A stretch of 64,000 bases of DNA, from positions 62,001 through 126,000 of the forward strand of contig CAJXSK010000003.1 in the NCBI GenBank assembly GCA_913061075.1, in the 5' to 3' direction. The DNA is from an uncultured Piscirickettsiaceae bacterium. GTDB taxonomy: Bacteria; Pseudomonadota; Gammaproteobacteria; Methylococcales; Cycloclasticaceae. Every line of letters begins with the position of its first letter. The first letter of the stretch is position 1. Under the pieces are notes generated by a model. That model was not told where the DNA came from, searched no databases, and saw nothing but the letters and a program-made list of their open reading frames with translations. Shown piece after piece: positions 1 to 64,000 of the stretch. The position numbers and the translations under genes are program-made.

Positions 1-656
1 GCAACAATCGGGATTAATGCAGGTGGAGATGTTGGTGAAATGGCATTGGCGTTAATATTGTTTATCTTTTTTAAAGGTAGAGGTTTTAAGGGGGTAGTGT
101 TGGTTGTATTAATTGCTTTGTGTGCAGGTAGGCTTGGAGAACGACTGCTTGTATTGATGGCTTCTAATTGCACCACAGCAGTACCTTTGCCAAGCATGTC
201 TAGTTTGGCTGCAGCGGCGTAAGATAAGTCGATAATTCGATTGCCATGAAAAGGCCCTCGATCATTTACTCTAACGATAATTTCTTTATTGTTGGCAATG
301 TTTTTTACTTTTAGATACGTTGGAATGGGCAAAGACTTATGTGCGGCAGTCATTGCATACATATCGTAGGTTTCCCCATTGGATGTTTTTCTACCATGGA
401 ACTTAGTGCCGTACCAAGAGGCAGTACCTTGTTCTTTATAGCCGAGACTGTTTGGCTTTACATAATATGTTTTGCCAAATACTTGGTATGAAACAGGGTT
501 GCCGCCACGACTCCTGGGTTCGTTTTTGGGAACTGCATCGGGAATATTGTTTAAATTTTTGGGCGGTGCTAATGGCGCACTATCTACTTGTTTTGGAATA
601 GGCGTTGAGCAGGCTGATAAAAAGATCAGGCATGTGTAAAAAAATAGTTGTTTCAT
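1..656 (-). CDS. rlpA: RlpA-like septal ring lytic transglycosylase lipoprotein (partial, C-terminus outside window)
   Basis: The minus-strand frame opens at ATG 656-654 and runs open to the window edge, giving 218 codons. Residues 1-16 form a lipoprotein signal with lipobox LSAC (Cys16), so the product should be anchored in the outer membrane. Residues about 75-165 are the double-psi beta-barrel domain, with GTASWYG, the HGRKTSNGE stretch and the NDRGPF motif carrying the family's catalytic Asp. RlpA proteins cleave peptidoglycan strands lacking stem peptides. A low-complexity Thr/Pro/Asn linker follows, and the SPOR domain expected after it would lie beyond position 1. The gene begins 8 bp after mltB and is the last visible gene of the mreB-to-rlpA operon. 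Family assignment is firm; whether a SPOR domain is present cannot be seen. Confidence 0.93.
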   Translation of the reverse strand, partial: MKQLFFYTCLIFLSACSTPIPKQVDSAPLAPPKNLNNIPDAVPKNEPRSRGGNPVSYQVFGKTYYVKPNSLGYKEQGTASWYGTKFHGRKTSNGETYDMYAMTAAHKSLPIPTYLKVKNIANNKEIIVRVNDRGPFHGNRIIDLSYAAAAKLDMLGKGTAVVQLEAINTSSRSPSLPAHKAINTTNTTPLKPLPLKKINNINANAISPTSPPALIPIV

Positions 657-664
657 CGTGAGCT

Positions 665-1678
665 TTAACGGCTTTTCATGCCTTTTTTAATTTCTTCGCT
701 TAACTGGTAAACGGCCATAGCATACAGTGCGCTATGGTTATAACGCGTAATGACATAAAAATTATGGAAGGCTAACCAGTGCTCTGTCGAGTTCGCTTGT
801 TTTAATGGCAACAATTTAACAACAGATGTCAGTGGCACGTTGTTTGGAACAGGGATACTCTGTTCAACAAGGTCCTTTAGAGTATGTTTTGGTTTTAATG
901 ACTTATGGACAAGTGATTGGTAATTTGTTCCTGTTACGTTCACAGGTTGTGTGATTTCCTGATCTTGTTTCCAACCGTGTTCTGAAAAGTAATTGGCCAC
1001 ACTAAAGATAATATCGGCATTGCTATGCCAAAGGTCTCTTTTTTTATCGTTATCACCGTCTACTGCATAGGCACGGTAGCTGCTTGAAATAAATTGTGAT
1101 TTGCCCATCGCGCCAGCATAAGAACCTTTAGGGATAAGCGGGTCAAAGCCTTCTTCACGACATAGAAGAAGAAAGTGTTTTAGTTCACTCGTGAAAAATT
1201 TAGATCTTTTTGGATAATGAAAACCCAGCGTGGCCAGAGAATCTAATACTTTGAACGAGCCTGTGTTGCCGCCGTACCGAGTTTCAACACCAATAATAGC
1301 GACGATAATTTCTGGAGGAACGCCGAATTTTTGAGATGCTAAATTCAATAATTCTTTATTTTCATTCCAAAACTTAATGCCGCCATTAATTCGGTTTGAT
1401 TTAAGAAATATTTTTCTATAGCCGTGCCACTCTAGACGTTTTTCTGCAGGAGATGACATGGCTTTTAAAATTCTAGGTTGAACTTTAGCCTTGTTTAACA
1501 GGGTTGTTAGCTCTTGACGGTTAAATTGGTGTTTTTCGACCATCTTGTCGATAAACTTACTTTGACCTGTACCTTTAGTGTTTGCTGGTTTGGCTGTATT
1601 TGCGCATGCACTAATTGATATTAACGAGAGGCAGATAATAAGACTAAGTAGTTGCTTGTTAAGCATCTGTTTCTTCAT
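665..1678 (-). CDS. mltB: Membrane-bound lytic murein transglycosylase B
   Basis: 337 residues. The N-terminal signal ends in a lipobox (ISAC, Cys25), so this is a predicted outer-membrane lipoprotein. The body is the SLT_2/MltB family: the catalytic Glu sits in GVETRYGG, followed by the typical TLGFHYPKR segment and the GAMGKSQFISSSYRAYAVDGD stretch (the QF.PS-type motif appears here as QFISSS). MltB cleaves the MurNAc-GlcNAc bond with formation of 1,6-anhydro-muropeptides. Ten bases separate it from rodA upstream and 8 bp from rlpA downstream, so the three genes are almost certainly cotranscribed. The rodA-mltB-rlpA order is the conserved Pseudomonas order. Confidence 0.95.
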   Translation of the reverse strand: MKKQMLNKQLLSLIICLSLISISACANTAKPANTKGTGQSKFIDKMVEKHQFNRQELTTLLNKAKVQPRILKAMSSPAEKRLEWHGYRKIFLKSNRINGGIKFWNENKELLNLASQKFGVPPEIIVAIIGVETRYGGNTGSFKVLDSLATLGFHYPKRSKFFTSELKHFLLLCREEGFDPLIPKGSYAGAMGKSQFISSSYRAYAVDGDNDKKRDLWHSNADIIFSVANYFSEHGWKQDQEITQPVNVTGTNYQSLVHKSLKPKHTLKDLVEQSIPVPNNVPLTSVVKLLPLKQANSTEHWLAFHNFYVITRYNHSALYAMAVYQLSEEIKKGMKSR

Positions 1679-1688
1679 TTTTATTCCT

Positions 1689-2825
1689 TTAAGAAGATAA
1701 TAGTTTTCGGTGGGTTTGGATGGACATTAGCACGCCAAAACCAATTAATAAAGTGACCATGGAGGTGCCCCCATAGCTAATAAGTGGTAGCGGTACCCCT
1801 ACAACAGGTAACACCCCAGTTACCATACCAACATTGACGAATAAATATATAAAAAAAGTAAAGGAAATACTGCCTGCAAGTAACCTTGAATAAGTGTCTT
1901 GTGCTTGAACTGCGATGTACATAGAACGGAAAAATATGGCGAGATATAGTGTCAGTAATGAAATACATCCGACCAGTCCGAACTCTTCAGCAAACACGGA
2001 AAAGATAAAGTCGGTTGAGCTTTCGGGTAAAAACTCTAAACGTGCTTGCGTACTTTGCATCCAACCTTTGCCGTATGTGCCACCAGAACCGATAGCAATT
2101 TTAGACTGAATGATGTGATAACCCGCGCCTAAGGGGTCACTTTCAGGGTCAAATAAGGTTAGCACGCGCCTTTGTTGATATTCCTTCATGAAGCTCCATA
2201 ATACGGGCGCAGATGCACCTAAGGAAATGGCGACCCCGGCAATAAGCTTCCATGAGATACCGGCTAAAAACAATACGGCAATACCCGATGTGGCAATAAG
2301 AATAGAGGTGCCTAAATCGGGTTGTTTGGCGATTAAGAAAGTAGGAATCGCAATAAATAACGTCGCAAAAAGTATGTGTTTAAAGGAAGGGGGTAATTGC
2401 CTTTCTGATAAATACCAAGCAATCATCATAGGCGTGGCTAATTTAAGTAATTCAGAAGGTTGGAAGCGCACAAAACCAAGGTTTAACCACCGTTGTGCGC
2501 CTTTTCCTACGTCTCCAAAAAACAGCACACCAATCAATAGTAAAACGCCTAATATAAATAACCATGGAGATAGCATTTTTAATATGTGCGGGGGGACTTG
2601 TGCGATAAACAACATGGCAATAAACGCAATAGCTAAACGTATAGCTTGGCGATTGATAAGCCCTAGGTCTTCGTGTCCAGCGCTAATTAATATGACGATA
2701 CCGACAGACGAGAGGACAAGCAACAAGAAAAGTAATAACGCATCTATATGGATACGTTGAAATAGATTACCTTTAGTTTGTTGGTAATTTGAAATGCGAG
2801 TTGTTTGTTGTATGTCCCAGCTCAT
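1689..2825 (-). CDS. rodA: Rod shape-determining SEDS peptidoglycan polymerase RodA
   Basis: 378 residues, about ten hydrophobic segments, inner membrane. SEDS family hallmarks are visible: RFQPSELLKLATP in the first half, KQPDLGTS with the conserved Asp, and the SGGTYGKGW loop, with PLPLISYGGTS near the C-terminus. RodA polymerises lipid II into glycan strands and works with the transpeptidase PBP2, encoded by the gene immediately upstream. The start ATG (2825-2823) directly follows the mrdA stop codon (TAA-ATG), so translation is probably coupled. Length is normal for the family (E. coli about 370). Confidence 0.97.
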   Translation of the reverse strand: MSWDIQQTTRISNYQQTKGNLFQRIHIDALLLFLLLVLSSVGIVILISAGHEDLGLINRQAIRLAIAFIAMLFIAQVPPHILKMLSPWLFILGVLLLIGVLFFGDVGKGAQRWLNLGFVRFQPSELLKLATPMMIAWYLSERQLPPSFKHILFATLFIAIPTFLIAKQPDLGTSILIATSGIAVLFLAGISWKLIAGVAISLGASAPVLWSFMKEYQQRRVLTLFDPESDPLGAGYHIIQSKIAIGSGGTYGKGWMQSTQARLEFLPESSTDFIFSVFAEEFGLVGCISLLTLYLAIFFRSMYIAVQAQDTYSRLLAGSISFTFFIYLFVNVGMVTGVLPVVGVPLPLISYGGTSMVTLLIGFGVLMSIQTHRKLLSS

Positions 2826-4664
2826 TTATTCGGTAGGAGTTGTTTTAATATAGTGGTCAAATATAGCACGTGCGATAGGGGCGGCAACAGAGCCGCCATG
2901 CCCACCATTTTCAACAATAACGGCGATAGCGAGCTGAGGCTTTTCAGCAGGGGCGAATGAGATGAATAAAGCGTGATCTTTTAAGTGTTCAGCAACATTT
3001 TCTTCATCGTATTTTTCATCTTGTTTGACGGTAAATACTTGGGCCGTTCCGGTTTTTCCGGCAATAGTAAAGGCATCGGTTTTGATTCTTTTAGCAGTGC
3101 CTCTGGCGCCTTCTACAACGTCATGCATGGCGTTGATTATAGTGTTCCAATGCTGGGGAGTAGATAAGGTTACTGATGTGTTTTCTGATGTGACGGGCTT
3201 AATAATTTTGTCATTTAGCCTTGCAACGACCGAGGGTTTAAACGCATGGCCTTTATTCGCAAGGACTGCCGTAGCATGGGCTAGCTGTAATGGCGTTGTT
3301 AAATTAAAGCCTTGGCCAATGCCAGAAATCAATGTTTCCCCCGGATACCAAACTTGGTTCTTGGCGCGTTTTTTCCATGCGGTGGATGGAAGCAAGCCAC
3401 TCTTCTCCCCAATAATATCTAGACCGGTTTTCTTTCCAAAGCCAAATTTGCTAAGAAAGTCATGAATTCGATCAATTTTAAGCTGGTGTGCCAATATATA
3501 ATAATAGACATCGCAAGACTGAACGATAGAGTCATGTAAGTTCACTGAGCCATGTCCATTTTTTTTCCAATCCCGGTATTTATGTGCTTGTTTTGGAAGT
3601 TGGTAATAACCAGGGCAAAAGATTTTTTGGCTGCTCGATATTACGTTGGATTCAAGCCCTGCGAGGCCCATAAAAGGTTTGAGTGTCGAGCCGGGTGGAT
3701 ATTGTCCGCGTAATGCTCTGTTAAACAGAGGGCGCTTAGTCGAGTTTTGTAGCTCGCTATAAGATGCTTGATCAATGCCCCGTACAAATAAATTGCTATT
3801 AAAACCGGGTTTACTAATCAATGCCCTTATCGCGCCCGTTTGGGTGTCTATCGCTATGATGCTACCGGTTTGATCGCCAAACGCATCATAGGCAACTTGC
3901 TGTAATTGGATGTCTATATGCAAATGTAAGTCAGTGCCTGAGAGCGGCGGCGAATTTCTCAACACTTTAATGGAACGGCCTTGAGCGGTATTTTCTGTTT
4001 GTTGATAACCTACACTTCCATGTAGCTCAGTTTCATATGTTTTTTCTAAGCCTGTTTTTCCAATATGCCTAGAAGCTCTATAATTAACGGGGTCTATTTT
4101 TTTTAGTTCCCGTTCGTTAATTGCGCCGACATACCCAATAAGGTGAGATGTTAATTCAGGGTAAGGGTAATGCCTCAGAGGTCTGGCTTGAATTTCCACG
4201 CCCGGAAACAAATGCCGTTTAACGGCAAAAGACGCAACTTCAGTTGAGTTTAATCTGCTGCGGATAGGGATGCTGCTGAAACGTTTGTTCTGTTTTATTT
4301 TTTTATGAAACTTCTTAATATCCTTTTCTGATATGGGTAATATCTTAGATAGTGCTTCAATAGTTAATGTTAAATCATTAATCTGTTCAGGAATAAGTTC
4401 TAAGCTATAGCTTGGATTGTTTTCAGCTAACACTTGCCCGTTTCGATCATAAATCAACCCGCGAATGGGCGTGAGGGCCGATAGTTTTACTCTATTGCCT
4501 TGTGCAAGGCTGGCGTACTTATCGTAGGTTTCTACTTGCAAAAAAGTTAGTCGATAAAATAATCCAAGCAATAAAGCTATAACAAAAACAATGAGAACAG
4601 TGCTTCTTGAAAGAAATAATTGTCTTTCTTGACGTGCATTTTTTAAGTCAAACCGTTGGTTCAT
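2826..4664 (-). CDS. mrdA: Penicillin-binding protein 2 (peptidoglycan DD-transpeptidase)
   Basis: I place the start at ATG 4664, giving 612 residues. This lies 8 bp after the mreD stop and fits the family N-terminus (MNQRFDLKN, then a basic stretch and one membrane anchor). A longer frame opens at 4733 but would overlap mreD by 61 bp. Domains: membrane anchor about 20-40, PBP dimer/pedestal domain about 60-240, transpeptidase domain about 270-600. The catalytic motifs are visible: STLK with Ser326 as nucleophile, SCD (SxN-type) and KTG in AGKTGTAQ. PBP2 crosslinks glycan made by RodA during lateral wall growth, in the periplasm. Confidence 0.96.
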   Translation of the reverse strand: MNQRFDLKNARQERQLFLSRSTVLIVFVIALLLGLFYRLTFLQVETYDKYASLAQGNRVKLSALTPIRGLIYDRNGQVLAENNPSYSLELIPEQINDLTLTIEALSKILPISEKDIKKFHKKIKQNKRFSSIPIRSRLNSTEVASFAVKRHLFPGVEIQARPLRHYPYPELTSHLIGYVGAINERELKKIDPVNYRASRHIGKTGLEKTYETELHGSVGYQQTENTAQGRSIKVLRNSPPLSGTDLHLHIDIQLQQVAYDAFGDQTGSIIAIDTQTGAIRALISKPGFNSNLFVRGIDQASYSELQNSTKRPLFNRALRGQYPPGSTLKPFMGLAGLESNVISSSQKIFCPGYYQLPKQAHKYRDWKKNGHGSVNLHDSIVQSCDVYYYILAHQLKIDRIHDFLSKFGFGKKTGLDIIGEKSGLLPSTAWKKRAKNQVWYPGETLISGIGQGFNLTTPLQLAHATAVLANKGHAFKPSVVARLNDKIIKPVTSENTSVTLSTPQHWNTIINAMHDVVEGARGTAKRIKTDAFTIAGKTGTAQVFTVKQDEKYDEENVAEHLKDHALFISFAPAEKPQLAIAVIVENGGHGGSVAAPIARAIFDHYIKTTPTE

Positions 4665-4672
4665 TGTTTGAT

Positions 4673-5158
4673 TTAAAGCGTATTGAAGTTGTGTTGAGTA
4701 TTCTTTAAAGCGGAATACAGTAAAGGCCAACAAAGTGCGCTAGTAAGGGTGGGGAGCCAATATAAGTAGCTATGGGTTAATCCAGTAGTTATATTTATTA
4801 AGAAAATGTTTAGCAACTGAATAATAAATAAAAATAAAAATATGAAGCTGGTCTGTAACCAAATGGGGTAGTGTTTTATACGGTAGTATACGATGACGCC
4901 AAAGTATGTTGCTAAGCTAAAAATTAATGCGTTATGCCCAATAGCAGCGTTCGTAAGAACATCAAAAGCAATGCCTGTTACCCAACTAGTACCAATGCCG
5001 ATTTTGTTTGGCGTATTAATGCTCCAGTACAAGAGTGTCAATAATACCCATTGAGGTGCGGCCAGCGATAGTGCGTTGTCAAAAGGTGCAACACTAAGGC
5101 ACATGGATAGGACTATCGTTGAGAATATAACGAAACGGCTTGAAACGTTTTTATTCAT
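4673..5158 (-). CDS. mreD: Rod shape-determining protein MreD
   Basis: 161 residues from ATG 5158 (MNKNVSSRF), which overlaps the last 8 bases of mreC (ATGAATAA). The frame extends upstream to 5281, but that extension lies entirely inside mreC and contains no MreD-like sequence. The protein is almost wholly hydrophobic, with five to six predicted membrane segments, as expected for this poorly conserved inner-membrane partner of MreC. It ends 8 bp before the mrdA start. Identification rests on size, topology and the invariant mreB-mreC-mreD order more than on sequence motifs. Confidence 0.9.
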   Translation of the reverse strand: MNKNVSSRFVIFSTIVLSMCLSVAPFDNALSLAAPQWVLLTLLYWSINTPNKIGIGTSWVTGIAFDVLTNAAIGHNALIFSLATYFGVIVYYRIKHYPIWLQTSFIFLFLFIIQLLNIFLINITTGLTHSYLYWLPTLTSALCWPLLYSALKNTQHNFNTL

Positions 5159-6050
5159 TATTGGTTGGCTGAGGTGCTGAAGCTTGGTTTGGAAGCGTGT
5201 TCTCTGTATTCGATAAAATGGGCAGCGGTTGTTGTTGGCTCCAAACGAGTAATACTTCGCGACTGCTTTCAATGTTAGCAACTGTATTTGCTTTCGCAGT
5301 GATAAAGGCTTCGCCAGGTGCGGGTGTTAGTTCACTCACTCTAGCAACCGGATACCCTTTAGGGTAAAGTCCGCCCATGCCAGATGTGATGAGCAAATCA
5401 TTCAGTTTGATATCAGAATTGTGCGGAAGGTAAGGTAGGTTAAGAGAATTGTTGTCAGCATTTCCAGTTGCAATGGTGCGAAGACCGGTTCTGCTGATTT
5501 CGACAGGAATGGCGTGATTTGGATCAGTGATTAAGATGATGGATGCACTTAAAGGGGTTACATCCACCACTTGCCCAACGATCCCTTCAGCATTAATGGC
5601 TGCTTGGCCGTTATGGATATTAAAACGGCTGCCTTTATCAATAACAACTTGGTGAGATAATGCGTCAAGATTGGTTCGAATAATTGAAGCGGCAATAAAC
5701 TGTTCACCCAGTTTAAATGATGATCCTAATAGGCTTTGCAGGCGAATGTTTTCGTGCTCAACAGCCTCGTATTTTTGGAGTTTGGCTTTTAATAAAAGCT
5801 CTTCAGCTTTAAGGCGATCGTTTTCTTCTTGTAAGTGACTATTCGAACTGAATGATTCGGTGACCCATTCGTAGGCTCGACTAGGTGAGTCTACGGCCAG
5901 TAAAATGGGGTGAGTTATGAAGGATAAGGCACTTTTAGCCCGCTCTAATTGATTTGTGTATTGAGCAAATACGAGCAGCAAAATAGAAACAACAATGACG
6001 GTTATTAAAATTGGTGTGTTTGCTGGCCCTTTTGAAAATATAGGTTTTAT
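5151..6050 (-). CDS. mreC: Rod shape-determining protein MreC (apparent non-canonical start)
   Basis: Periplasmic scaffold of the elongation machinery, anchored by one N-terminal membrane segment. The conserved start region reads IKPIFSKGP, followed by the membrane segment ILITVIVVSILLLVF, a coiled coil (about 70-110) and the beta-barrel core with QVVIDKGS and GVVGQVV. No ATG, GTG or TTG lies in frame at the conserved N-terminus. The only standard candidate is TTG 5981, which would remove the KPIFSKGP segment and half the membrane helix. I therefore take ATA 6050, which aligns with the Met of E. coli MreC (MKPIFSRG) and has an AAAGG Shine-Dalgarno 9 nt upstream. ATT 6056 is the alternative. 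From ATA the product is 299 residues. It starts about 19 bp after mreB. Confidence 0.88.
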   Translation of the reverse strand: MKPIFSKGPANTPILITVIVVSILLLVFAQYTNQLERAKSALSFITHPILLAVDSPSRAYEWVTESFSSNSHLQEENDRLKAEELLLKAKLQKYEAVEHENIRLQSLLGSSFKLGEQFIAASIIRTNLDALSHQVVIDKGSRFNIHNGQAAINAEGIVGQVVDVTPLSASIILITDPNHAIPVEISRTGLRTIATGNADNNSLNLPYLPHNSDIKLNDLLITSGMGGLYPKGYPVARVSELTPAPGEAFITAKANTVANIESSREVLLVWSQQQPLPILSNTENTLPNQASAPQPTNNE

Positions 6051-6069
6051 AGCAATGTACCTTTGATTG

Positions 6070-7119
<1,050 letters not shown>

Positions 7120-7254
7120 TTAGTGTGTAAGGGGTAATTTTATTGAAAAAATGAATATTTTTGTACTTTAACAACCTCTCGCCCCTTTGGGCAAGCTGCT
7201 AATTGTGTTAATTTGCACGGTCTTAAAGAAATATTTTTTTTAAAGGATCATTTT

Positions 7255-7542
7255 ATGTCAATTCAGTCTGAAGATGTATTAAAGATAGCACATTTGGCGA
7301 GATTAGGTGTGGACGAGGGCGAAGTGTCTTCTTATGCGTCTGAACTCAGTAATATCATGGGGTTAATAGAACAAATGCAGGAAGTTGAAACAACCGGTAT
7401 TGAGCCGATGGCTCATCCTCTAGACCAGGCCCAACGATTAAGACCAGATGAGGCCACTGAGGTTAACCAGCGTCAATCTTTGCAAGCCAATGCGCCAGAT
7501 GTTGAGGATGGATTATTTTTGGTTCCACGTGTGTTGGATTAA
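7255..7542 (+). CDS. gatC: Asp-tRNA(Asn)/Glu-tRNA(Gln) amidotransferase subunit C
   Basis: 95 residues from ATG 7255 (MSIQSEDVLKIA). This start has a good Shine-Dalgarno (AAAGGA, 7242-7247). An in-frame TTG at 7213 adds 14 residues with no family similarity and is rejected. GatC is the small subunit that wraps around and stabilises GatA and GatB; the typical N-terminal helix (VLKIAHLARL) and the C-terminal MAHPLDQAQRLRPDE stretch are present. It is the first gene of gatCAB, 30 bp before gatA. Confidence 0.95.
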   Translation: MSIQSEDVLKIAHLARLGVDEGEVSSYASELSNIMGLIEQMQEVETTGIEPMAHPLDQAQRLRPDEATEVNQRQSLQANAPDVEDGLFLVPRVLD

Positions 7543-7572
7543 CCCTTTTGATGAGCGCAAACAAAAACAATT

Positions 7573-9030
7573 ATGTATAACAAATCGATAAAACAACTTT
7601 CTGACAGTCTCCACAAAAAAGAACTGTCGAGCGTAGAGCTTTGCCAGTATTTCTTTGAGCGTATTAAACGTTACGATGGTGACTTAAATAGCGTCATCAC
7701 ATTAAATGAAACGAATGCATTAGTCGCAGCTGAACAGGCTGATCTTCAAATTCAGCGTGGCGAGTCGAACGCACTAACGGGGATTCCTTTATTGCATAAA
7801 GATATTTTTTGCACGAAAGGGTTAAGAACAAGCTGCGGTTCAAAAATGCTCGATAATTTTATTTCACCTTATGATGCCACCGCAGTAAAAAAGTTGGCAG
7901 AAGCAGGCGTTGTGATGCTGGGTAAAACCAATATGGATGAGTTTGCGATGGGCTCATCGAATGAAACCAGTTTTTATGGCGGGGTAAAGAACCCTTGGGA
8001 TTTAAACACAGTGCCGGGTGGGTCTTCTGGAGGCTCTGCCAGTGCTGTCGCTGCTAGATTGGCGCCTATTGCGACAGGTACAGATACAGGCGGCTCTATT
8101 CGTCAACCAGCAGCTTTTTGCGGCATCACTGGCATTAAACCAACGTATGGGCGTGTTTCACGTTACGGCATGATTGCTTTTGCATCAAGTTTAGATCAAG
8201 GCGGTGCGATGACGAAAAGTGCTGAAGATGCCGCAACCATGTTGCAGGCAATGGTTGGGTTTGATCCAAATGATTCAACAAGCTTAGATAAACCAGTTGA
8301 AGATTACAGTGCAAGCTTAGGTGATTCAATTAAGGGGCTGACAGTGGGCCTGCCAAAAGAGTTCTTTTCTGACGATTTAGATGAATCTATTCGAGAGAAA
8401 GTAGAGGAGGCCATTGACGTGATTAAACGTGCGGGCGCTTATATAAAAGAAATTAGTTTACCGAATATCAATTTATCCGTGCCGGCTTACTATGTAGTAG
8501 CGCCTGCTGAATGTTCTGCTAACTTATCTCGATTTGACGGGGTACGTTTTGGGTATCGGTGTGAAAACCCTGTGGACTTGGAAGATCTGTATAAACGCTC
8601 ACGTGGCGAAGGCTTCGGTAATGAGGTGAAGCGGCGGATTATGATTGGAGCTTATGTATTGTCTGCTGGGTATTACGATGCGTACTACAAAAAAGCGCAA
8701 CAAGTACGTCAATTAATCCAAGAAGACTTTACTCGTGCATTTAAAGACGTGGACATTATTGCCAGTGCTACAGCACCTTCGGTTGCTTTTTCTGCCGGCG
8801 AAAAAGCAGATGATCCAGTGTCTATGTATTTGTCAGATATTTTCACTATTGGCGTGAACTTGGCGGGCTTGCCGGGCATGTCTGTACCGTGTGGATTCGT
8901 AGATGAAAAACCTGTTGGGTTGCAGTTAATAGGCAATTACTTTGCTGAATCTAAGTTACTTAATGTGGCGCATCAATATCAACAATTGACAGACTGGCAC
9001 CAGGCTGTTCCAGCCGGTTTTGGAGAATAA
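7573..9030 (+). CDS. gatA: Asp-tRNA(Asn)/Glu-tRNA(Gln) amidotransferase subunit A
   Basis: 485 residues, amidase-signature family. The catalytic Lys-cisSer-Ser triad is readable: Lys76 in PLLHKDIF, Ser151 in [10 protein letters not shown] and Ser175 in [11 protein letters not shown], each shifted by three from the S. aureus enzyme. GatA hydrolyses glutamine and channels ammonia to GatB, which amidates Glu-tRNA(Gln) and/or Asp-tRNA(Asn). A tRNA-Gln gene lies at 17901 in this window; no glnS or asnS is seen here, so which misacylated tRNA is used cannot be decided. It ends 1 bp before the gatB start codon, and the gatB Shine-Dalgarno lies inside its last codons. Confidence 0.98.
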
Positions 9031-9031
9031 C

Positions 9032-10471
9032 ATGGCAATTCAATGGGAAACAGTAATTGGCCTTGAAATTCACGCGCAATTATCAACAAAATCTAAAATA
9101 TTTTCAGGTGCTTCTACTGCATATGGTGCAGAGCCTAATACACAGGCATGTGCTGTGGACTTGGGTTTGCCGGGCACGTTGCCCGTGTTGAATCAACAAG
9201 CGGTTCGTTATGCGGTCAAGTTTGGTTTAGCTATCGGGGCTCATATTGCGCCTTATTCGATATTTTCTCGAAAGAACTATTTTTATCCAGACTTGCCAAA
9301 AGGCTACCAAATAAGCCAATTTGATAAACCAATCGTTGGGTTAGGTGAGATAGATATTGATGTAGATGGTCAGGTAAAAACGATAGGTGTTACGCGCGCT
9401 CATCTTGAAGAAGATGCAGGAAAGTCGTTACATGAAGATTTTCATGGCAAGACAGGTGTGGATCTAAATAGAGCGGGCACGCCGTTATTAGAAATCGTGT
9501 CTGAGCCTGATATGCGCTCGGCAGCGGACGCCGTTGCTTATGTTAAAAAGCTGCATAGTTTGGTGCAATATTTGGGGGTATGCGACGGTAATATGCAAGA
9601 AGGGTCGTTCAGGTGTGATGTGAACATATCGATGCGCCCAATGGGCCAAGAAGAATTTGGAACGCGTGCTGAAATTAAGAATTTGAATTCCTTTCGTTTT
9701 ATAGAAAAAGCAATTGCGCATGAGGTTGAACGGCAAGTAGATATTCTTGAATCCGGCGGGAAAATAGTTCAAGAAACGCGTTTGTACGATTCGGATAAAG
9801 ATGAAACGCGTTCAATGCGTTCTAAAGAAGAAGCAAATGATTACCGCTATTTCCCAGACCCAGATTTATTGCCAGTAGTCATTTCAGAGCAGCTTTTAAA
9901 TGAAATGCGTGATGAGTTGCCAGAATTGCCTGGTGCGAAGAAACAACGCTTTAAAGAACAGTATGATTTGAGCGAGTATGATGCCGAACTTCTCACAGCT
10001 CAACGTGAGTTGGCAGATTATTATGAAGTGGCTGTTAGCTATGCAGCGGGTGAGGCAAAGTTAATTGCTAATTGGGTCATGGGTGAGCTCAGTGCCGGGT
10101 TAAACCAACACAACTTAGATATTGCGAATAGCCCTGTAAATGCCGAACAATTAGGTGGCTTAATTAAGAACATTGCAGATCAAACAATATCCGGAAAAAT
10201 TGCGAAGGTAGTGTTTGAGAAGCTGTGGAATAGTGAGGCGACAGCAGATGAAATTATTGAACAAGACGGGCTGAAGCAAATTTCTGATACGGGAGCGCTT
10301 GAAAAAATCATTGATCAGTTGATGTTAGATAATGAAGACCAAGTGGCTCAATTTAGAGCAGGAAAGACTAAAGTCTTAGGTTTTTTTGTGGGTAGTATTA
10401 TGAAACAAACTCAAGGCAAGGCGAACCCGCAACAAGTTAATCAATTATTACAAAAAAAATTGAAAGATTAA
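9032..10471 (+). CDS. gatB: Asp-tRNA(Asn)/Glu-tRNA(Gln) amidotransferase subunit B
   Basis: 479 residues from ATG 9032 ([17 protein letters not shown]). A TTG 12 bp upstream is in frame but lies within the end of gatA and disrupts the usual N-terminus. GatB is the kinase/amidase half of the complex: it phosphorylates the tRNA-bound Glu or Asp and replaces the phosphate with ammonia. Conserved features seen: [26 protein letters not shown] and [12 protein letters not shown] (active site), plus the C-terminal helical YqeY-like tail that contacts tRNA (about 330-479). Third gene of gatCAB; GGAG Shine-Dalgarno at 9022-9025. Confidence 0.98.
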
Positions 10472-10522
10472 GAGCATACGGGCTTTCTACTGTATGTGAT
10501 GAATTGAAAATTAAGAGTGCTT

Positions 10523-10918
10523 ATGAAAATCCAAAATGTAATGTTATTTATAGTTCTAGGTTTGTTATTATCAGCGTGTGAAAGTGAAACATCGGCTGTC
10601 ACCGATAGTGGTCTGGTGAAAAAAGAAATGCAGCCTATTGAGAAAACAATAAAAGAAGTACCGGTTGAAACGGCTAAGCTGTCGAAAAGAGACCAGATTG
10701 ACGCTGAAATACGTCGTATTGAGGAAAAGTTAAAAACAAACCCAACGGTGAAAGGGTGGACACTGGTTGGCGACGCACATATGCATTTGAAACGTTATAA
10801 AGAAGCAGCGGGTGCTTACAACGATGCTTATATGTTAAGTGGCCAGGCACCAGAGCCTCGTAAGAAATTAAAAAATGCGATGTATTACGTGGGTTTGGAA
10901 AAAGCAAATGCTATATGA
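10523..10918 (+). CDS. Small TPR-containing lipoprotein
   Basis: 131 residues from ATG 10523; a GTG two codons upstream (10517) is a weaker option. The N-terminus is a lipoprotein signal ending LLSAC (Cys19). After a charged, Glu/Lys-rich linker with predicted coiled-coil character (about 40-80) comes a single TPR-like helical pair (GWTLVGDAHMHLKRYKEAAGAYNDAYML, abbreviated by its ends GWTLVGDA and NDAYML). This resembles the C-terminal TPR of CcmI/CycH-type or NrfG-type proteins, but no cytochrome genes are nearby. It lies 51 bp after gatB on the same strand, so it may be cotranscribed. Function unknown; an adaptor role is only inference from the TPR. Confidence 0.8.
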   Translation: MKIQNVMLFIVLGLLLSACESETSAVTDSGLVKKEMQPIEKTIKEVPVETAKLSKRDQIDAEIRRIEEKLKTNPTVKGWTLVGDAHMHLKRYKEAAGAYNDAYMLSGQAPEPRKKLKNAMYYVGLEKANAI

Positions 10919-10942
10919 GAATTACTCATTCGTTTGTAGACG

Positions 10943-11362
10943 TTAGTCTTCGGTCATTTCCAGAATAATTTCAATGATATTTTCGTCATGCAACAGTTTG
11001 AAGCATCGCATTTCCAGTACGCCTTTAGTGTTTAATGAAATAATTAAATAGTAAGCATCTGGATAGGTGGCTTGTTCAATGTCACGTGCAGAGGGTATCG
11101 CAGGTGCGCTTGGGTGTGAATGGTAAATAGCAAACAACTCTTCCCCTGATTCACGCATGGTTTTCATGGCGGCTAATTGCTGCTTAGGTTCCATTAAAAA
11201 CTGTACATCTGTTTGTTCAGCAACATTTTCAACCTTGTAGTGCTGGTAGATGTTATTTTTAATGCTAATGAATCCACATACTTCTTGTTCAGCTGATACT
11301 TGTGCTTGGTGTAATAGTTGATTAACAAGTTTACGTGGTAGTTCTACTATTTTTGAATTCAT
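10943..11362 (-). CDS. JAMM/MPN-domain (M67 family) metallopeptidase
   Basis: 139 residues. The zinc-peptidase motif is complete: Glu27 in QEVCGF, His81 and His83 in HSHP, then Ser91 and Asp94, matching H-x-H-x7-S-x2-D. Bacterial stand-alone JAMM proteins of this size are related to Mycobacterium Mec+, which trims cysteine from a sulfur-carrier protein, and to proteins found beside ThiF/MoeB-like E1 enzymes. Here it is the last gene of hemA-prfA-prmC, 16 bp after prmC, in the place where several gammaproteobacteria carry moeB. No ThiS- or ThiF-like gene is visible in the window. Enzyme class is well supported; the substrate is unknown. Confidence 0.88.
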   Translation of the reverse strand: MNSKIVELPRKLVNQLLHQAQVSAEQEVCGFISIKNNIYQHYKVENVAEQTDVQFLMEPKQQLAAMKTMRESGEELFAIYHSHPSAPAIPSARDIEQATYPDAYYLIISLNTKGVLEMRCFKLLHDENIIEIILEMTED

Positions 11363-11378
11363 ATGAAAGTTTTTAATA

Positions 11379-12224
11379 TTAATTGAGTTGACACAATGTA
11401 GCTCTGGTGTGGCCTTGAATATCTTTAAGCTGTTGAATGTGGTTGTAGCCGCTCGATTCTAGCAAATTTTTGACAGTATTACCCTGTTGAAAACCATGTT
11501 CTAGCAGTAAGAAACCGCTTTTGTTAAGGTGTTTTTTTGCATCAATTGCAATGGTTTCGATATCTTGTAGGCCATTTTTTTGAGCAATCAATGCGCTTTT
11601 TGGTTCATGCTTCACATCGCCTTCATTAAGGTGATTGTCTGCGCTGTCAATATAGGGCGGATTGCTAATAATAATATCAAAATTGTTGATATTTACCGCA
11701 TTCAGCCAATCGCTTTTTATGAAATTCACATTATGGGGCTGAAGTCGAGTCGCATTTTCTTGTGCAACGAGCAAAGCGGAAGCACTGTTATCAACGGCGG
11801 TTATTTGTGCGTTTGGAAATTCTAGCCCTAAACTAATAGCAATGGCGCCACTGCCTGTTCCAAGGTCTGCAATTTGTATAGCTGCTTGACTAGGAAACAA
11901 GCTGAGTGTTGTTTCAATTAGTAGTTCTGTATCGGGCCGTGGAATTAAAACATCGGGGCTAACACGAAAGGTATGTGACCAAAATTCTCGTTCACCAATA
12001 ATATAGGCGATTGGTTTGCCGTTTTGGCGGTCTTGTACTAGGGCGTTGAATCGTTCAAGTTCTTCGGTGCTTAGTTGTTTTTCAGGCCAGGTTCGTAAAT
12101 ATGAACGGCCTTTTTTTAAAACAGTTGCCAATATCACCTCAGCATCAAGTTGTGAGCTAGGGCTGTTTGCTAGCTGATGACAGGCTAGAGCGATACATTG
12201 TTTGATATTGGGGTTGTTGTTCAT
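11379..12224 (-). CDS. prmC: Peptide chain release factor N5-glutamine methyltransferase
   Basis: 281 residues. PrmC methylates the Gln of the GGQ motif in release factors RF1 and RF2, increasing termination efficiency. The S-adenosylmethionine motif DLGTGSG is at 120-126 and the catalytic NPPY motif at 188-191. The N-terminal helical domain (1-75) that grips the release factor is present. It follows prfA by 21 bp on the same strand, so enzyme and substrate are encoded together, as in E. coli. Confidence 0.97.
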   Translation of the reverse strand: MNNNPNIKQCIALACHQLANSPSSQLDAEVILATVLKKGRSYLRTWPEKQLSTEELERFNALVQDRQNGKPIAYIIGEREFWSHTFRVSPDVLIPRPDTELLIETTLSLFPSQAAIQIADLGTGSGAIAISLGLEFPNAQITAVDNSASALLVAQENATRLQPHNVNFIKSDWLNAVNINNFDIIISNPPYIDSADNHLNEGDVKHEPKSALIAQKNGLQDIETIAIDAKKHLNKSGFLLLEHGFQQGNTVKNLLESSGYNHIQQLKDIQGHTRATLCQLN

Positions 12225-12245
12225 TAGCCTAGGGCTCAGAGATGG

Positions 12246-13334
12246 TTAGTCTGTAGAACCTAGTTGGGTTAATAAATCCGCTTGATGTTCTTGAATTAAC
12301 GGGTCTATCACCTGATCTAGATCACCTTGCATGACTTCATCAAGTTTGTATAACGTTAAATTGATTCGGTGATCGGTAACCCGCCCTTGTGGATAGTTGT
12401 AGGTGCGGATTCTTTCTGAACGATCGCCACTGCCAACTTGTGATCGGCGTGATTCGGCTTCTTCTGAGTCGAGTTTCTCTTGCTCAGCGGCCATGATGCG
12501 GGATTTTAGTAACGTCATGGCGCGGGCGCGATTTTTGTGTTGTGAGCGCTCATCTTGGCATTCAACAACTGTTCCAGTAGGAATGTGCGTTAGACGAATG
12601 GCAGAGTCAGTTTTATTAACGTGTTGCCCGCCAGCGCCGGATGCTCGAAATGTATCAACGCGTAGGTCGCCAGAATTAATTTCTATTTCGTCCTTTTCAT
12701 CTGCTTCAGGCATGATGGCGACAGTGCATGCAGAGGTATGTACGCGACCTTGAGATTCAGTGTCAGGTACACGTTGAACGCGATGAGCACCTGATTCAAA
12801 TTTTAATTGTGAATAGACGTCGTTACCAATCACACGAGCAATGACTTCCTTATAACCGCCGTGTTCACCTAAGCTTTCGCTGATAATTTCAAACCGCCAA
12901 GATTTTTTTTCAGCAAAACGTAAGTACATGCGATATAAATCACCAGAGAAAATGGCGGCTTCAGCACCACCAGTTCCTGCCCTAACTTCTAAGAATGCAT
13001 TTTTCCCATCGTTAGGATCTTTTGGTAATAATAAAATTTGCAATTCTGTTTCAAGCTTTTCTATGCCAGATTGAGCGTCTTTTAGCTCTTCTTTCGCCAT
13101 GGCTTTAATGTCAGGGTCGTTATCGCTAAGCATCGACATGGCCGCTTTTTTATTTTCTATTGTTGATTGGTAGTTATTGTAGTTTTCAATAATAGGGCTA
13201 AGGTGTGAATATTCCTGGCTAAGTGAGCGAAATTTATTCTGATCACTCTGTACACTAGGTTCAGCAAGTAGTTGCGCTATTTCTTCAAAGCGCTCAGTCA
13301 GCGTGTCTAGTTTATGTAGAATTGAGGTATTCAT
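12246..13334 (-). CDS. prfA: Peptide chain release factor 1
   Basis: 362 residues. RF1 recognises UAA and UAG. The GGQ catalytic motif is at 235-237 ([10 protein letters not shown]). The codon-recognition tripeptide of the P-x-T type is PDT at 190-192 ([10 protein letters not shown]); E. coli has PAT, and the middle residue varies naturally among RF1 proteins. The C-terminal segment [19 protein letters not shown] identifies RF1 rather than RF2. The gene begins 2 bp after hemA and precedes prmC, which methylates its Gln237. Confidence 0.98.
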
Positions 13335-13336
13335 GG

Positions 13337-14587
13337 TTATTTTTTGAGCTTAAAGAGTTGTTTGGCGGCTTGTAATAACTGAATATTACTGTCAGCAGAG
13401 GCTTGTTTTATTGAGCTGCTAGGCTCATGGAGAAGTTTGTTGGTCAGGTCATTAGCCAGCCTTTTTAAAACATTTTCTGGGTTTGTGCCGTTTTGTAGAG
13501 ATTGTAGAGCCTTGTTAAGGGCTGTGTCACGAGATTGTTCTGATTGATGCCTAAGTTGTTGGATAATCTCAGAGGCGCCTTGAGAACGAACCCAGGTTTG
13601 AAAGCTAGATACTTGGGTGTTGATTATATCTTCGGCTTGTTCAGCAGCTTCACGACGGTTTTGTAAGCCCTCATCGATGACGTTTTTTAAATCATCAACT
13701 GAATATAAGTACACATCACTTAATTCGCCCACTTCTTTTTCAATATCGTGGGGAACGGCTAAATCAACCATAAACATGGGTTTGTGCTTACGTTTTTTTA
13801 TGGCTGTTTCAACGCTGCCTTTGCCAAGTATAGGTAACTGACTAGCGGTAGAAGAGAAAACGATATCGGCTTCAGCTAAATGTTTTGGAATATCTTTTAT
13901 CTCAATAGCATAACCATTGCAGCGTGAGGCGATTGCGTGGGCTTTTTCTAACGTTCTGTTGGCGATAATAACTCGCCCGATATTGAGCTCTTTCAAATGC
14001 TGAGCAGTTAATTCGATGGTTTCTCCAGCGCCAATCAATAATGCTGTTTGTGCATGCAGATCCGAAAAAATTTGTTGTGCTAACTTAACGCCTGCGAAAG
14101 CTATCGATACCGGGCTGCTACCAATAGCGGTATCGGTCCTGACTTTTTTAGCCACTTGGAATGTATGCTGAAAAAGTTTACCTAAATATTTTCCTAACGT
14201 ACCTGCTTCATTTGCCTGTTGGTAGGCAGACTTCATTTGCCCAAGGATTTGAGGCTCGCCTAAAATCATTGAATCTAAGCCACAGGCAACGCGAGACATG
14301 TGCTTTATAGAGTGCATGTCGCTATGCGTGTAAAGATAGCTTTTTATATCCTGATGATTAAGGTTGTGTTGCTCTGCTAACCAAGCGATAAGGTCTTCAG
14401 GGTGTTGATGCGTAAGGTCGCAATATATTTCAGTACGGTTGCACGTTGATAAAATTGCAGCCTCTTCAACAGATGAAAGATTGGTTAATGATTGTAATGA
14501 ATTTGTAATGCGATCGGGCGCAAAAACGACTTTCTCTCGAATTTCTAATGGAGCAGTATTGTGATTGAGTCCGAGCGTGAGTAACAT
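13337..14587 (-). CDS. hemA: Glutamyl-tRNA reductase
   Basis: 416 residues. Reduces glutamyl-tRNA(Glu) to glutamate-1-semialdehyde with NADPH, the first committed step of C5 tetrapyrrole synthesis. The catalytic Cys is Cys49 in STCNRTEIY; the [17 protein letters not shown] block and the NADPH-binding fold ([14 protein letters not shown] region) follow, with the C-terminal dimerisation helix. First gene of the minus-strand hemA-prfA-prmC-JAMM set, divergent from the TPR lipoprotein gene across 105 bp. A perfect TATAAT hexamer on the minus strand (complement of 14622-14627) could be its -10 box, though I see no good matching -35. Confidence 0.97.
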
Positions 14588-14692
14588 GCGATATGCGATA
14601 AAGTCGCGTTCAAATAAGCATATTATAAGCGCTATTGATGCATGGTATGCTTAAAAATTGTTAAGCTAATGTTTTTATGACTGGAAGGTTTT

Positions 14693-16432
14693 ATGCGAGT
14701 TAAGTTTTTTTATGTAATGTTGCTGTCCCAATTGTTAGTGGCTTGTGCTGTGGCGCCTGAAAATAAAGTGACAACAGTCAATAGTGTGGGAGCCAGTGAT
14801 ACTGTTCAACAAGCGACAGTTGTTGAGACTAAAGACGTAGAAAAAGTTAAAACACCACTCAGCGCAGAGTTGTTGTTTAATATTTTGGCTGGTGAATTAG
14901 CCGGTAAAAAAGGTCATATACCGGCGGCGAGTGCTTTTTATACAAGGGCAGCGACGATATCAAGCGACCCGGATTTAGCGCTTCGTGCCGTACAAGTTGC
15001 TATATTCAACAAAGATATTGCCGCTGCAAAGTCGATGGTGAATCTTTTATTGGAAAAAGGGCAGGTAAATGCTCAGGTTCATCAATTGGCGCTAACTGTT
15101 TACTTGGCGGCAGGCGATGTTAATAAAAGCATAGTGCAAGCAAATGCACTAGTTGCTGCTAGTGAGATTCCGCCTCGAAACACGTTGTTGGCGCTGGGTG
15201 ATATGATTTCAAGATCGGGCAATAAGCAGGTGGCGTATGGTGTCATAGATGGTTTGATTGCTTCGTATGCCGCCGAATCTGCGGTTTACTTATCTCGTTC
15301 TCAAATAGACCTCAAGTTTAATGAAGCAGCCCAGGCTGAGCAGGATGCAAAAAAAGCACTTGAGCTTGCTCCAGATTGGTCGGCACCCTATCTACAGCTT
15401 GCGCGAGTGTATGAAAAGGTGGGTAATATCGAGTCTGGTTTGGGTGTCTTAAAGGGCGCGAATGAGCGCTTTTCGGATCACAGAGTTAGCATGAAGTACG
15501 GCCAGTTGCTTGCACATAACAAGCAATATAAAGAGGCAGAGCAACAGTTTATGTCGATTTTAGATGCAGATAAAAACCATAATGAAGCACGGTTTTCGTT
15601 AGCGCTTGTGTTACTTAAACAAGAAAAAGTGGCTGCTGCAAAAGCGCAGTTCTTAACGTTGCGAGAACTGGGCGGTTTTTCCTCTGAGTCGGCTTTTTAT
15701 TTAGGGCGTATTGACTATAGAGGTGGCAAGCTGGAATCTGCTATAACTTGGTTTAAAGAGGTGGGGCAAGGTCGTATCTATATAGATGCCCAAGCAAACG
15801 TCGCCATGATAAAGTCCAAGTTAGGTGATTTGTCAGGTGCTAGAGCTGTGGCTGCTAATTTACGGCGACAGTTTCCTAAGAAGGCTACACAGTTTTATGT
15901 TCTTGAAGGTGAGCTTTTGGCGAACGAAAATCAATATTCTGAGCTATTTGAATTGATGACAGAAGCCGTTGGTAAAGCGCCAGATGACTTAACGCTTCGT
16001 TATACGCGCTCGATTGCGGCGGCTAAGTTAGATAAAATCGATGTCGTTGAAAGTGATCTCCATATAGTGTTAGAAAAAGAACCTGATAATGTCAATGCCC
16101 TGAATGCGCTGGGTTACACCCTGGCCAGTAAAACGTTTAGGTTCGATGAGGCGCGAGGCTATTTAAAAAAAGCGCTAGCGTTTAGGCCGAATGATTCTGC
16201 CATACTGGATAGTATGGGCTGGTTAAACTATCGATCTGGCCGTTATGAAGAAGCATTGGTTTTGCTAAAAAAAGCCTACTCAAAACAGCCTGAGGCTGAA
16301 ATTGCGACACATTTGGGTGAAACATTATGGGTATTAGGTAGGCAGCAAGAGGCTAAACAGATATGGCAAGAAGCGGCAGAGAAGTTTCCTGAAGACAATA
16401 CGCTTATCGAGGCGCTTAAACGAATCCAATGA
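14693..16432 (+). CDS. Multi-TPR outer-membrane lipoprotein
   Basis: 579 residues. Signal peptide with lipobox LLVAC (Cys18). From about residue 55 to the end the protein is built of tetratricopeptide-type helix pairs; the clearest are near 190-260 (EAAQAEQDAKKALELAPDW), 270-330 and 460-560 (NVNALNALGYTLAS and ILDSMGWLNYRSGRYEEAL). It corresponds by position and length to the TPR lipoprotein that lies between hemA and lolB in Pseudomonas (PA4667 type). The gene overlaps lolB by 4 bp (ATGA), so the two are translated together, which suggests but does not prove a role in outer-membrane lipoprotein handling. Shine-Dalgarno GGAAGG just upstream. Molecular role unknown. Confidence 0.9.
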   Translation: MRVKFFYVMLLSQLLVACAVAPENKVTTVNSVGASDTVQQATVVETKDVEKVKTPLSAELLFNILAGELAGKKGHIPAASAFYTRAATISSDPDLALRAVQVAIFNKDIAAAKSMVNLLLEKGQVNAQVHQLALTVYLAAGDVNKSIVQANALVAASEIPPRNTLLALGDMISRSGNKQVAYGVIDGLIASYAAESAVYLSRSQIDLKFNEAAQAEQDAKKALELAPDWSAPYLQLARVYEKVGNIESGLGVLKGANERFSDHRVSMKYGQLLAHNKQYKEAEQQFMSILDADKNHNEARFSLALVLLKQEKVAAAKAQFLTLRELGGFSSESAFYLGRIDYRGGKLESAITWFKEVGQGRIYIDAQANVAMIKSKLGDLSGARAVAANLRRQFPKKATQFYVLEGELLANENQYSELFELMTEAVGKAPDDLTLRYTRSIAAAKLDKIDVVESDLHIVLEKEPDNVNALNALGYTLASKTFRFDEARGYLKKALAFRPNDSAILDSMGWLNYRSGRYEEALVLLKKAYSKQPEAEIATHLGETLWVLGRQQEAKQIWQEAAEKFPEDNTLIEALKRIQ

Positions 16433-17013
16433 AGGTTTTAGTTGTTTCCTTTTTGCTGCTGCAGCTGTCGGCATGTGCGAGCTTGGTTAACAAACAATCG
16501 TCGTCAAGTAGTGATTTTTCTCAAGTAAATAACAACATTAATGTATCAGCACAAAGAAACTGGGGTGTTGTCGGGCGGGTGTCTATAAAGCAAGAAAATA
16601 ATGCTTGGTTGGCTAACATTGATTGGCAACATGACGAGGTTGTTGATGAGTTAGTGATTAGCGCTTCACTGTCTGGTGTTTTGGCGAATATTCGTTATCA
16701 AGAAAAGCAAATAATTGTTGAGACGCAGGACGGAGTTCAGGTATTAAAAAACAATGATGAACTGCAGCGTGTTGTTGGTTTTAATCCGCCCATTAATTAC
16801 TTAAAATACTGGGCTAGAGGCCTAGTTGTTCCTAATGTCGAGTTATTAAACGACACGGGGCTCGTTAAGGAAAGACGCGAGTTTGAGCAGGCAGGCTGGC
16901 GTGTTCAATTGAGCAAGTATCGGGAGGTAAGTGATATATGGTTACCACATAGCGTATCTGTTAAAAATAAACGTTTAAATATCAAATTGGCTATAGAGCA
17001 ATGGTTGAAATAA
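16429..17013 (+). CDS. lolB: Outer-membrane lipoprotein receptor LolB
   Basis: 194 residues, lipoprotein signal with LSAC (Cys16). LolB is itself an outer-membrane lipoprotein that accepts lipoproteins from periplasmic LolA and inserts them. The family pattern is visible: NWGVVGRVSIKQENNAWLANIDW early on, the VEL-type ridge in the middle and PLSGLxYWxRG-like NYLKYWARGL in the second half. The start ATG overlaps the upstream TPR gene stop (ATGA), and the end overlaps ispE, giving a tightly packed TPR-lolB-ispE unit as in Pseudomonas. Confidence 0.93.
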   Translation: MKVLVVSFLLLQLSACASLVNKQSSSSSDFSQVNNNINVSAQRNWGVVGRVSIKQENNAWLANIDWQHDEVVDELVISASLSGVLANIRYQEKQIIVETQDGVQVLKNNDELQRVVGFNPPINYLKYWARGLVVPNVELLNDTGLVKERREFEQAGWRVQLSKYREVSDIWLPHSVSVKNKRLNIKLAIEQWLK

Positions 17014-17885
17014 TGAATGGTGATAACAATTGGTCTGATGTTTGGTGGCCTGCACCGGCAAAATTAAATTTATTTTTGCGAGTGATTGGCCAGCGTCCAG
17101 ATGGTTATCATGAGCTACAAACAGTGTTTCAGCTGTTAGCAATTAGTGATTGGCTAAGCTTCAATAGTCGCGACGATGGGGAAATTAAACTTCATGGGAA
17201 TATGGACAGAGTTGAAACGAGCGAAAACCTGATTATAAAGGCGGCAAAAATGCTTAAGGTGCATGCTTCTGTAGATCTCGGCGTGAATATAACAATCAAA
17301 AAAATATTGCCAATGGGGGCAGGTCTGGGCGGGGGTAGTTCCAATGCCGCGACGACATTGGTGGTTTTAAATGAGTTGTGGCAGTTAGGTTACTCACTAC
17401 AGGAATTGGCCAAGTTGGGTTTGAATTTAGGTGCGGACGTACCGGTTTTTGTGCTGGGTAAGTCGGCTTGGGCGGAAGGCGTTGGTGAAAAAATAGTGCC
17501 GGTGGCGCTTGATGAGCATTGGTATCTTGTCGTAAATTCTGGCGTGCATGTTTCGACAAAAGAAATTTTTTCACATAACCGTTTGACACGTGATTGTTCA
17601 CCCATCACAATACGCGACTTTCACGAAGGGCAACTTGAAAATGTTTGTTTGCCAATACTGAGAAAATTAAGTAAAGATGTTGATAAAATGTACCAATATT
17701 TTTCAACATTTACTGATGTACGTTTGACAGGGACTGGCTCTAGCTTGTTTGCGACATGCGAAACAAGGGCGGAAGCACTGGAGTTGTCAAACAAGTTACC
17801 AGATGGCTGGACTAAATGGCTTGTAAAAGGTGTGAATGAATCGCCTTTGCACAAAGCATTAAATAGGTTCGTTAATCAGGTATAA
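17001..17885 (+). CDS. ispE: 4-diphosphocytidyl-2-C-methyl-D-erythritol kinase
   Basis: 294 residues if ATG 17001 is used; ATG 17013, which shares a base with the lolB stop (TAATG), gives 290 and is equally possible. IspE phosphorylates CDP-ME in the MEP isoprenoid pathway. GHMP-kinase motifs are present: WPAPAKLNLFLRV near the N-terminus, the Gly-rich ATP loop PMGAGLGGGSSNAA (about 98-112) and the C-terminal LTGTGSSLFA. It is followed within 20 bp by tRNA-Gln and then prs, the conserved Pseudomonas order. Its last codons contain a TATAAT that may serve the tRNA gene. Confidence 0.96.
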   Translation: MVEIMNGDNNWSDVWWPAPAKLNLFLRVIGQRPDGYHELQTVFQLLAISDWLSFNSRDDGEIKLHGNMDRVETSENLIIKAAKMLKVHASVDLGVNITIKKILPMGAGLGGGSSNAATTLVVLNELWQLGYSLQELAKLGLNLGADVPVFVLGKSAWAEGVGEKIVPVALDEHWYLVVNSGVHVSTKEIFSHNRLTRDCSPITIRDFHEGQLENVCLPILRKLSKDVDKMYQYFSTFTDVRLTGTGSSLFATCETRAEALELSNKLPDGWTKWLVKGVNESPLHKALNRFVNQV

Positions 17886-17900
17886 TCTGCAAGAAAATGA

Positions 17901-17975
17901 TGGGGCGTGGCCAAGCGGTTAAGGCACGGGGTTTTGATCTCCGCATCCCAGGTTCGAGTCCTGGCGCCCCAGCCA
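17901..17975 (+). tRNA. tRNA-Gln (anticodon TTG)
   Basis: 75 nt including an encoded CCA. The acceptor stem TGGGGCG (17901-17907) pairs with CGCCCCA (17965-17971). The anticodon loop TTTTGAT places TTG at 34-36, and the T arm GGTTCGAGTCC is canonical. It sits alone between ispE and prs, as in Pseudomonas. A perfect TATAAT at 17881-17886, overlapping the ispE stop codon, is at a suitable distance for its -10 box; no clear -35 precedes it. Confidence 0.97.
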
Positions 17976-18012
17976 TTTTCTTAAATTATCAAATCTTTTC
18001 TAGGAGTTAGCC

Positions 18013-18966
18013 GTGCTAGATAACCGGATCGTGGTCTTTACCGGCAATGCCAATAAAGAACTAGCCGATAAAATTGTACGCCACCTCAATATTTCGATGG
18101 GCCGTATTAGCGTTGAAATGTTCAGCGATGGTGAAATCATGGTTGAGATTGGTGAAAATGTCCGTGGCAAGGATGTGTTTATCATTCAGCCGACTTGCGC
18201 GCCTACGAACAACCACGTGATGGAATTGTTGGTTATTATAGATGCTCTAAAAAGAGCTTGCGCTCATAGAATCACGGCAGTTATCCCTTACTATGGGTAT
18301 GCGCGGCAAGATCGCCGTCCGCGTTCTGCTAGGGTACCTATTACGTCAAAATTAGTGGCTAAAATGATCGATACGGCTGGTGCCGATCATGTCTTAACGG
18401 TTGATTTACACGCCGATCAGATCCAAGGGTTTTTTGATATACCTGTCGATAATGTCTATGCTTCGCCATTATTGTTAAGCGATATATGGCAGCGTAAGAC
18501 GGATAAGCTGATGATTGTGTCGCCGGATGTGGGTGGTGTGGTCAGAGCGCGTGCGCTAGCGAAGCGATTGGACGACGCGGACTTAGCTATTATTGATAAG
18601 CGTCGACCAAAGCCAAATGAGGCGCAGGTGATGAATATTATCGGAGACGTAGCGGGCCGTGATTGTGTGATAGTCGATGATTTGGTCGATACGGCTGGAA
18701 CGCTATGTCTAGCGGCGAAGGCGTTAAAGGATAATGGTGCGATTAGTGTAAAAGCCTATTGTACTCACCCTGTTTTGTCTGGAAAAGCTATTGAAAACAT
18801 CAATGGCTCTGTATTGGACGAACTGGTCGTGACCGACACGATCCCGCTTCAAGAAAATGCAAAGAGCTGTGAAAAAATTCGCCAACTTGGCGTGGCTGAA
18901 ATGTTGGCCGAAACAATTAGGCGGATGGTGAGTGGAGATTCTGTAAGTTCGCTGTACGTAGACTAA
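18013..18966 (+). CDS. prs: Ribose-phosphate pyrophosphokinase (PRPP synthetase)
   Basis: 317 residues, starting at GTG 18013 with Shine-Dalgarno AGGAG (18002-18006). Makes PRPP from ribose-5-phosphate and ATP for nucleotide, histidine and tryptophan synthesis. Visible motifs: [17 protein letters not shown], the divalent-metal/ATP motif [12 protein letters not shown], the flexible loop [10 protein letters not shown] and the PRPP-binding loop [13 protein letters not shown], where E. coli has DDMIDTGGTL. Length is normal. It lies 37 bp after tRNA-Gln and 54 bp before rplY. Confidence 0.98.
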
Positions 18967-19020
18967 AAACTGTGGCAAAATGCGCGGTTTCGTTATTTAT
19001 AATTTATTTGGAGAAGCAAG

Positions 19021-19683
19021 ATGAGTACCGATTTTGAATTGGCCGCATCAGTTCGTGAGGATTTAGGTAAGGGCGCAACGCGTCGATTACGTAAAGAAAA
19101 TAAAGTCCCTGCAGTAGTTTATGGTGCTGGATTAGATCCTGTTTCAATTACATTGGGGCATGATGAGTTTTTCCATAGTACGGAAAATGAAGCATTTTTC
19201 TCTCACATTGTGACTATTAACGTAGGTAAAAAGAAGGAAAAAGTTATTATTAAGGCATTGCAGCGTCACCCTAGTAAAAATAGGTTAATGCATGCAGACT
19301 TTATTCGTGTGAGCATGAAAGAGAAGCTTAAAGTAAATGTACCGCTGCATTTTATGGGTGAAGACGTTGCGCCTGGTGCTAAAGAGGGTGGTGTAGTAAC
19401 TCATGAGATGGTGGATGTTGAGATTCTTTGCTTACCTGGAGATTTGCCAGAATACATTGAAGTAGATATTTCAGAGCTGGAAATTGGGTCGAGTTTACAC
19501 TTGTCAGATATCAAGTTGCCGAAAGGTTTGGAGATAGTAGCGCTTGGTCAAGGCGAGGCTCATGATGGTCAAGTTGTTTCAATTCAGGCTAACCGTGCTG
19601 CGTTGGTTGATGAAGAAGAGGAAACCGCTGCCGCTGCTGAATCTTCGGATGGAGAAGAGTCTGAAGAAGGTGATTCAGAATAG
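19021..19683 (+). CDS. rplY: 50S ribosomal protein L25 (general stress protein Ctc form)
   Basis: 220 residues, the long two-domain TL5/CTC form: an N-terminal L25 barrel binding 5S rRNA (about 1-95) and a C-terminal beta domain (about 96-185), ending in a very acidic tail (DEEEETAAAAESSDGEESEEG). E. coli L25 consists of the first domain only, whereas Pseudomonas-type species carry the long form. Conserved start: REDLGKGATRRLRKENKVPAVVYG. Shine-Dalgarno GGAG at 19010. A TATAAT at 18998-19003 lies only 18 bp before the start, too close for comfort as its promoter. Followed 3 bp later by pth. Confidence 0.96.
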   Translation: MSTDFELAASVREDLGKGATRRLRKENKVPAVVYGAGLDPVSITLGHDEFFHSTENEAFFSHIVTINVGKKKEKVIIKALQRHPSKNRLMHADFIRVSMKEKLKVNVPLHFMGEDVAPGAKEGGVVTHEMVDVEILCLPGDLPEYIEVDISELEIGSSLHLSDIKLPKGLEIVALGQGEAHDGQVVSIQANRAALVDEEEETAAAAESSDGEESEEGDSE

Positions 19684-19686
19684 TAA

Positions 19687-20256
19687 ATGGTCATGCTCAT
19701 CGTAGGCCTGGGTAATCCAGGCGACCAATATATAAAAACCCGGCATAATGCTGGGTTTTTGTTTATTGATGAGCTGGTGTCTGGAAGCAACATATCAATG
19801 TCGTATGCTTCAAAATTCAAAGCTGATGTGGCCCGATTCAAGTTGAATGGCGTTGATATCCACGTACTAAAGCCGCAAACATTTATGAATAAAAGTGGTA
19901 GTTCGGTGGGTGCTTATGCAAAATATTACGACATTCCAGTTGAGCAGATTTTGATTGCTCATGACGAATTGGATCTTCCTTCAGGTGATGTGAAGCTAAA
20001 AAGAGCAGGTGGCCATGGCGGTCATAATGGCTTAAGAGATATTATTAATCATTTGGCATCAAAAGATTTTTATAGAGTAAGACTCGGCATAGGCCACCCT
20101 GGTGATAAGTCGCAAGTATCAGATTATGTTTTAAGCCGAGCAAGTCGTCATGAAGAGAAAAATTTACTAGAAGCTGTGTCAAAAAGTTTGGGTGTTATGA
20201 GCGATGTGGTGCAAGGTGAATATCAAAAAGCCATGCAGGCGTTGCATGCTTCATGA
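19687..20256 (+). CDS. pth: Peptidyl-tRNA hydrolase
   Basis: 189 residues from ATG 19687; ATG 19693 two codons later (MLIVGLGNPG) is also plausible. Recycles tRNA from peptidyl-tRNAs released by stalled ribosomes. Family signatures: VGLGNPGDQYIKTRHNAGF with the catalytic His, HVLKPQTFMNKSG, and the GGHGGHNGLRDI stretch. Three bases separate it from rplY, the usual partner upstream. In many gammaproteobacteria ychF follows; here the tRNA-tuf cluster follows instead. Confidence 0.97.
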   Translation: MVMLIVGLGNPGDQYIKTRHNAGFLFIDELVSGSNISMSYASKFKADVARFKLNGVDIHVLKPQTFMNKSGSSVGAYAKYYDIPVEQILIAHDELDLPSGDVKLKRAGGHGGHNGLRDIINHLASKDFYRVRLGIGHPGDKSQVSDYVLSRASRHEEKNLLEAVSKSLGVMSDVVQGEYQKAMQALHAS

Positions 20257-20285
20257 AATTGGCTAGTAGATTAATGATTTTCGTG

Positions 20286-20314
20286 TTGACAGTGATTTTT
20301 AAATACAAGACAAT
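20286..20314 (+). promoter_or_regulatory. Sigma-70 promoter for the tRNA-tuf-ribosomal protein cluster
   Basis: Perfect -35 TTGACA at 20286-20291, a 17-bp spacer, and -10 GACAAT (4 of 6) at 20309-20314. It lies 15 bp before the first tRNA gene. No terminator or other strong promoter is seen before rpsJ, so this is the likely main promoter for tRNA-Tyr/Gly/Thr, tuf and the S10 genes. Confidence 0.7.
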
Positions 20315-20328
20315 GGTCGGCTAATTTA

Positions 20329-20413
20329 GGAGGGGTTCCCGAGCGGCCAAAGGGATCAGACTGTAAATCTGACGGCTCAGCCTTCGGAGGTTCGAATCCT
20401 CCCCCCTCCACCA
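20329..20413 (+). tRNA. tRNA-Tyr (anticodon GTA)
   Basis: 85 nt with encoded CCA and the long variable arm typical of bacterial tRNA-Tyr (GACGGCTCAGCCTTC region). The acceptor GGAGGGG (20329-20335) pairs with CCCCTCC (20403-20409). Anticodon loop ACTGTAAATC gives GTA. First of three tRNAs in the same order as tyrU-glyT-thrT upstream of tufB in E. coli; the thrU found there is absent. Confidence 0.97.
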
Positions 20414-20456
20414 TTTGTATTGTTGGATGAATTTGGGCTAGTACGGTATAGAGCGC

Positions 20457-20530
20457 GCGGGTGTAGTTCAATGGTAGAACGTCAGCCTTCCAAGCTGAAC
20501 ACGCGGGTTCGATTCCCGCCACCCGCTCCA
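20457..20530 (+). tRNA. tRNA-Gly (anticodon TCC)
   Basis: 74 nt with encoded CCA. Acceptor GCGGGTG (20457-20463) pairs with CACCCGC (20520-20526). Anticodon loop CTTCCAA gives TCC, which reads GGA and GGG. Middle tRNA of the Tyr-Gly-Thr-tuf cluster. Confidence 0.97.
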
Positions 20531-20546
20531 TTGTGGTGTGGTATTT

Positions 20547-20621
20547 GCCCATATAGCTCAGGGGTAGAGCACTTCCTTGGTAAGGAAGAGGCCATCGGTT
20601 CAATTCCGATTATGGGCTCCA
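20547..20621 (+). tRNA. tRNA-Thr (anticodon GGT)
   Basis: 75 nt with encoded CCA. Acceptor GCCCATA (20547-20553) pairs with TATGGGC (20611-20617). The anticodon loop TTGGTAA between CTTCC and GGAAG stems gives GGT. It lies 61 bp before tuf with no terminator between them, so the tuf mRNA is probably processed from a tRNA-mRNA precursor as in E. coli tufB. Confidence 0.97.
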
Positions 20622-20681
20622 GTTGTGATAGTGGTAGTAGTTTGATTTTTAATTTAATTAAGTCTTGAATAAAGGTGCGTA

Positions 20682-21872
20682 ATGTCTAAAGAAAAATTTG
20701 AAAGAAACAAGCCCCATGTAAACGTTGGCACAATTGGCCACGTTGACCATGGAAAAACAACCTTAACAGCTGCCCTAACAAAAGTGATGGCAGAAGCGAT
20801 GGGTGGAGAAGTCAAGGCGTTTGATGAGATTGACAATGCACCAGAAGAGCGTGAGCGTGGTATTACCATTGCGACATCACACGTTGAATATGAATCAGAA
20901 ACTCGCCACTACGCACACGTAGATTGCCCGGGTCACGCCGATTACGTTAAAAACATGATCACAGGTGCTGCACAAATGGATGGCGCTATATTGGTCTGTT
21001 CAGCTGCCGATGGCCCAATGCCACAAACACGTGAGCATATCCTTCTATCTCGCCAAGTGGGTGTGCCGTACATCGTTGTCTTCATGAACAAAGCGGACAT
21101 GGTAGACGATGAAGAATTATTAGAACTCGTTGAAATGGAAATACGTGAACTATTAGACATGTATGAATTCCCAGGTGACGACACACCAATCATTACCGGT
21201 TCAGCGCTTAAAGCATTAGAAGGCGACACGTCTGATATTGGTGCTCCAGCGGTTATAAAACTGGTTGAAGCGCTAGACACATACATCCCTCTTCCAGAAC
21301 GTGCGGTTGATGGAGACTTCCTCATGCCAGTAGAAGATGTTTTCTCAATCTCAGGTCGTGGCACAGTAGTAACAGGCCGTATCGAACGTGGTGTTGTTAA
21401 CGTCGGTGAAGAAATTGAAATCGTTGGCGTTAAAGACACAGTAACAACAACCTGTACAGGTGTTGAAATGTTCCGTAAGCTGCTAGACCAAGGTGAAGCT
21501 GGCGACAACGTAGGTGTTTTATTACGTGGAACCAAACGTGAAGACGTAGAACGTGGTCAAGTACTAGCAAAACCAGGATCAATTACCCCTCATACGCATT
21601 TTGAAGCAGAAGTGTATGTACTAGGGAAAGATGAAGGTGGTCGTCATACACCATTCTTCAACGGTTACCGTCCACAGTTCTACTTCAGAACAACAGACGT
21701 AACAGGTGCATGTGACTTACCAGAAGGCGTAGAAATGGTAATGCCAGGTGACAATGTTCAAATGACCGTAAAACTAATCAACCCGATTGCGATGGAAGAT
21801 GGCTTAAGATTTGCTATTCGTGAAGGTGGCCGTACAGTTGGCGCCGGTGTTGTTGCTAAAATTATTGAGTAA
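20682..21872 (+). CDS. tuf: Elongation factor Tu
   Basis: 396 residues. GTPase that delivers aminoacyl-tRNA to the ribosome. P-loop GHVDHGKT at 19-26, DCPGHADY (G3) and MNKADMVDD (G4) are intact; domains 2 and 3 are complete through [13 protein letters not shown]. The upstream tRNAs mark it as the tufB-type copy, yet the gene downstream, 5 bp away, is rpsJ, the usual neighbour of tufA. Codon use differs from the ribosomal genes that follow: I count Phe TTC 9 and TTT 4, Asn AAC 8 and AAT 2. This may reflect strong translational selection or gene conversion with a second copy elsewhere. Confidence 0.99.
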
Positions 21873-21877
21873 TTATT

Positions 21878-22189
21878 ATGTCAAAACAATCCATTAGAAT
21901 TCGTTTAAAAGGCTTTGATCATCGTTTAATTGATCATGCGGCACGTGAAATTGTTGAAACGGCAAAAAGAACAGGCGCTCAAGTTATGGGTCCAATTCCT
22001 TTGCCAACAAAGAAGGAGCGTTTCACTGTTCTTATCTCTCCGCATGTCAATAAAGATGCAAGAGATCAATATGAGCTTCGTACGCACAAACGTATGATGG
22101 ATATTGTTGAACCTACTGATAAAACAGTTGATGCATTGATGAAGCTTGATTTATCTGCTGGTGTTGACGTTCAGATTAAACTGAATTAA
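21878..22189 (+). CDS. rpsJ: 30S ribosomal protein S10
   Basis: 103 residues, the standard length; typical [28 protein letters not shown] start and the [15 protein letters not shown] loop. Binds the 3' domain of 16S rRNA in the 30S head; also the NusE antitermination factor. First gene of the S10 operon, but it begins only 5 bp after tuf, so there is no space for the separate leader that in E. coli mediates L4 feedback. Confidence 0.98.
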
Positions 22190-22222
22190 ATCAATACATC
22201 TACATATTAAAGAGGAAAGATA

Positions 22223-22867
22223 ATGTCTTTAGGATTAGTTGGCCGCAAGTGCGGAATGACAAGAGTATTTACAGATGAGGGTGATTCAATCCCGGTTTCT
22301 GTTGTGCAGGTGTTGTCAAATAGAATTACACGTGTGTTGAATAAAGAATCAGATGGTTATTCTGCAGTTCAAGTTACAACGGGTGAGAAGAAGAATTCTC
22401 GCGTAAATAAATCTAAAGCTGGTGAGTTTTCTAAAGCTGGCGTAGATGCTGGTCGTGGATTATGGGAATTTAGATTAGAGTCAGATAGTGATCTTGAAGT
22501 GGGTAATGATTTACCGCTTGAGATATTTGAGCCGGGTCAAAAGGTTGATGTTTGTGGTCGTAGTATTGGTAAAGGTTTTGCGGGTGTTATTAAGCGCTAT
22601 AACTTCCAAATGCAAGATGCGACACACGGTAACTCTCTTTCTCATCGTGCTCCGGGTTCAATAGGTCAATGCCAAACACCTGGTAGAGTTGTGAAAGGAA
22701 AAAAAATGGCAGGTCATATGGGTAATAGACAAGTGACTACGCAAAACTTGGAAGTAGTGAGAGTAGATGTTGAAAAGTCTATCGTCCTTATAAAAGGTGC
22801 TATTCCTGGTGCAAAAAATGGTGACATAGTCATGACGCCAGCGATTAAACAAAAGAATAAGGCGTAA
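22223..22867 (+). CDS. rplC: 50S ribosomal protein L3
   Basis: 214 residues with Shine-Dalgarno GAGGAAAG. Typical [17 protein letters not shown] start and [13 protein letters not shown] near the C-terminus, including the Gln region methylated by PrmB in E. coli. Early assembly protein whose loop reaches the peptidyl-transferase centre. I count Phe TTT 5 and TTC 1, in contrast to tuf just upstream. Confidence 0.98.
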
Positions 22868-22870
22868 ATT

Positions 22871-23470
22871 ATGAAATTACAAATGCCTACAGTTGGAAAG
22901 GAAGTATCAGAAGTTGTATTCGGTCAAGAATATAACGAAGGTATTATTCACCAGTTGGTCGTTACATATATGGCTAATGCAAGAGCTGGAACCCGTGCTC
23001 AAAAAACACGGTCAGAAGTTAGTGGTGGTGGTGTAAAACCATGGAAACAAAAAGGAACTGGTCGTGCTAGAGCGGGAACTATCAGAAGCCCTATTTGGAG
23101 AACTGGTGGTGTAACGTTTGCCGCTAAGCCTCAAGATCACAGCAAAAAATTAAATAAAAAAATGTATTCAGTTGGAATGCGCTCAATCTTATCTGAGTTA
23201 ATTAGACAAGATCGTTTGGTTATTATTGATTCTGTATCTATTGATGAGCCTAAGACCAAAGTATTGGATTCTTTGTTAAAAGAAAATGGATTAACCAGCG
23301 TTTTATTTGTATTGGCAGCTGAAGATAAAAATATTCAACTAGCTAGCCGTAACATTCATAAGGTAGATGTTTGTACAGCATATGAAATCGATCCTGTTTC
23401 ATTACTTGCGTTTGAAAAAATTTGTGTCACTAAAGATGCATTAGCATTAATTGAGGAGCGTTTGAAATGA
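22871..23470 (+). CDS. rplD: 50S ribosomal protein L4
   Basis: 199 residues. The extended tunnel-lining loop is recognisable ([18 protein letters not shown], then [14 protein letters not shown]). In E. coli L4 also represses its own operon through the S10 leader and stimulates RNase E inhibition; that leader site is not seen here. It lies 3 bp after rplC, and its stop codon overlaps the rplW start (ATGA at 23467). Confidence 0.98.
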
Positions 23471-23760
23471 ACCATGAGTTTTTGCTTCAACTAATCACCT
23501 CGCCTGTTGTTACTGAAAAAACAGCAATAGCGGCGGATACTTCTAATCAATATGTATTTAAAGTATTGAGTTCTGCAAATAAAATTGAAATTAAAGCAGC
23601 TGTTGAAAAGCTTTTCGAAGTAGATGTTGTATCTGTTAAAACATTAAATGTTAAAGGTAAAACGAAACGTTTTGGTCGCTTAATTGGTAAACGATCTGAT
23701 GTTAAGAAAGCCTATGTGCGGATCAAGTCTGGTCAAGAAATTGAATTTGCTACCGCTTAA
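23467..23760 (+). CDS. rplW: 50S ribosomal protein L23
   Basis: 97 residues, beginning in a 4-bp overlap with rplD. Typical TSPVVTEKT motif near the N-terminus and [15 protein letters not shown] loop. Sits at the polypeptide exit and docks SRP and trigger factor. The [17 protein letters not shown] segment is standard. Confidence 0.97.
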
Positions 23761-23779
23761 CCTAAAGAAATAAAATATT

Positions 23780-24607
23780 ATGGCAATTGTAAAAAGTAAA
23801 CCAACGTCACCAGGATCAAGGTTTGTAGTAAGAGTAAACAACCCTGATTTAAGTAAAGACGGTCCTTATGCTCCGTTATTAGCTAAAAAATCAAAAACTG
23901 GTGGTCGTAATAATAATGGCAGAATTACCACGCGTCATCGTGGTGGTGGTCATAAGCAACATTACCGAATTATCGATTTTAAAAGAAATAAAATTGATGT
24001 TGTTGGTAAAGTAGAAACTCTTGAATATGATCCAAATAGAACTGCTAATATCGCTTTAATCGTTTATAATGACGGCGAAAGACGATACATGATTGCCCCT
24101 AAAGATCTTAAAGTTGGGGATGAAGTGGTTTCCTCTGAAGTAGCTCCTATTAAAATCGGTAACTGTATGCCAATGCGTAATATTCCCGTTGGTAGTCAGG
24201 TTCATTGTGTTGAGTTAAAGCCAGGTAAGGGCGCTCAAATTGCAAGAAGTGCGGGTACTGTCGTTCAAATTGTAGCTCGAGAGGGTGAGCATGTAACGCT
24301 AAGGCTTCGTTCTGGTGAGATGCGTAAAGTATTGGCGGCTTGTCGTGCAGTGATTGGCGAAGTTGGTAACGCTGAACATAGTTTGATTTCACTTGGTAAA
24401 GCCGGTGCTAAAAGATGGCGTGGGGTAAGGCCTACTGTTCGTGGTGTTGCTATGAACCCTGTTGATCACCCGCATGGTGGTGGTGAGGGTCGAACATCTG
24501 GTGGTCGTCATCCGGTTTCTCCATGGGGGGTGCCTGCTAAAGGTTATAAGACACGCAAAAATAAGCGTACTGACAATTTAATTGTAAGAAATAGAACAAA
24601 ACGTTAA
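23780..24607 (+). CDS. rplB: 50S ribosomal protein L2
   Basis: 275 residues. Conserved core includes [20 protein letters not shown] and [21 protein letters not shown] with the functionally important His of the peptidyl-transferase region. Normal length and full C-terminal basic tail. I count Asn AAT 11 and AAC 5, again unlike tuf. Nineteen bases after rplW. Confidence 0.98.
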
Positions 24608-24616
24608 GGAATTATA

Positions 24617-24889
24617 GTGCCTAGATCAATTAAAAAAGGCCCTTTTATCGACCTTCATTTAATGAAGAAAGTTGAAGTGGCTATAGAAACAAATAATAGA
24701 CGCCCAATCAAGACATGGTCGCGACGTTCAGTTATAGCGCCTAATATGGTTGGTTTAACTATTGCTATTCACAATGGTCGTTTACATTTGCCTGTGTTGA
24801 TTAGTGAAAATATGGTTGGCCACAAACTTGGCGAGTTTGCATTAACTCGTACCTATCGTGGTCACGTTGTTGACAAAAAATCAAGGTAG
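24617..24889 (+). CDS. rpsS: 30S ribosomal protein S19
   Basis: 90 residues starting at GTG 24617, preceded by AAGGA. Typical [19 protein letters not shown] start and [22 protein letters not shown] core. Binds the 30S head near the A site with S13. Nine bases after rplB. Confidence 0.97.
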
Positions 24890-24901
24890 GATGAGTTAAA
24901 G

Positions 24902-25237
24902 ATGGAAGTTAAAGCAATATTAAAAAATGCAAACTTTTCGGCCCAAAAAGGCAGATTGGTTGCTAACCAAATTCGTGGTGTAAATGTTGAAGCTGCATTG
25001 AATACTTTATCGTTTAGCACAAAAAAAGCAGCGTTTAGTTTTAAGAAATTATTAAACTCAGCTATTGCTAATGCTGAGCATAACGAAGGTGCTGATGTTG
25101 ATGAGTTGTTTATTTCAACTGTCTACGTGGATGAAGCGCCTACATTAAAGCGTTTCAAAGCAAGAGCAAAAGGTCGTGGTAATAAAATCTTAAAAAGAAA
25201 TTGCCATTTAACACTTGAAGTAAGTGACACTAAGTAA
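24902..25237 (+). CDS. rplV: 50S ribosomal protein L22
   Basis: 111 residues, normal length. Conserved [14 protein letters not shown] and the exit-tunnel hairpin region [20 protein letters not shown], in which changes give macrolide resistance in other bacteria; nothing abnormal is seen here. Twelve bases after rpsS. Confidence 0.97.
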
Positions 25238-25250
25238 AGAGTAAATAGAT

Positions 25251-25925
25251 ATGGGTCAAAAAGTACATCCTACAGGTATACGTCTCGGTATTGTTAAAGA
25301 CTGGACTTCACGCTGGTATGCTAATTCACAAGCTTACCCTGAAATGCTGCGCCAAGATCTTATTGTTAGAGATTTCTTGAAAAAGAAATTGATGAGTGCG
25401 TCTGTTAGTCGAATTCAAATTAATCGTCCTGCATCTAATGCTCAAATCACGATTCATACCGCAAGGCCAGGTATTGTGATTGGTAAAAAAGGTGGTGATG
25501 TTGATTCGTTGCGTGCTGAAGCAAGCAAGATTATGGGTGTGCCAGTTCAAATTAATGTTGAAGAAATTAGAAAACCAGAGCTTGATGCTTTATTGGTGGC
25601 AGAAGGTGTTGCTCAGCAACTAGAAAAAAGAATTATGTTTAGGCGCGCTATGAAGCGAGCGGTAACAAATACAATGAGGCTTGGTGCTGAAGGTATTAAG
25701 ATCAAAGTGAGTGGTCGATTAAACGGTGCGGATATCGCCAGAAATGAATGGTATAGAGAAGGGCGAGTACCTTTGCATACATTACGTGCTGATATTGATT
25801 ATGGGTTTACTGAGGCATTGACAACTTACGGTATTTTAGGAATTAAAGTCTGGATTTTCAAAGGTGAAGTATTTGAAGAGAAAGGTTTGCCTGATTTAAA
25901 TAGCAAAAATGCTTCTGGAGAATAG
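25251..25925 (+). CDS. rpsC: 30S ribosomal protein S3
   Basis: 224 residues. N-terminal [19 protein letters not shown], a KH type 2 domain with [11 protein letters not shown] (GxxG loop), and the C-terminal domain. Part of the mRNA entry helicase on the 30S subunit. Thirteen bases after rplV and 9 bp before rplP. Confidence 0.98.
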
Positions 25926-25934
25926 GTAAAATCT

Positions 25935-26348
25935 ATGTTGCAACCAAAAAGAACTAAATTTAGAAAAGCTCATAAAAATAGAAACACTGGGCTAGCTCAT
26001 AGAGGAAGCAAGGTTAGCTTTGGTGAGTTTGGGCTTAAGTCTATAGAGCGTGGCAGGATGACAGCTCGTCAAATTGAAGCTGGGCGTCGTGCAATTACTA
26101 GGCATATTAAACGTGGCGGTAAAGTTTGGATTCGTGTTTTTCCAGACAAGCCAATTACCAAAAAACCTCTAGAGGTTCGTATGGGTAAAGGGAAAGGTAG
26201 TGTTGAATTTTGGGTTGCTCAAATCAAACCTGGAACAATGTTATTTGAACTACAGGGTGTTTCAAAAGAAATAGCCCAAGAAGCATTTGCACTGGCATCT
26301 GCTAAATTCCCTTTTAAAACTAAATTTGCTGAACGGACAATAATGTAA
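25935..26348 (+). CDS. rplP: 50S ribosomal protein L16
   Basis: 137 residues. Begins [17 protein letters not shown] and contains [23 protein letters not shown] and [14 protein letters not shown]. The Arg in RMGKGKG corresponds to the residue hydroxylated by RoxA in E. coli. Contacts the A-site tRNA elbow. Overlaps rpmC by one base (TAATG). Confidence 0.98.
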
Positions 26349-26542
26349 TGAAAGCATCAGAATTAAGAGAAAAGACAGTCACAGATCTAAATGATCTTCT
26401 GTTGGAATTAAGAAAAGAACAATTTAATTTGCGTATGCAAAATGCAACGGGGCAGTTAAATCAAGTAGATCAATTCGGAAAAATCCGTGTTGATGTGGCT
26501 AGAATAAAAACTATTCTGAACGAAAAATCAGGTGAAGAATAA
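26348..26542 (+). CDS. rpmC: 50S ribosomal protein L29
   Basis: 64 residues, two-helix protein near the tunnel exit. Typical [17 protein letters not shown] start and [10 protein letters not shown] loop. Overlaps one base with rplP upstream and one base with rpsQ downstream (TAATG), indicating coupled translation. Confidence 0.96.
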
Positions 26543-26802
26543 TGAGTGAAGCGGAAAAGAATATCAGAACTATTACTGGACAAGTTGTTAGTAATAAGGC
26601 TGATAAAACTATTACTGTTAAAGTTACTCGTCAAGTAAAGCATGAGCTTTATGGTAAATTTATTAAGCGTTCTACTAACTTTCATGCTCATGATGAAAGT
26701 AACTCGTGTAATGAAGGCGATCTCGTGTCTTTAGTGGCATGTCGTCCAATTTCTAAGTCTAAAACTTGGAAATTACACGAAATAATAGAAAAAACTAAAT
26801 AA
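26542..26802 (+). CDS. rpsQ: 30S ribosomal protein S17
   Basis: 86 residues, OB-fold primary 16S rRNA binder. Typical [16 protein letters not shown] and [19 protein letters not shown]. The usual last gene of the S10 operon; rplN follows after 19 bp with no terminator, so the S10 and spc operons appear continuous. Confidence 0.97.
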
Positions 26803-26821
26803 GAATTATTAGGGTTTAATT

Positions 26822-27190
26822 ATGATTCAAATGCAAACAAGGTTGGATGTTGCTGATAACAGTGGTGCGCGTAGTGTTATGTGTATTAAGGTGCTCGGCG
26901 GTTCACATAAGCGCTATGCAAGAATTGGCGATATCATTAAAGTAAGTATCAAAGAAGCAATACCGCGCGGTAAAGTTAAAAAAGGTGATGTTGTTGATGC
27001 TGTTGTTGTGAGAACTAAAAAAGGTGTTCGTCGTTCTGATGGATCGCTAATTAGGTTTGATGGAAATGCAGCTGTATTGTTAAATGCAAATCTACAGCCT
27101 ATCGGAACTCGTATTTTTGGCCCGGTTACTCGTGAGTTAAGAAATGAGAAATTTATGAAAATCATTTCACTTGCGCCAGAAGTGATTTAG
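26822..27190 (+). CDS. rplN: 50S ribosomal protein L14
   Basis: 122 residues, normal length. Begins [19 protein letters not shown] and ends [12 protein letters not shown]. First gene of the spc operon. Lies at the subunit interface and is the binding site of RsfS. I see no convincing promoter in the 19 bp before it. Confidence 0.98.
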
Positions 27191-27205
27191 GTCAATAGGT
27201 TAATT

Positions 27206-27523
27206 ATGAATAAGATCAAAAAAGGTGATGAAGTTATTGTGCTTACCGGTAAAGATAAAGGTAAGCGTGGAACTGTATTAAAAATAGCTTCTGAAGACAA
27301 GTTGCTTGTAGAAGGGATTAATATGGTTAAAAAACATCAAAAACCAAATCCTAACAAAGGTATTGAAGGCGGGATTGTTGAAAAACAAATGCCAATTCAA
27401 CTTTCTAATGTTGCTATATATAATTCGCAAACTCAAAAAGCGGATCGTGTTGGATTTAGGGTGTTAGAGGACGGTAAAAAAGTTCGTTTTTTCAAGTCAA
27501 ACAATGAAGTTGTTGACGCTTAA
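27206..27523 (+). CDS. rplX: 50S ribosomal protein L24
   Basis: 105 residues. KOW motif near the N-terminus ([20 protein letters not shown]) and the conserved [19 protein letters not shown]. Assembly initiator of the large subunit. Fifteen bases after rplN. Confidence 0.97.
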
Positions 27524-27539
27524 GTTCTAGAGAATAATT

Positions 27540-28085
27540 ATGAGTACATTACAAAGCCAGTATAAAGAAAAAATTGTTCCATCATTAATGGATGAGCTTA
27601 AGTTTAAGTCAATTATGGAAGTTCCTAAAATCACTAAAATTACTCTTAATATGGGTGTAGGTGATGCGGTAGCTGATAAGAAAGTAATTCAAAATGCAGT
27701 TGCTGATTTAGAAAAGATTTCTGGTCAAAAACCAATTATAACAATATCAAAAAAATCTATTGCTGGTTTTAAAATCAGAGATGATATGCCTATTGGCTGT
27801 AAGGTTACATTACGTAATGAGCGTATGTATGACTTTATTGAGCGCCTTGTTTATATTGCGATACCACGTATTAGAGATTTCCGTGGTTTAAGTGCTAAAT
27901 CTTTTGATGGACGCGGCAACTATTCAATTGGTGTTACAGAACAAATCATATTTCCTGAAATAGATTATGATAAAATTGATAAAATTCGTGGTTTAGATAT
28001 AGCAATAACTACGACTGCAAAAAATGATGATGAAGGTCGTGCTTTATTAAGTGCCTTTAACTTCCCAATCAAGAAACAAGGTTAA
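27540..28085 (+). CDS. rplE: 50S ribosomal protein L5
   Basis: 181 residues. Binds 5S rRNA in the central protuberance. Conserved [24 protein letters not shown]-type region ([19 protein letters not shown]) and the C-terminal [16 protein letters not shown]. Seventeen bases after rplX and 3 bp before rpsN. Confidence 0.98.
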
Positions 28086-28088
28086 ATA

Positions 28089-28394
28089 ATGGCTAAGAAA
28101 TCCATGATAGCGCGTGAAGATAAGCGAACTAAGTTAGTTGCTAAATATTCAGCCAAAAGAAAAGAATTAAAAGAAATCATTAGAAGTCCTAAATCAACTA
28201 TTGAGCAAGTTATTGCAGCTCAAGTTTCGTTGGTTAAATTACCTAGAGACTCTAGCCCTGTGCGCCAGCGCAATCGTTGTAATATTACTGGTCGCCCACA
28301 TGGTTATTATCGTAAATTTGGTTTGGGTCGTAACAAGCTACGTGAAGCTACAATGCGTGGTGATGTGCCTGGTTTATCTAAAGCCAGCTGGTAA
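28089..28394 (+). CDS. rpsN: 30S ribosomal protein S14 (zinc-free form)
   Basis: 101 residues, the long form without the CxxC zinc ribbon; the corresponding stretch reads [21 protein letters not shown], containing a single Cys. Typical C-terminal [13 protein letters not shown]. Fourteen bases before rpsH. Confidence 0.97.
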
Positions 28395-28408
28395 TTAAGG
28401 AGTAAATT

Positions 28409-28807
28409 ATGAGTATGAGCGATCCAATAGCGGATATGTTGACAAGAATCCGTAACGCACATGCAGCTGAAAAATTCTCAGTTGTCATGCCGTTTTCAAC
28501 AAAAAAACAAGCGCTGGCTGAATTATTAAAATTAGAAGGGTATATAACAGACTCTAAAAAAATTGATGAGTCTACGGCTAAGCCTAACCTTGAAGTAACG
28601 CTTAAATATTTTCAAGGACAACCCGTTATCGAAAAAATTGACCGTGTTAGTAAGCCGGGCCTTAGAATTTATAAATCTAAAAATGACTTACCAACAGTAC
28701 GTGGGGGCTTAGGTGTTGCTGTTATATCAACATCAAAAGGTTTGATGAGTGATCGTAATGCACGCACCCAAGGTTTTGGCGGCGAAGTTATTTGTTACGT
28801 TAGTTAA
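28409..28807 (+). CDS. rpsH: 30S ribosomal protein S8
   Basis: 132 residues from ATG 28409 ([17 protein letters not shown], aligning with E. coli MSMQDPIADML). Ends with the family's ...GGEVICYVS-like segment. In E. coli S8 represses the spc operon by binding a site at rplE; I did not attempt to fold that site here. Preceded by AAGGAG. Confidence 0.98.
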
Positions 28808-28819
28808 TTAGGTTTAAAT

Positions 28820-29353
28820 ATGTCAAGAATTGCAAAAAATCCAGTTGATGTTCCATCTGATGTTGAAGTTAAACATAGTGCTGGTAATGTAACTGTAAAA
28901 GGTAAAAATGGTGAATTGAATTGCCAATTATTATCTCAGGTTGCTATGGAAATTAGTGATAACCAACTTAAGTTTCAACCAACGGATGATTCAAAAAAAT
29001 CTATGGCTTTAACAGGAACTTTTCGTTCTTTAGTTAATAACATGGTTTTTGGTGTTACTACAGGTTTTGAAAAAAAACTTGAGTTACGTGGAGTTGGTTA
29101 TCGTTCTCAGGTTAAGGGTAAATCTTTAAATTTAACATTAGGGTTCTCACACCCAGTTAATTTTGATATTCCAGTTGGAATAACAATAGAAACACCTTCA
29201 CAAACTGAGATAGTAATAAAAGGTGCTGATAAGCAATTAGTTGGTCAAGTAGCTGCAAATATAAGAGCTTTTAGACCCCCCGAGCCTTATAAAGGTAAAG
29301 GTATACGCTATGTTGGTGAACACATTGTAATGAAAGAAGCTAAGAAAAAATAA
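28820..29353 (+). CDS. rplF: 50S ribosomal protein L6
   Basis: 177 residues, two repeated beta-alpha domains; start [16 protein letters not shown] and the conserved C-terminal [17 protein letters not shown]. Near the sarcin-ricin loop. Twelve bases after rpsH, 9 bp before rplR. Confidence 0.98.
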
Positions 29354-29362
29354 GGCTTAATA

Positions 29363-29716
29363 ATGAATAAGAAAGAAACTCGCCTTCGTAGGGCTACAAA
29401 AACTAGAAGTCGTATCAAGACTAAACGTATTGATCGATTAAGTGTTCATAGAACACCTCGCCACATATATGCGCAAATTATCAGTGCGGATGGAGTTACG
29501 GTTATTACTTCTGCTTCTACATTGTTATCAGATGTGAAAAGTGAAGTTAAATATTCTGGAAATATTGATGCTGCAAGTGTTGTAGGTAAAGTTTTAGCCG
29601 AACGTGCTGTAAAAGCTGGTGTAACTAAAGTGGCTTTTGATCGTTCAGGGTTTAAATATCACGGTAGAGTTAAGGCATTAGCTGACGCTGCACGTGAAAA
29701 TGGTTTGGAATTTTAG
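29363..29716 (+). CDS. rplR: 50S ribosomal protein L18
   Basis: 117 residues. 5S rRNA-binding protein; start [18 protein letters not shown], conserved [16 protein letters not shown] and [21 protein letters not shown]. Eight bases before rpsE. Confidence 0.98.
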
Positions 29717-29724
29717 AGGCAATT

Positions 29725-30234
29725 ATGGCATCACCACAAGCACAAAATAGTCAAGACGATTTACAAGAGAAGCTTATCACTGTTAGAAGAATTTCTAAGG
29801 TAGTTAAAGGTGGTAGACAGTTTAGATTTTCAGCACTTACTGTTGTAGGCGATGGTAATGGTCGTGTTGGTTTTGGTATTTGCAAAGCACGTGAAGTTCC
29901 AGTTGCTATTCAAAAAGCTATGGAACAAGCTCGAAAAAATATGCGTCAAGTAAAGCTCAAAGATAATACGCTTCAATATGATATTACTGCAAGATATGGT
30001 GCTGCGTCTGTTTTTATGAAGCCTGCATCTGAAGGTACTGGCATTATTGCTGGTGGTGCTATGAGAGCTGTATTTGATGTCGTTGGTGTTCACAATGTTC
30101 TAGCTAAGTGTGTAGGCAGTAACAACCCTGCCAATGTTGTAAGAGCTACAATAAAAGGTTTAACTGACATGACAGATGCTGAGGCCGTCGCTATGAAGCG
30201 TGGCAAATCAGTTGAAGAAATTATTGGAAAATAA
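29725..30234 (+). CDS. rpsE: 30S ribosomal protein S5
   Basis: 169 residues. N-terminal dsRNA-binding-like domain with [19 protein letters not shown] and [14 protein letters not shown], and the C-terminal domain with the [14 protein letters not shown] segment. Fidelity-related protein of the 30S body. Followed after 1 bp by rpmD. Confidence 0.98.
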
Positions 30235-30235
30235 A

Positions 30236-30421
30236 ATGGCTGATAAAAAAATTAAATTAACAATGGTCCGTAGTGCTAATGGACGTTTGGCGTCACATAA
30301 AGCCTGTATTGCCGGCTTAGGTATAAGAAAAATGCATCAAACTGTTGAAGTTATTGATACACCTGAAAATAGAGGCATGGTGAATAAAGTTCACTACATG
30401 CTTGAAGTGGAAGAGGGATAA
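30236..30421 (+). CDS. rpmD: 50S ribosomal protein L30
   Basis: 61 residues from ATG 30236 ([13 protein letters not shown]). An upstream in-frame start at 30200 lies inside rpsE and is rejected. Typical core [21 protein letters not shown] and [17 protein letters not shown]. One base separates its stop from the rplO start codon. Confidence 0.96.
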
Positions 30422-30422
30422 C

Positions 30423-30857
30423 ATGTTTTTAAACACAATCAAACCTGCTAAAGGTAGTACTAAAGTAGCAAAAAGAGTCGGTCGTGGTATCGGTTCTGGA
30501 TACGGAAAAACCTGTGGACGTGGACATAAAGGTCAAAAATCTCGTTCTGGTGGCCAAACTAAAATTGGTTTCGAAGGTGGGCAAATGCCTATTCAGCGTA
30601 GATTGCCTAAATTAGGTTTTAATTCTGCTAAGAAAAGGTTAACGTCTGAAGTTAGATTGTCTGAATTAAACTTATTAAATGATGACGTTATTACATTAGA
30701 TGTATTGATTGCAGCTAATATTGTTCCAATTTTTACTAAACGCGTAAAAGTTATTTTATCAGGTGAAGTTACCTCTGCTGTTAAATTGAAAGGTCTTGTT
30801 GCAACGTCTGGTGCAAAGAAGGCCATTGAAGCAGCTGGCGGAAGCATAGAGTCTTAA
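30423..30857 (+). CDS. rplO: 50S ribosomal protein L15
   Basis: 144 residues from ATG 30423 ([12 protein letters not shown]). A longer frame from 30402 overlaps rpmD and is not supported. Conserved Gly/Arg-rich stretch [22 protein letters not shown] and [15 protein letters not shown], with a Cys at the position where E. coli L15 lacks one. Its stop codon directly abuts the secY ATG. Confidence 0.97.
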
Positions 30858-32189
30858 ATGTCTGTACTTGGCTCATCTGCTGCTGGTGGTTCTGGCGGTT
30901 CTAAAAATCTTTCTGAACTAAGACAACGTATATTTTTTGTTCTTGGTGCTCTTTTCGTTTTCAGAATCGGGGCGCATATTCCAGTACCTGGAATAGATCC
31001 TAAGGCATTAGAGTTAATGTTTGAACAGCAAGCCGGAACCATACTTGATATGTTCAATATGTTTTCAGGTGGAGCACTTAAGAGATTAAGTATATTTGCT
31101 TTAGGCATCATGCCTTATATTTCTGCATCTATTATTATTCAATTGATGACATCGGTTGTACCTAAGCTTGAACAGCTTAAAAAAGAAGGTGAATCAGGTA
31201 AGCGTAAAATCACACAATACACTCGTTATTCAACTGTTGTACTTGCAACATTACAGGCAGTTGGCATGGCGACGGCTATTCAATCGCAAACAGCTGGTGG
31301 ATTAGCTGTTGTGTTTAACCCAGGCCCATCATTTATTTTTACTGCTGTTGTTACGCTTGTTTGTGGAACGATGTTTTTAATGTGGCTTGGTGAACAGGTT
31401 ACTGAACGTGGAATTGGCAACGGTATATCACTAATCATATTCGCAGGTATCGTCGCTGGTTTGCCATCTGCAATTGGTGGTACGCTTGAGTTAGTAAGAA
31501 CAGGTGAAATTAATTCATTTACAGCTATTATATTGTTCATTCTAGCGATAGCAGTTACTGCATTTGTAATTTTCGTTGAACGTGCTCAAAGACGAATTAA
31601 GATTAATTATGCTAAGCGTCAACAAGGTAATCGTATGGTTGCTGGGCAATCAAGTTTCTTGCCTTTAAAATTAAATATGGCTGGTGTTATACCGCCAATT
31701 TTCGCTTCAAGTATTATTCTTTTTCCTTCAACTATAGCTGGCTGGTTCGGTAGTAATGAAGGGTTTGGATGGCTGCAAGATGTTTCATCAATGCTGTCGC
31801 CTGGGCAACCGATTTATATTATGTTTTATGCGGCTGCAATTATATTTTTCTGCTTTTTTTATACGGCTTTGGTTTTTAATTCTAGAGATACATCTGATAA
31901 CCTAAAAAAATCAGGTGCTTTTATTCCTGGAATTAGACCGGGAGAACAAACAACTAAATACATCGATTCTGTGATTACCAAACTTACATTATTAGGTGCT
32001 ATTTACATTACTGCTGTGTGTTTGTTGCCAGAGTTTTTAATCGTGTATTTTAATGTTCCATTTTATTTTGGTGGTACATCATTATTAATTATTGTTGTTG
32101 TTGTCATGGATTTTATAGCTCAAATGCAATCGCATCTTATGTCGCAACAATATGAAGGACTTATGAAAAAGGCCAACCTTAAAGGTTAA
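30858..32189 (+). CDS. secY: Protein translocase subunit SecY
   Basis: 443 residues, ten membrane segments, forming the SecYEG channel in the inner membrane. Conserved features: [13 protein letters not shown] in TM1, the plug region near residue 60-70, [17 protein letters not shown]-like [12 protein letters not shown], and [16 protein letters not shown]. Start codon immediately after the rplO stop. The last membrane segment and the C-terminal [20 protein letters not shown] tail are complete. Confidence 0.98.
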
Positions 32190-32213
32190 TGGTTTCAAGG
32201 TATAGGAGTTGAA

Positions 32214-32327
32214 ATGAAAGTTAGAGCATCGGTAAAAAAGATTTGTCGTAATTGTAAAGTTGTAAGAAGAAATCGTGTTGTACGCATTATCTGTAAGGAT
32301 GGCCGTCATAAACAACGCCAAGGTTGA
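32214..32327 (+). CDS. rpmJ: 50S ribosomal protein L36 (zinc-binding form)
   Basis: 37 residues: [14 protein letters not shown], then a basic stretch and [11 protein letters not shown]. Zinc ligands Cys11, Cys14, Cys27 and His32 are all present (C+ form). Shine-Dalgarno AGGAG 9 bp before ATG 32214. It follows secY by 24 bp and ends the spc operon, the canonical position. Confidence 0.97.
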
Positions 32328-32336
32328 TAGTTTAGC

Positions 32337-32365
32337 TTGTAGTTAAGCGCTATTCAGATTAAAAT
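32337..32365 (+). promoter_or_regulatory. Possible promoter of the alpha (rpsM-rpsK-rpsD-rpoA-rplQ) operon
   Basis: In the 76-bp gap between rpmJ and rpsM: -35 TTGTAG (3 of 6) at 32337-32342, 17-bp spacer, -10 TAAAAT (5 of 6) at 32360-32365. A small hairpin (GCCGG with CTGGC, 32367-32383, one G-T pair) overlaps the predicted transcription start. Weak but the best candidate between the spc and alpha groups. Confidence 0.4.
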
Positions 32366-32403
32366 TGCCGGTTTTCTACTGGCCAAATTAACGGAGAAGA
32401 TTC

Positions 32404-32760
32404 ATGGCACGTATTGCCGGAATAAACATACCAGACAATAAACACGTTGTGATCTCACTAACGTCAATATTTGGTATTGGATTAACACGATCAAAAAAGA
32501 TTTGTGAAAAAGTAAAAATTGATACTGCCACTAAGGTTCGTGAACTAAGTGAAGATCAATTAGAACTAATTAGAACAGAAGTTGGAGCTTATGTTATTGA
32601 GGGTGATTTGAGACGTGAAGTTTCAATGAACATCAAAAGGCTTTTAGATTTAGGTTGTTTTAGGGGTATACGCCACCGCCGTAGTTTACCGGTTAGAGGC
32701 CAGCGTACTAAAACGAATGCTAGGACTCGTAAAGGTCCACGCAAACCCATTAGAAAATAA
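32404..32760 (+). CDS. rpsM: 30S ribosomal protein S13
   Basis: 118 residues. Begins [24 protein letters not shown], has the helix-two-turn-helix domain and ends in the basic tail [21 protein letters not shown] that reaches the P-site tRNA. Preceded by ACGGAG. First gene of the alpha operon. Confidence 0.98.
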
Positions 32761-32785
32761 GATTTAATTAAAGGAATCAATCAGT

Positions 32786-33172
32786 ATGGCTAATCCCAGT
32801 CGTAGTAAAAAGAAATTAAAAAAGAATGTAGTTGATGGCATTGTTCATGTTCATGCGACATTTAATAACACTATCGTCACTATTACAGATAGAAAAGGTA
32901 ATGCATTATCTTGGGCTACGGCAGGTGGATCTGGATTTAGAGGTTCTAGAAAAAGTACTCCGTTTGCTGCACAGGTCGCTGCAGAACGTGCGGGTGAAAT
33001 TGCTAAAGAATATGGAATGAAAAACCTTGAAGTTAGAATTAAAGGCCCTGGTCCTGGAAGAGAATCTTCGGTTCGTGCTTTAAACAATATTGGGTTTAAT
33101 ATCACTTATATCGAAGATGTAACTCCAATCCCACATAATGGCTGCCGTCCGCCAAAGAAAAGACGCGTTTAA
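32786..33172 (+). CDS. rpsK: 30S ribosomal protein S11
   Basis: 128 residues. Conserved [36 protein letters not shown] and the C-terminal [17 protein letters not shown]. Lines the mRNA exit on the 30S platform. Preceded by AAAGGA, 25 bp after rpsM. Confidence 0.98.
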
Positions 33173-33184
33173 TAGGATTATCTA

Positions 33185-33811
33185 ATGGCTAAATATACAG
33201 ATTCAAAATGTCGCTTATGTCGTCGTGAAGGCGAAAAGTTATTTTTAAAAGGTGAGAAATGCTATACAGCAAAATGCGCAATGGAAAAACGTGCATATCC
33301 ACCGGGACAACATGGGCAACGTAGGTCTCGTTTAACTGACTATGCACTACAGTTAAGAGAAAAACAAAAGCTTCGTCGTACTTATGGCATTCTTGAAAAA
33401 CAATTTCGTGGGTACTATACGGAAGCAGCTCGCATTAAGGGTTCTACAGGTGAAAACTTGTTACAACTTCTTGAATGTAGACTTGATAATGTAGTGTACA
33501 GAATGGGTTTTTCTGCTTCAAGATCTGAAGCTCGTCAGTTAGTTAGACATAATGGCATTGTTGTTAATGGTCAACGTGTGAACATACCTTCATTCCAGAT
33601 TAAAGCGAATGACATTATAGAAGTTAAAGAATCTGCTAAATCACAGACTCGTATTAAGGCTGCTCTAGACTTTGTAGAACAGCGTGGTTTACCTGAATGG
33701 GTTGAATTAGATTCAAAAAAAATGCAAGGTACTTTCAAAGTAATGCCTGAAAGATCTGACTTGCCAGCTGAAATCAACGAACATCTTGTTGTTGAGCTGT
33801 ACTCTAAGTAA
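33185..33811 (+). CDS. rpsD: 30S ribosomal protein S4 (zinc-finger form)
   Basis: 208 residues. The N-terminus carries [23 protein letters not shown], a four-Cys pattern of the zinc-containing S4 form, whereas E. coli S4 has lost these ligands. An S4 RNA-binding domain follows at about 97-160 ([11 protein letters not shown]). In E. coli S4 represses the alpha operon; a homologous leader is not evident. Confidence 0.97.
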
Positions 33812-33828
33812 TTATCTAAGGAATAATA

Positions 33829-34833
33829 ATGCAAAATTTACTTGCTGGTTTTTTACAACCTAAAGTCTCTGGAATTCAATCTAAATCTGCTAATCGTTCT
33901 AAAGTGACGATTGAGCCTATGGAGCATGGTTTTGGTCATACATTAGGCAATGCTATACGACGTGTTTTGTTATCTTCTATTCCTGGTTGTGCTGTAACTG
34001 AAATAAGCATTGATGGTGTTCTGCACGAATATACGACAATTGATGGTGTTCAAGAAGACGTTGTTGATATTATGCTCAATCTAAAAAATTTAGCGGTTAA
34101 ACTGACGGCTAAAGATGAAGTATTGTTAACTATTAATAAAAAAGGGCCATGCCAGGTTACTGCCGGCGACATTACAATTGATCATGATGTTGAAATTGTT
34201 AATCCTGAATTAGTGATTGCTAATCTTACATCTAATGGATCACTTTCAATGAGCATCAAAGTTGAACGTGGCACAGGTTATAAAACCGCTGTTTCTCGTA
34301 AACAAGAAGATGAAGATCTTGCAATTAGTACTTTGTTGTTAGATGCTTCTTTTAGCCCTATTAAAAAAGTATCTTATAAAGTTGATGCCGCTCGTGTTGA
34401 ACAGCGTACTAACCTTGATAAGTTAATTATTGATTTAGAGACAAATGGTACTGTAGATCCAGAAGAAACTATTAGAGCTGCTGCAACAATCTTACATCAC
34501 CATCTAGCTGTGTTTGTTGATTTAAAAGACATAGTTGAAGAACCTGATGTTCCTGCAGAGCCTACATTTGATCCAATTTTACTTCGTCCTGTAGACGACC
34601 TAGAATTGACTGTACGATCAGCTAATTGCTTAAAATCAGAACAAATATTTTACATTGGTGACTTAATTCAACGTACTGAAGTTGAGCTATTAAAAGCGCC
34701 TAATTTAGGAAAAAAATCACTAACAGAAATCAAAGATGTCCTTGCTTCTAAAGGTATGTCTTTAGGAATAAGGCTTGAAAACTGGCCACCATCTAGTTTG
34801 ATTACTAGTGACAAAGTAGTCGCTTCAATTTAA
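33829..34833 (+). CDS. rpoA: DNA-directed RNA polymerase subunit alpha
   Basis: 334 residues. N-terminal dimerisation/assembly domain ([20 protein letters not shown], and the [13 protein letters not shown]-type loop) and the C-terminal HhH domain ([39 protein letters not shown]) that binds UP elements and activators. Complete, 18 bp after rpsD and 15 bp before rplQ. Confidence 0.98.
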
Positions 34834-34848
34834 TTTAAGGATTTAATC

Positions 34849-35223
34849 ATGCGTCATCGTAAATCAGGTCGTCAGCTAAATAGAAATAGCAGCCACCGTA
34901 AAGCTATGTTTAAAAATATGGCTAACTCTCTTATAGATCATGAAGTTATTAAAACAACTTTACCAAAAGCAAAAGAACTTCGTCGTTTTATTGAACCCCT
35001 AATAACGGCATCTAAAACTGACTCAGTGGCTAAAAGAAGGCTTGTTTTTTCTCGTTTAAGAGATAAAGATAGTGTTTCTAAATTATTTAATAATCTAGCT
35101 CCTCGTTTTCAAGCCCGTCCTGGTGGCTATCTCCGTATCTTAAAATGTGGTTTTAGACCTGGTGATAATGCACCTATGGCTTATGTTGAACTTGTGGACA
35201 GAGAAAGTTCATCAGCTGAATAG
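34849..35223 (+). CDS. rplQ: 50S ribosomal protein L17
   Basis: 124 residues. Begins [25 protein letters not shown] and ends with [16 protein letters not shown]. Near the exit tunnel. Last gene of the ribosomal cluster; an intrinsic terminator begins 26 bp after its stop. Confidence 0.98.
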
Positions 35224-35248
35224 CTTTAAATAATACATCAATAAAAAA

Positions 35249-35270
35249 GCCGGCATACGCCGGCTTTTTT
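35249..35270. terminator. Bidirectional intrinsic terminator between rplQ and fdxA
   Basis: Perfect 6-bp GC stem GCCGGC (35249-35254) and GCCGGC (35259-35264) with loop ATAC. It is flanked by AAAAAA on the left and TTTTTT (35265-35270) on the right, so the stem extends and works in both directions. It ends the ribosomal operon and the convergent fdxA transcript. Confidence 0.92.
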
Positions 35271-35287
35271 ATTGAAACTGATAATTA

Positions 35288-35611
35288 CTATCGCTGTAAT
35301 AAATCAATTTTATTAGTTTTTGTAGCCCATTCATCCGCATCATCTGGTGCCGGCTTGATATCTGTTATAACTGGCCATAAAGGTGTTAGTTCTGCATTTA
35401 AGGCTATAAAATATTCTTGCCCTTCTGGTAGCTCATCTTCTGAATATATTGCTTCTACAGGGCATTCAGGCTCGCATAATGTACAGTCAATACATTCGTC
35501 TGGGTCAATTACTAAAAAATTAGGCCCTTCGTGAAAACAGTCTACCGGGCATACATCTACGCAGTCCGTGTATTTACACTTTATGCAAGATTCAGTTACT
35601 ACAAATGTCAT
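35288..35611 (-). CDS. fdxA: Seven-iron ferredoxin (3Fe-4S/4Fe-4S), FdxA type
   Basis: 107 residues. The N-terminal half has Cys9, Cys12, Cys17, Cys21 and Cys25, and the second cluster motif is Cys40-x2-Cys43-x2-Cys46-x3-Cys50. This is the Azotobacter FdI pattern with one [3Fe-4S] and one [4Fe-4S] cluster, and the C-terminal [15 protein letters not shown] tail is also typical. Low-potential electron carrier in the cytoplasm; partner not evident. Convergent with rplQ. Confidence 0.95.
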
Positions 35612-35692
35612 TCTTGTTCCTTATGGTTAATTACTTTAAATATTATAATCAATTTCAATATATTATTTCTATTTTTGATTTTTGTTTACGTA

Positions 35693-36451
35693 TCAAAATG
35701 AGATTGCAAACCGTAAACCCATTATCATTAATATTGTTGCAATAATATTTTTAAGCATCTTATCTGGAATAACTTTGCCTACTTTGCTCCCAAGATAAAC
35801 AGCCGGTAAGGAGCCAATAATTAAACTTGTCAACAAATTAAAATCTATGTTACCTAGGTGAAGGTGACCTAATCCTGCTATTGCTGTAAGCGGCACTGCA
35901 TGAGCTATATCTGTTCCTACAACCTTGTTCGACAACATATTGGGGTAGAGAATTAGTAATATTGCACTTCCAATTGCACCTGCACCTACCGATGAAATTG
36001 TTACTAACACACCTAAACATGCTCCTAATATTATTATATTTCTCGGTTTTGGTTTTTGGGTTGATTTAAACTTAATGAGCCTTTGTTTGAATATGATGAT
36101 AATTGACGTACACACCAGCATGACGCCCAATACTAAAGATATTATTTGTGCAAATACATCGTCTGATATATTCAATGCTTGTATAGCAAATACAGATACG
36201 ATCGACGCAGGAATACTGCCAAGGCATAAGTTTTTGGCTATTGTCCAATCTATGTTTTTAAATTTATGATGTGAGTACACACCGCCTGCTTTTGTTATGG
36301 CTGCGTAAAGTAAATCAGTACCGACTGCTATAGCGGGTTGTACTTGGAACCCAAGAACCAATAGTGGTGTCATCAAAGAGCCACCACCAACACCAGTTAT
36401 TCCGATAACGAAACCAACGCTTGCTCCAGCAAAAATGTAATAAATATCCAA
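35693..36451 (-). CDS. TSUP (TauE/SafE) family permease
   Basis: 252 residues starting at TTG 36451 (DIYYIFAGASVGFVIGITGVGGGS). No ATG or GTG is available near the conserved N-terminus, and residues upstream are not family-like. Eight hydrophobic segments with the duplicated TSUP motif GVGGGSLMTPLL at the start and SVGAGAIGSAILL in the second half. Family members move sulfite, sulfoacetate or other organosulfur anions across the inner membrane. Divergent from cysB (102 bp apart) and near cysH, which favours a sulfur substrate and possible CysB control. Substrate is inference. Confidence 0.88.
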   Translation of the reverse strand: MDIYYIFAGASVGFVIGITGVGGGSLMTPLLVLGFQVQPAIAVGTDLLYAAITKAGGVYSHHKFKNIDWTIAKNLCLGSIPASIVSVFAIQALNISDDVFAQIISLVLGVMLVCTSIIIIFKQRLIKFKSTQKPKPRNIIILGACLGVLVTISSVGAGAIGSAILLILYPNMLSNKVVGTDIAHAVPLTAIAGLGHLHLGNIDFNLLTSLIIGSLPAVYLGSKVGKVIPDKMLKNIIATILMIMGLRFAISF

Positions 36452-36553
36452 GGAGGAGCTGCTGTGTAAGAAAGGTGTTGAAATATAATATAAAATGCTT
36501 ATAATAAAAAGTAATAATAATTTCTATATTAATAACTAAAAGAAATATGTGTT

Positions 36554-37528
36554 ATGAAGTTACAACAACTTAGATATATCTGGGAAGTGTCAAAAAACAA
36601 TCTAAACGTTTCTGCTACAGCTGAAGCTATTTATACATCGCAACCTGGAATAAGTAAACAAATTCGTATTCTTGAAGATGAATTAGGTATTCCAATTTTT
36701 ATTCGTAATGGTAAACACTTGGTTGATATGACGCCAGCGGGTAAGAAAATTGTCGAATTGGCTGGCCATATTCTTATGCAAACAGATAATATTAAGAGTA
36801 TTGCAAGAGAATATTGTGATGAAAATAGTGGGACGTTATCTATTGCTACTACGCATACTCAAGCCCGCTATGCCTTACCAACGGTTATTAAAACGTTTAT
36901 GTCTGAAATGGCGGATGTTTCATTAGATATCCAACAGGGCACGCCAGTACAGATATCAGAGATGGTCTCACATGGTGCGGTTGATTTAGCTATAGCGACT
37001 GAAGCAATCGAGCTTTATGACAACCTTATTATGCTACCTTGTTATTCTTGGGATAGATGTTTACTTGTACCTAAGGGGCATGAGTTAACTAAATTGAGTG
37101 ATGTCACATTAGCTGACGTCTCAAGTTACCCTCTTATTACCTATGTGTTCGGGTTTACAGGCCGCTCTAAATTGGATGAAGCTTTTCAGTCTGAAAACTT
37201 AAAACCTGAAGTGGCCCTTACAGCTGTTGATGCGGATGTTATTAAGACATATGTTCGTCTTGGCTTAGGTGTCGGGATTGTAGCGCGTATGGCCTATGAT
37301 GAGGAGGCTGACGGGGATCTTGTTGCTATCAATGCGGGGCACTTGTTTGGCAAAAGTATTACTAGGATTGGTATACGAAAAGATACTTTCCTTCGAAGTT
37401 ACATGTACGAATTTATTCGCTTATTTGCGCCACATTTATCGAAGGAAATTGTGTCAAAAGCGATGGAATTAAAGGATCAATTATTAATTGATGAGCTTGT
37501 TAAAGACATTCAATTGCCGCATTTCTAA
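36554..37528 (+). CDS. cysB: LysR-family transcriptional regulator CysB
   Basis: 324 residues, exactly the CysB length. N-terminal winged HTH (MKLQQLRYIWEV, NVSATAEAIYTSQPGISKQIR) and a LysR substrate-binding domain with the CysB-type TTHTQARYALP motif (effector site for sulfate, thiosulfate or acetylserine). CysB activates assimilatory sulfate reduction genes; cysH lies just downstream on the opposite strand, and a TSUP permease is divergent. Confident family call; whether it is CysB or the close paralogue Cbl is judged from TTHTQARY and context. Confidence 0.93.
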   Translation: MKLQQLRYIWEVSKNNLNVSATAEAIYTSQPGISKQIRILEDELGIPIFIRNGKHLVDMTPAGKKIVELAGHILMQTDNIKSIAREYCDENSGTLSIATTHTQARYALPTVIKTFMSEMADVSLDIQQGTPVQISEMVSHGAVDLAIATEAIELYDNLIMLPCYSWDRCLLVPKGHELTKLSDVTLADVSSYPLITYVFGFTGRSKLDEAFQSENLKPEVALTAVDADVIKTYVRLGLGVGIVARMAYDEEADGDLVAINAGHLFGKSITRIGIRKDTFLRSYMYEFIRLFAPHLSKEIVSKAMELKDQLLIDELVKDIQLPHF

Positions 37529-37536
37529 ATGTTCGG

Positions 37537-37552
37537 TAGATATGACTATCTA
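37537..37552. terminator. Weak hairpin between convergent cysB and cysH
   Basis: Perfect inverted repeat TAGATA (37537-37542), loop TGAC, TATCTA (37547-37552) in the 34-bp gap between two convergent genes. AT-rich stem and no run of T after it in either direction, so termination would be weak at best. Confidence 0.3.
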
Positions 37553-37562
37553 AAGTTTGAAT

Positions 37563-38267
37563 TTAAGAGTTTGAATGTAACCCGCATTCTTTATTAACGG
37601 CATTTTCCCACCACCACCTGCCTTCACGAGGGTCTTGATGTGGAAGTGTGGCGCGTGTGCAGGGTTGGCAACCAATGCTTACGTAACCTTGCTGATGAAG
37701 CGTGTTAAAAGGTACATCGAGTGCTCTTATATAAGACCATACATCTTCCGATGTCCAATTGCATAGGGGGTTGAATTTTGTTAATTGGCCGTCACAACCT
37801 TTAAAGCTTGGATCTATTTCAGCAATAGATAAGCTATTTCTTGTTTCTTTGCTTTGGTCTTTTCGTTGCCCTGTAATCCACCCATTTAACGTGAGAAGGT
37901 GTTTTTTGAGTGGTTCAACTTTTCTTATTCCGCAACATTCACTATGTCCATCTTTATAGAAGCTAAATAAGCCTTTTTTTAATGTTAAATCTTGTAGGGT
38001 CGTAGGGTCCGGCGTCAGTATATTAATGTTAATGTTGTAATGATCCATTACTGCCTGGATGAATTGATATGTTTCAGGGTGCAAGCGACCAGTATCCAGT
38101 GTGAATACTGATGGGTTAAGTTTTAATTTACAGGCCATATCAATCAATACAACATCTTCAGCACCACTAAATGAAATAGCGATGTTGTTAGTTTGAGCAT
38201 AAATGCTCTTTAATATGTCTCTTGGTTGTTGGTCTTGTAGTTCTTTTTGTAAAATTTGAATATCCAT
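37563..38267 (-). CDS. cysH: Assimilatory adenylyl-sulfate (APS) reductase, CysH family
   Basis: 234 residues. Reduces activated sulfate to sulfite with thioredoxin or glutathione. Four Cys that bind a [4Fe-4S] cluster are present: Cys111-Cys112 (ECCGIRK) and Cys200/Cys203 (GCQPC). This marks the APS-reducing type and differs from the cluster-free PAPS reductase of E. coli. The catalytic Cys228 lies in the C-terminal KECGLH. The P-loop-like SFSGAEDVVLIDMA is in place. Therefore no APS kinase step should be needed. Convergent with cysB. Confidence 0.95.
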   Translation of the reverse strand: MDIQILQKELQDQQPRDILKSIYAQTNNIAISFSGAEDVVLIDMACKLKLNPSVFTLDTGRLHPETYQFIQAVMDHYNININILTPDPTTLQDLTLKKGLFSFYKDGHSECCGIRKVEPLKKHLLTLNGWITGQRKDQSKETRNSLSIAEIDPSFKGCDGQLTKFNPLCNWTSEDVWSYIRALDVPFNTLHQQGYVSIGCQPCTRATLPHQDPREGRWWWENAVNKECGLHSNS

Positions 38268-38413
38268 TTCGACGCTATTTATTTCTAGTCATTCAGTGTA
38301 ACAAATAACATGGTTTCGAATAATTCATAAATACGATAAGGATATAAACAAATGCGTTGCTTAAGCCACATTTTTATATACAGGGGGTTTAGACCGCTCT
38401 TGTTTTTAATGGT

Positions 38414-39997
38414 TTATTCAGAAGAAAAATATTCTTTTAAATAGTCATCAAAAGAGAGCGTATCGGCAGATTCTATTTGTTGTTGGTCTTTGTGTGATTG
38501 TTCAGCTGCTTTATCAAAGAAACTTTGTTGTTCGGCAGAAAGCTGTTGTTGTGAATAGTATGTTTGATGTTCTTGCGATTTCTTTAAAGCAAATTTAAAG
38601 AAAGGGAGACTCTCATCTTTCATCATGTTTAAAAGACGAGCGGATGGTGTTAGAGACGCATCGTTGAATTTATTTACTTGGTATTTCAATGAAGAGGAAT
38701 AGGGCTTGGTTGGATCGTCAGCATCTAAAATATGACATAAAGCCTCCATTTCATTGCAAATTTCTAATCCCCAGTCTTTAAGTTTTATGCTGTCATTACA
38801 ACGATGTAACGTTAAGTCTTTTGCCCTACCTTGAGAGGCTACTTGCGTAAGATTATTGTCTACACATTCCTTTTCATGGCTTGATAAATCAGGGCTATCG
38901 GTAAGCAGGCAAAAAATCATAAAGGCTTCTAGAAAATATAATTGTTGCTCGCTTGTGCCTGACGGGTCGAAAGCGCCTAAGTCAACCGATCGCAGTTCGA
39001 CATATCTAACACCGCGTTCTTTGAGTGCATTACTGGGGCGCTCACTGGATTTTGCTATTTGTTTAGGTCGAACATTGCTGTAGTACTCATTTTCAATTTG
39101 AAGAATGTTAGTGTTGAGTTGTTTGTGATTATTGTGTGAATCTTTTAGACCAATTTTTTCATACTCTGAATAAGAAGTATGGGTTGCTGCGCTTAGGTTT
39201 TTTACATAATCTTCAAGGTTGTTGTAGGAAACGTCTATGTTGGATTGGCTGTCATTCTTATAGCCAATATCGCTCATTCTAAGAGAGGTGCTATTAGGTT
39301 CAAATAGCGTGCCGTAGTCAAACTCTTCAAAGCTATGATCTTGATCCTTTAAAAATGACTTACAGATAGCGGGTGACGCGCCAAACAAATATAAAACTAA
39401 CCAACCATAACGATGAAGGTTACGGGTCATATCCAGGTAACGGCCGGAAATAAAGTCTTGAGTGGGTTGTGTGTTATCTTCGATTTGTTGGTAAATAGGC
39501 CAAAATGTTTCGGGTAGGGAATAATTAAAATGAATACCTGCAATTGCTTGCATGCTGCGACCATACCTATGCCACAAGCCAACGCGATAGACATGTTTCA
39601 TTTGTCCAACGTTAGATTGGCCATAGTTTGCTATTGGGATGCTCTTTTCACCATCAACAACACAGGGCATGCTGGTTCCCCAAAGTAGTTCATCGCCAAG
39701 GTGCTGGTAAGTATAGGTATGCAAGGCTTCCATAAATGAGATGCACTCTTTCACATCACTTAACGGTGGAGTAATAAACTCCATTAAAGCTTCTGAATAA
39801 TCTGTTGTGATATAGGGGTTGGTTAAGGCAGCACCTAAACTAAAAGGGTGTGGAGTCTGTGCAATCTTTCCTTCAGGGTTGACACGTAAGCTTTCTTTTT
39901 CTAACCCTTTTAAGCCGCCACATAAGGAATGGGCTTGTTGAGTTTTAAGAAGCTTGTTTATCCTTTCTTTAATGTGAGAGTACAACGATTCATCCAC
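38414..39997 (-). CDS. gshA: Glutamate-cysteine ligase (GshA, E. coli type)
   Basis: 527 residues, similar in length to E. coli GshA (518). First step of glutathione synthesis, ATP-dependent ligation of Glu and Cys. Recognisable blocks: GLKGLEKESLRVNPEGKIA at the N-terminus, TTDYSEALMEFITPP, HRYGWLVLYLFGASPAICKSF and RYVELRSVDLGAFDP. gshB is not visible. It lies 146 bp upstream of cysH on the same strand; nothing resembling a terminator separates them, so sulfide assimilation and thiol production may be partly cotranscribed. Divergent from the nuclease gene. Confidence 0.96.
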   Translation of the reverse strand: MDESLYSHIKERINKLLKTQQAHSLCGGLKGLEKESLRVNPEGKIAQTPHPFSLGAALTNPYITTDYSEALMEFITPPLSDVKECISFMEALHTYTYQHLGDELLWGTSMPCVVDGEKSIPIANYGQSNVGQMKHVYRVGLWHRYGRSMQAIAGIHFNYSLPETFWPIYQQIEDNTQPTQDFISGRYLDMTRNLHRYGWLVLYLFGASPAICKSFLKDQDHSFEEFDYGTLFEPNSTSLRMSDIGYKNDSQSNIDVSYNNLEDYVKNLSAATHTSYSEYEKIGLKDSHNNHKQLNTNILQIENEYYSNVRPKQIAKSSERPSNALKERGVRYVELRSVDLGAFDPSGTSEQQLYFLEAFMIFCLLTDSPDLSSHEKECVDNNLTQVASQGRAKDLTLHRCNDSIKLKDWGLEICNEMEALCHILDADDPTKPYSSSLKYQVNKFNDASLTPSARLLNMMKDESLPFFKFALKKSQEHQTYYSQQQLSAEQQSFFDKAAEQSHKDQQQIESADTLSFDDYLKEYFSSE

Positions 39998-40042
39998 CTG
40001 TTAAGATATTTTAAATATTATATATGACTGAAGTAGAGATGG

Positions 40043-40840
40043 GTGTTTGAGGTGATGCTAAGTAATTATGCGAATAAAATTGGCGCAACCCTAAAAATAA
40101 GGTTGTTGTTAACTACCGTTATATTGTGTTTGTTTGGATTCTATATTAATGACGATGCTAAGACACGCGAACCTGTTGAGGTGGTTAGAGTGATTGATGG
40201 CGATACAGTTGTTTTGGCAGATGACAGGCACGTTAGATTGCTGGGTATTAATGCGCCAGAAATATCGCACCAAGGCGGAGTTAATGAGGCGGGAGCAATA
40301 AAAGCAAAGGAAGTGCTGGAGAGTCTGTTAGCAAATACGCCTCATTTTTTAGAAAGTGATAAAGAATCGTTTGATCATTACGGCCGAACATTAGCTTATC
40401 TGATTAATGAAGAGGGTAGTAACATTAATGTAGAACTTGTGAAACGAGGGTTGGCAACGGTTAGTTTATATCCACCTAACCTTAAATACAGCCAGCGTTT
40501 AATTAATGCCCAACAGCTAGCAGAAATTGAAGGGCTAGGTATTTGGGGACTACCTTCTTATGAACTTGTTAGTATTAATGTTTTGGCTCAGACAAAAAAG
40601 AAAGGTTGGGGTAGGTTTCGTGGTGAAGTAACCAAGATAGATGTTAATAAAAAAGGTGTAAAAGTTTGGATGGGCGAGGATGTGTACATTTGGATAAAAC
40701 AGTCAAACTTGCGATACTTTTCTGACTTGGATGATTATTTTCAACAACCAGTGGAAGTTCGTGGTTGGCCTAGAAAGTGGGGAAAGTATTGGTCAATTCA
40801 AGCAAGGCATTCTAGCCAGCTGATTAATCTGGAAGATTGA
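40043..40840 (+). CDS. Staphylococcal-nuclease-like protein with extra C-terminal domain
   Basis: 265 residues from GTG 40043; ATG 40055 (MLSNYANKIG) is an alternative with GAGG just before it. A hydrophobic N-terminal segment (about 20-37) is a signal anchor. The SNase domain (about 50-170) has VIDGDTV, RLLGINAPE and DHYGRTLAYL, which carry the equivalents of catalytic Arg35, Glu43 and Arg87 plus the calcium-site Asp. The remaining about 90 residues (GRFRGEVTKIDVNKKGVKVW, DVYIWI, VEVRGWPRKWGKYWSI) look like a small beta-barrel, possibly OB-like. Predicted extracytoplasmic nuclease. Ends 4 bp before the convergent GGDEF-EAL gene. Confidence 0.85.
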   Translation: MFEVMLSNYANKIGATLKIRLLLTTVILCLFGFYINDDAKTREPVEVVRVIDGDTVVLADDRHVRLLGINAPEISHQGGVNEAGAIKAKEVLESLLANTPHFLESDKESFDHYGRTLAYLINEEGSNINVELVKRGLATVSLYPPNLKYSQRLINAQQLAEIEGLGIWGLPSYELVSINVLAQTKKKGWGRFRGEVTKIDVNKKGVKVWMGEDVYIWIKQSNLRYFSDLDDYFQQPVEVRGWPRKWGKYWSIQARHSSQLINLED

Positions 40841-40844
40841 GATA

Positions 40845-43712
40845 TTACCGTTCTGTGAGTAATTTATTGAGTTCCGTTGGTTTGGAATAATGATAGCCTT
40901 GCGCAAAATCAACGCCAATTTCTTTTAGCATGTCTGCAGTCGTTTGGTTTTCAACCCATTCTGCGACGGTCTTTTTACCCATTATTTGACCAATTTCGTT
41001 AATCGATTTAACCATGGCGGCATCAATTGGGTCAGTTGTGATGTCTTTTACGAATGAGCCGTCTATTTTTAAGTAATCAACTGGAAAGTTTTTTAAATAA
41101 CCGAAAGAGGATAAACCACTGCCAAAATCATCCAATGCAAACTGACAGCCCATTTCTTTTAATGAAGTGATAAACGAATTGGCGGCTGTTAGGTTTGTTA
41201 CAGCAGCTGTTTCTGTGATTTCAAAACAAATTTGAGAGGGTCGAGTATCGGCTACCTTAAATGTTTCCTGAATAAATGCAAGAAAACCATGTTCAGTTAA
41301 GCTGGCTGCTGATAAGTTGATATTAAAGACATCGTCTGTGTGTATTTTATGCTTGAATTTATTGAGGGTATGTAAGGTGTTTTCAATAACCCATTTATCT
41401 AAATGGCTGGACAGGTTGTAGCGTTCTGCAGCTGGTAAAAAAGCACCGGGTGGAATAACTTCACCTGATTCGTTAAGGCGTATCAATATTTCAAAGTGTG
41501 TCGGACTTTGCGCATCATCTTGTAATTCAATAATTGCTTGAGCGTGCAATTCGAAGTAATTTTCTTGAAGCGCTTTTTGTATTCGTGGTACCCAACCCAT
41601 TTGCCCATTGGTTAAAGTCATCTCATCATCATCGGGACGATAAACATGGATACGGTTTCGACCTTGTTCTTTAGCAGAAAAGCAAGCAGCATCAGCGTGT
41701 TGCATTGCCTGTGTTGGCGACGTGCTAGGGTTTATTGTAGAGAGACCTATCGAAACACCCAGTCTGAATGTTTTGTCTTCCCAGTGGAAGGTATGTTCAA
41801 CGATGGTTGATTTGATTTTGGTGGCAATTTTAAATGCCTCGTCTATATCACAATCATGGATAAGAATGCCGAACTCATCACCACCAAGGCGAGCTAGTGT
41901 ATCTGTTTTCCGAACGCCCTTAATTAATTCTGCTGAGAGTTGGCGTAATAATTCATCACCGGCCGTGTGACCGCAGGTGTCATTAATAATCTTGAACTGA
42001 TCCAAGTCTAAATAACATAAAATATGTTGGTACGATTCCGTTGATGTGCTTTTAGCTAACGCTTTTTCAAATGCGTGGCGATTGTATAAATCGGTTAGAG
42101 CATCGTGTTGAGCTCGGTGTTCCATTTCGCTGGTCATTTGTTTGGAACGACTGATGTCACGGATAATCATCACGCAGCCAATTAATTGATGATTAGGGCT
42201 GTGCAAAGGAGAAATAGAGCAGTCGATATGGGCAGATATTTGCTGATTGTTAGTTAAGGTTAAGTGGTTTAAGCTAAATGACATGTTGGTGCTGATGCAT
42301 AACGCAATGGGGTCTTGCGCCTCTTGTTCAGAATGCTCGTCGTTTAAACTACATAGCGTTGCTAAGGTCAATCCAATAGCTGCTTGTTTGTCGGTAGATA
42401 ATAATTTTTCGGCTTTACGATTTAATGATGTGATTAAACCATCTTGATCAGTCGTTATAACGGCTTCATTAATGGACTCAAGAGTTATTTGTGCTAATTG
42501 TTTCTCTTGTTTGAGAGCCATTTCTACTTCTTTTTGAGGTGTAATATCAATAACGACACCAAAGGCTTCCATAGGCTCGTTTTTATCGCTTCTTTTAGTA
42601 ATAGTGCCTGTAGATGTGAGCCAAGCAATTTGGCCATTATTTCGTGTAACCCTATATTCTGTATTTAGCTGGTTTTGGCCGGATTCAATTTGTTGCTGAA
42701 TATCATTTGATATACGTTGTTTGTCATCTGGGTGTACTAAAGCCCACCAAAACTTCATGGTTTCTTGCCAGTCATTTATATCTTCAATGAGCTGTTCTTT
42801 TACATTGGCGTTAATTTGGAAAAAGTCTGTTTCAAGATTCCAGTTCCAAGTGGCATGTAAGGTGCCTTTTAGGGCTTGATAATCCCTTTCGTCATCAATT
42901 TTTGTTTGTAATTCTAGTGTGTAAATATCGTGAATATCTTGTCGGATGCCGATGGCTCTTATAGGGTTGCCTTGATCATCATGTTCGACAATTTGGCCTT
43001 GGGCTTTTTGCCAACGGTATCCTTTGTTTAGATAGTTTGAACGCCATGTGGCCTTGATTGTTCCCACTTCATTGTTTGAAAACGCATCAAAAAAAGCAAG
43101 ATTGTTTGCGTAATCATCAGGGTGTACAGTGTCTAAACCATTTTGAATCTTGCCAGTTCGATCGTGTCGAATAACCTTATCGTTTTCTGTTTTAAAACTA
43201 ACTAAATTAAATGTTTGGTGTGCGATGTTGTAGTCGAATAAGGTGCTTTGCGTACTATGAAGGGCGAGAGACATTTGCTCGTCATGTTGTCTTGTTTTAA
43301 TGGCCTGAGCTTTTTGTTGATCAACACTTTGAATATACCCGATGATATTTTTAACGCGGCCATTAGGTTCATATTCATAAACGGATGCTTCTGTGTGAAT
43401 CCAACTCCAGTTGCCATCAGATTTTTTTACACGAAAAGTTTTGTTGATATTATTAACACGTCCCTTGAGTAAATCAATGAGTATTTGACGTGCTTTTAAA
43501 TGCTCTGTTGGGTGAAGGCGCGCGCCCCATAGTGCGCCTTTTAGAGGTTGGTCACCAGGGCCTAGCGTCTCTTTGGTGTCACCATAAAAAGTTAATTGGT
43601 CTGTATTGGGCTCCCATAACCATACAAAACCATCAACAGCTTGTATGGCAAACCGAAGAATATCCAATTCATTATTTGCATCCTGCATGGCAATTACTTT
43701 TGTTGCTTTCAC
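40845..43712 (-). CDS. PAS-GGDEF-EAL cyclic-di-GMP signalling protein
   Basis: 955 residues from GTG 43712; ATG 43688 gives 947. No membrane segment seen. Four PAS/PAC-type modules occupy about 10-530 (WSWIHTEASVYE, KGYRWQKAQGQIVEH, GQIAWLTSTGTITKR mark PAC ends). The GGDEF domain has an intact GGDEF at 610-614 and an inhibitory-site RKTD five residues before it. The EAL domain has EIL at 741-743, the catalytic EITET and DDFGSG motifs, and KIDGSF, but VAEWVEN instead of the usual VAEGVE. Both activities look possible; redox or ligand sensing through PAS is inference. Confidence 0.93.
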   Translation of the reverse strand: MKATKVIAMQDANNELDILRFAIQAVDGFVWLWEPNTDQLTFYGDTKETLGPGDQPLKGALWGARLHPTEHLKARQILIDLLKGRVNNINKTFRVKKSDGNWSWIHTEASVYEYEPNGRVKNIIGYIQSVDQQKAQAIKTRQHDEQMSLALHSTQSTLFDYNIAHQTFNLVSFKTENDKVIRHDRTGKIQNGLDTVHPDDYANNLAFFDAFSNNEVGTIKATWRSNYLNKGYRWQKAQGQIVEHDDQGNPIRAIGIRQDIHDIYTLELQTKIDDERDYQALKGTLHATWNWNLETDFFQINANVKEQLIEDINDWQETMKFWWALVHPDDKQRISNDIQQQIESGQNQLNTEYRVTRNNGQIAWLTSTGTITKRSDKNEPMEAFGVVIDITPQKEVEMALKQEKQLAQITLESINEAVITTDQDGLITSLNRKAEKLLSTDKQAAIGLTLATLCSLNDEHSEQEAQDPIALCISTNMSFSLNHLTLTNNQQISAHIDCSISPLHSPNHQLIGCVMIIRDISRSKQMTSEMEHRAQHDALTDLYNRHAFEKALAKSTSTESYQHILCYLDLDQFKIINDTCGHTAGDELLRQLSAELIKGVRKTDTLARLGGDEFGILIHDCDIDEAFKIATKIKSTIVEHTFHWEDKTFRLGVSIGLSTINPSTSPTQAMQHADAACFSAKEQGRNRIHVYRPDDDEMTLTNGQMGWVPRIQKALQENYFELHAQAIIELQDDAQSPTHFEILIRLNESGEVIPPGAFLPAAERYNLSSHLDKWVIENTLHTLNKFKHKIHTDDVFNINLSAASLTEHGFLAFIQETFKVADTRPSQICFEITETAAVTNLTAANSFITSLKEMGCQFALDDFGSGLSSFGYLKNFPVDYLKIDGSFVKDITTDPIDAAMVKSINEIGQIMGKKTVAEWVENQTTADMLKEIGVDFAQGYHYSKPTELNKLLTER

Positions 43713-43811
43713 TCTAATTAGAACCTAGGCTGTTTAAAAAAACATTATTGGGATTACCCCATAGCTTAAGTATAGATACTATTTAGAAAAAAACTGTCTA
43801 GGAAATAGAGG

Positions 43812-45080
43812 TTAGAATAGCCCGATAAACGGTTGAACGTTGACCCAATCGCCTTTTTCGACAGATGAACGGTCGTGTTCGAGAGTGATAAAGCAATTGG
43901 CATCGCTCATGGAGCGTAAAATACCAGAACCTTGTTTTCCACTGGTGCTAACCTGCCATTCTCCAGAGTTTGTTTGAGACAAAATGCCTCGCTGGAATTC
44001 AGTTCGGCCTGGGAGCTTACGAATATTTTGGGTAGACTGTGCTTTAAGACTGGGTGATATTAAAGGGTTTTTAATCCCCATGATTTTTTGCAAACTGGGT
44101 AATGCAAATTGGTAGAATGTCACCATAACAGCAACAGGATTGCCTGGTAAGCCAAAAAAAGTGGTTCCATTCACATGCCCAAAGGCGACTGGCCGGCCTG
44201 GTTTCATAGCGACTTTCCAGAAGTTGATACTGCCCACATCGTCCAACACTTGTTTGGTGAAATCTGCCTCACCAACGGACACGCCACCAGAGGTGAAGAT
44301 GACATCTGCACTGCTAGAGGCGAGTTCAAATGTCTCTTTGAGTTTGACTGGGTCATCAGCAATAATTCCCAAATCAATCACATGACAGCCCAGTTTTTTA
44401 AGGGCAGATATAATGCTGTATCGATTGCTATCATAAATGCAGCCTTCACGTGGTGGTTGTCCAAGACTTAACACCTCGTCACCCGTTGAGAAAACGGCGA
44501 CTGTAATAGCGGTTTTCACATTCACTTCTGCAATGCCAAGTGAGGCAATGAGGCCAACTTGAGGGGGGGTTAACTTGGCGCCAGTTTCTAATACTATTTG
44601 CCCTTGTTGAATATCTTCCCCAGCTTGGCGAACATTTTGGCCAGCTGAATGACGTGCATCAAAACGAACGGTATTTTTCTCAGTCTCAACGTGCTCTTGC
44701 ATAATAACCGTATCCGCGCCATCGGGCATTTGTGCACCGGTCATTATTTGTATGGCTTCATCTTGCTTAAGTGCAGATTGGTAGGGGTGGCCAGCAACAA
44801 TTTTACCAACAACATTTAAAGAGGTTATGTTCTCTTGTGTGGGTAGCGTGGTACTGTTAAGTGCATAGCCGTCCACAGCTGAATTTCGATGGGAGGGTAC
44901 GTTGATAGGTGACATAATTGGTTCGGCGAGGACTCTATCAACAGCTTGTGTCAAATGAACACATTCAGTAGTCGAACGTTCTGAGACGGCATCAAGCATA
45001 TGATGTAATGCTTCTTGAACAGTTAGTGTGCCTGTTTGTTTTTCATCGTCACAACTGTTTTGCACGTTGATTGTCGTCAT
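43812..45080 (-). CDS. moeA: Molybdopterin molybdotransferase MoeA
   Basis: 422 residues. Inserts molybdate (or tungstate) into adenylylated molybdopterin. Conserved SAVDGYAL near the N-terminus, IMTGAQMPDGADTVI, the MoCF domain with FSTGDEVLSLGQ and SGGVSVGEADF, and the C-terminal GLPGNPVAVMVTF. Two bases separate it from the ABC ATPase gene upstream, placing it last in tupA-tupB-tupC-moeA; metal uptake and insertion are thus encoded together. Confidence 0.96.
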   Translation of the reverse strand: MTTINVQNSCDDEKQTGTLTVQEALHHMLDAVSERSTTECVHLTQAVDRVLAEPIMSPINVPSHRNSAVDGYALNSTTLPTQENITSLNVVGKIVAGHPYQSALKQDEAIQIMTGAQMPDGADTVIMQEHVETEKNTVRFDARHSAGQNVRQAGEDIQQGQIVLETGAKLTPPQVGLIASLGIAEVNVKTAITVAVFSTGDEVLSLGQPPREGCIYDSNRYSIISALKKLGCHVIDLGIIADDPVKLKETFELASSSADVIFTSGGVSVGEADFTKQVLDDVGSINFWKVAMKPGRPVAFGHVNGTTFFGLPGNPVAVMVTFYQFALPSLQKIMGIKNPLISPSLKAQSTQNIRKLPGRTEFQRGILSQTNSGEWQVSTSGKQGSGILRSMSDANCFITLEHDRSSVEKGDWVNVQPFIGLF

Positions 45081-45082
45081 CT

Positions 45083-45793
45083 TTAAATGCTCTTTTTGGA
45101 TGGGTTTAAAACGGTGACGTTGCTCGTTCTTTTAGACGAAGAGGCAGGCGTTAGTTCACCATTCTCTAGGTGTAAAAAGTGGTCTGCAATGTGGTCAATA
45201 GTGTGTGTTTCGTGGCTACAAATAAGGATACTTACGCCCTCGGATTTTAAACGCTGAAGCAGTTCGCTAGTTTGTTGTTTGGCATCAGTGTCCATACTAG
45301 CCGTGGGTTCATCCAATAATAATAACCTTGGCGATAAAATACGTGCCCGGGTCAATGCAACGCGCTGTTTTTCTCCGCCAGATAGTTGCTTGGCTGAACG
45401 GTGGGCAAGGTGTGATAAGTTCGCCCAGTCTAGCGCTTGCATTACTTTTTGGTGCGCAACAGCTTTGCTTTCGCCTGCACGGTAAAGCCCATAAGCAATG
45501 TTATTAAGGACCGTGTCGTCAAATAAATAGGGATTTTGATGCAAGTAAATAAAATCTTTTTGAAGTATGGGTTTGGCTTTTTTCCAAGGTAACGTTAAGC
45601 CTTGATATTCAATGGTCGCACGATTAGGTTTAAGTAAACCGCTGATGACTTTAAACAAGGTTGTTTTGCCAGAACCATTTCGCCCGGTAATAAGTGTGCA
45701 TTGATGTGCTGGAATGGAGATGGATTTGATATTTAATACAGCTTTATCCGCCAACGTGAGATGAATATTATTTAAATCAATTAAATCCGTCAT
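45083..45793 (-). CDS. tupC: Tungstate/molybdate-type ABC transporter ATP-binding protein
   Basis: 236 residues. Walker A GRNGSGKTT, signature LSGGEKQRVAL and Walker B LLLLDEPTASMD are all canonical. It overlaps the permease gene by 4 bp (ATGA at 45790-45793). There is no C-terminal molybdate-binding (TOBE) domain, which fits TupC/WtpC-like short ATPases better than ModC. After the NBD (about 215 residues) comes only a short Ser/Lys-rich tail. Cytoplasmic energising subunit. Confidence 0.88.
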   Translation of the reverse strand: MTDLIDLNNIHLTLADKAVLNIKSISIPAHQCTLITGRNGSGKTTLFKVISGLLKPNRATIEYQGLTLPWKKAKPILQKDFIYLHQNPYLFDDTVLNNIAYGLYRAGESKAVAHQKVMQALDWANLSHLAHRSAKQLSGGEKQRVALTRARILSPRLLLLDEPTASMDTDAKQQTSELLQRLKSEGVSILICSHETHTIDHIADHFLHLENGELTPASSSKRTSNVTVLNPSKKSI

Positions 45794-46491
45794 TGTTGTA
45801 ACTCGCCCTTGCCCTGAAATACAGAGACACCTGCGTTCAGGCTTAAAGATAGTACAAGCAACACAATGCCTAGAGCAATGCCTTGTGCAAATTCACCTTT
45901 GCTTGTTTCTAAAGCAATTGCTGTTGGTATGTTTCGCGTGGAGTGCAGAATATTCCCGCCCACCATCATCGAACACCCAATTTCAGCGATGACACGGCCA
46001 AAGCCGGCGACTATTGCTGCTATAAGTCCAAAACGCACTTCATAAACCAACGTAAAAAATGCCCGCCAAGGTTTAGCGCCTAAGGTAATGGCCGTCTCCC
46101 ATGCACGCCTGTCAGCAGCTTGAAATGTAGCGTGAGCCATGGCAACCAGCAAAGGGAAGCATAATAATATTTGCCCAATGATCATGGCCTTATGTGTGAA
46201 GAGCAGCCTTAAATCTCCTAATGGGCCACTACGAGAGAGGAGTAAATAGAGTGTTAAGCCGATAATCACAGCAGGAACGGACATAAAGGTATTGAACAAA
46301 GCGATACAGGCACGCCGAAGTTTGAACTGAAAAAATGCTAAACAAAAAGCGATTATTAAGGCGAAAGGTGTGGCGATTAGTATGGCTGAAAAAGAAACAC
46401 TGAATGATAGCGATATAATTTCCCATATATCGGTATTGCCGCTAATCAATAGCTGAAAAGCATTTAAACTGGCTTGGCTTAGGTCATTCAC
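45790..46491 (-). CDS. tupB: Tungstate-type ABC transporter permease
   Basis: 233 residues, five to six membrane segments, with the binding-protein-dependent permease EAA-like loop AWETAITLGAKPWRAFFTLVYE (shown by its ends AWETAITLGA and LVYE). The N-terminus overlaps tupA by 8 bp and the C-terminus overlaps tupC by 4 bp, so the three subunits are made together. TupB family assignment rests on pairing with the TupA-like binding protein. Confidence 0.9.
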   Translation of the reverse strand: MNDLSQASLNAFQLLISGNTDIWEIISLSFSVSFSAILIATPFALIIAFCLAFFQFKLRRACIALFNTFMSVPAVIIGLTLYLLLSRSGPLGDLRLLFTHKAMIIGQILLCFPLLVAMAHATFQAADRRAWETAITLGAKPWRAFFTLVYEVRFGLIAAIVAGFGRVIAEIGCSMMVGGNILHSTRNIPTAIALETSKGEFAQGIALGIVLLVLSLSLNAGVSVFQGKGELQQ

Positions 46492-47305
46492 CGTGAACGA
46501 TGTCTTTTATTGCGGTTGGGTAAAATAACTGTTGGCCATTTTTTTTAAATCTATCGATTAATGCTTGGCCTTGTGGTGATGTTATCCAAGCAATAAGAGA
46601 CATGGCTTTTATATACTGAATGTTTTTATGTAAGGCAGGGTTCACGGCTATTATCCCATACGGGTTTTTTAATAATACACCGCCGTCATTAAGTATTTTT
46701 AATGAGAGTTTGTCTTGATAGGCAAGCCAGGTGCCACGGTCAGTGAGTGTATAAGCACTCAGTTCATCGGCAATTAGCAGAACTTTGCCCATGCCTTGGC
46801 CGGCTTCTTTGTACCATTTTCCGGATGGAGTGACGTTGGTGTGCTTCCAAAGCGAGCGTTCTTTTTTATGAGTACCCGAATTATCACCGCGAGATATAAA
46901 TGTAGATGTACTTGAGGCTATGTTTTGTAAGGCCATCTGTACATTGTTCTTCCCAGCAGTTTTGGCGGGGTCTTTGTCAGGGCCAATTAGCACGAAATCA
47001 TTTTCCATTACATCTCTACGGTTTACGCCGTATCCTTCAGCAATAAATACATTTTCAGCTTGTTTGGCGTGAACCATAACTACATCTACATCGCCGTTCC
47101 TGCCCATTTGCAATGCTTTGCCGGTACCTACCGCAATGACGTCTATGCGAGTTCCTGTTGCTTTTGTAAAGGCAGGAAGTAACTCCGCTAAAAGACCGGA
47201 ATTGTCTGTGCTTGTTGTTGTGGCCAAACGTAATGCGGTGTCAGCTTGTGCTGTAAAGCTTAATAAAACCAATATTAAAGGGGTTAAGTGAAACGTCTTT
47301 CTCAC
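46484..47305 (-). CDS. tupA: Tungstate-binding periplasmic protein (TupA type)
   Basis: 273 residues, GTG start. Signal peptide cleaved after FTAQA (residue 21). The mature N-terminus carries the TTTS motif (ATTTSTDNSGLL) that distinguishes TupA tungstate binders, followed by VGTGKALQMGRNGDVDVVMVHA and SRGDNSGTHKKERSLW, both typical of TupA. ModA molybdate binders lack this TTTS pattern. Tungstate preference is therefore likely but not proven. First gene of tupABC-moeA, divergent from acuI. Confidence 0.9.
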   Translation of the reverse strand: MRKTFHLTPLILVLLSFTAQADTALRLATTTSTDNSGLLAELLPAFTKATGTRIDVIAVGTGKALQMGRNGDVDVVMVHAKQAENVFIAEGYGVNRRDVMENDFVLIGPDKDPAKTAGKNNVQMALQNIASSTSTFISRGDNSGTHKKERSLWKHTNVTPSGKWYKEAGQGMGKVLLIADELSAYTLTDRGTWLAYQDKLSLKILNDGGVLLKNPYGIIAVNPALHKNIQYIKAMSLIAWITSPQGQALIDRFKKNGQQLFYPTAIKDIVHGE

Positions 47306-47352
47306 GATATGTTCTCAAAATTTTTATAATGGTAATGTTAACGTTGTGAGAC

Positions 47353-47381
47353 TCGACGAGCAAGGTATAAGCCCGTATACT
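47353..47381 (+). promoter_or_regulatory. Sigma-70 promoter of acuI with a small palindrome
   Basis: -35 TCGACG (4 of 6) at 47353-47358, exactly 17 bp, then -10 TATACT (5 of 6) at 47376-47381. Predicted start of transcription is about 27 bp before the acuI ATG. The -10 lies in an inverted repeat, GTATA-CTGA-TATAC (47375-47388), that could bind a dimeric regulator. Confidence 0.5.
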
Positions 47382-47414
47382 GATATACCTATATTTTAGT
47401 GAAAGTGAGGAATT

Positions 47415-48407
47415 ATGTCCGATTTGTTTAATGCCATTGTGGCTAATGAAGTTGATGGGAAATCAAAAGGCCAATTACAGCAGTTATCTATTGATGATTT
47501 GCCAAAAGAAGACGTGTTGATTGAAATAGCGTATTCATCGTTGAATTATAAAGATGGGTTGGCCGTATCTGGGAAAGGCCGAATTTGTAAACGTTTCCCA
47601 ATGGTGTGCGGTATTGATTTAGCGGGTACGGTGGTTGAATCGGCGTCAGATAAGTTTTCTGCTGGCGATAAAGTATTAGTGAATGGCTATGGCTTAGGTG
47701 AGAAGCATTGGGGCGGCTATAGCCAGATGCAGCGTATTAATTCTGACTTTATCGTCAAAGTGCCTGAAGCGTTTAGTTTGCAAGAGACCATGGCCATTGG
47801 TACGGCTGGGTACACAGCAATGTTATCTGTAATGATGCTGGAAAAACAAGGTGTTAAACCTAGCGATGGGGAGGTGTTAGTGACAGGAGCAGCTGGCGGA
47901 GTGGGGTCGGTTGCAGTCGCAATTTTAGCTAAATTAGGGTATCAAGTTGTTGCATCAACAGGGCGCCCTGAAACACATGATTATTTATTAAGCCTAGGGG
48001 CATCCGGTTTTGTTAACCGTTTGGACCTTTCCGAAAAAGGTGCGCCTTTGGCCGCTGAAAGATGGGCTGGAGCAGTTGATGTGGTTGGTTCACAGACGTT
48101 AGCAAACGTCATTGCGCAAACCAAACGAGATGGCTGTGTAACAACATGTGGTTTGGCTGGTGGGATAGATTTGCCCTCATCTGTTTTCCCTTTTATTTTG
48201 CGCGGCGTGATTTTGGCAGGCATTGATTCGGTGATGGCAAGCATGGACATTAGAATAGAGGCGTGGCGCAGGCTGGCATTAGACTTACCTAAAAACGCAA
48301 TAAACTCGGCGAGTAGAACTGAACCAATGAGTGCGTTACCAGAATTGGCAGAACAAATAGTGGCGGGTAAAATTCGCGGACGAGTGGTTATTGATGTAAA
48401 TACGTGA
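47415..48407 (+). CDS. acuI: AcuI/YhdH family NADPH-dependent acrylyl-CoA reductase-like oxidoreductase
   Basis: 330 residues, medium-chain dehydrogenase/reductase fold without catalytic zinc. N-terminal quinone-reductase-like domain with SLNYKDGLAVSGKG and CGIDLAGTV, then the Rossmann domain with VTGAAGGVGSVAVAILAKLG. This is the YhdH/AcuI family, which reduces acryloyl-CoA to propionyl-CoA and protects against acrylate; in marine bacteria it is linked to DMSP breakdown. No other DMSP gene is in the window, so a general detoxification role is equally possible. Preceded by GTGAGG. Confidence 0.9.
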   Translation: MSDLFNAIVANEVDGKSKGQLQQLSIDDLPKEDVLIEIAYSSLNYKDGLAVSGKGRICKRFPMVCGIDLAGTVVESASDKFSAGDKVLVNGYGLGEKHWGGYSQMQRINSDFIVKVPEAFSLQETMAIGTAGYTAMLSVMMLEKQGVKPSDGEVLVTGAAGGVGSVAVAILAKLGYQVVASTGRPETHDYLLSLGASGFVNRLDLSEKGAPLAAERWAGAVDVVGSQTLANVIAQTKRDGCVTTCGLAGGIDLPSSVFPFILRGVILAGIDSVMASMDIRIEAWRRLALDLPKNAINSASRTEPMSALPELAEQIVAGKIRGRVVIDVNT

Positions 48408-48443
48408 TTTAATTAACAAATTCATAATTTTTGTTGGTATAAA

Positions 48444-48827
48444 ATGCAGGCTATGCGAGCGTATGAAAGAAAATACATCCGAGTAGAGTATCGTCAAGAT
48501 GTTCAATTAAGAACGCAAACAGGTATTCAACTCATTGCACACAGTGAAAATATTTCCGCTGGTGGTGTTGAAGTTGTTTGTGACCGAATTACAGCACAAA
48601 CGATTATGCCTGTTGATTATCAATTTGATCCCGATACTCCCCTTGTCTTGTCTATAGAGCTTAGTTTAGGCGAAGAGGACCATCATTTATATGCTACTTG
48701 TTCCGTGCAAAATGTTCGACGTTTAGCACAAGATTGTTTTGGTTTTAATCTGAAATTTAATACGTTTAAACGCCAAAGTGAAGGGCTTTTAGAAGGGTTT
48801 GTGAAAGAGCAGTCTGGCTATGCATGA
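48444..48827 (+). CDS. PilZ-domain protein, probable c-di-GMP receptor
   Basis: 127 residues from ATG 48444 (ATG 48453 also possible). A single PilZ domain: the RxxxR motif is Y-I-R-V-E-Y-R near residue 12, and the (D/N)xSxxG motif is ENISAGGVEV about 25 residues later. Both c-di-GMP contacts are therefore intact. The gene overlaps the following alkyltransferase-like gene by 4 bp (ATGA). A PAS-GGDEF-EAL protein is encoded about 5 kb away. Downstream effector unknown. Confidence 0.9.
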   Translation: MQAMRAYERKYIRVEYRQDVQLRTQTGIQLIAHSENISAGGVEVVCDRITAQTIMPVDYQFDPDTPLVLSIELSLGEEDHHLYATCSVQNVRRLAQDCFGFNLKFNTFKRQSEGLLEGFVKEQSGYA

Positions 48828-49159
48828 GGGTCAACCCTAAATATTTGGCCATTTTGGAAATGGTTGCTAAGATTCCTAAAGGCAATGTTTCGACATATGG
48901 GGAAATAGCATCCCTTTCCGGTTTTCCACGTTGCGCTCGACTGGTTGGTACGGCACTTCGTTCCGATGTGTCAGGGCCCCGCATACCCTGGTACAGGGTT
49001 GTAAATTCGCAAGGTAAATTGTCATTTCCAATTGGAAGCCCTAAGTACAAAATTCAAAAACAACGGTTGGTGGAAGAGGGAGTTGTTTTCCACAAAGGCT
49101 CGATTGATCTTAACCAATACGGTTGGGGTAGAGACCTTGATAAAGCATTATGGTCTTAG
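48824..49159 (+). CDS. Alkyltransferase-like protein (ATL, MGMT DNA-binding fold)
   Basis: 111 residues. The fold of the C-terminal DNA-binding domain of O6-methylguanine-DNA methyltransferase: IPKGNVSTYGEIASL, the Arg-finger region ARLVGTALRSD, and PWYRVVNSQGKLS. The methyl-accepting Cys of the PCHRV motif is replaced by Trp (PWYRV), as in ATL proteins, which bind alkylated guanine and hand the lesion to nucleotide excision repair. It starts in a 4-bp overlap with the PilZ gene. Confidence 0.92.
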   Translation: MRVNPKYLAILEMVAKIPKGNVSTYGEIASLSGFPRCARLVGTALRSDVSGPRIPWYRVVNSQGKLSFPIGSPKYKIQKQRLVEEGVVFHKGSIDLNQYGWGRDLDKALWS

Positions 49160-49248
49160 TTAGAACATAAGGTTTTTGTTCGTCCCATAGATAAAAGCAA
49201 AAGTCAAATATTCTCCTATACTGATTATTATCAATAGGGAGATAACTG

Positions 49249-52200
49249 ATGACTAAGACACAATTTTTTAAACAAGTTAAGGCGCTTATAATAGAACGTT
49301 TCGAAAAAAAAGAAGCGGTTTTTGTTTGTTCGTATGTGGAGTATTACTATCAGGATTTATCCGACGAAGATGTGTCTGATAGAGAACTTGAAGACATATA
49401 CGGCGCAGCGATAGCGCACTTAAATTTAGCAAAGAACCGAGTAGAAAATGCTTATTCGGTACATGTTTACAATCCTGATTATGAAGCGCATGGCTGGCAA
49501 TCTACACATACTGTTGTAGAGGTTGTGACGGCGGACATGCCTTTTTTGGTCAACTCTCTAACAATGAATTTAAACGAAATGGGGCTCACGTGCCATTTGG
49601 TCGTGCATCCGGTTATTCCTATAGATAGAGATAAAAAGGGTGTGTTGAAAGGTTTAGACAAAACAAAGTCACCGCAACTTGAGTCATTTATTCGTATAGA
49701 AATTGATCGTCAAACGGCAAAAAGCGGTGCTATAGAAAAAGTAAGTGAGCGAGTTGAACGTGTATTAGCTTGTAATATTGCAAGTGTTGATGATTGGGAA
49801 ATAAATGTTAAAAAATTACAGAATGCAAAGAAAACGTTAAAAGCTGTATCAGCCAAAATCAAAGGCGAAGATATTGCTGAAAGTATTCATTTTTTGGATT
49901 GGCTTGAAAAAGATAATTTTTTGTTTCTTGGGTATAGAGAATATGAACTGGTTCAAACCAAAAAATCGGAAGCCTTTAAAATCATTGAAGGGACAGGCTC
50001 TGGCATATTAAGGGATGAGCTGGCGACTATTCCAGACCTTGGTGAAATCCCTATTAGCAGTGAAAAATGTGTATTCATGAGTGAGACTTGTCCCTTAGTT
50101 GTGACAAAGGCAACTACAAAGTCCATTTTACATCGGCCAGCTTATATGGATTATGTAGGCGTCAAAAAATTCAATAATAAAGGTCAAGTGATTGGAGAGT
50201 ACCGGTTCTTAGGGCTGTATACATCGACTGCTTATCATGCGCCCATTGAAGAGGTGCCGTTGATTCGTAAAAAAGTTGAACAATTGTTTGCAAAAAGCGG
50301 ATTTAAAAAGAATAGCCATAATGCAAAGTCATTAATGAATGTGATGGAAGGGTTGCCACGTGATGAGTTATTTCATTCCAGTGATGAACAGTTGTTGGAA
50401 TTGGCATTAGGTGTTCTTAAGTTAAAAGAACGTCAACGTATTAAAGTATTTGCTAGAGGAGATGGCTATGGCCAGTTTGTATCTGTGCTGGTTTATGTGC
50501 CCAGAGACCATTACAACACGAATGTTAGAAAGAAGATGGAGGGCGTTTTATCAAAGCGATTAAACGCAGATAACATTGATTTTAACGTGCAATTTAGCGA
50601 TTCAATTTTTGCCAGAATTCACTTTATCATTCATACGCCGAATGGTTGGGATGGTGATATTGATGTGGCTGAAATTGAGAATGAAATTACGGAGCTCCTT
50701 AAGGATTGGAAAGACGAGCTTCGTACGGCGTTAACCCACCAACTAGGTGAAGTGGAAGGGAAAGATTTATACAACAGTTATGGGGATGGTTTTACTGAAT
50801 CTTATAAAGAGAATTACCCAGCGAGGTCTGCTGTAATTGATTTGTTAAAAATCGAAAAGTTGAAAAATGCGCCGAATACAAGTATTGAAATGTCCTTATA
50901 TCAACCCGTTGAATCACAGGGTAATGGGTTGCAGTTTAAGTTGATTAACAAAGGCAATCCTGCGCCTTTATCGCAAACGTTACCGGTGCTTGAAAACATG
51001 GGTGTAACGGTTTTTGATGAGCACCCGTTTGAAATAACAGATGTAGCATCAAATACTTGTTATTGGATACATGATTTTGGCCTTGTTTATGGTGATGAAC
51101 TACCGTCTGTTGAAAAAATTAAAACAAATTTTCAAGATGTTTTTGAAAAGGTTTGGATGGGGCATGTTGAAAATGATGGGTTCAACCAGTTAGCGCTTAA
51201 GGCAGAGTTAGATTGGAAAAAAATCATGTTGTTACGGGCTTACTATTTGTATTTACGCCAAGCCGGAGCGGCCTATAGCCAAGAGTACGTTGAACAAACG
51301 TTAGCAAATAACCCGGTTATTACGGCTCAAATTGTTGAGTTGTTCGAATTAAAGTTTGATCCTAGTGTTAAAGGAAAAGATAAAAAACTAGCGAAGCAGG
51401 AATCGTTAATAGTTTCTGAAATAGAAAAAGTTGTTTCGCTAGATGAAGATAGGATTTTGCGACGTTACTTAAACCTTATTCAGTCAACATTACGGACCAG
51501 TTATTTTCAGAATAAAGTTGATAAAAAAGGTGTGCCATATGTTGCTTTTAAGCTCAACCCTGAGCTCATAACAGATCTACCGTCACCACGGCCTAAATTT
51601 GAGATTTTTGTGTACTCTCCGCGTGTTGAAGGTGTCCACTTGCGTGGTGGCCCCGTTGCGCGTGGCGGCTTGAGGTGGTCTGACAGGAAGGAAGACTTTA
51701 GAACAGAAGTGCTTGGTTTAATGAAAGCGCAGATGTCAAAAAATGCAGTGATTGTTCCAACAGGTGCGAAGGGCGGTTTTATTGTAAAACGTCCATTGGA
51801 CGGCTTATCACGTGATGAGTTTATGGAAGAAGGTATCGCTTGTTACAGTATTTTCATTGGTGCGTTGTTAGATATTACAGACAACTTAAAATCTGAAAAG
51901 GTCATCCCTCCAGTAGATGTCGTGCGATATGACGGTGATGACCCATACCTAGTGGTCGCTGCAGATAAAGGTACTGCAACGTTTTCAGACATAGCTAATG
52001 GCATTGCCATTGAGCACGGGTTTTGGTTGGGTGATGCATTTGCTTCTGGCGGTTCCGTGGGCTATGACCATAAAAAAATGGGTATTACGGCTAAAGGTGC
52101 GTGGGAATCGGTTAAACGCCACTTTAGAGAAATGGGTATCGATACACAAACAACGCCATTTAATGTTGTTGGTATAGGTGATATGGGTGGCGACGTATTC

Positions 52201-54069
52201 GGTAATGGGATGCTGTTGTCAGAAAAAATATGTTTAGTCGGTGCTTTTAATCACATGCATATTTTTCTAGACCCAACGCCAAACACCGACAAAAGTTTCA
52301 AAGAACGTGAGCGCTTATTTAATTTGCCTCGCTCATCATGGGCTGATTTTGAAACAAAATTAATTTCAAAAGGTGGTGGGGTTTATTCTAGAACTGAGAA
52401 GTCGATAACTATTACGCCGCAAGTGCAGGAAATATTAGACATTAAGGCTAAAACGTTAACGCCTAATGAGCTTATTCAAGCCATGCTGAAAGCGCCAGTA
52501 GACCTACTTTGGAATGGTGGTATTGGAACGTACGTTAAAGCTAGTAGTGAAACCCATGCCGAAGTAGGGGATAAGGCGAATGATAGCCTCAGAATTAATG
52601 GTGGTGAGTTGCGTTGCAAAGTCATGGGTGAAGGTGGGAACCTCGGTTTCACACAGTTAGGTCGAATTGAGTACGCGGCGCACGGCCGTATTAATACGGA
52701 CGCTATAGATAATGCGGCTGGTGTAGATTGCTCTGATCATGAGGTTAACATAAAGATTTTGGTTAACAAATTGGTTGAGCAAGGCGATATGACGGGTAAA
52801 CAGCGAGATGTGTTGTTGGCCAAGATGACGGATGAAGTGGGTGATTTAGTATTGCGTAATAATTACTTGCAGACACAAGCGATTAGCATGGTTGAGCAGC
52901 AAGCGCCTGCTATGCTCGAAGTACATTCACGGCTTATTGAATTGCTGGGTCAAGAAGGACGCTTGGACCGAGACGTTGAATATTTACCAAATAATGAAGA
53001 AATTGAAGAGCGTAAGGCAAAAGGGTTGGGCTTATACCGACCAGAATTATCAGTTGTCTTTGCGTACAGCAAGTTATTGCTAAAAGATTTAGTAGCAGGC
53101 TCGCCCATTTTGAGAGACAAAGGGTTTAAGAAAGATGTGCTTGATTACTTCCCATCAAATTTACGCACTAAATTCTTAAAAGAAATTGACGACCACCGTT
53201 TGCGTGATGACATTATTGTTAATCAATTAGTGAATAGCATGGTGAATCGACTAGGGCCATCATTTGCTTTTAGAATGAGGGATGAAACTGGTGCTGGCGC
53301 TGATGAAGTTGTAAAAGCATATAAGATTGCATGCGATATTTTTGATACCGAATCTATTTGGAATCAAATCGAAGGGCTAGATAATAATGTGTTGCCGGAT
53401 GTACAAAATCGAATGTTAATGGAAGTTCGCCAGCTTATTGAACGCACTATGTACTGGTTACATAGTAACCGATCTGCTGATGGTTCTATTGCAGATGTGG
53501 TGGATGAGTTTTCTGGCAGCTTAGATAATATCAGTGAACAAATATTGAATTTTGTTTCTGGGTCGCAAAGAGAGTCTATTGAAAATAAGGTGTCTACCTA
53601 TCAAGACGCTGGTGTGGGTGAGCCATTAGCGATGAAGGTGGGTTGCTTAGAGCTGGAGTTTTCAGGTTTAGATATCATTGCAGTGCAAAGTCAAACCAAG
53701 CAGACAATTGGTGACGTAATGCCAGTGTTCTTTGCAATCAATGATGAGTTAAAGCTAGATTGGTTACATGCTGCTATTAATAGGTTGCCACGTAAGAATT
53801 ACTGGCAGTCTTTAGCAAGATCGGCATTGCGTGATGATTTACACGCAGAGAATCGTGCGTTATTGACGTCATTATTTTTACAAGCTGGTAAGGGCGCCAC
53901 GACAGATCAACGAATAGGCAAATGGTGCGAAAGCAACCGCGTTGCTATTGATCGTTATTTACATCTAGTCTCTGTGATTCAAGCTGAGAATGAAATGGAA
54001 ATAGAGCAGCTATCCGTTATTCTTAAAGAAGTGCATGGTGTTGTGGAAAAAAGTAAGCTGAAACAATAA
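49249..54069 (+). CDS. gdhB: NAD-specific glutamate dehydrogenase, large (about 180 kDa) type
   Basis: 1606 residues, the usual length of the GDH180 class. Oxidatively deaminates glutamate to 2-oxoglutarate with NAD. The long N-terminal part (about 1-700) holds ACT-like regulatory modules; the catalytic core at about 800-1250 shows LRGGPVARGGLRWSDRKEDFRTEVLGLMKAQMSKN (ends LRGGPVARGG and MKAQMSKN), the VPTGAKGGF motif with active-site Lys, and GIGDMGGDVFGNGML of the nucleotide fold. A helical C-terminal region follows. It has good AT-rich upstream DNA and a GGGAG Shine-Dalgarno. The enzyme would supply carbon from glutamate. Monocistronic by context. Confidence 0.96.
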   Translation: MTKTQFFKQVKALIIERFEKKEAVFVCSYVEYYYQDLSDEDVSDRELEDIYGAAIAHLNLAKNRVENAYSVHVYNPDYEAHGWQSTHTVVEVVTADMPFLVNSLTMNLNEMGLTCHLVVHPVIPIDRDKKGVLKGLDKTKSPQLESFIRIEIDRQTAKSGAIEKVSERVERVLACNIASVDDWEINVKKLQNAKKTLKAVSAKIKGEDIAESIHFLDWLEKDNFLFLGYREYELVQTKKSEAFKIIEGTGSGILRDELATIPDLGEIPISSEKCVFMSETCPLVVTKATTKSILHRPAYMDYVGVKKFNNKGQVIGEYRFLGLYTSTAYHAPIEEVPLIRKKVEQLFAKSGFKKNSHNAKSLMNVMEGLPRDELFHSSDEQLLELALGVLKLKERQRIKVFARGDGYGQFVSVLVYVPRDHYNTNVRKKMEGVLSKRLNADNIDFNVQFSDSIFARIHFIIHTPNGWDGDIDVAEIENEITELLKDWKDELRTALTHQLGEVEGKDLYNSYGDGFTESYKENYPARSAVIDLLKIEKLKNAPNTSIEMSLYQPVESQGNGLQFKLINKGNPAPLSQTLPVLENMGVTVFDEHPFEITDVASNTCYWIHDFGLVYGDELPSVEKIKTNFQDVFEKVWMGHVENDGFNQLALKAELDWKKIMLLRAYYLYLRQAGAAYSQEYVEQTLANNPVITAQIVELFELKFDPSVKGKDKKLAKQESLIVSEIEKVVSLDEDRILRRYLNLIQSTLRTSYFQNKVDKKGVPYVAFKLNPELITDLPSPRPKFEIFVYSPRVEGVHLRGGPVARGGLRWSDRKEDFRTEVLGLMKAQMSKNAVIVPTGAKGGFIVKRPLDGLSRDEFMEEGIACYSIFIGALLDITDNLKSEKVIPPVDVVRYDGDDPYLVVAADKGTATFSDIANGIAIEHGFWLGDAFASGGSVGYDHKKMGITAKGAWESVKRHFREMGIDTQTTPFNVVGIGDMGGDVFGNGMLLSEKICLVGAFNHMHIFLDPTPNTDKSFKERERLFNLPRSSWADFETKLISKGGGVYSRTEKSITITPQVQEILDIKAKTLTPNELIQAMLKAPVDLLWNGGIGTYVKASSETHAEVGDKANDSLRINGGELRCKVMGEGGNLGFTQLGRIEYAAHGRINTDAIDNAAGVDCSDHEVNIKILVNKLVEQGDMTGKQRDVLLAKMTDEVGDLVLRNNYLQTQAISMVEQQAPAMLEVHSRLIELLGQEGRLDRDVEYLPNNEEIEERKAKGLGLYRPELSVVFAYSKLLLKDLVAGSPILRDKGFKKDVLDYFPSNLRTKFLKEIDDHRLRDDIIVNQLVNSMVNRLGPSFAFRMRDETGAGADEVVKAYKIACDIFDTESIWNQIEGLDNNVLPDVQNRMLMEVRQLIERTMYWLHSNRSADGSIADVVDEFSGSLDNISEQILNFVSGSQRESIENKVSTYQDAGVGEPLAMKVGCLELEFSGLDIIAVQSQTKQTIGDVMPVFFAINDELKLDWLHAAINRLPRKNYWQSLARSALRDDLHAENRALLTSLFLQAGKGATTDQRIGKWCESNRVAIDRYLHLVSVIQAENEMEIEQLSVILKEVHGVVEKSKLKQ

Positions 54070-54110
54070 GCGGCTAGGGCAAAAAAGATAGATGTTATGG
54101 TGAGTGGCCG

Positions 54111-54917
54111 TTAGGTTTTCTCTAACCAGTTAGTAATAACATCGGCACTTTCCTGCCAATTTGAATCAAGCATCATGGTGTGGCTGGTTTTTTTCATGTT
54201 GATGTAGGTTGCGTCGTATGCCTCAGCAGTTTTTTTAATTTGATTCGGCCTGAAGAATGTGTCTTCATCTGCGCCTAATGACAGCATGGGGATTTTAAAA
54301 GGGTTTTTCTTTGTGGGTAGGCCTAACCATAGGGTGTCCAACAGTGCTTTAGGTGAGCTGGGTTGCATTTCTGTGCAATATTTAATGACGACAGCATCGT
54401 TAACGTCACCTGAAAAGATAGAGTTGCGTGTCACATCAACACCTGAAAACCACGTACCAAATAATTGGCTTAGGTTGTATTGCATAAACACAGTGGGGTT
54501 GAGAAAAAGATCCATGACTGACGGCATTAACCCATCAACTGGAACTGAAGCCATTAATACGCAAGCTGGAACGGTGTTATGTTCGATAAACTTCTGAATA
54601 ACTAAACCACCTAAAGAATGGCCAATTAATATGGGTGGCTCTCCAATTTCATCAATAACACGCTGAATGTCTGTTACATAATCAGCAATACTATTGCCGG
54701 ATAACTGTTCTTGACCGCCGCTTTTTCCGTGGCCACGTAAGTCAACGGCATAGGTTGGGTGTCCAAGGTCTGAATAAAAGGGCATAAAATGTTCATTCCA
54801 GCACCACCCAGACATATTGGCACCATGTATAAACAAAATGGGTGTCTTAGTTGGTTTAGCTGGGAGGTGTTCAATTACATGTAAATTTGGGTGTTCTTGT
54901 GAGCGTTCGATTTGCAT
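54111..54917 (-). CDS. Alpha/beta-hydrolase (putative monoacylglycerol lipase/esterase)
   Basis: 268 residues. Oxyanion HGANMSGWCW near residue 33, the nucleophile elbow IGHSLGG (Ser about 102), an acid candidate in GADEDTFF and the catalytic His in KKTSHTMM near the C-terminus. VDLRGHGKSGG matches lysophospholipase/haloperoxidase-like esterases. No signal peptide, so cytoplasmic. Convergent with gdhB (41 bp). Upstream lies a strong promoter overlapped by a perfect palindrome, which suggests a specific repressor, but no regulator is encoded next to it. Substrate unknown. Confidence 0.88.
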   Translation of the reverse strand: MQIERSQEHPNLHVIEHLPAKPTKTPILFIHGANMSGWCWNEHFMPFYSDLGHPTYAVDLRGHGKSGGQEQLSGNSIADYVTDIQRVIDEIGEPPILIGHSLGGLVIQKFIEHNTVPACVLMASVPVDGLMPSVMDLFLNPTVFMQYNLSQLFGTWFSGVDVTRNSIFSGDVNDAVVIKYCTEMQPSSPKALLDTLWLGLPTKKNPFKIPMLSLGADEDTFFRPNQIKKTAEAYDATYINMKKTSHTMMLDSNWQESADVITNWLEKT

Positions 54918-54941
54918 AAGTGAAAGTAAACTTGAAATAAA

Positions 54942-54970
54942 ATTATAAAAATAATTGTTTTATAAAACAA
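54942..54970 (-). promoter_or_regulatory. Sigma-70 promoter of the alpha/beta-hydrolase gene
   Basis: Read on the minus strand: -35 TTGTTT (complement of 54965-54970; the invariant TTG matches), a 17-bp spacer, and a perfect -10 TATAAT (complement of 54942-54947). Transcription would start near 54935, about 18 bp before the ATG. A 22-bp palindrome covers the -35 and most of the spacer. Confidence 0.6.
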
Positions 54971-54973
54971 TTA
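54952..54973. repeat. Perfect 22-bp AT-rich palindrome, candidate operator
   Basis: Half-site TAATTGTTTT followed by AT and its exact reverse complement AAAACAATTA. It overlaps the -35 and spacer of the hydrolase promoter, the classical position for a dimeric repressor such as TetR or MarR. It has no T-run after it on either strand beyond local AT richness, so a terminator is unlikely. Its right edge is 49 bp from the -35 of the small-RNA promoter, so one regulator could influence both. Confidence 0.65.
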
Positions 54974-55021
54974 GATGAATTGGTTTTGGTTGCAGAATCT
55001 CACCATATGATAAAATAAGTA

Positions 55022-55050
55022 TTGACAAATATTGCAGAGCAGTATATCAT
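55022..55050 (+). promoter_or_regulatory. Strong sigma-70 promoter of the candidate small RNA
   Basis: Perfect -35 TTGACA (55022-55027), exactly 17 bp, and -10 TATCAT (5 of 6, 55045-55050). It is the best promoter match in the non-ribosomal part of the window and leads straight into a structured, terminated RNA with no usable reading frame. Confidence 0.72.
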
Positions 55051-55056
55051 CTCTAT

Positions 55057-55147
55057 CACATTGTTACAGCAGGTCTTATTTTAGATACTGCTACTGTGTG
55101 ATAATGTTCTCCTCCTCTCAGCGACTCTTTATGGGTCGCTTTTTTTT
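55057..55147 (+). ncRNA. Candidate small RNA or terminated leader RNA (about 90 nt)
   Basis: Bounded by the promoter at 55022-55050 and an intrinsic terminator ending at 55147. The 5' part folds into an interrupted stem: ATCACA (55055-55060) with TGTGAT (55097-55102), AGCAG (55068-55072) with CTGCT (55088-55092), and TCT (55074-55076) with AGA (55083-55085). A single-stranded stretch follows, containing CTCCTCCTCTC (55109-55119), which can pair with Shine-Dalgarno sequences; the terminator hairpin follows. This is the layout of a trans-acting, Hfq-type sRNA. Because the PQQ-associated operon begins 160 bp downstream, a leader with conditional termination is an alternative. No known family recognised. 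Confidence 0.6.
55120..55147 (+). terminator. Intrinsic terminator of the candidate small RNA
   Basis: Stem AGCGACTC (55120-55127) with GGGTCGCT (55133-55140), 8 bp including one G-T pair, loop TTTAT, followed by T at 55140-55147. Strong Rho-independent terminator on the plus strand, lying 160 bp before the next start codon. Confidence 0.85.
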
Positions 55148-55306
55148 GCCTGTCACTTTATGTTCAGTATAGGGTAGTGGCTAGCAATAATCCGATAATA
55201 GTTAAAATGAATTAGAATATGTAACCAATTGGCTGCCCAACTATTTGGAGCGCATGATTTTAATTTATTCATAGAGGGTTAAAACTGGATGAGGATTATT
55301 TGAACA

Positions 55307-56488
55307 ATGAGAAAGAATATAACCATACAAAAGTTTCTGCCTATTCTATGTGGCCTAATGCTGGCTTTTGCAGTACATGTGCAAGCCGATGTTACTGATA
55401 TCAAAGCGGCCTTGTTAATAGAAAAAAAACCAATTCCGCCCGCCTTGTCAAATTTAGACCCTGTGTTAACGGATGAAGGCATTCAAGGTGCCAAACTAGG
55501 CATTAAAGATAACAACACAACAGGTCAGTTCACAGGGCACAGCTATACGTTGGCTATTGCAGAAGTGCCTGTAGGTGATGATGTTCGTGAGGCATTTAAT
55601 CAGCTGGTTAGCAAGGGCTACCGATACGTTATAACATCGGTAAATACAGATACATTAATAAGTTTGTCGGCACTGGCGGCAGAAAAAGGTGTGCTGTTGT
55701 TTAATATTGCTAGTGCAGATGGGAAGTTAAGAACAACCGAGTGCGGGGCAAATACCTTTCATATGTTACCTAGTTACGAAATGAAGGCAGATGCGCTCGC
55801 ACAATTCATGCTTAAAAAGCGCTGGAAAAAATGGTTTCTGGTTAAAGGGTCAGATGCAAATGATGCGTTGTTCGCAAAGGCCATTAAACGTTCTGCTAAA
55901 CGCTTTGGAGTTAAAGTGGTGGAAGAGAAAACATGGACGTTTGACCATGATGCGCGCCGAACAGCTCAGGCAGATATCCCCGTGTTCACTCAAGGCGACG
56001 ATTATGATGTGTTAGTTGTGGCGGATGTTAAAGGGTTATTCGGTGAGTATTTGCCAATGAACACATGGTTGCCGAGACCTGTTGCAGGTACTCAGGGTAT
56101 GGCACCGAGAGCTTGGCATAGAACACATGAACGATGGGGTGCAGTACAAATGCAAAATCGTTTTTATGAACAAGCTGGCCGTTGGATGACAGATGTTGAT
56201 TATTCGGCTTGGTTAGCAGTTCGTTCAATTGGTGAAGCGGTGACGCGTGCAAAAAGCCCAGACGTAAAAACGATAAAAAACTTTTTGCTGGGTGATGAGT
56301 TTAGTGTGGCAGGTTTTAAAGGCACAAGGCTAACGTTTAGAACATGGAATCATCAATTAAGGCAGCCGGTACTGTTGGCAACGCCTCGTTCAATTGTGTC
56401 AGTTATGCCTCATAAAGAATTTTTACATCCACGTACTTATTTGGATACGCTAGGTTATGATAAGCCTGAATCAAACTGCCATTTATAG
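55307..56488 (+). CDS. PQQ-associated ABC system substrate-binding protein
   Basis: 393 residues. Signal peptide with cleavage after HVQA (residue 27). The mature protein has a type-1 periplasmic binding fold (Leu/Ile/Val-receptor-like): two alternating domains with VTSVNTDTLISLSALAAEKGV and KRWKKWFLVKGSDANDALFAKA-type strands. It matches my knowledge of the TIGR03863-type family, binding proteins that occur with PQQ-dependent alcohol oxidation. Shine-Dalgarno GAGG at 55291 is rather distant (12 bp). First gene of a four-gene operon. The ligand is unknown. Confidence 0.85.
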   Translation: MRKNITIQKFLPILCGLMLAFAVHVQADVTDIKAALLIEKKPIPPALSNLDPVLTDEGIQGAKLGIKDNNTTGQFTGHSYTLAIAEVPVGDDVREAFNQLVSKGYRYVITSVNTDTLISLSALAAEKGVLLFNIASADGKLRTTECGANTFHMLPSYEMKADALAQFMLKKRWKKWFLVKGSDANDALFAKAIKRSAKRFGVKVVEEKTWTFDHDARRTAQADIPVFTQGDDYDVLVVADVKGLFGEYLPMNTWLPRPVAGTQGMAPRAWHRTHERWGAVQMQNRFYEQAGRWMTDVDYSAWLAVRSIGEAVTRAKSPDVKTIKNFLLGDEFSVAGFKGTRLTFRTWNHQLRQPVLLATPRSIVSVMPHKEFLHPRTYLDTLGYDKPESNCHL

Positions 56489-56499
56489 AAACAATACGA

Positions 56500-57471
56500 A
56501 TGAAGAATATGATTAAAATAACACTTATAACGTTAGCGCTTTTAATTTCCTCACCAATGAGTTTAGCGGATACGCTATACATTACGCTTGAAAAAGATAA
56601 TGCACTGGCTGTAGTAGATGGAGAAACAGGAAAGTTGCTGAAAACAGCACCGTTGGGTCAGCGCCCACGTGGTATCGCGTTAAGTGAAGATGAAACGCAG
56701 TTATATGTTGCGGCGAGTGATGACGATACGATACAAATTATTGATATTAAAACATTGAAAGTCGTCGGTAATTTGCCAGCAGGCGAAGACCCGGAAACGT
56801 TTCGCCTGCACCCCGCAGGGCAATTTATCTATGTTTCAAATGAAGATGATAATATCGTTACAGTCATTGATGTCGATAAAAAAGAGGCCGTAACAGAAAT
56901 TGCTGTGGGTGTTGAGCCAGAAGGAATAGCGGTGAGCGATGATGGCCAGTGGGTCGTGAATACATCTGAAACAACGAATATGGTTCATTGGATTGACCCC
57001 GTATCGAACACTATAAAAGATAATACCTTAGTCGATCCACGACCAAGAGCCGCGGCGTTTTCAACGAATGGTAGTGCCTTGTACGTTACATCGGAAATTG
57101 CGGGTACGTTGTCCAAACTAAATGTGGACACGAAACAGGTAGAAACCAAAATCGGTTTTAAAATTCCTGGCGTAGATAAAGAATTAATTCAGCCCGTGGG
57201 TGTGCTGGTGCACCCAAATGACAAGCTGTTGTTTGTCGCGTTGGGCCCAGCCAATCGTGTGGCCGTCGTTAATATGCAAACCTTTAAAGTCGAAAAGTAT
57301 TTATTGGTAGGGCAGCGTGTGTGGAACTTGGCTTTCTCGCCAGATTTGAAACGTTTATACACAACCAATGGTGTCAGTAATGATATTTCAATTGTTGATG
57401 TGGCCAGTTTAAAAGTGACTAAATCTGTTCGTGTTGGGCATTACCCTTGGGGTATTGCGGTTAAAAAATGA
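56500..57471 (+). CDS. YVTN beta-propeller protein of the PQQ-associated ABC operon
   Basis: 323 residues with a signal peptide cleaved after MSLA (residue 23), so periplasmic. The rest is a seven-bladed propeller of about 42-residue YVTN repeats; blade ends read LYVAASDDDTIQIID, IYVSNEDDNIVTVID, LYVTSEIAGTLSKLN, LFVALGPANRVAVVN and LYTTNGVSNDISIVD. This is the TIGR03866-type protein found invariably in this transport operon. It starts 11 bp after the binding-protein gene and overlaps the ATPase gene by 4 bp (ATGA). Role unknown; a periplasmic scaffold or sensor is conjecture. Confidence 0.88.
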   Translation: MKNMIKITLITLALLISSPMSLADTLYITLEKDNALAVVDGETGKLLKTAPLGQRPRGIALSEDETQLYVAASDDDTIQIIDIKTLKVVGNLPAGEDPETFRLHPAGQFIYVSNEDDNIVTVIDVDKKEAVTEIAVGVEPEGIAVSDDGQWVVNTSETTNMVHWIDPVSNTIKDNTLVDPRPRAAAFSTNGSALYVTSEIAGTLSKLNVDTKQVETKIGFKIPGVDKELIQPVGVLVHPNDKLLFVALGPANRVAVVNMQTFKVEKYLLVGQRVWNLAFSPDLKRLYTTNGVSNDISIVDVASLKVTKSVRVGHYPWGIAVKK

Positions 57472-58199
57472 CACAAACGTTAGCTGTAAAAACACTAAGT
57501 TATGCCTACGGTAAAAAGGCCGCATTAAGTAATATCGATTTTAGTATCGATGCGGGCGAATGTACTATTTTGCTCGGACCAAATGGTGCGGGCAAAACGA
57601 CGCTGTTTTCGCTTATTACACATTTGTATAACAGCCGTGATGGTCAAATATTAATTAATGGTTTTGATGTAAAGAAAGATTCTTGTAAGGCATTGGCTAA
57701 TTTAGGGGTGGTATTTCAACAAACCACACTCGATATGGATCTCAGTGTGTTGCAAAATTTACATTACCATGCGTCTTTGCACGGCATGACGCGTAAGCAA
57801 GCGTCAGCTCGAATTGAAGAAGAATTAGAACGGCAGGGAATGTTGGAGCGTCAACATGAAAAAGTTCGTCAGCTCAATGGTGGGCATCGCCGACGGGTGG
57901 AAATTGCTCGTGCGCTGTTGCATAAGCCGTCTTTATTACTGCTTGATGAGCCGACTGTCGGCTTAGATGTGCCGAGCAGAAAAGGCATTGTTGAGCATGT
58001 ACATTCGTTATGTGAAAACGATGGTTTGTCTGTGCTTTGGGCTACGCATTTAATTGATGAAATTTACCCTTCAGATAATGTCATTGTTCTTCATCAGGGT
58101 AATGTTAAGGCGCAGGGTTCAGTTGATGGTGTGTGTGCCGAGCAGGCGACAACAGACATTGCGCAAGCTTTTCAGCAATTAACGGCGGTAAAAAAATGA
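57468..58199 (+). CDS. PQQ-associated ABC transporter ATP-binding protein
   Basis: 243 residues. Walker A GPNGAGKTTLF, Walker B LLLLDEPTVGLD and the H-loop in WATHLIDEI are canonical. The signature motif is LNGGHRRRVEIAR rather than LSGGQ, typical of exporter-type (DrrA/NodI-like) ATPases. Corresponds to the TIGR03864-type family. Starts in a 4-bp overlap with the propeller gene and overlaps the permease by 4 bp, so the last three genes are translationally coupled. Confidence 0.9.
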   Translation: MTQTLAVKTLSYAYGKKAALSNIDFSIDAGECTILLGPNGAGKTTLFSLITHLYNSRDGQILINGFDVKKDSCKALANLGVVFQQTTLDMDLSVLQNLHYHASLHGMTRKQASARIEEELERQGMLERQHEKVRQLNGGHRRRVEIARALLHKPSLLLLDEPTVGLDVPSRKGIVEHVHSLCENDGLSVLWATHLIDEIYPSDNVIVLHQGNVKAQGSVDGVCAEQATTDIAQAFQQLTAVKK

Positions 58200-59005
58200 C
58201 ATTAACGCACGGTGTTATCGCTTTAAAAGGAATTATTAAGCGTGAATTATGGCGTTTTTTGCGTCAACGGGAGCGTTTTATTGCGGCGCTTGTTCGTCCG
58301 TTAGTTTGGTTGTTTGTTTTCGCTGCCGGTTTTCGCTCTACGCTGGGCATCGCTATTATCCCTCCGTATGAAACGTATATATTGTATGAGGTGTACATTG
58401 CCGCGGGTTTGATCGGGATGATTCAACTATTCAACGGCATGCAAAGTTCTTTATCGATGGTATATGACCGAGAGATGGGCAGCATGAAAACCTTGTTGGT
58501 TAGCCCATTACCACGCTGGTTTTTATTAACGGGCAAGTTGTTGGCGGGTACATTTGTGTCGATATTACAGGCGTATGTTTTTCTTCTCATTGCTTGGTTC
58601 TATGATATTCAAGCGCCTTGGTTGGGGTATGTAACGTTATTTCCAGCGTTAGTCTTGGCGGGTTTAATGTTGGGTGCGTTAGGCATGTTGTTGTCGTCAT
58701 TTATCAAGCAGTTAGAGAACTTTGCGGGTGTGATGAACTTTGTTATTTTTCCCATGTTTTTTATGTCTACGGCGTTATATCCATTGTGGAAAATAAAAGA
58801 ATCCAGCGAATTGTTGTTTACATTAGCAAGCTATAACCCATTTTCTCAAGCGATTGAATTAATACGGTTTGCGTTGTATGGGCAATTTAACCTGTATGCC
58901 TTTGTGTACACGTTAGTGGCGTTTGTTGTGTTTATGATGATCGCTGTATGGGGTTATAACCCGTCAAAAGGCATGATGGTTAAGAAGGGTGGTGGCCCTA
59001 GGTGA
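58196..59005 (+). CDS. PQQ-associated ABC-2 type permease (PedC-like)
   Basis: 269 residues from ATG 58196 (MTLTHGVIALKGIIKRELWRF), overlapping the ATPase stop (ATGA). The longer frame from 58133 lies inside the ATPase gene. Six membrane segments; ABC-2 signature YDREMGSMKTLLVSPLPRWF and the NFAGVMNFVIFPMFFMS segment are typical of NodJ/DrrB-like exporters. Family knowledge: TIGR03861-type, named after PedC of the Pseudomonas phenylethanol (ped) cluster. Ends 28 bp before miaB, so read-through into miaB is possible. Confidence 0.88.
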   Translation: MTLTHGVIALKGIIKRELWRFLRQRERFIAALVRPLVWLFVFAAGFRSTLGIAIIPPYETYILYEVYIAAGLIGMIQLFNGMQSSLSMVYDREMGSMKTLLVSPLPRWFLLTGKLLAGTFVSILQAYVFLLIAWFYDIQAPWLGYVTLFPALVLAGLMLGALGMLLSSFIKQLENFAGVMNFVIFPMFFMSTALYPLWKIKESSELLFTLASYNPFSQAIELIRFALYGQFNLYAFVYTLVAFVVFMMIAVWGYNPSKGMMVKKGGGPR

Positions 59006-59033
59006 TAGTAGCTTGTGGTAAAATTCGTGGCAT

Positions 59034-60404
59034 ATGACTAAAAAACTTTTTATACGCACACACGGTTGTCAGATGAATGAATATGATTCTGAAAAAATGG
59101 CCGATGTGTTAGCAGATACGCAAGACATTGAGTTAACAGATAATGAAAAAGAGGCAGACATTTTGCTTCTGAATACCTGTTCGATTCGAGAAAAAGCACA
59201 AGAGCGCGTCTTTCATCAATTAGGTAGATGGCGCCCACTTAAAGAACGGAATCCAGAGCTATTAATTGGTGTGGGTGGTTGTGTTGCAAGCCAAGAAGGC
59301 AAGGTGATTCGCCGTAGAGCGCCATATGTGGACGTGGTGTTTGGTCCGCAGACGCTGCACCGGTTACCCGCGATGCTTAAAGAGGCGCAGCATAAGAAAA
59401 AACTGGTTATGGATATCTCTTTCCCAGAGATCGAAAAGTTTGATAATTTGCCAGAACCTAGAGCGGAAGGCCCAAAAGCGTTTGTCTCTGTGATGGAGGG
59501 ATGTAGTAAATACTGCACGTTCTGTGTCGTCCCGTACACGCGTGGAGAAGAGGTAAGTCGGCCATTGGATGATGTTGTAGCAGAGGTGTCTAGTTTAGCG
59601 TCGCAAGGCGTTAGAGAGGTGAACTTGCTCGGGCAAAATGTTAATGCCTATCGTGGCGATATGTCTGATGGCGATACCGCTGATTTTGCTTTGTTATTGC
59701 ATTATGTGGCTGCGATAGATGGTATTGATCGTATTCGATATACCACGTCACACCCTAAAGAGTTTTCCGAGAGCCTAATTCAGGCGTATGAAGATATCCC
59801 TGAACTTGTTGACCATTTGCACTTACCAGTACAAAGTGGCAGTAATAGCGTGTTAGCTAGAATGAAGCGTGGGCATGAAATTGACGAATACATCGAAAAA
59901 TTAAATAGGTTGAAAGAAATTCGGCCGAATATGAGTTTTTCATCTGATTTTATTATTGGTTTCCCGCAAGAGACAGATGAGGAATTTGAAGACACAATAC
60001 GTTTGATTGAGCGCATTGGCTTTGATTTCTCGTTTAGCTTTATTTTCAGTGCGCGACCAGGAACACCGGCTGCAGACATGGCGGATGATATTGATATAGA
60101 AGTTAAAAAACGGCGGCTGGAACGGTTGCAAGACATTATCCGAGGCTATTCTGAAACCATATCTGACAATATGGTGGGAACAACACAGCGGATTCTTGTG
60201 GAAGGCGAGTCAAAAAAGAACTCCCTACAAATGATGGGGCGTACAGAAAACAATCGCATTGTTAATTTTGCCGGTCATTCAAGGCTGGCTGGGCAGTTTG
60301 TGGATGTGACGATTACTGAAGCCTTGCGAAACTCTTTAAGAGGCCGTATGGTTAAGGTGGACATCAAGCCGGTTATAGTTAATCAGAGGCAAACTGCGTC
60401 TTAA
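59034..60404 (+). CDS. miaB: tRNA-2-methylthio-N6-dimethylallyladenosine synthase
   Basis: 456 residues. Radical-SAM methylthiotransferase acting on i6A37 of tRNAs that read UNN codons. The N-terminal UPF0004 domain binds an auxiliary cluster through Cys12, Cys49 and Cys83; the radical-SAM cluster is Cys157-x3-Cys161-x2-Cys164 (CSKYCTFC). The C-terminal TRAM domain (about 375-440) is complete. In the order miaB-phoH-ybeY-corC-lnt, as in E. coli and Pseudomonas. Confidence 0.97.
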
Positions 60405-60405
60405 A

Positions 60406-61365
60406 TTGACTGCTTTACAAACAACCATGGACATAACATTGACGCCCGCTGATAACGGGCGCCTGGCAAACTTATGTGGCCAATTCAATGAGCACATAAA
60501 CCAATTGGAAGAACGATTAAGTGTTGATATTAAAAACCGCGGTAACCGTTTCAGTATTACCGGTGCAACCACGTGCGTGACCTCTGCAGTCACTGCGTTA
60601 AAAGAGATGTATAACAATACGGAGGTCGATCAATTAACACCTGAAAAGGTACACTTACATATGCAAGAAACTCATATGGAACCAACGCCGGGCGATGCAA
60701 ACGACACGAGCGTTATTCACACACGAAAGAAAATAATTAAACCACGTGGTGGTAGGCAACAAGCCTACGTTGCTAGTATTCCAAAGAATGATATTGTTTT
60801 TGGCATTGGCCCTGCGGGTACAGGGAAAACCTATCTTGCCGTTGCGTGTGCAGTTGAAGCGTTGGAATCTGAAAAAGTATCGAGAATAATTCTAGCTCGC
60901 CCCGCCGTTGAGGCAGGTGAACGGTTGGGTTTTTTGCCAGGTGACTTGAGTGAGAAAATAAACCCTTATTTGCGCCCTTTGTACGATGCTTTGTATGAAA
61001 TGCTGGGCGTTGAACGTGTTGAAAAATTAATTGAAAAAAACGTTATTGAAATAGCACCGTTGGCTTTTATGCGTGGGCGCACGTTGAGTGACGCGTTTAT
61101 CATTTTAGATGAGGCGCAAAACACAACGCCGGAACAAATAAAAATGTTTTTAACCCGAATTGGCTATGGTTCTACTGTCGTGGTAACGGGCGATATTACA
61201 CAGGTGGATTTACCGGGGCATACTGAATCTGGCCTAAAGTTGGTAATGAAAATTCTTAAAGATATTGATGGCATCAGTTTTACGCAATTTAAAAGTAGTG
61301 ATGTTGTACGCCATCCCATAGTTCAAAAGATTGTTTCAGCTTATGAAAAAAATGAGAACGGATGA
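60406..61365 (+). CDS. ybeZ: PhoH family P-loop ATPase (YbeZ)
   Basis: 319 residues from TTG 60406, one base after the miaB stop; ATG 60427 (MDITLTPADNGRL) gives 312 residues and may be the true start. An N-terminal KH-like segment (about 10-75) precedes the PhoH domain with Walker A GIGPAGTGKTYLA, ARPAVEAGERLGFLPGDL and Walker B FIILDEAQNTTPEQ. Works with YbeY in RNA metabolism; ybeY overlaps its stop by 4 bp. Confidence 0.94.
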   Translation: MTALQTTMDITLTPADNGRLANLCGQFNEHINQLEERLSVDIKNRGNRFSITGATTCVTSAVTALKEMYNNTEVDQLTPEKVHLHMQETHMEPTPGDANDTSVIHTRKKIIKPRGGRQQAYVASIPKNDIVFGIGPAGTGKTYLAVACAVEALESEKVSRIILARPAVEAGERLGFLPGDLSEKINPYLRPLYDALYEMLGVERVEKLIEKNVIEIAPLAFMRGRTLSDAFIILDEAQNTTPEQIKMFLTRIGYGSTVVVTGDITQVDLPGHTESGLKLVMKILKDIDGISFTQFKSSDVVRHPIVQKIVSAYEKNENG

Positions 61366-61820
61366 CTGTTGACGTTCAAATGGCTAGTGCGTGCACAAGT
61401 GTACCTAGCGAAGACCAGCTGAGAGAATGGGCCAAACTTGCTAAGGGACAACGTCCAGATGCACAACTCGTTATACGCGTTGTGGATAATGAAGAATCTG
61501 CCATGTTAAATGCTACATATAGGCAAAAAGAAGGGCCGACTAACGTCTTAAGTTTTCCGTTTGAACACCCAATTGGCTTGCCAGATGATGCGGTTATCGA
61601 TGACATATTGGGAGATATTGTGATATGTGCGCCGGTGGTTGAGCAGGAGGCGAATGAGCAAAGTAAAGGCATTGATAAGCATTGGTCTCATATGGTTATT
61701 CATGGTTGTTTGCACCTACAAGGCTATGATCACATTGAAGAGACTGAACGACTTGAAATGGAAACAGTCGAAATAAAATTACTTGAAACTATTGGTATTA
61801 AAAACCCGTATGAAGGTTAA
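61362..61820 (+). CDS. ybeY: Endoribonuclease YbeY (rRNA maturation factor)
   Basis: 152 residues. Zinc-site motif MVIHGCLHLQGYDH with the three His ligands of H-x3-H-x5-H. Needed for 16S 3'-end maturation and 70S quality control. Upstream motif NATYRQKEGPTNVLSFPFE is standard. Starts inside the phoH stop (ATGA) and is 6 bp before corC. Confidence 0.96.
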   Translation: MTVDVQMASACTSVPSEDQLREWAKLAKGQRPDAQLVIRVVDNEESAMLNATYRQKEGPTNVLSFPFEHPIGLPDDAVIDDILGDIVICAPVVEQEANEQSKGIDKHWSHMVIHGCLHLQGYDHIEETERLEMETVEIKLLETIGIKNPYEG

Positions 61821-61826
61821 ATTCAA

Positions 61827-62681
61827 ATGACGCAACATAATGATGACAAAGATAAACAGCGATCTTGGACTGAGCGTATTGGGCAAGCATTGATGGGTGA
61901 ACCTCAAGACCGAGAGGAATTGGTTCAAGTCATGCGGGATGCAGAAAAAAGAAATTTGTTAGGGCCCGATGCTTTGGCGATGATTGAAGGCGTATTACAA
62001 GTATCTGAGCTGCAAGTTCGAGATATTATGATCCCACGTTCTCAAATAGTCTTTATTTCTAAAGATGCTGATTTAAAAGATATTTACCCGTGCGTGATTG
62101 AATCGTCACATTCTCGTTTTCCTGTTCAAGACCCAGAAACATCACAAGTGGCGGGTATTCTCTTAGCAAAAGATTTGCTGAGTTATGCCATTGGTGACGA
62201 CACTCAAAAATTTGATGTTAAAGATGTGATGCGCCCCGCTATTTTTGTACCTGAAAGTAAACGCTTAAATGTTATGTTGCATGAGTTTAGGGCGAACAGA
62301 AATCACATGGCGATTGTTGTTGATGAATACGGTTCTGTTGGTGGCTTAATTACCATTGAAGATGTATTGGAACAAATAGTGGGAGAGATCGAGGACGAGC
62401 ATGATTTTGAGGAAGAAGCCTTTATTCTTCAACGAAGTGACCATGAATACAATATAAAAGCATTAACAGATATTGATGATTTTAATGAACACTTCGGTAC
62501 TCATTATGCTGACGATGATTTTGATACAGTGGCTGGCCTAGTGATTAATAGTTTTGGCCATGTTCCAGAAAGTGGTGAAACCACGCAAATAGATAACTTT
62601 CTATTTGAGGTGTTAAGAGCGGATAACAGGCGTGTGCATTTATTGCGTATGACGTTGATCAATACGACTGAAGACGCTTAA
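61827..62681 (+). CDS. corC: CorC/HlyC family CBS-domain protein
   Basis: 284 residues, soluble form without the DUF21 membrane domain. Two CBS domains (about 65-125 and 130-190; VRDIMIPRSQIVFI and VKDVMRPAIFVPE, with HMAIVVDEYGSVGGLITIEDVLEQIVGEIEDE) and a C-terminal CorC_HlyC domain (about 200-280). In enteric bacteria CorC is linked to magnesium and cobalt efflux. Directly upstream of lnt, as in E. coli. Confidence 0.94.
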   Translation: MTQHNDDKDKQRSWTERIGQALMGEPQDREELVQVMRDAEKRNLLGPDALAMIEGVLQVSELQVRDIMIPRSQIVFISKDADLKDIYPCVIESSHSRFPVQDPETSQVAGILLAKDLLSYAIGDDTQKFDVKDVMRPAIFVPESKRLNVMLHEFRANRNHMAIVVDEYGSVGGLITIEDVLEQIVGEIEDEHDFEEEAFILQRSDHEYNIKALTDIDDFNEHFGTHYADDDFDTVAGLVINSFGHVPESGETTQIDNFLFEVLRADNRRVHLLRMTLINTTEDA

Positions 62682-62691
62682 TTCATGCACC

Positions 62692-64000
62692 ATGTTTAAG
62701 CGGTGTTTAGATAAGCTAAAACGCGTCAAAACATCGTTGTTGGCGTTGATATCTGGGGCGTTACTGCCGCTTGCATTTGCGCCATACTGCTTACCTGTTA
62801 TGGCCATTATTTCGCTGTTGTTACTGTTATTTGTAATACGCAAATTACCAGCTAAACAAGCAGCGGTTGCCGGCTATTTATTTGGTTGGGGATATTTTGG
62901 CCACGGCGTGTACTGGGTTTATTTTAGTATTCACCATTTTGGTCACGCGCCGTTATGGCTGGCGATCATTATAATGTTGGGCATGGTTGCGATACTTGCA
63001 ACGTATATGGCCTTATTAGCTTACTTACTTAATCGTTTTTTTGGACAGCACAGCGCTGTGCGTTATTTGTTGGCTTTCCCTGGGTTATGGCTAGCTTTAG
63101 AGGCATTGAGAGGTGTTCTATTCACAGGATTCCCTTGGTTATCACTCGGCTATAGCCAAATTGATACAGGGTTGTCTGGCTGGGCGCCCATTGTGGGTGT
63201 GCTGGGGGTGTCTTGGCTTATTGTATTAGTGACCGGCTGCATTGCATGTGTTCTATTTAGTTCAGAAAACAAAACAAAAATACGCGCCATCATTTTAGCT
63301 TTGTCCTGCTGGCTAATGGGCTGGGGTATAACCACAACAACATGGGTTGAGCCTGCTGGAAGTGCGTTTAACGTTGTGTTGTTACAAGGGAACGTGCCAC
63401 AAGAAATAAAGTGGTTAAGGTCGTTTCAACGCATAAACAATAAAATGTATTTGGAGATGACAAAGGAGCAAGCTGACGCTGATTTGGTCGTTTGGCCTGA
63501 AACATCTATCCCGGCTTTTTATCACGGTATAAAAGAATCATTGATGAAGGATCTTAGGGAAGAAGCAATCACTCATCAAACAGATGTGATTGTTGGGCTG
63601 CCTGTTATGTTAGACGGGGCGAGTGGTTACTACAATGGTTTGCATAGTGTTAAGTACCCTGATGAATTTTACCTTAAAAGGCACTTGGTTCCTCTTGGCG
63701 AGTACATGCCGCTAAAGCCGTTTTCTACGTTTATTTTGGACTTTCTTCAAATACCACTTTCTGACTTTAGTGCCGGTGAAAAGGTGCAGCCGTTATTGAA
63801 AGGAGGTGGGTATTCATTTGCTTCATCAATTTGTTATGAAGATGTTTTTCAGCAATCGTCAGTTGATGGATTGCCGGATGCTGCGTATTTGGTAAATGTT
63901 AGCAACGATACTTGGTTTGGCGACACTATCGCTCCTTACCAACACTTTCAAATGGCTAGAATGAGGGCGCTGGAAAGCGGCCGATATATGTTAAGGTCAA
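62692..64000 (+). CDS. lnt: Apolipoprotein N-acyltransferase (partial, cut by window end)
   Basis: Open from ATG 62692 to the window end: 436 codons. Adds the third acyl chain to the N-terminal Cys of lipoproteins, such as the several predicted in this window. Five to six N-terminal membrane segments (about 12-215) precede the nitrilase-like domain. Active-site residues are present: Glu270 in WPETS, the Lys in KRHLVPLGEY (about 329) and Cys381 in SICYED. An ATG at 62685 opens only a four-codon frame. About 60-80 C-terminal residues, including the last membrane helix, should lie beyond position 64000. Confidence 0.96.
   Translation, partial: MFKRCLDKLKRVKTSLLALISGALLPLAFAPYCLPVMAIISLLLLLFVIRKLPAKQAAVAGYLFGWGYFGHGVYWVYFSIHHFGHAPLWLAIIIMLGMVAILATYMALLAYLLNRFFGQHSAVRYLLAFPGLWLALEALRGVLFTGFPWLSLGYSQIDTGLSGWAPIVGVLGVSWLIVLVTGCIACVLFSSENKTKIRAIILALSCWLMGWGITTTTWVEPAGSAFNVVLLQGNVPQEIKWLRSFQRINNKMYLEMTKEQADADLVVWPETSIPAFYHGIKESLMKDLREEAITHQTDVIVGLPVMLDGASGYYNGLHSVKYPDEFYLKRHLVPLGEYMPLKPFSTFILDFLQIPLSDFSAGEKVQPLLKGGGYSFASSICYEDVFQQSSVDGLPDAAYLVNVSNDTWFGDTIAPYQHFQMARMRALESGRYMLRS

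Follow-up and report, generated by a model that had tools for sequence, protein, structure and literature searches.

Positions 55022-55147 of the window, by which we mean the whole 64,000-nt stretch of DNA analysed (G000:C3:62001-126000 within a 2.26-Mb Cycloclasticus genome), almost certainly hold a conserved RNA gene. Its best explanation, to which we assign a probability of roughly 0.7, is a free-standing small RNA (sRNA) of about 90 nt with an anti-Shine-Dalgarno (anti-SD) seed, which, judging from the sequence, would be repressed by PhaR and released upon PHB accumulation. The locus is situated between a divergently oriented α/β hydrolase gene (54111-54917, minus strand), which serves as a marker of conserved synteny, and a PQQ-ABC operon (55307-59005, plus strand) encoding substrate-binding, beta-propeller, ATPase and permease components (TIGR03863, TIGR03866, TIGR03864 and TIGR03861, all above cut-off). 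The operon lies outside the RNA unit, with its first gene starting at 55307, at the distance of 160 nt given in the preliminary description. Genome-wide readings refer to stretches covering 97% of the genome.

Anatomy of the RNA gene

All elements of the gene are on the plus strand. The near-consensus promoter recognized earlier is borne out with 11/12 matches and comprises a −35 hexamer TTGACA (55022-55027; TTGAC is kept in 15/16 genus members), a 17-nt spacer and a −10 hexamer TATCAT (55045-55050), from whose spacing an RNA of about 90 nt is predicted to begin at 55057 and end at 55147. The predicted transcript opens with a 5′ hairpin (55058-55107) consisting of a 10-bp outer stem (55058-55067/55098-55107) and a variable apical stem-loop. 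This is followed by the anti-SD single strand UUCUCCUCCUCUC (55107-55119), within which the CU-rich CTCCTCCTCTC at 55109-55119 is unpaired in every predicted fold, as had been proposed. The molecule closes with an intrinsic terminator, AGCGACTC-TTTAT-GGGTCGCT plus eight T (55120-55147), in which the 8-bp stem (55120-55140) and the T run (55140-55147) agree with the earlier reading.

The region 55050-55150 folds at −31.4 kcal/mol compared with −15.4 ± 2.9 for 200 dinucleotide shuffles, none of which was as good (z −5.5). The interrupted stem-loop of the preliminary description is therefore a real hairpin, but its register (55055-55102) is an alternative favoured by single-sequence folding of a longer stretch and is not the one conserved in the genus. 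Promoter and terminator scans alone were at chance level (3 found vs 2.8 expected, and 1 vs 0.6, respectively), so it is the fold z-score together with conservation that raises the locus above chance. A σ54 reading of TTGAC...TTGC was rejected on inspection for its wrong spacing, and a search for a phage origin returned no match.

Conservation within Cycloclasticus

The sRNA gene is present in 16 of the 18 Cycloclasticus genomes, and the remaining two are incomplete assemblies, one entirely lacking the neighbouring substrate-binding protein gene and the other carrying a fragment of it. By BLAST it is found in 15/17 genus relatives at 72-80% identity. A covariance model (R2) scores the sRNA of our genome at 98.9 bits (E 2.3e-16), a value to be read knowing that this sequence is part of the model's building set. 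All 16 sequences share a common fold: a hairpin whose outer stem is 10 bp long, then UUCUCCUCCUC left unpaired, then a terminator with an 8-bp stem and a T run. Across the genus, pairwise identity averages 0.85 for the −35 hexamer, 0.76 for the spacer, 0.91 and 0.78 for the 5′ and 3′ arms, 0.45 for the apical loop, 0.93 for the anti-SD, 0.91 for the terminator and 0.35 just downstream. The apical loop and flanks drift, and conservation in the 16 genomes is confined to promoter, stems, anti-SD and terminator. This block profile points to a transcription unit of its own whose single-stranded seed is functional; the seed is altered in one relative, G007 (UUCCCCUUCUC).

The hairpin retains 97.5% of pair cells among the 16 relatives, mainly through G-U/G-C/A-U exchange and with a double change at one pair, and the terminator retains 99% with two compensatory pairs. 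For both stems together the figure is 98.3% (shuffles: 96.7 ± 0.3%), with covariation higher than in any shuffle or slide; as most changes are one-sided, we regard this covariation as moderate rather than decisive. Conservation of the stems and of the CU-rich stretch in relatives, on which the preliminary description had staked its proposal, is found for both. Its remark that no known family is recognizable also holds, since Rfam 15 contains no match to the sRNA at the gathering score or at E up to 5.

That the locus encodes a small protein, with translation beginning at a conserved AUG (55104), is scarcely credible. The triplets AUG-UUC-UCC do occur in most Cycloclasticus, but 1-nt indels between relatives shift the frame, no Shine-Dalgarno sequence precedes it, it runs across the terminator and the AUG is absent in other families, in keeping with the original statement that there is no usable reading frame. 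With its own promoter, its own intrinsic terminator, conserved structure and no conserved reading frame, the locus has the features sought in a trans-acting sRNA.

Relation to the PQQ-ABC operon

The preliminary description had offered as its alternative a terminated 5′ leader, or attenuator, controlling in cis the operon 160 nt downstream. In favour of such a leader, the RNA and this operon are syntenic in almost every Cycloclasticus genome, as well as in the sister family (f7) and a single Methylococcaceae genome. A leader should always lie directly upstream of the operon and be co-transcribed with it; in G016, however, the RNA is on contig C70 and the operon on C73, with no RNA-like match in the operon's upstream region, and the Methylothermaceae copies of the RNA stand in front of tRNA genes. 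Sequence conservation is low from the terminator to the operon, and inspection found no upstream sequence able to pair with the 5′ arm of the terminator as an antiterminator. We consider cis control of the operon very unlikely, and the sRNA is very probably free-standing and would act in trans, being independent of its neighbouring genes in G016 and the Methylothermaceae.

A probable PhaR operator in the promoter

Between the −35 and −10 hexamers lies an element absent from the preliminary description that provides a probable signal for the RNA, namely the putative PhaR operator TATTGCAGAGCAG (55030-55042, plus strand) with its core TGC-N3-GCA at 55033-55041. The core is found in 16 of 18 sRNA promoters (14/16 in the genus and 2/2 in the sister family) and is damaged in two relatives, G007 and G012. 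When the columns of the spacer were permuted across the 18 promoters, 0 of 20000 permutations were as good as the observed conservation. A dyad search of our genome led to a phasin gene, and in the genus 28/30 phasin promoters carry TGnTGCnnnGCAA or a close form (TGnTGCn3GCAA), most often TGTTGCnnnGCAATAT at a position some 65-90 nt upstream of the ATG. As background, TGCN3GCA[AG] occurs within 120 nt of 1.5% of gene starts (22/1472). A position-weight scan alone is unspecific, with the phasin site among its few high-scoring intergenic matches. The element is near the −35 hexamer in phasin promoters and adjoins the −10 hexamer in the RNA promoter, and this difference in position marks it as an operator rather than a promoter part. 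Many Cycloclasticus phasin promoters (L346-L357) also have a second TGC/GCAACA element directly after the −10 hexamer (TATAATGCACTGCAACAAAG).

The Cycloclasticus element is identical to the footprint-confirmed consensus TG[N]TGC[N]3GCAA of PhbF (PhaR) from Herbaspirillum and resembles the Rhodobacter site CTGC[N]3GCAG (PMC3206438) and the Bradyrhizobium site TGCRNYGCASMA (PMC6201568). PhaR is encoded in our genome at G000:C2:317203 (TIGR01848 and PF07879 above cut-off), and strict sites lie 27 nt before the start of the class I PHA synthase gene phaC (TIGR01838), 51 nt before that of a BktB-type thiolase and just upstream of two phasins. Strict PhaR-type sites also precede genes for a 99-aa PilZ-like protein (G000:C2:146663, minus strand) and a 640-aa exported porin-like protein (G000:C5:3863, minus strand), and by their sites these are possible further members of the PhaR regulon.

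An alternative is that the RNA is a trans-acting anti-SD sRNA without PhaR control, the dyad in the spacer serving another regulator or being a feature of the promoter. The site in our genome is indeed imperfect, with two flanking mismatches to the strict consensus (TA for TG, GCAG for GCAA), and in Methylococcaceae (f4), Methylothermaceae (f6) and Methylomonadaceae (f8) the RNAs sharing this 3′ type lack the TGC-N3-GCA site and have other dyads upstream, so that PhaR control does not extend to the family as a whole. Against this reading stand the element's identity to the operator of the phasin genes within this genus and the permutation result, and we regard it as unlikely. Given a putative operator that overlaps the core promoter and a genome that codes for both PHB synthase and PhaR, the sRNA is, on present sequence evidence, likely to be PhaR-controlled in Cycloclasticus, a reading we hold with good confidence.

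Related RNAs beyond the genus

A model of the 3′ module, comprising anti-SD and terminator (R1), matches 46 of 301 genomes of the order Methylococcales at E ≤ 1e-9, divided among Cycloclasticus (f1, 16), Methylococcaceae including Methylocaldum and Methylotetracoccus (f4, 20), Methylothermaceae (f6, 8) and the sister family (f7, 2). Weaker copies, often tandem, occur in f8, which we take to be Methylomonadaceae. In a sample of 369 genomes of the class, our genome alone reaches 1e-9, followed by G261, whose four copies score 5e-9 to 4e-7, and G361, whose tandem pair scores 3e-5 to 7e-5; an exact-pattern scan of the same 369 genomes found our genome only. The 3′ half is thus recurrent across Methylococcales, often as tandem siblings, and rare in other Gammaproteobacteria. 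It is nearly invariant between families (UUCUCCUCCUC, GGCGACC-loop-GGUCGC, U8, GCC), the anti-SD being near-identical in four families of the order, whereas the 5′ halves differ.

Credible matches of the pattern scan beyond Cycloclasticus belong to Methylococcales. Matches in Aromatoleum/Azoarcus were rejected as RNA genes, since there the matching sequence is antisense to a strong ribosome binding site preceding an ATG. A near-unchanged Methylocaldum-type RNA is borne by a contig of a MAG labelled Methyloversatilis universalis (L064). This contig probably comes from a methanotroph, having been mis-binned or mislabelled, and is apparently present within the order as G443 as well.

Several of these relatives have further elements of their own. 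In Methylococcaceae (L112-L115, L117, L123-L125), a second and longer CU-rich element, TCCTCCTCTTTGACGACTC...GTCTAAAG, is located about 200 nt downstream of the RNA and is perhaps a longer sibling RNA, and in L112, L018 and L124 the promoter of the related RNA is preceded, at a distance of about 40-60 nt, by another dyad, TCATAAGA-n3-TCTTATGA. In f8 genomes (L107 = G040:C1:326275-326511, L108, L109, L111), tandem sibling RNAs end in AUAUCCUUCUCUUU plus terminator, and each is preceded by a long conserved element, GCGACAATCTGCC[AG]CGCGGCAATnTGCCACATT, which we take to resemble RegA/PrrA-type response-regulator sites. In G261 (L318-L320) and G361 (L321), which belong to other gammaproteobacterial families, there are several related anti-SD/terminator modules, including tandem pairs, with PhaR-like sites (TGCAATGCAACA, TGTTGCGGCGCAA). 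Those of the G261 tandem pair (TGCAATGCAA and TGTTGCGGCGCAA) and of the G361 pair (TGCAATGCAA and TGCAACGCAA) are close to the presumed promoter.

Proposed action and targets

PhaR acts as a repressor at phasin promoters, and PHB granules sequester it (PMC12542648); for this reason the sRNA would be expected to rise with PHB. Under carbon excess, accumulating PHB would draw PhaR onto granules and off the TGC-N3-GCA site between the −35 and −10 hexamers, and the sRNA would then be made together with the phasins. Hfq, encoded at G000:C10:1020-1205, would probably hold the RNA by its U-rich terminator tail; Hfq-type sRNAs are expected to have a tail of seven or more U, here represented by eight T. 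The exposed UUCUCCUCCUC could pair with purine-rich Shine-Dalgarno regions and so lower the translation of a set of mRNAs, presumably those of carbon-uptake and catabolic genes, during carbon surplus. By analogy, translational repression through the anti-SD is a likely mode of action, because an extended anti-SD single strand has been proven by mutation to be the working seed both of NmsRA/NmsRB (PMC5362039) and of AbcR1/2 (PMC8844928), and because Hfq is present.

Target prediction used duplex energies over 1472 gene starts together with seed-complement patterns, and its candidates were not statistically separable from generally strong Shine-Dalgarno sequences and formed no clear enriched class. 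Ribosome-binding sites complementary to the seed were not clearly commoner in our genome than the reversed pattern (50 vs 44), leaving particular targets unsupported. The candidate partners, with names derived partly from sequence inspection and no claim made for any of them, include a TmoA-like monooxygenase (GAGGAGAACAATATG), a ring-hydroxylating dioxygenase beta subunit (GGAGGAGAAGTAAGATG) with a strong Shine-Dalgarno sequence in 11 orthologues, a particulate-monooxygenase-like subunit, cytochrome c1 and FadD. The phasin mRNAs, which are among the genes affected by the alphaproteobacterial sRNA MmgR, are poor predicted partners (−7.7 and −9.1 kcal/mol vs a median of −6.3). The lack of an enriched class would suit a sponge, titrating a protein or a second RNA instead of pairing with mRNAs, but an extended single-stranded anti-SD is a tested pairing seed in the NmsR and AbcR RNAs and no repeated protein-binding motif was noticed, which makes a sponge quite unlikely.

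Comparison with known anti-SD RNAs

The closest parallel for the proposed mRNA-pairing, PhaR-repressed sRNA is MmgR (alpha-r8) of Sinorhizobium meliloti, an Hfq-type anti-SD sRNA linked to PHB storage and repressed by PhaR/AniA via a dyad between −35 and −10 (PMC8401924, PMC7143759, PMC12542648), an arrangement predicted here from sequence. MmgR differs in being alphaproteobacterial and 77 nt long, with three stem-loops and the anti-SD in the loop of the first hairpin, whereas the Cycloclasticus RNA has one hairpin and a terminator with the anti-SD between the two. MmgR is also activated by NtrC, which is not seen for the Cycloclasticus RNA, and SuhB (RF00519), a partial MmgR homologue, gave no match at E up to 5. 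Since anti-SD position and stem number differ and no homology was found in the comparison of folds and the SuhB search, we do not file the RNA as an MmgR member; it probably works like MmgR and constitutes a separate family.

The NmsRA and NmsRB sRNAs of Neisseria meningitidis similarly have a UC-rich anti-SD single strand after the first hairpin and occur as tandem siblings, as do the Methylococcaceae and Methylomonadaceae relatives. They differ in sequence and class (Betaproteobacteria) and in having two anti-SD motifs and three stem-loops, while the Cycloclasticus RNA is single-copy within its genus; the available part of the NmsR source reports no PhaR control (PMC5362039). The rhizobial AbcR1/AbcR2 (alpha-r15) and NfeR1 (alpha-r14) RNAs share CUCCUCCC-type anti-SD seeds, which pair with the Shine-Dalgarno regions of transport and metabolic mRNAs, but have two or three anti-SD motifs per molecule, other folds and the regulators LsrB and RpoH1 (PMC8844928).

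Implications

Cycloclasticus is a hydrocarbon-eating marine bacterium and a main degrader of oil aromatics at sea. The literature searched, mostly outside subscription journals, yielded no report of sRNAs in Cycloclasticus and none on this family in methanotrophs, and as far as it shows this would be the first sRNA described in Cycloclasticus. If the proposal is true, RNA regulation would be tied to a known sensor of stored carbon, with the sRNA tuning metabolism as the store fills, and this can be tested in cultivable strains. A PhaR/anti-SD circuit shared beyond the order is a tentative idea. Equally speculative is the wider suggestion that Gammaproteobacteria possess their own PHB-sensing circuit, in which PhaR-repressed anti-SD sRNAs, in Cycloclasticus, its sister family and as tandem pairs in two unrelated families, evolved apart from MmgR and, once the carbon store has filled, may throttle catabolism, in Cycloclasticus possibly that by hydrocarbon oxygenases. 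If the combination of PhaR and an anti-SD RNA did arise separately in Alpha- and Gammaproteobacteria, it would point to a general route from a full store to reduced translation of carbon-acquiring genes.
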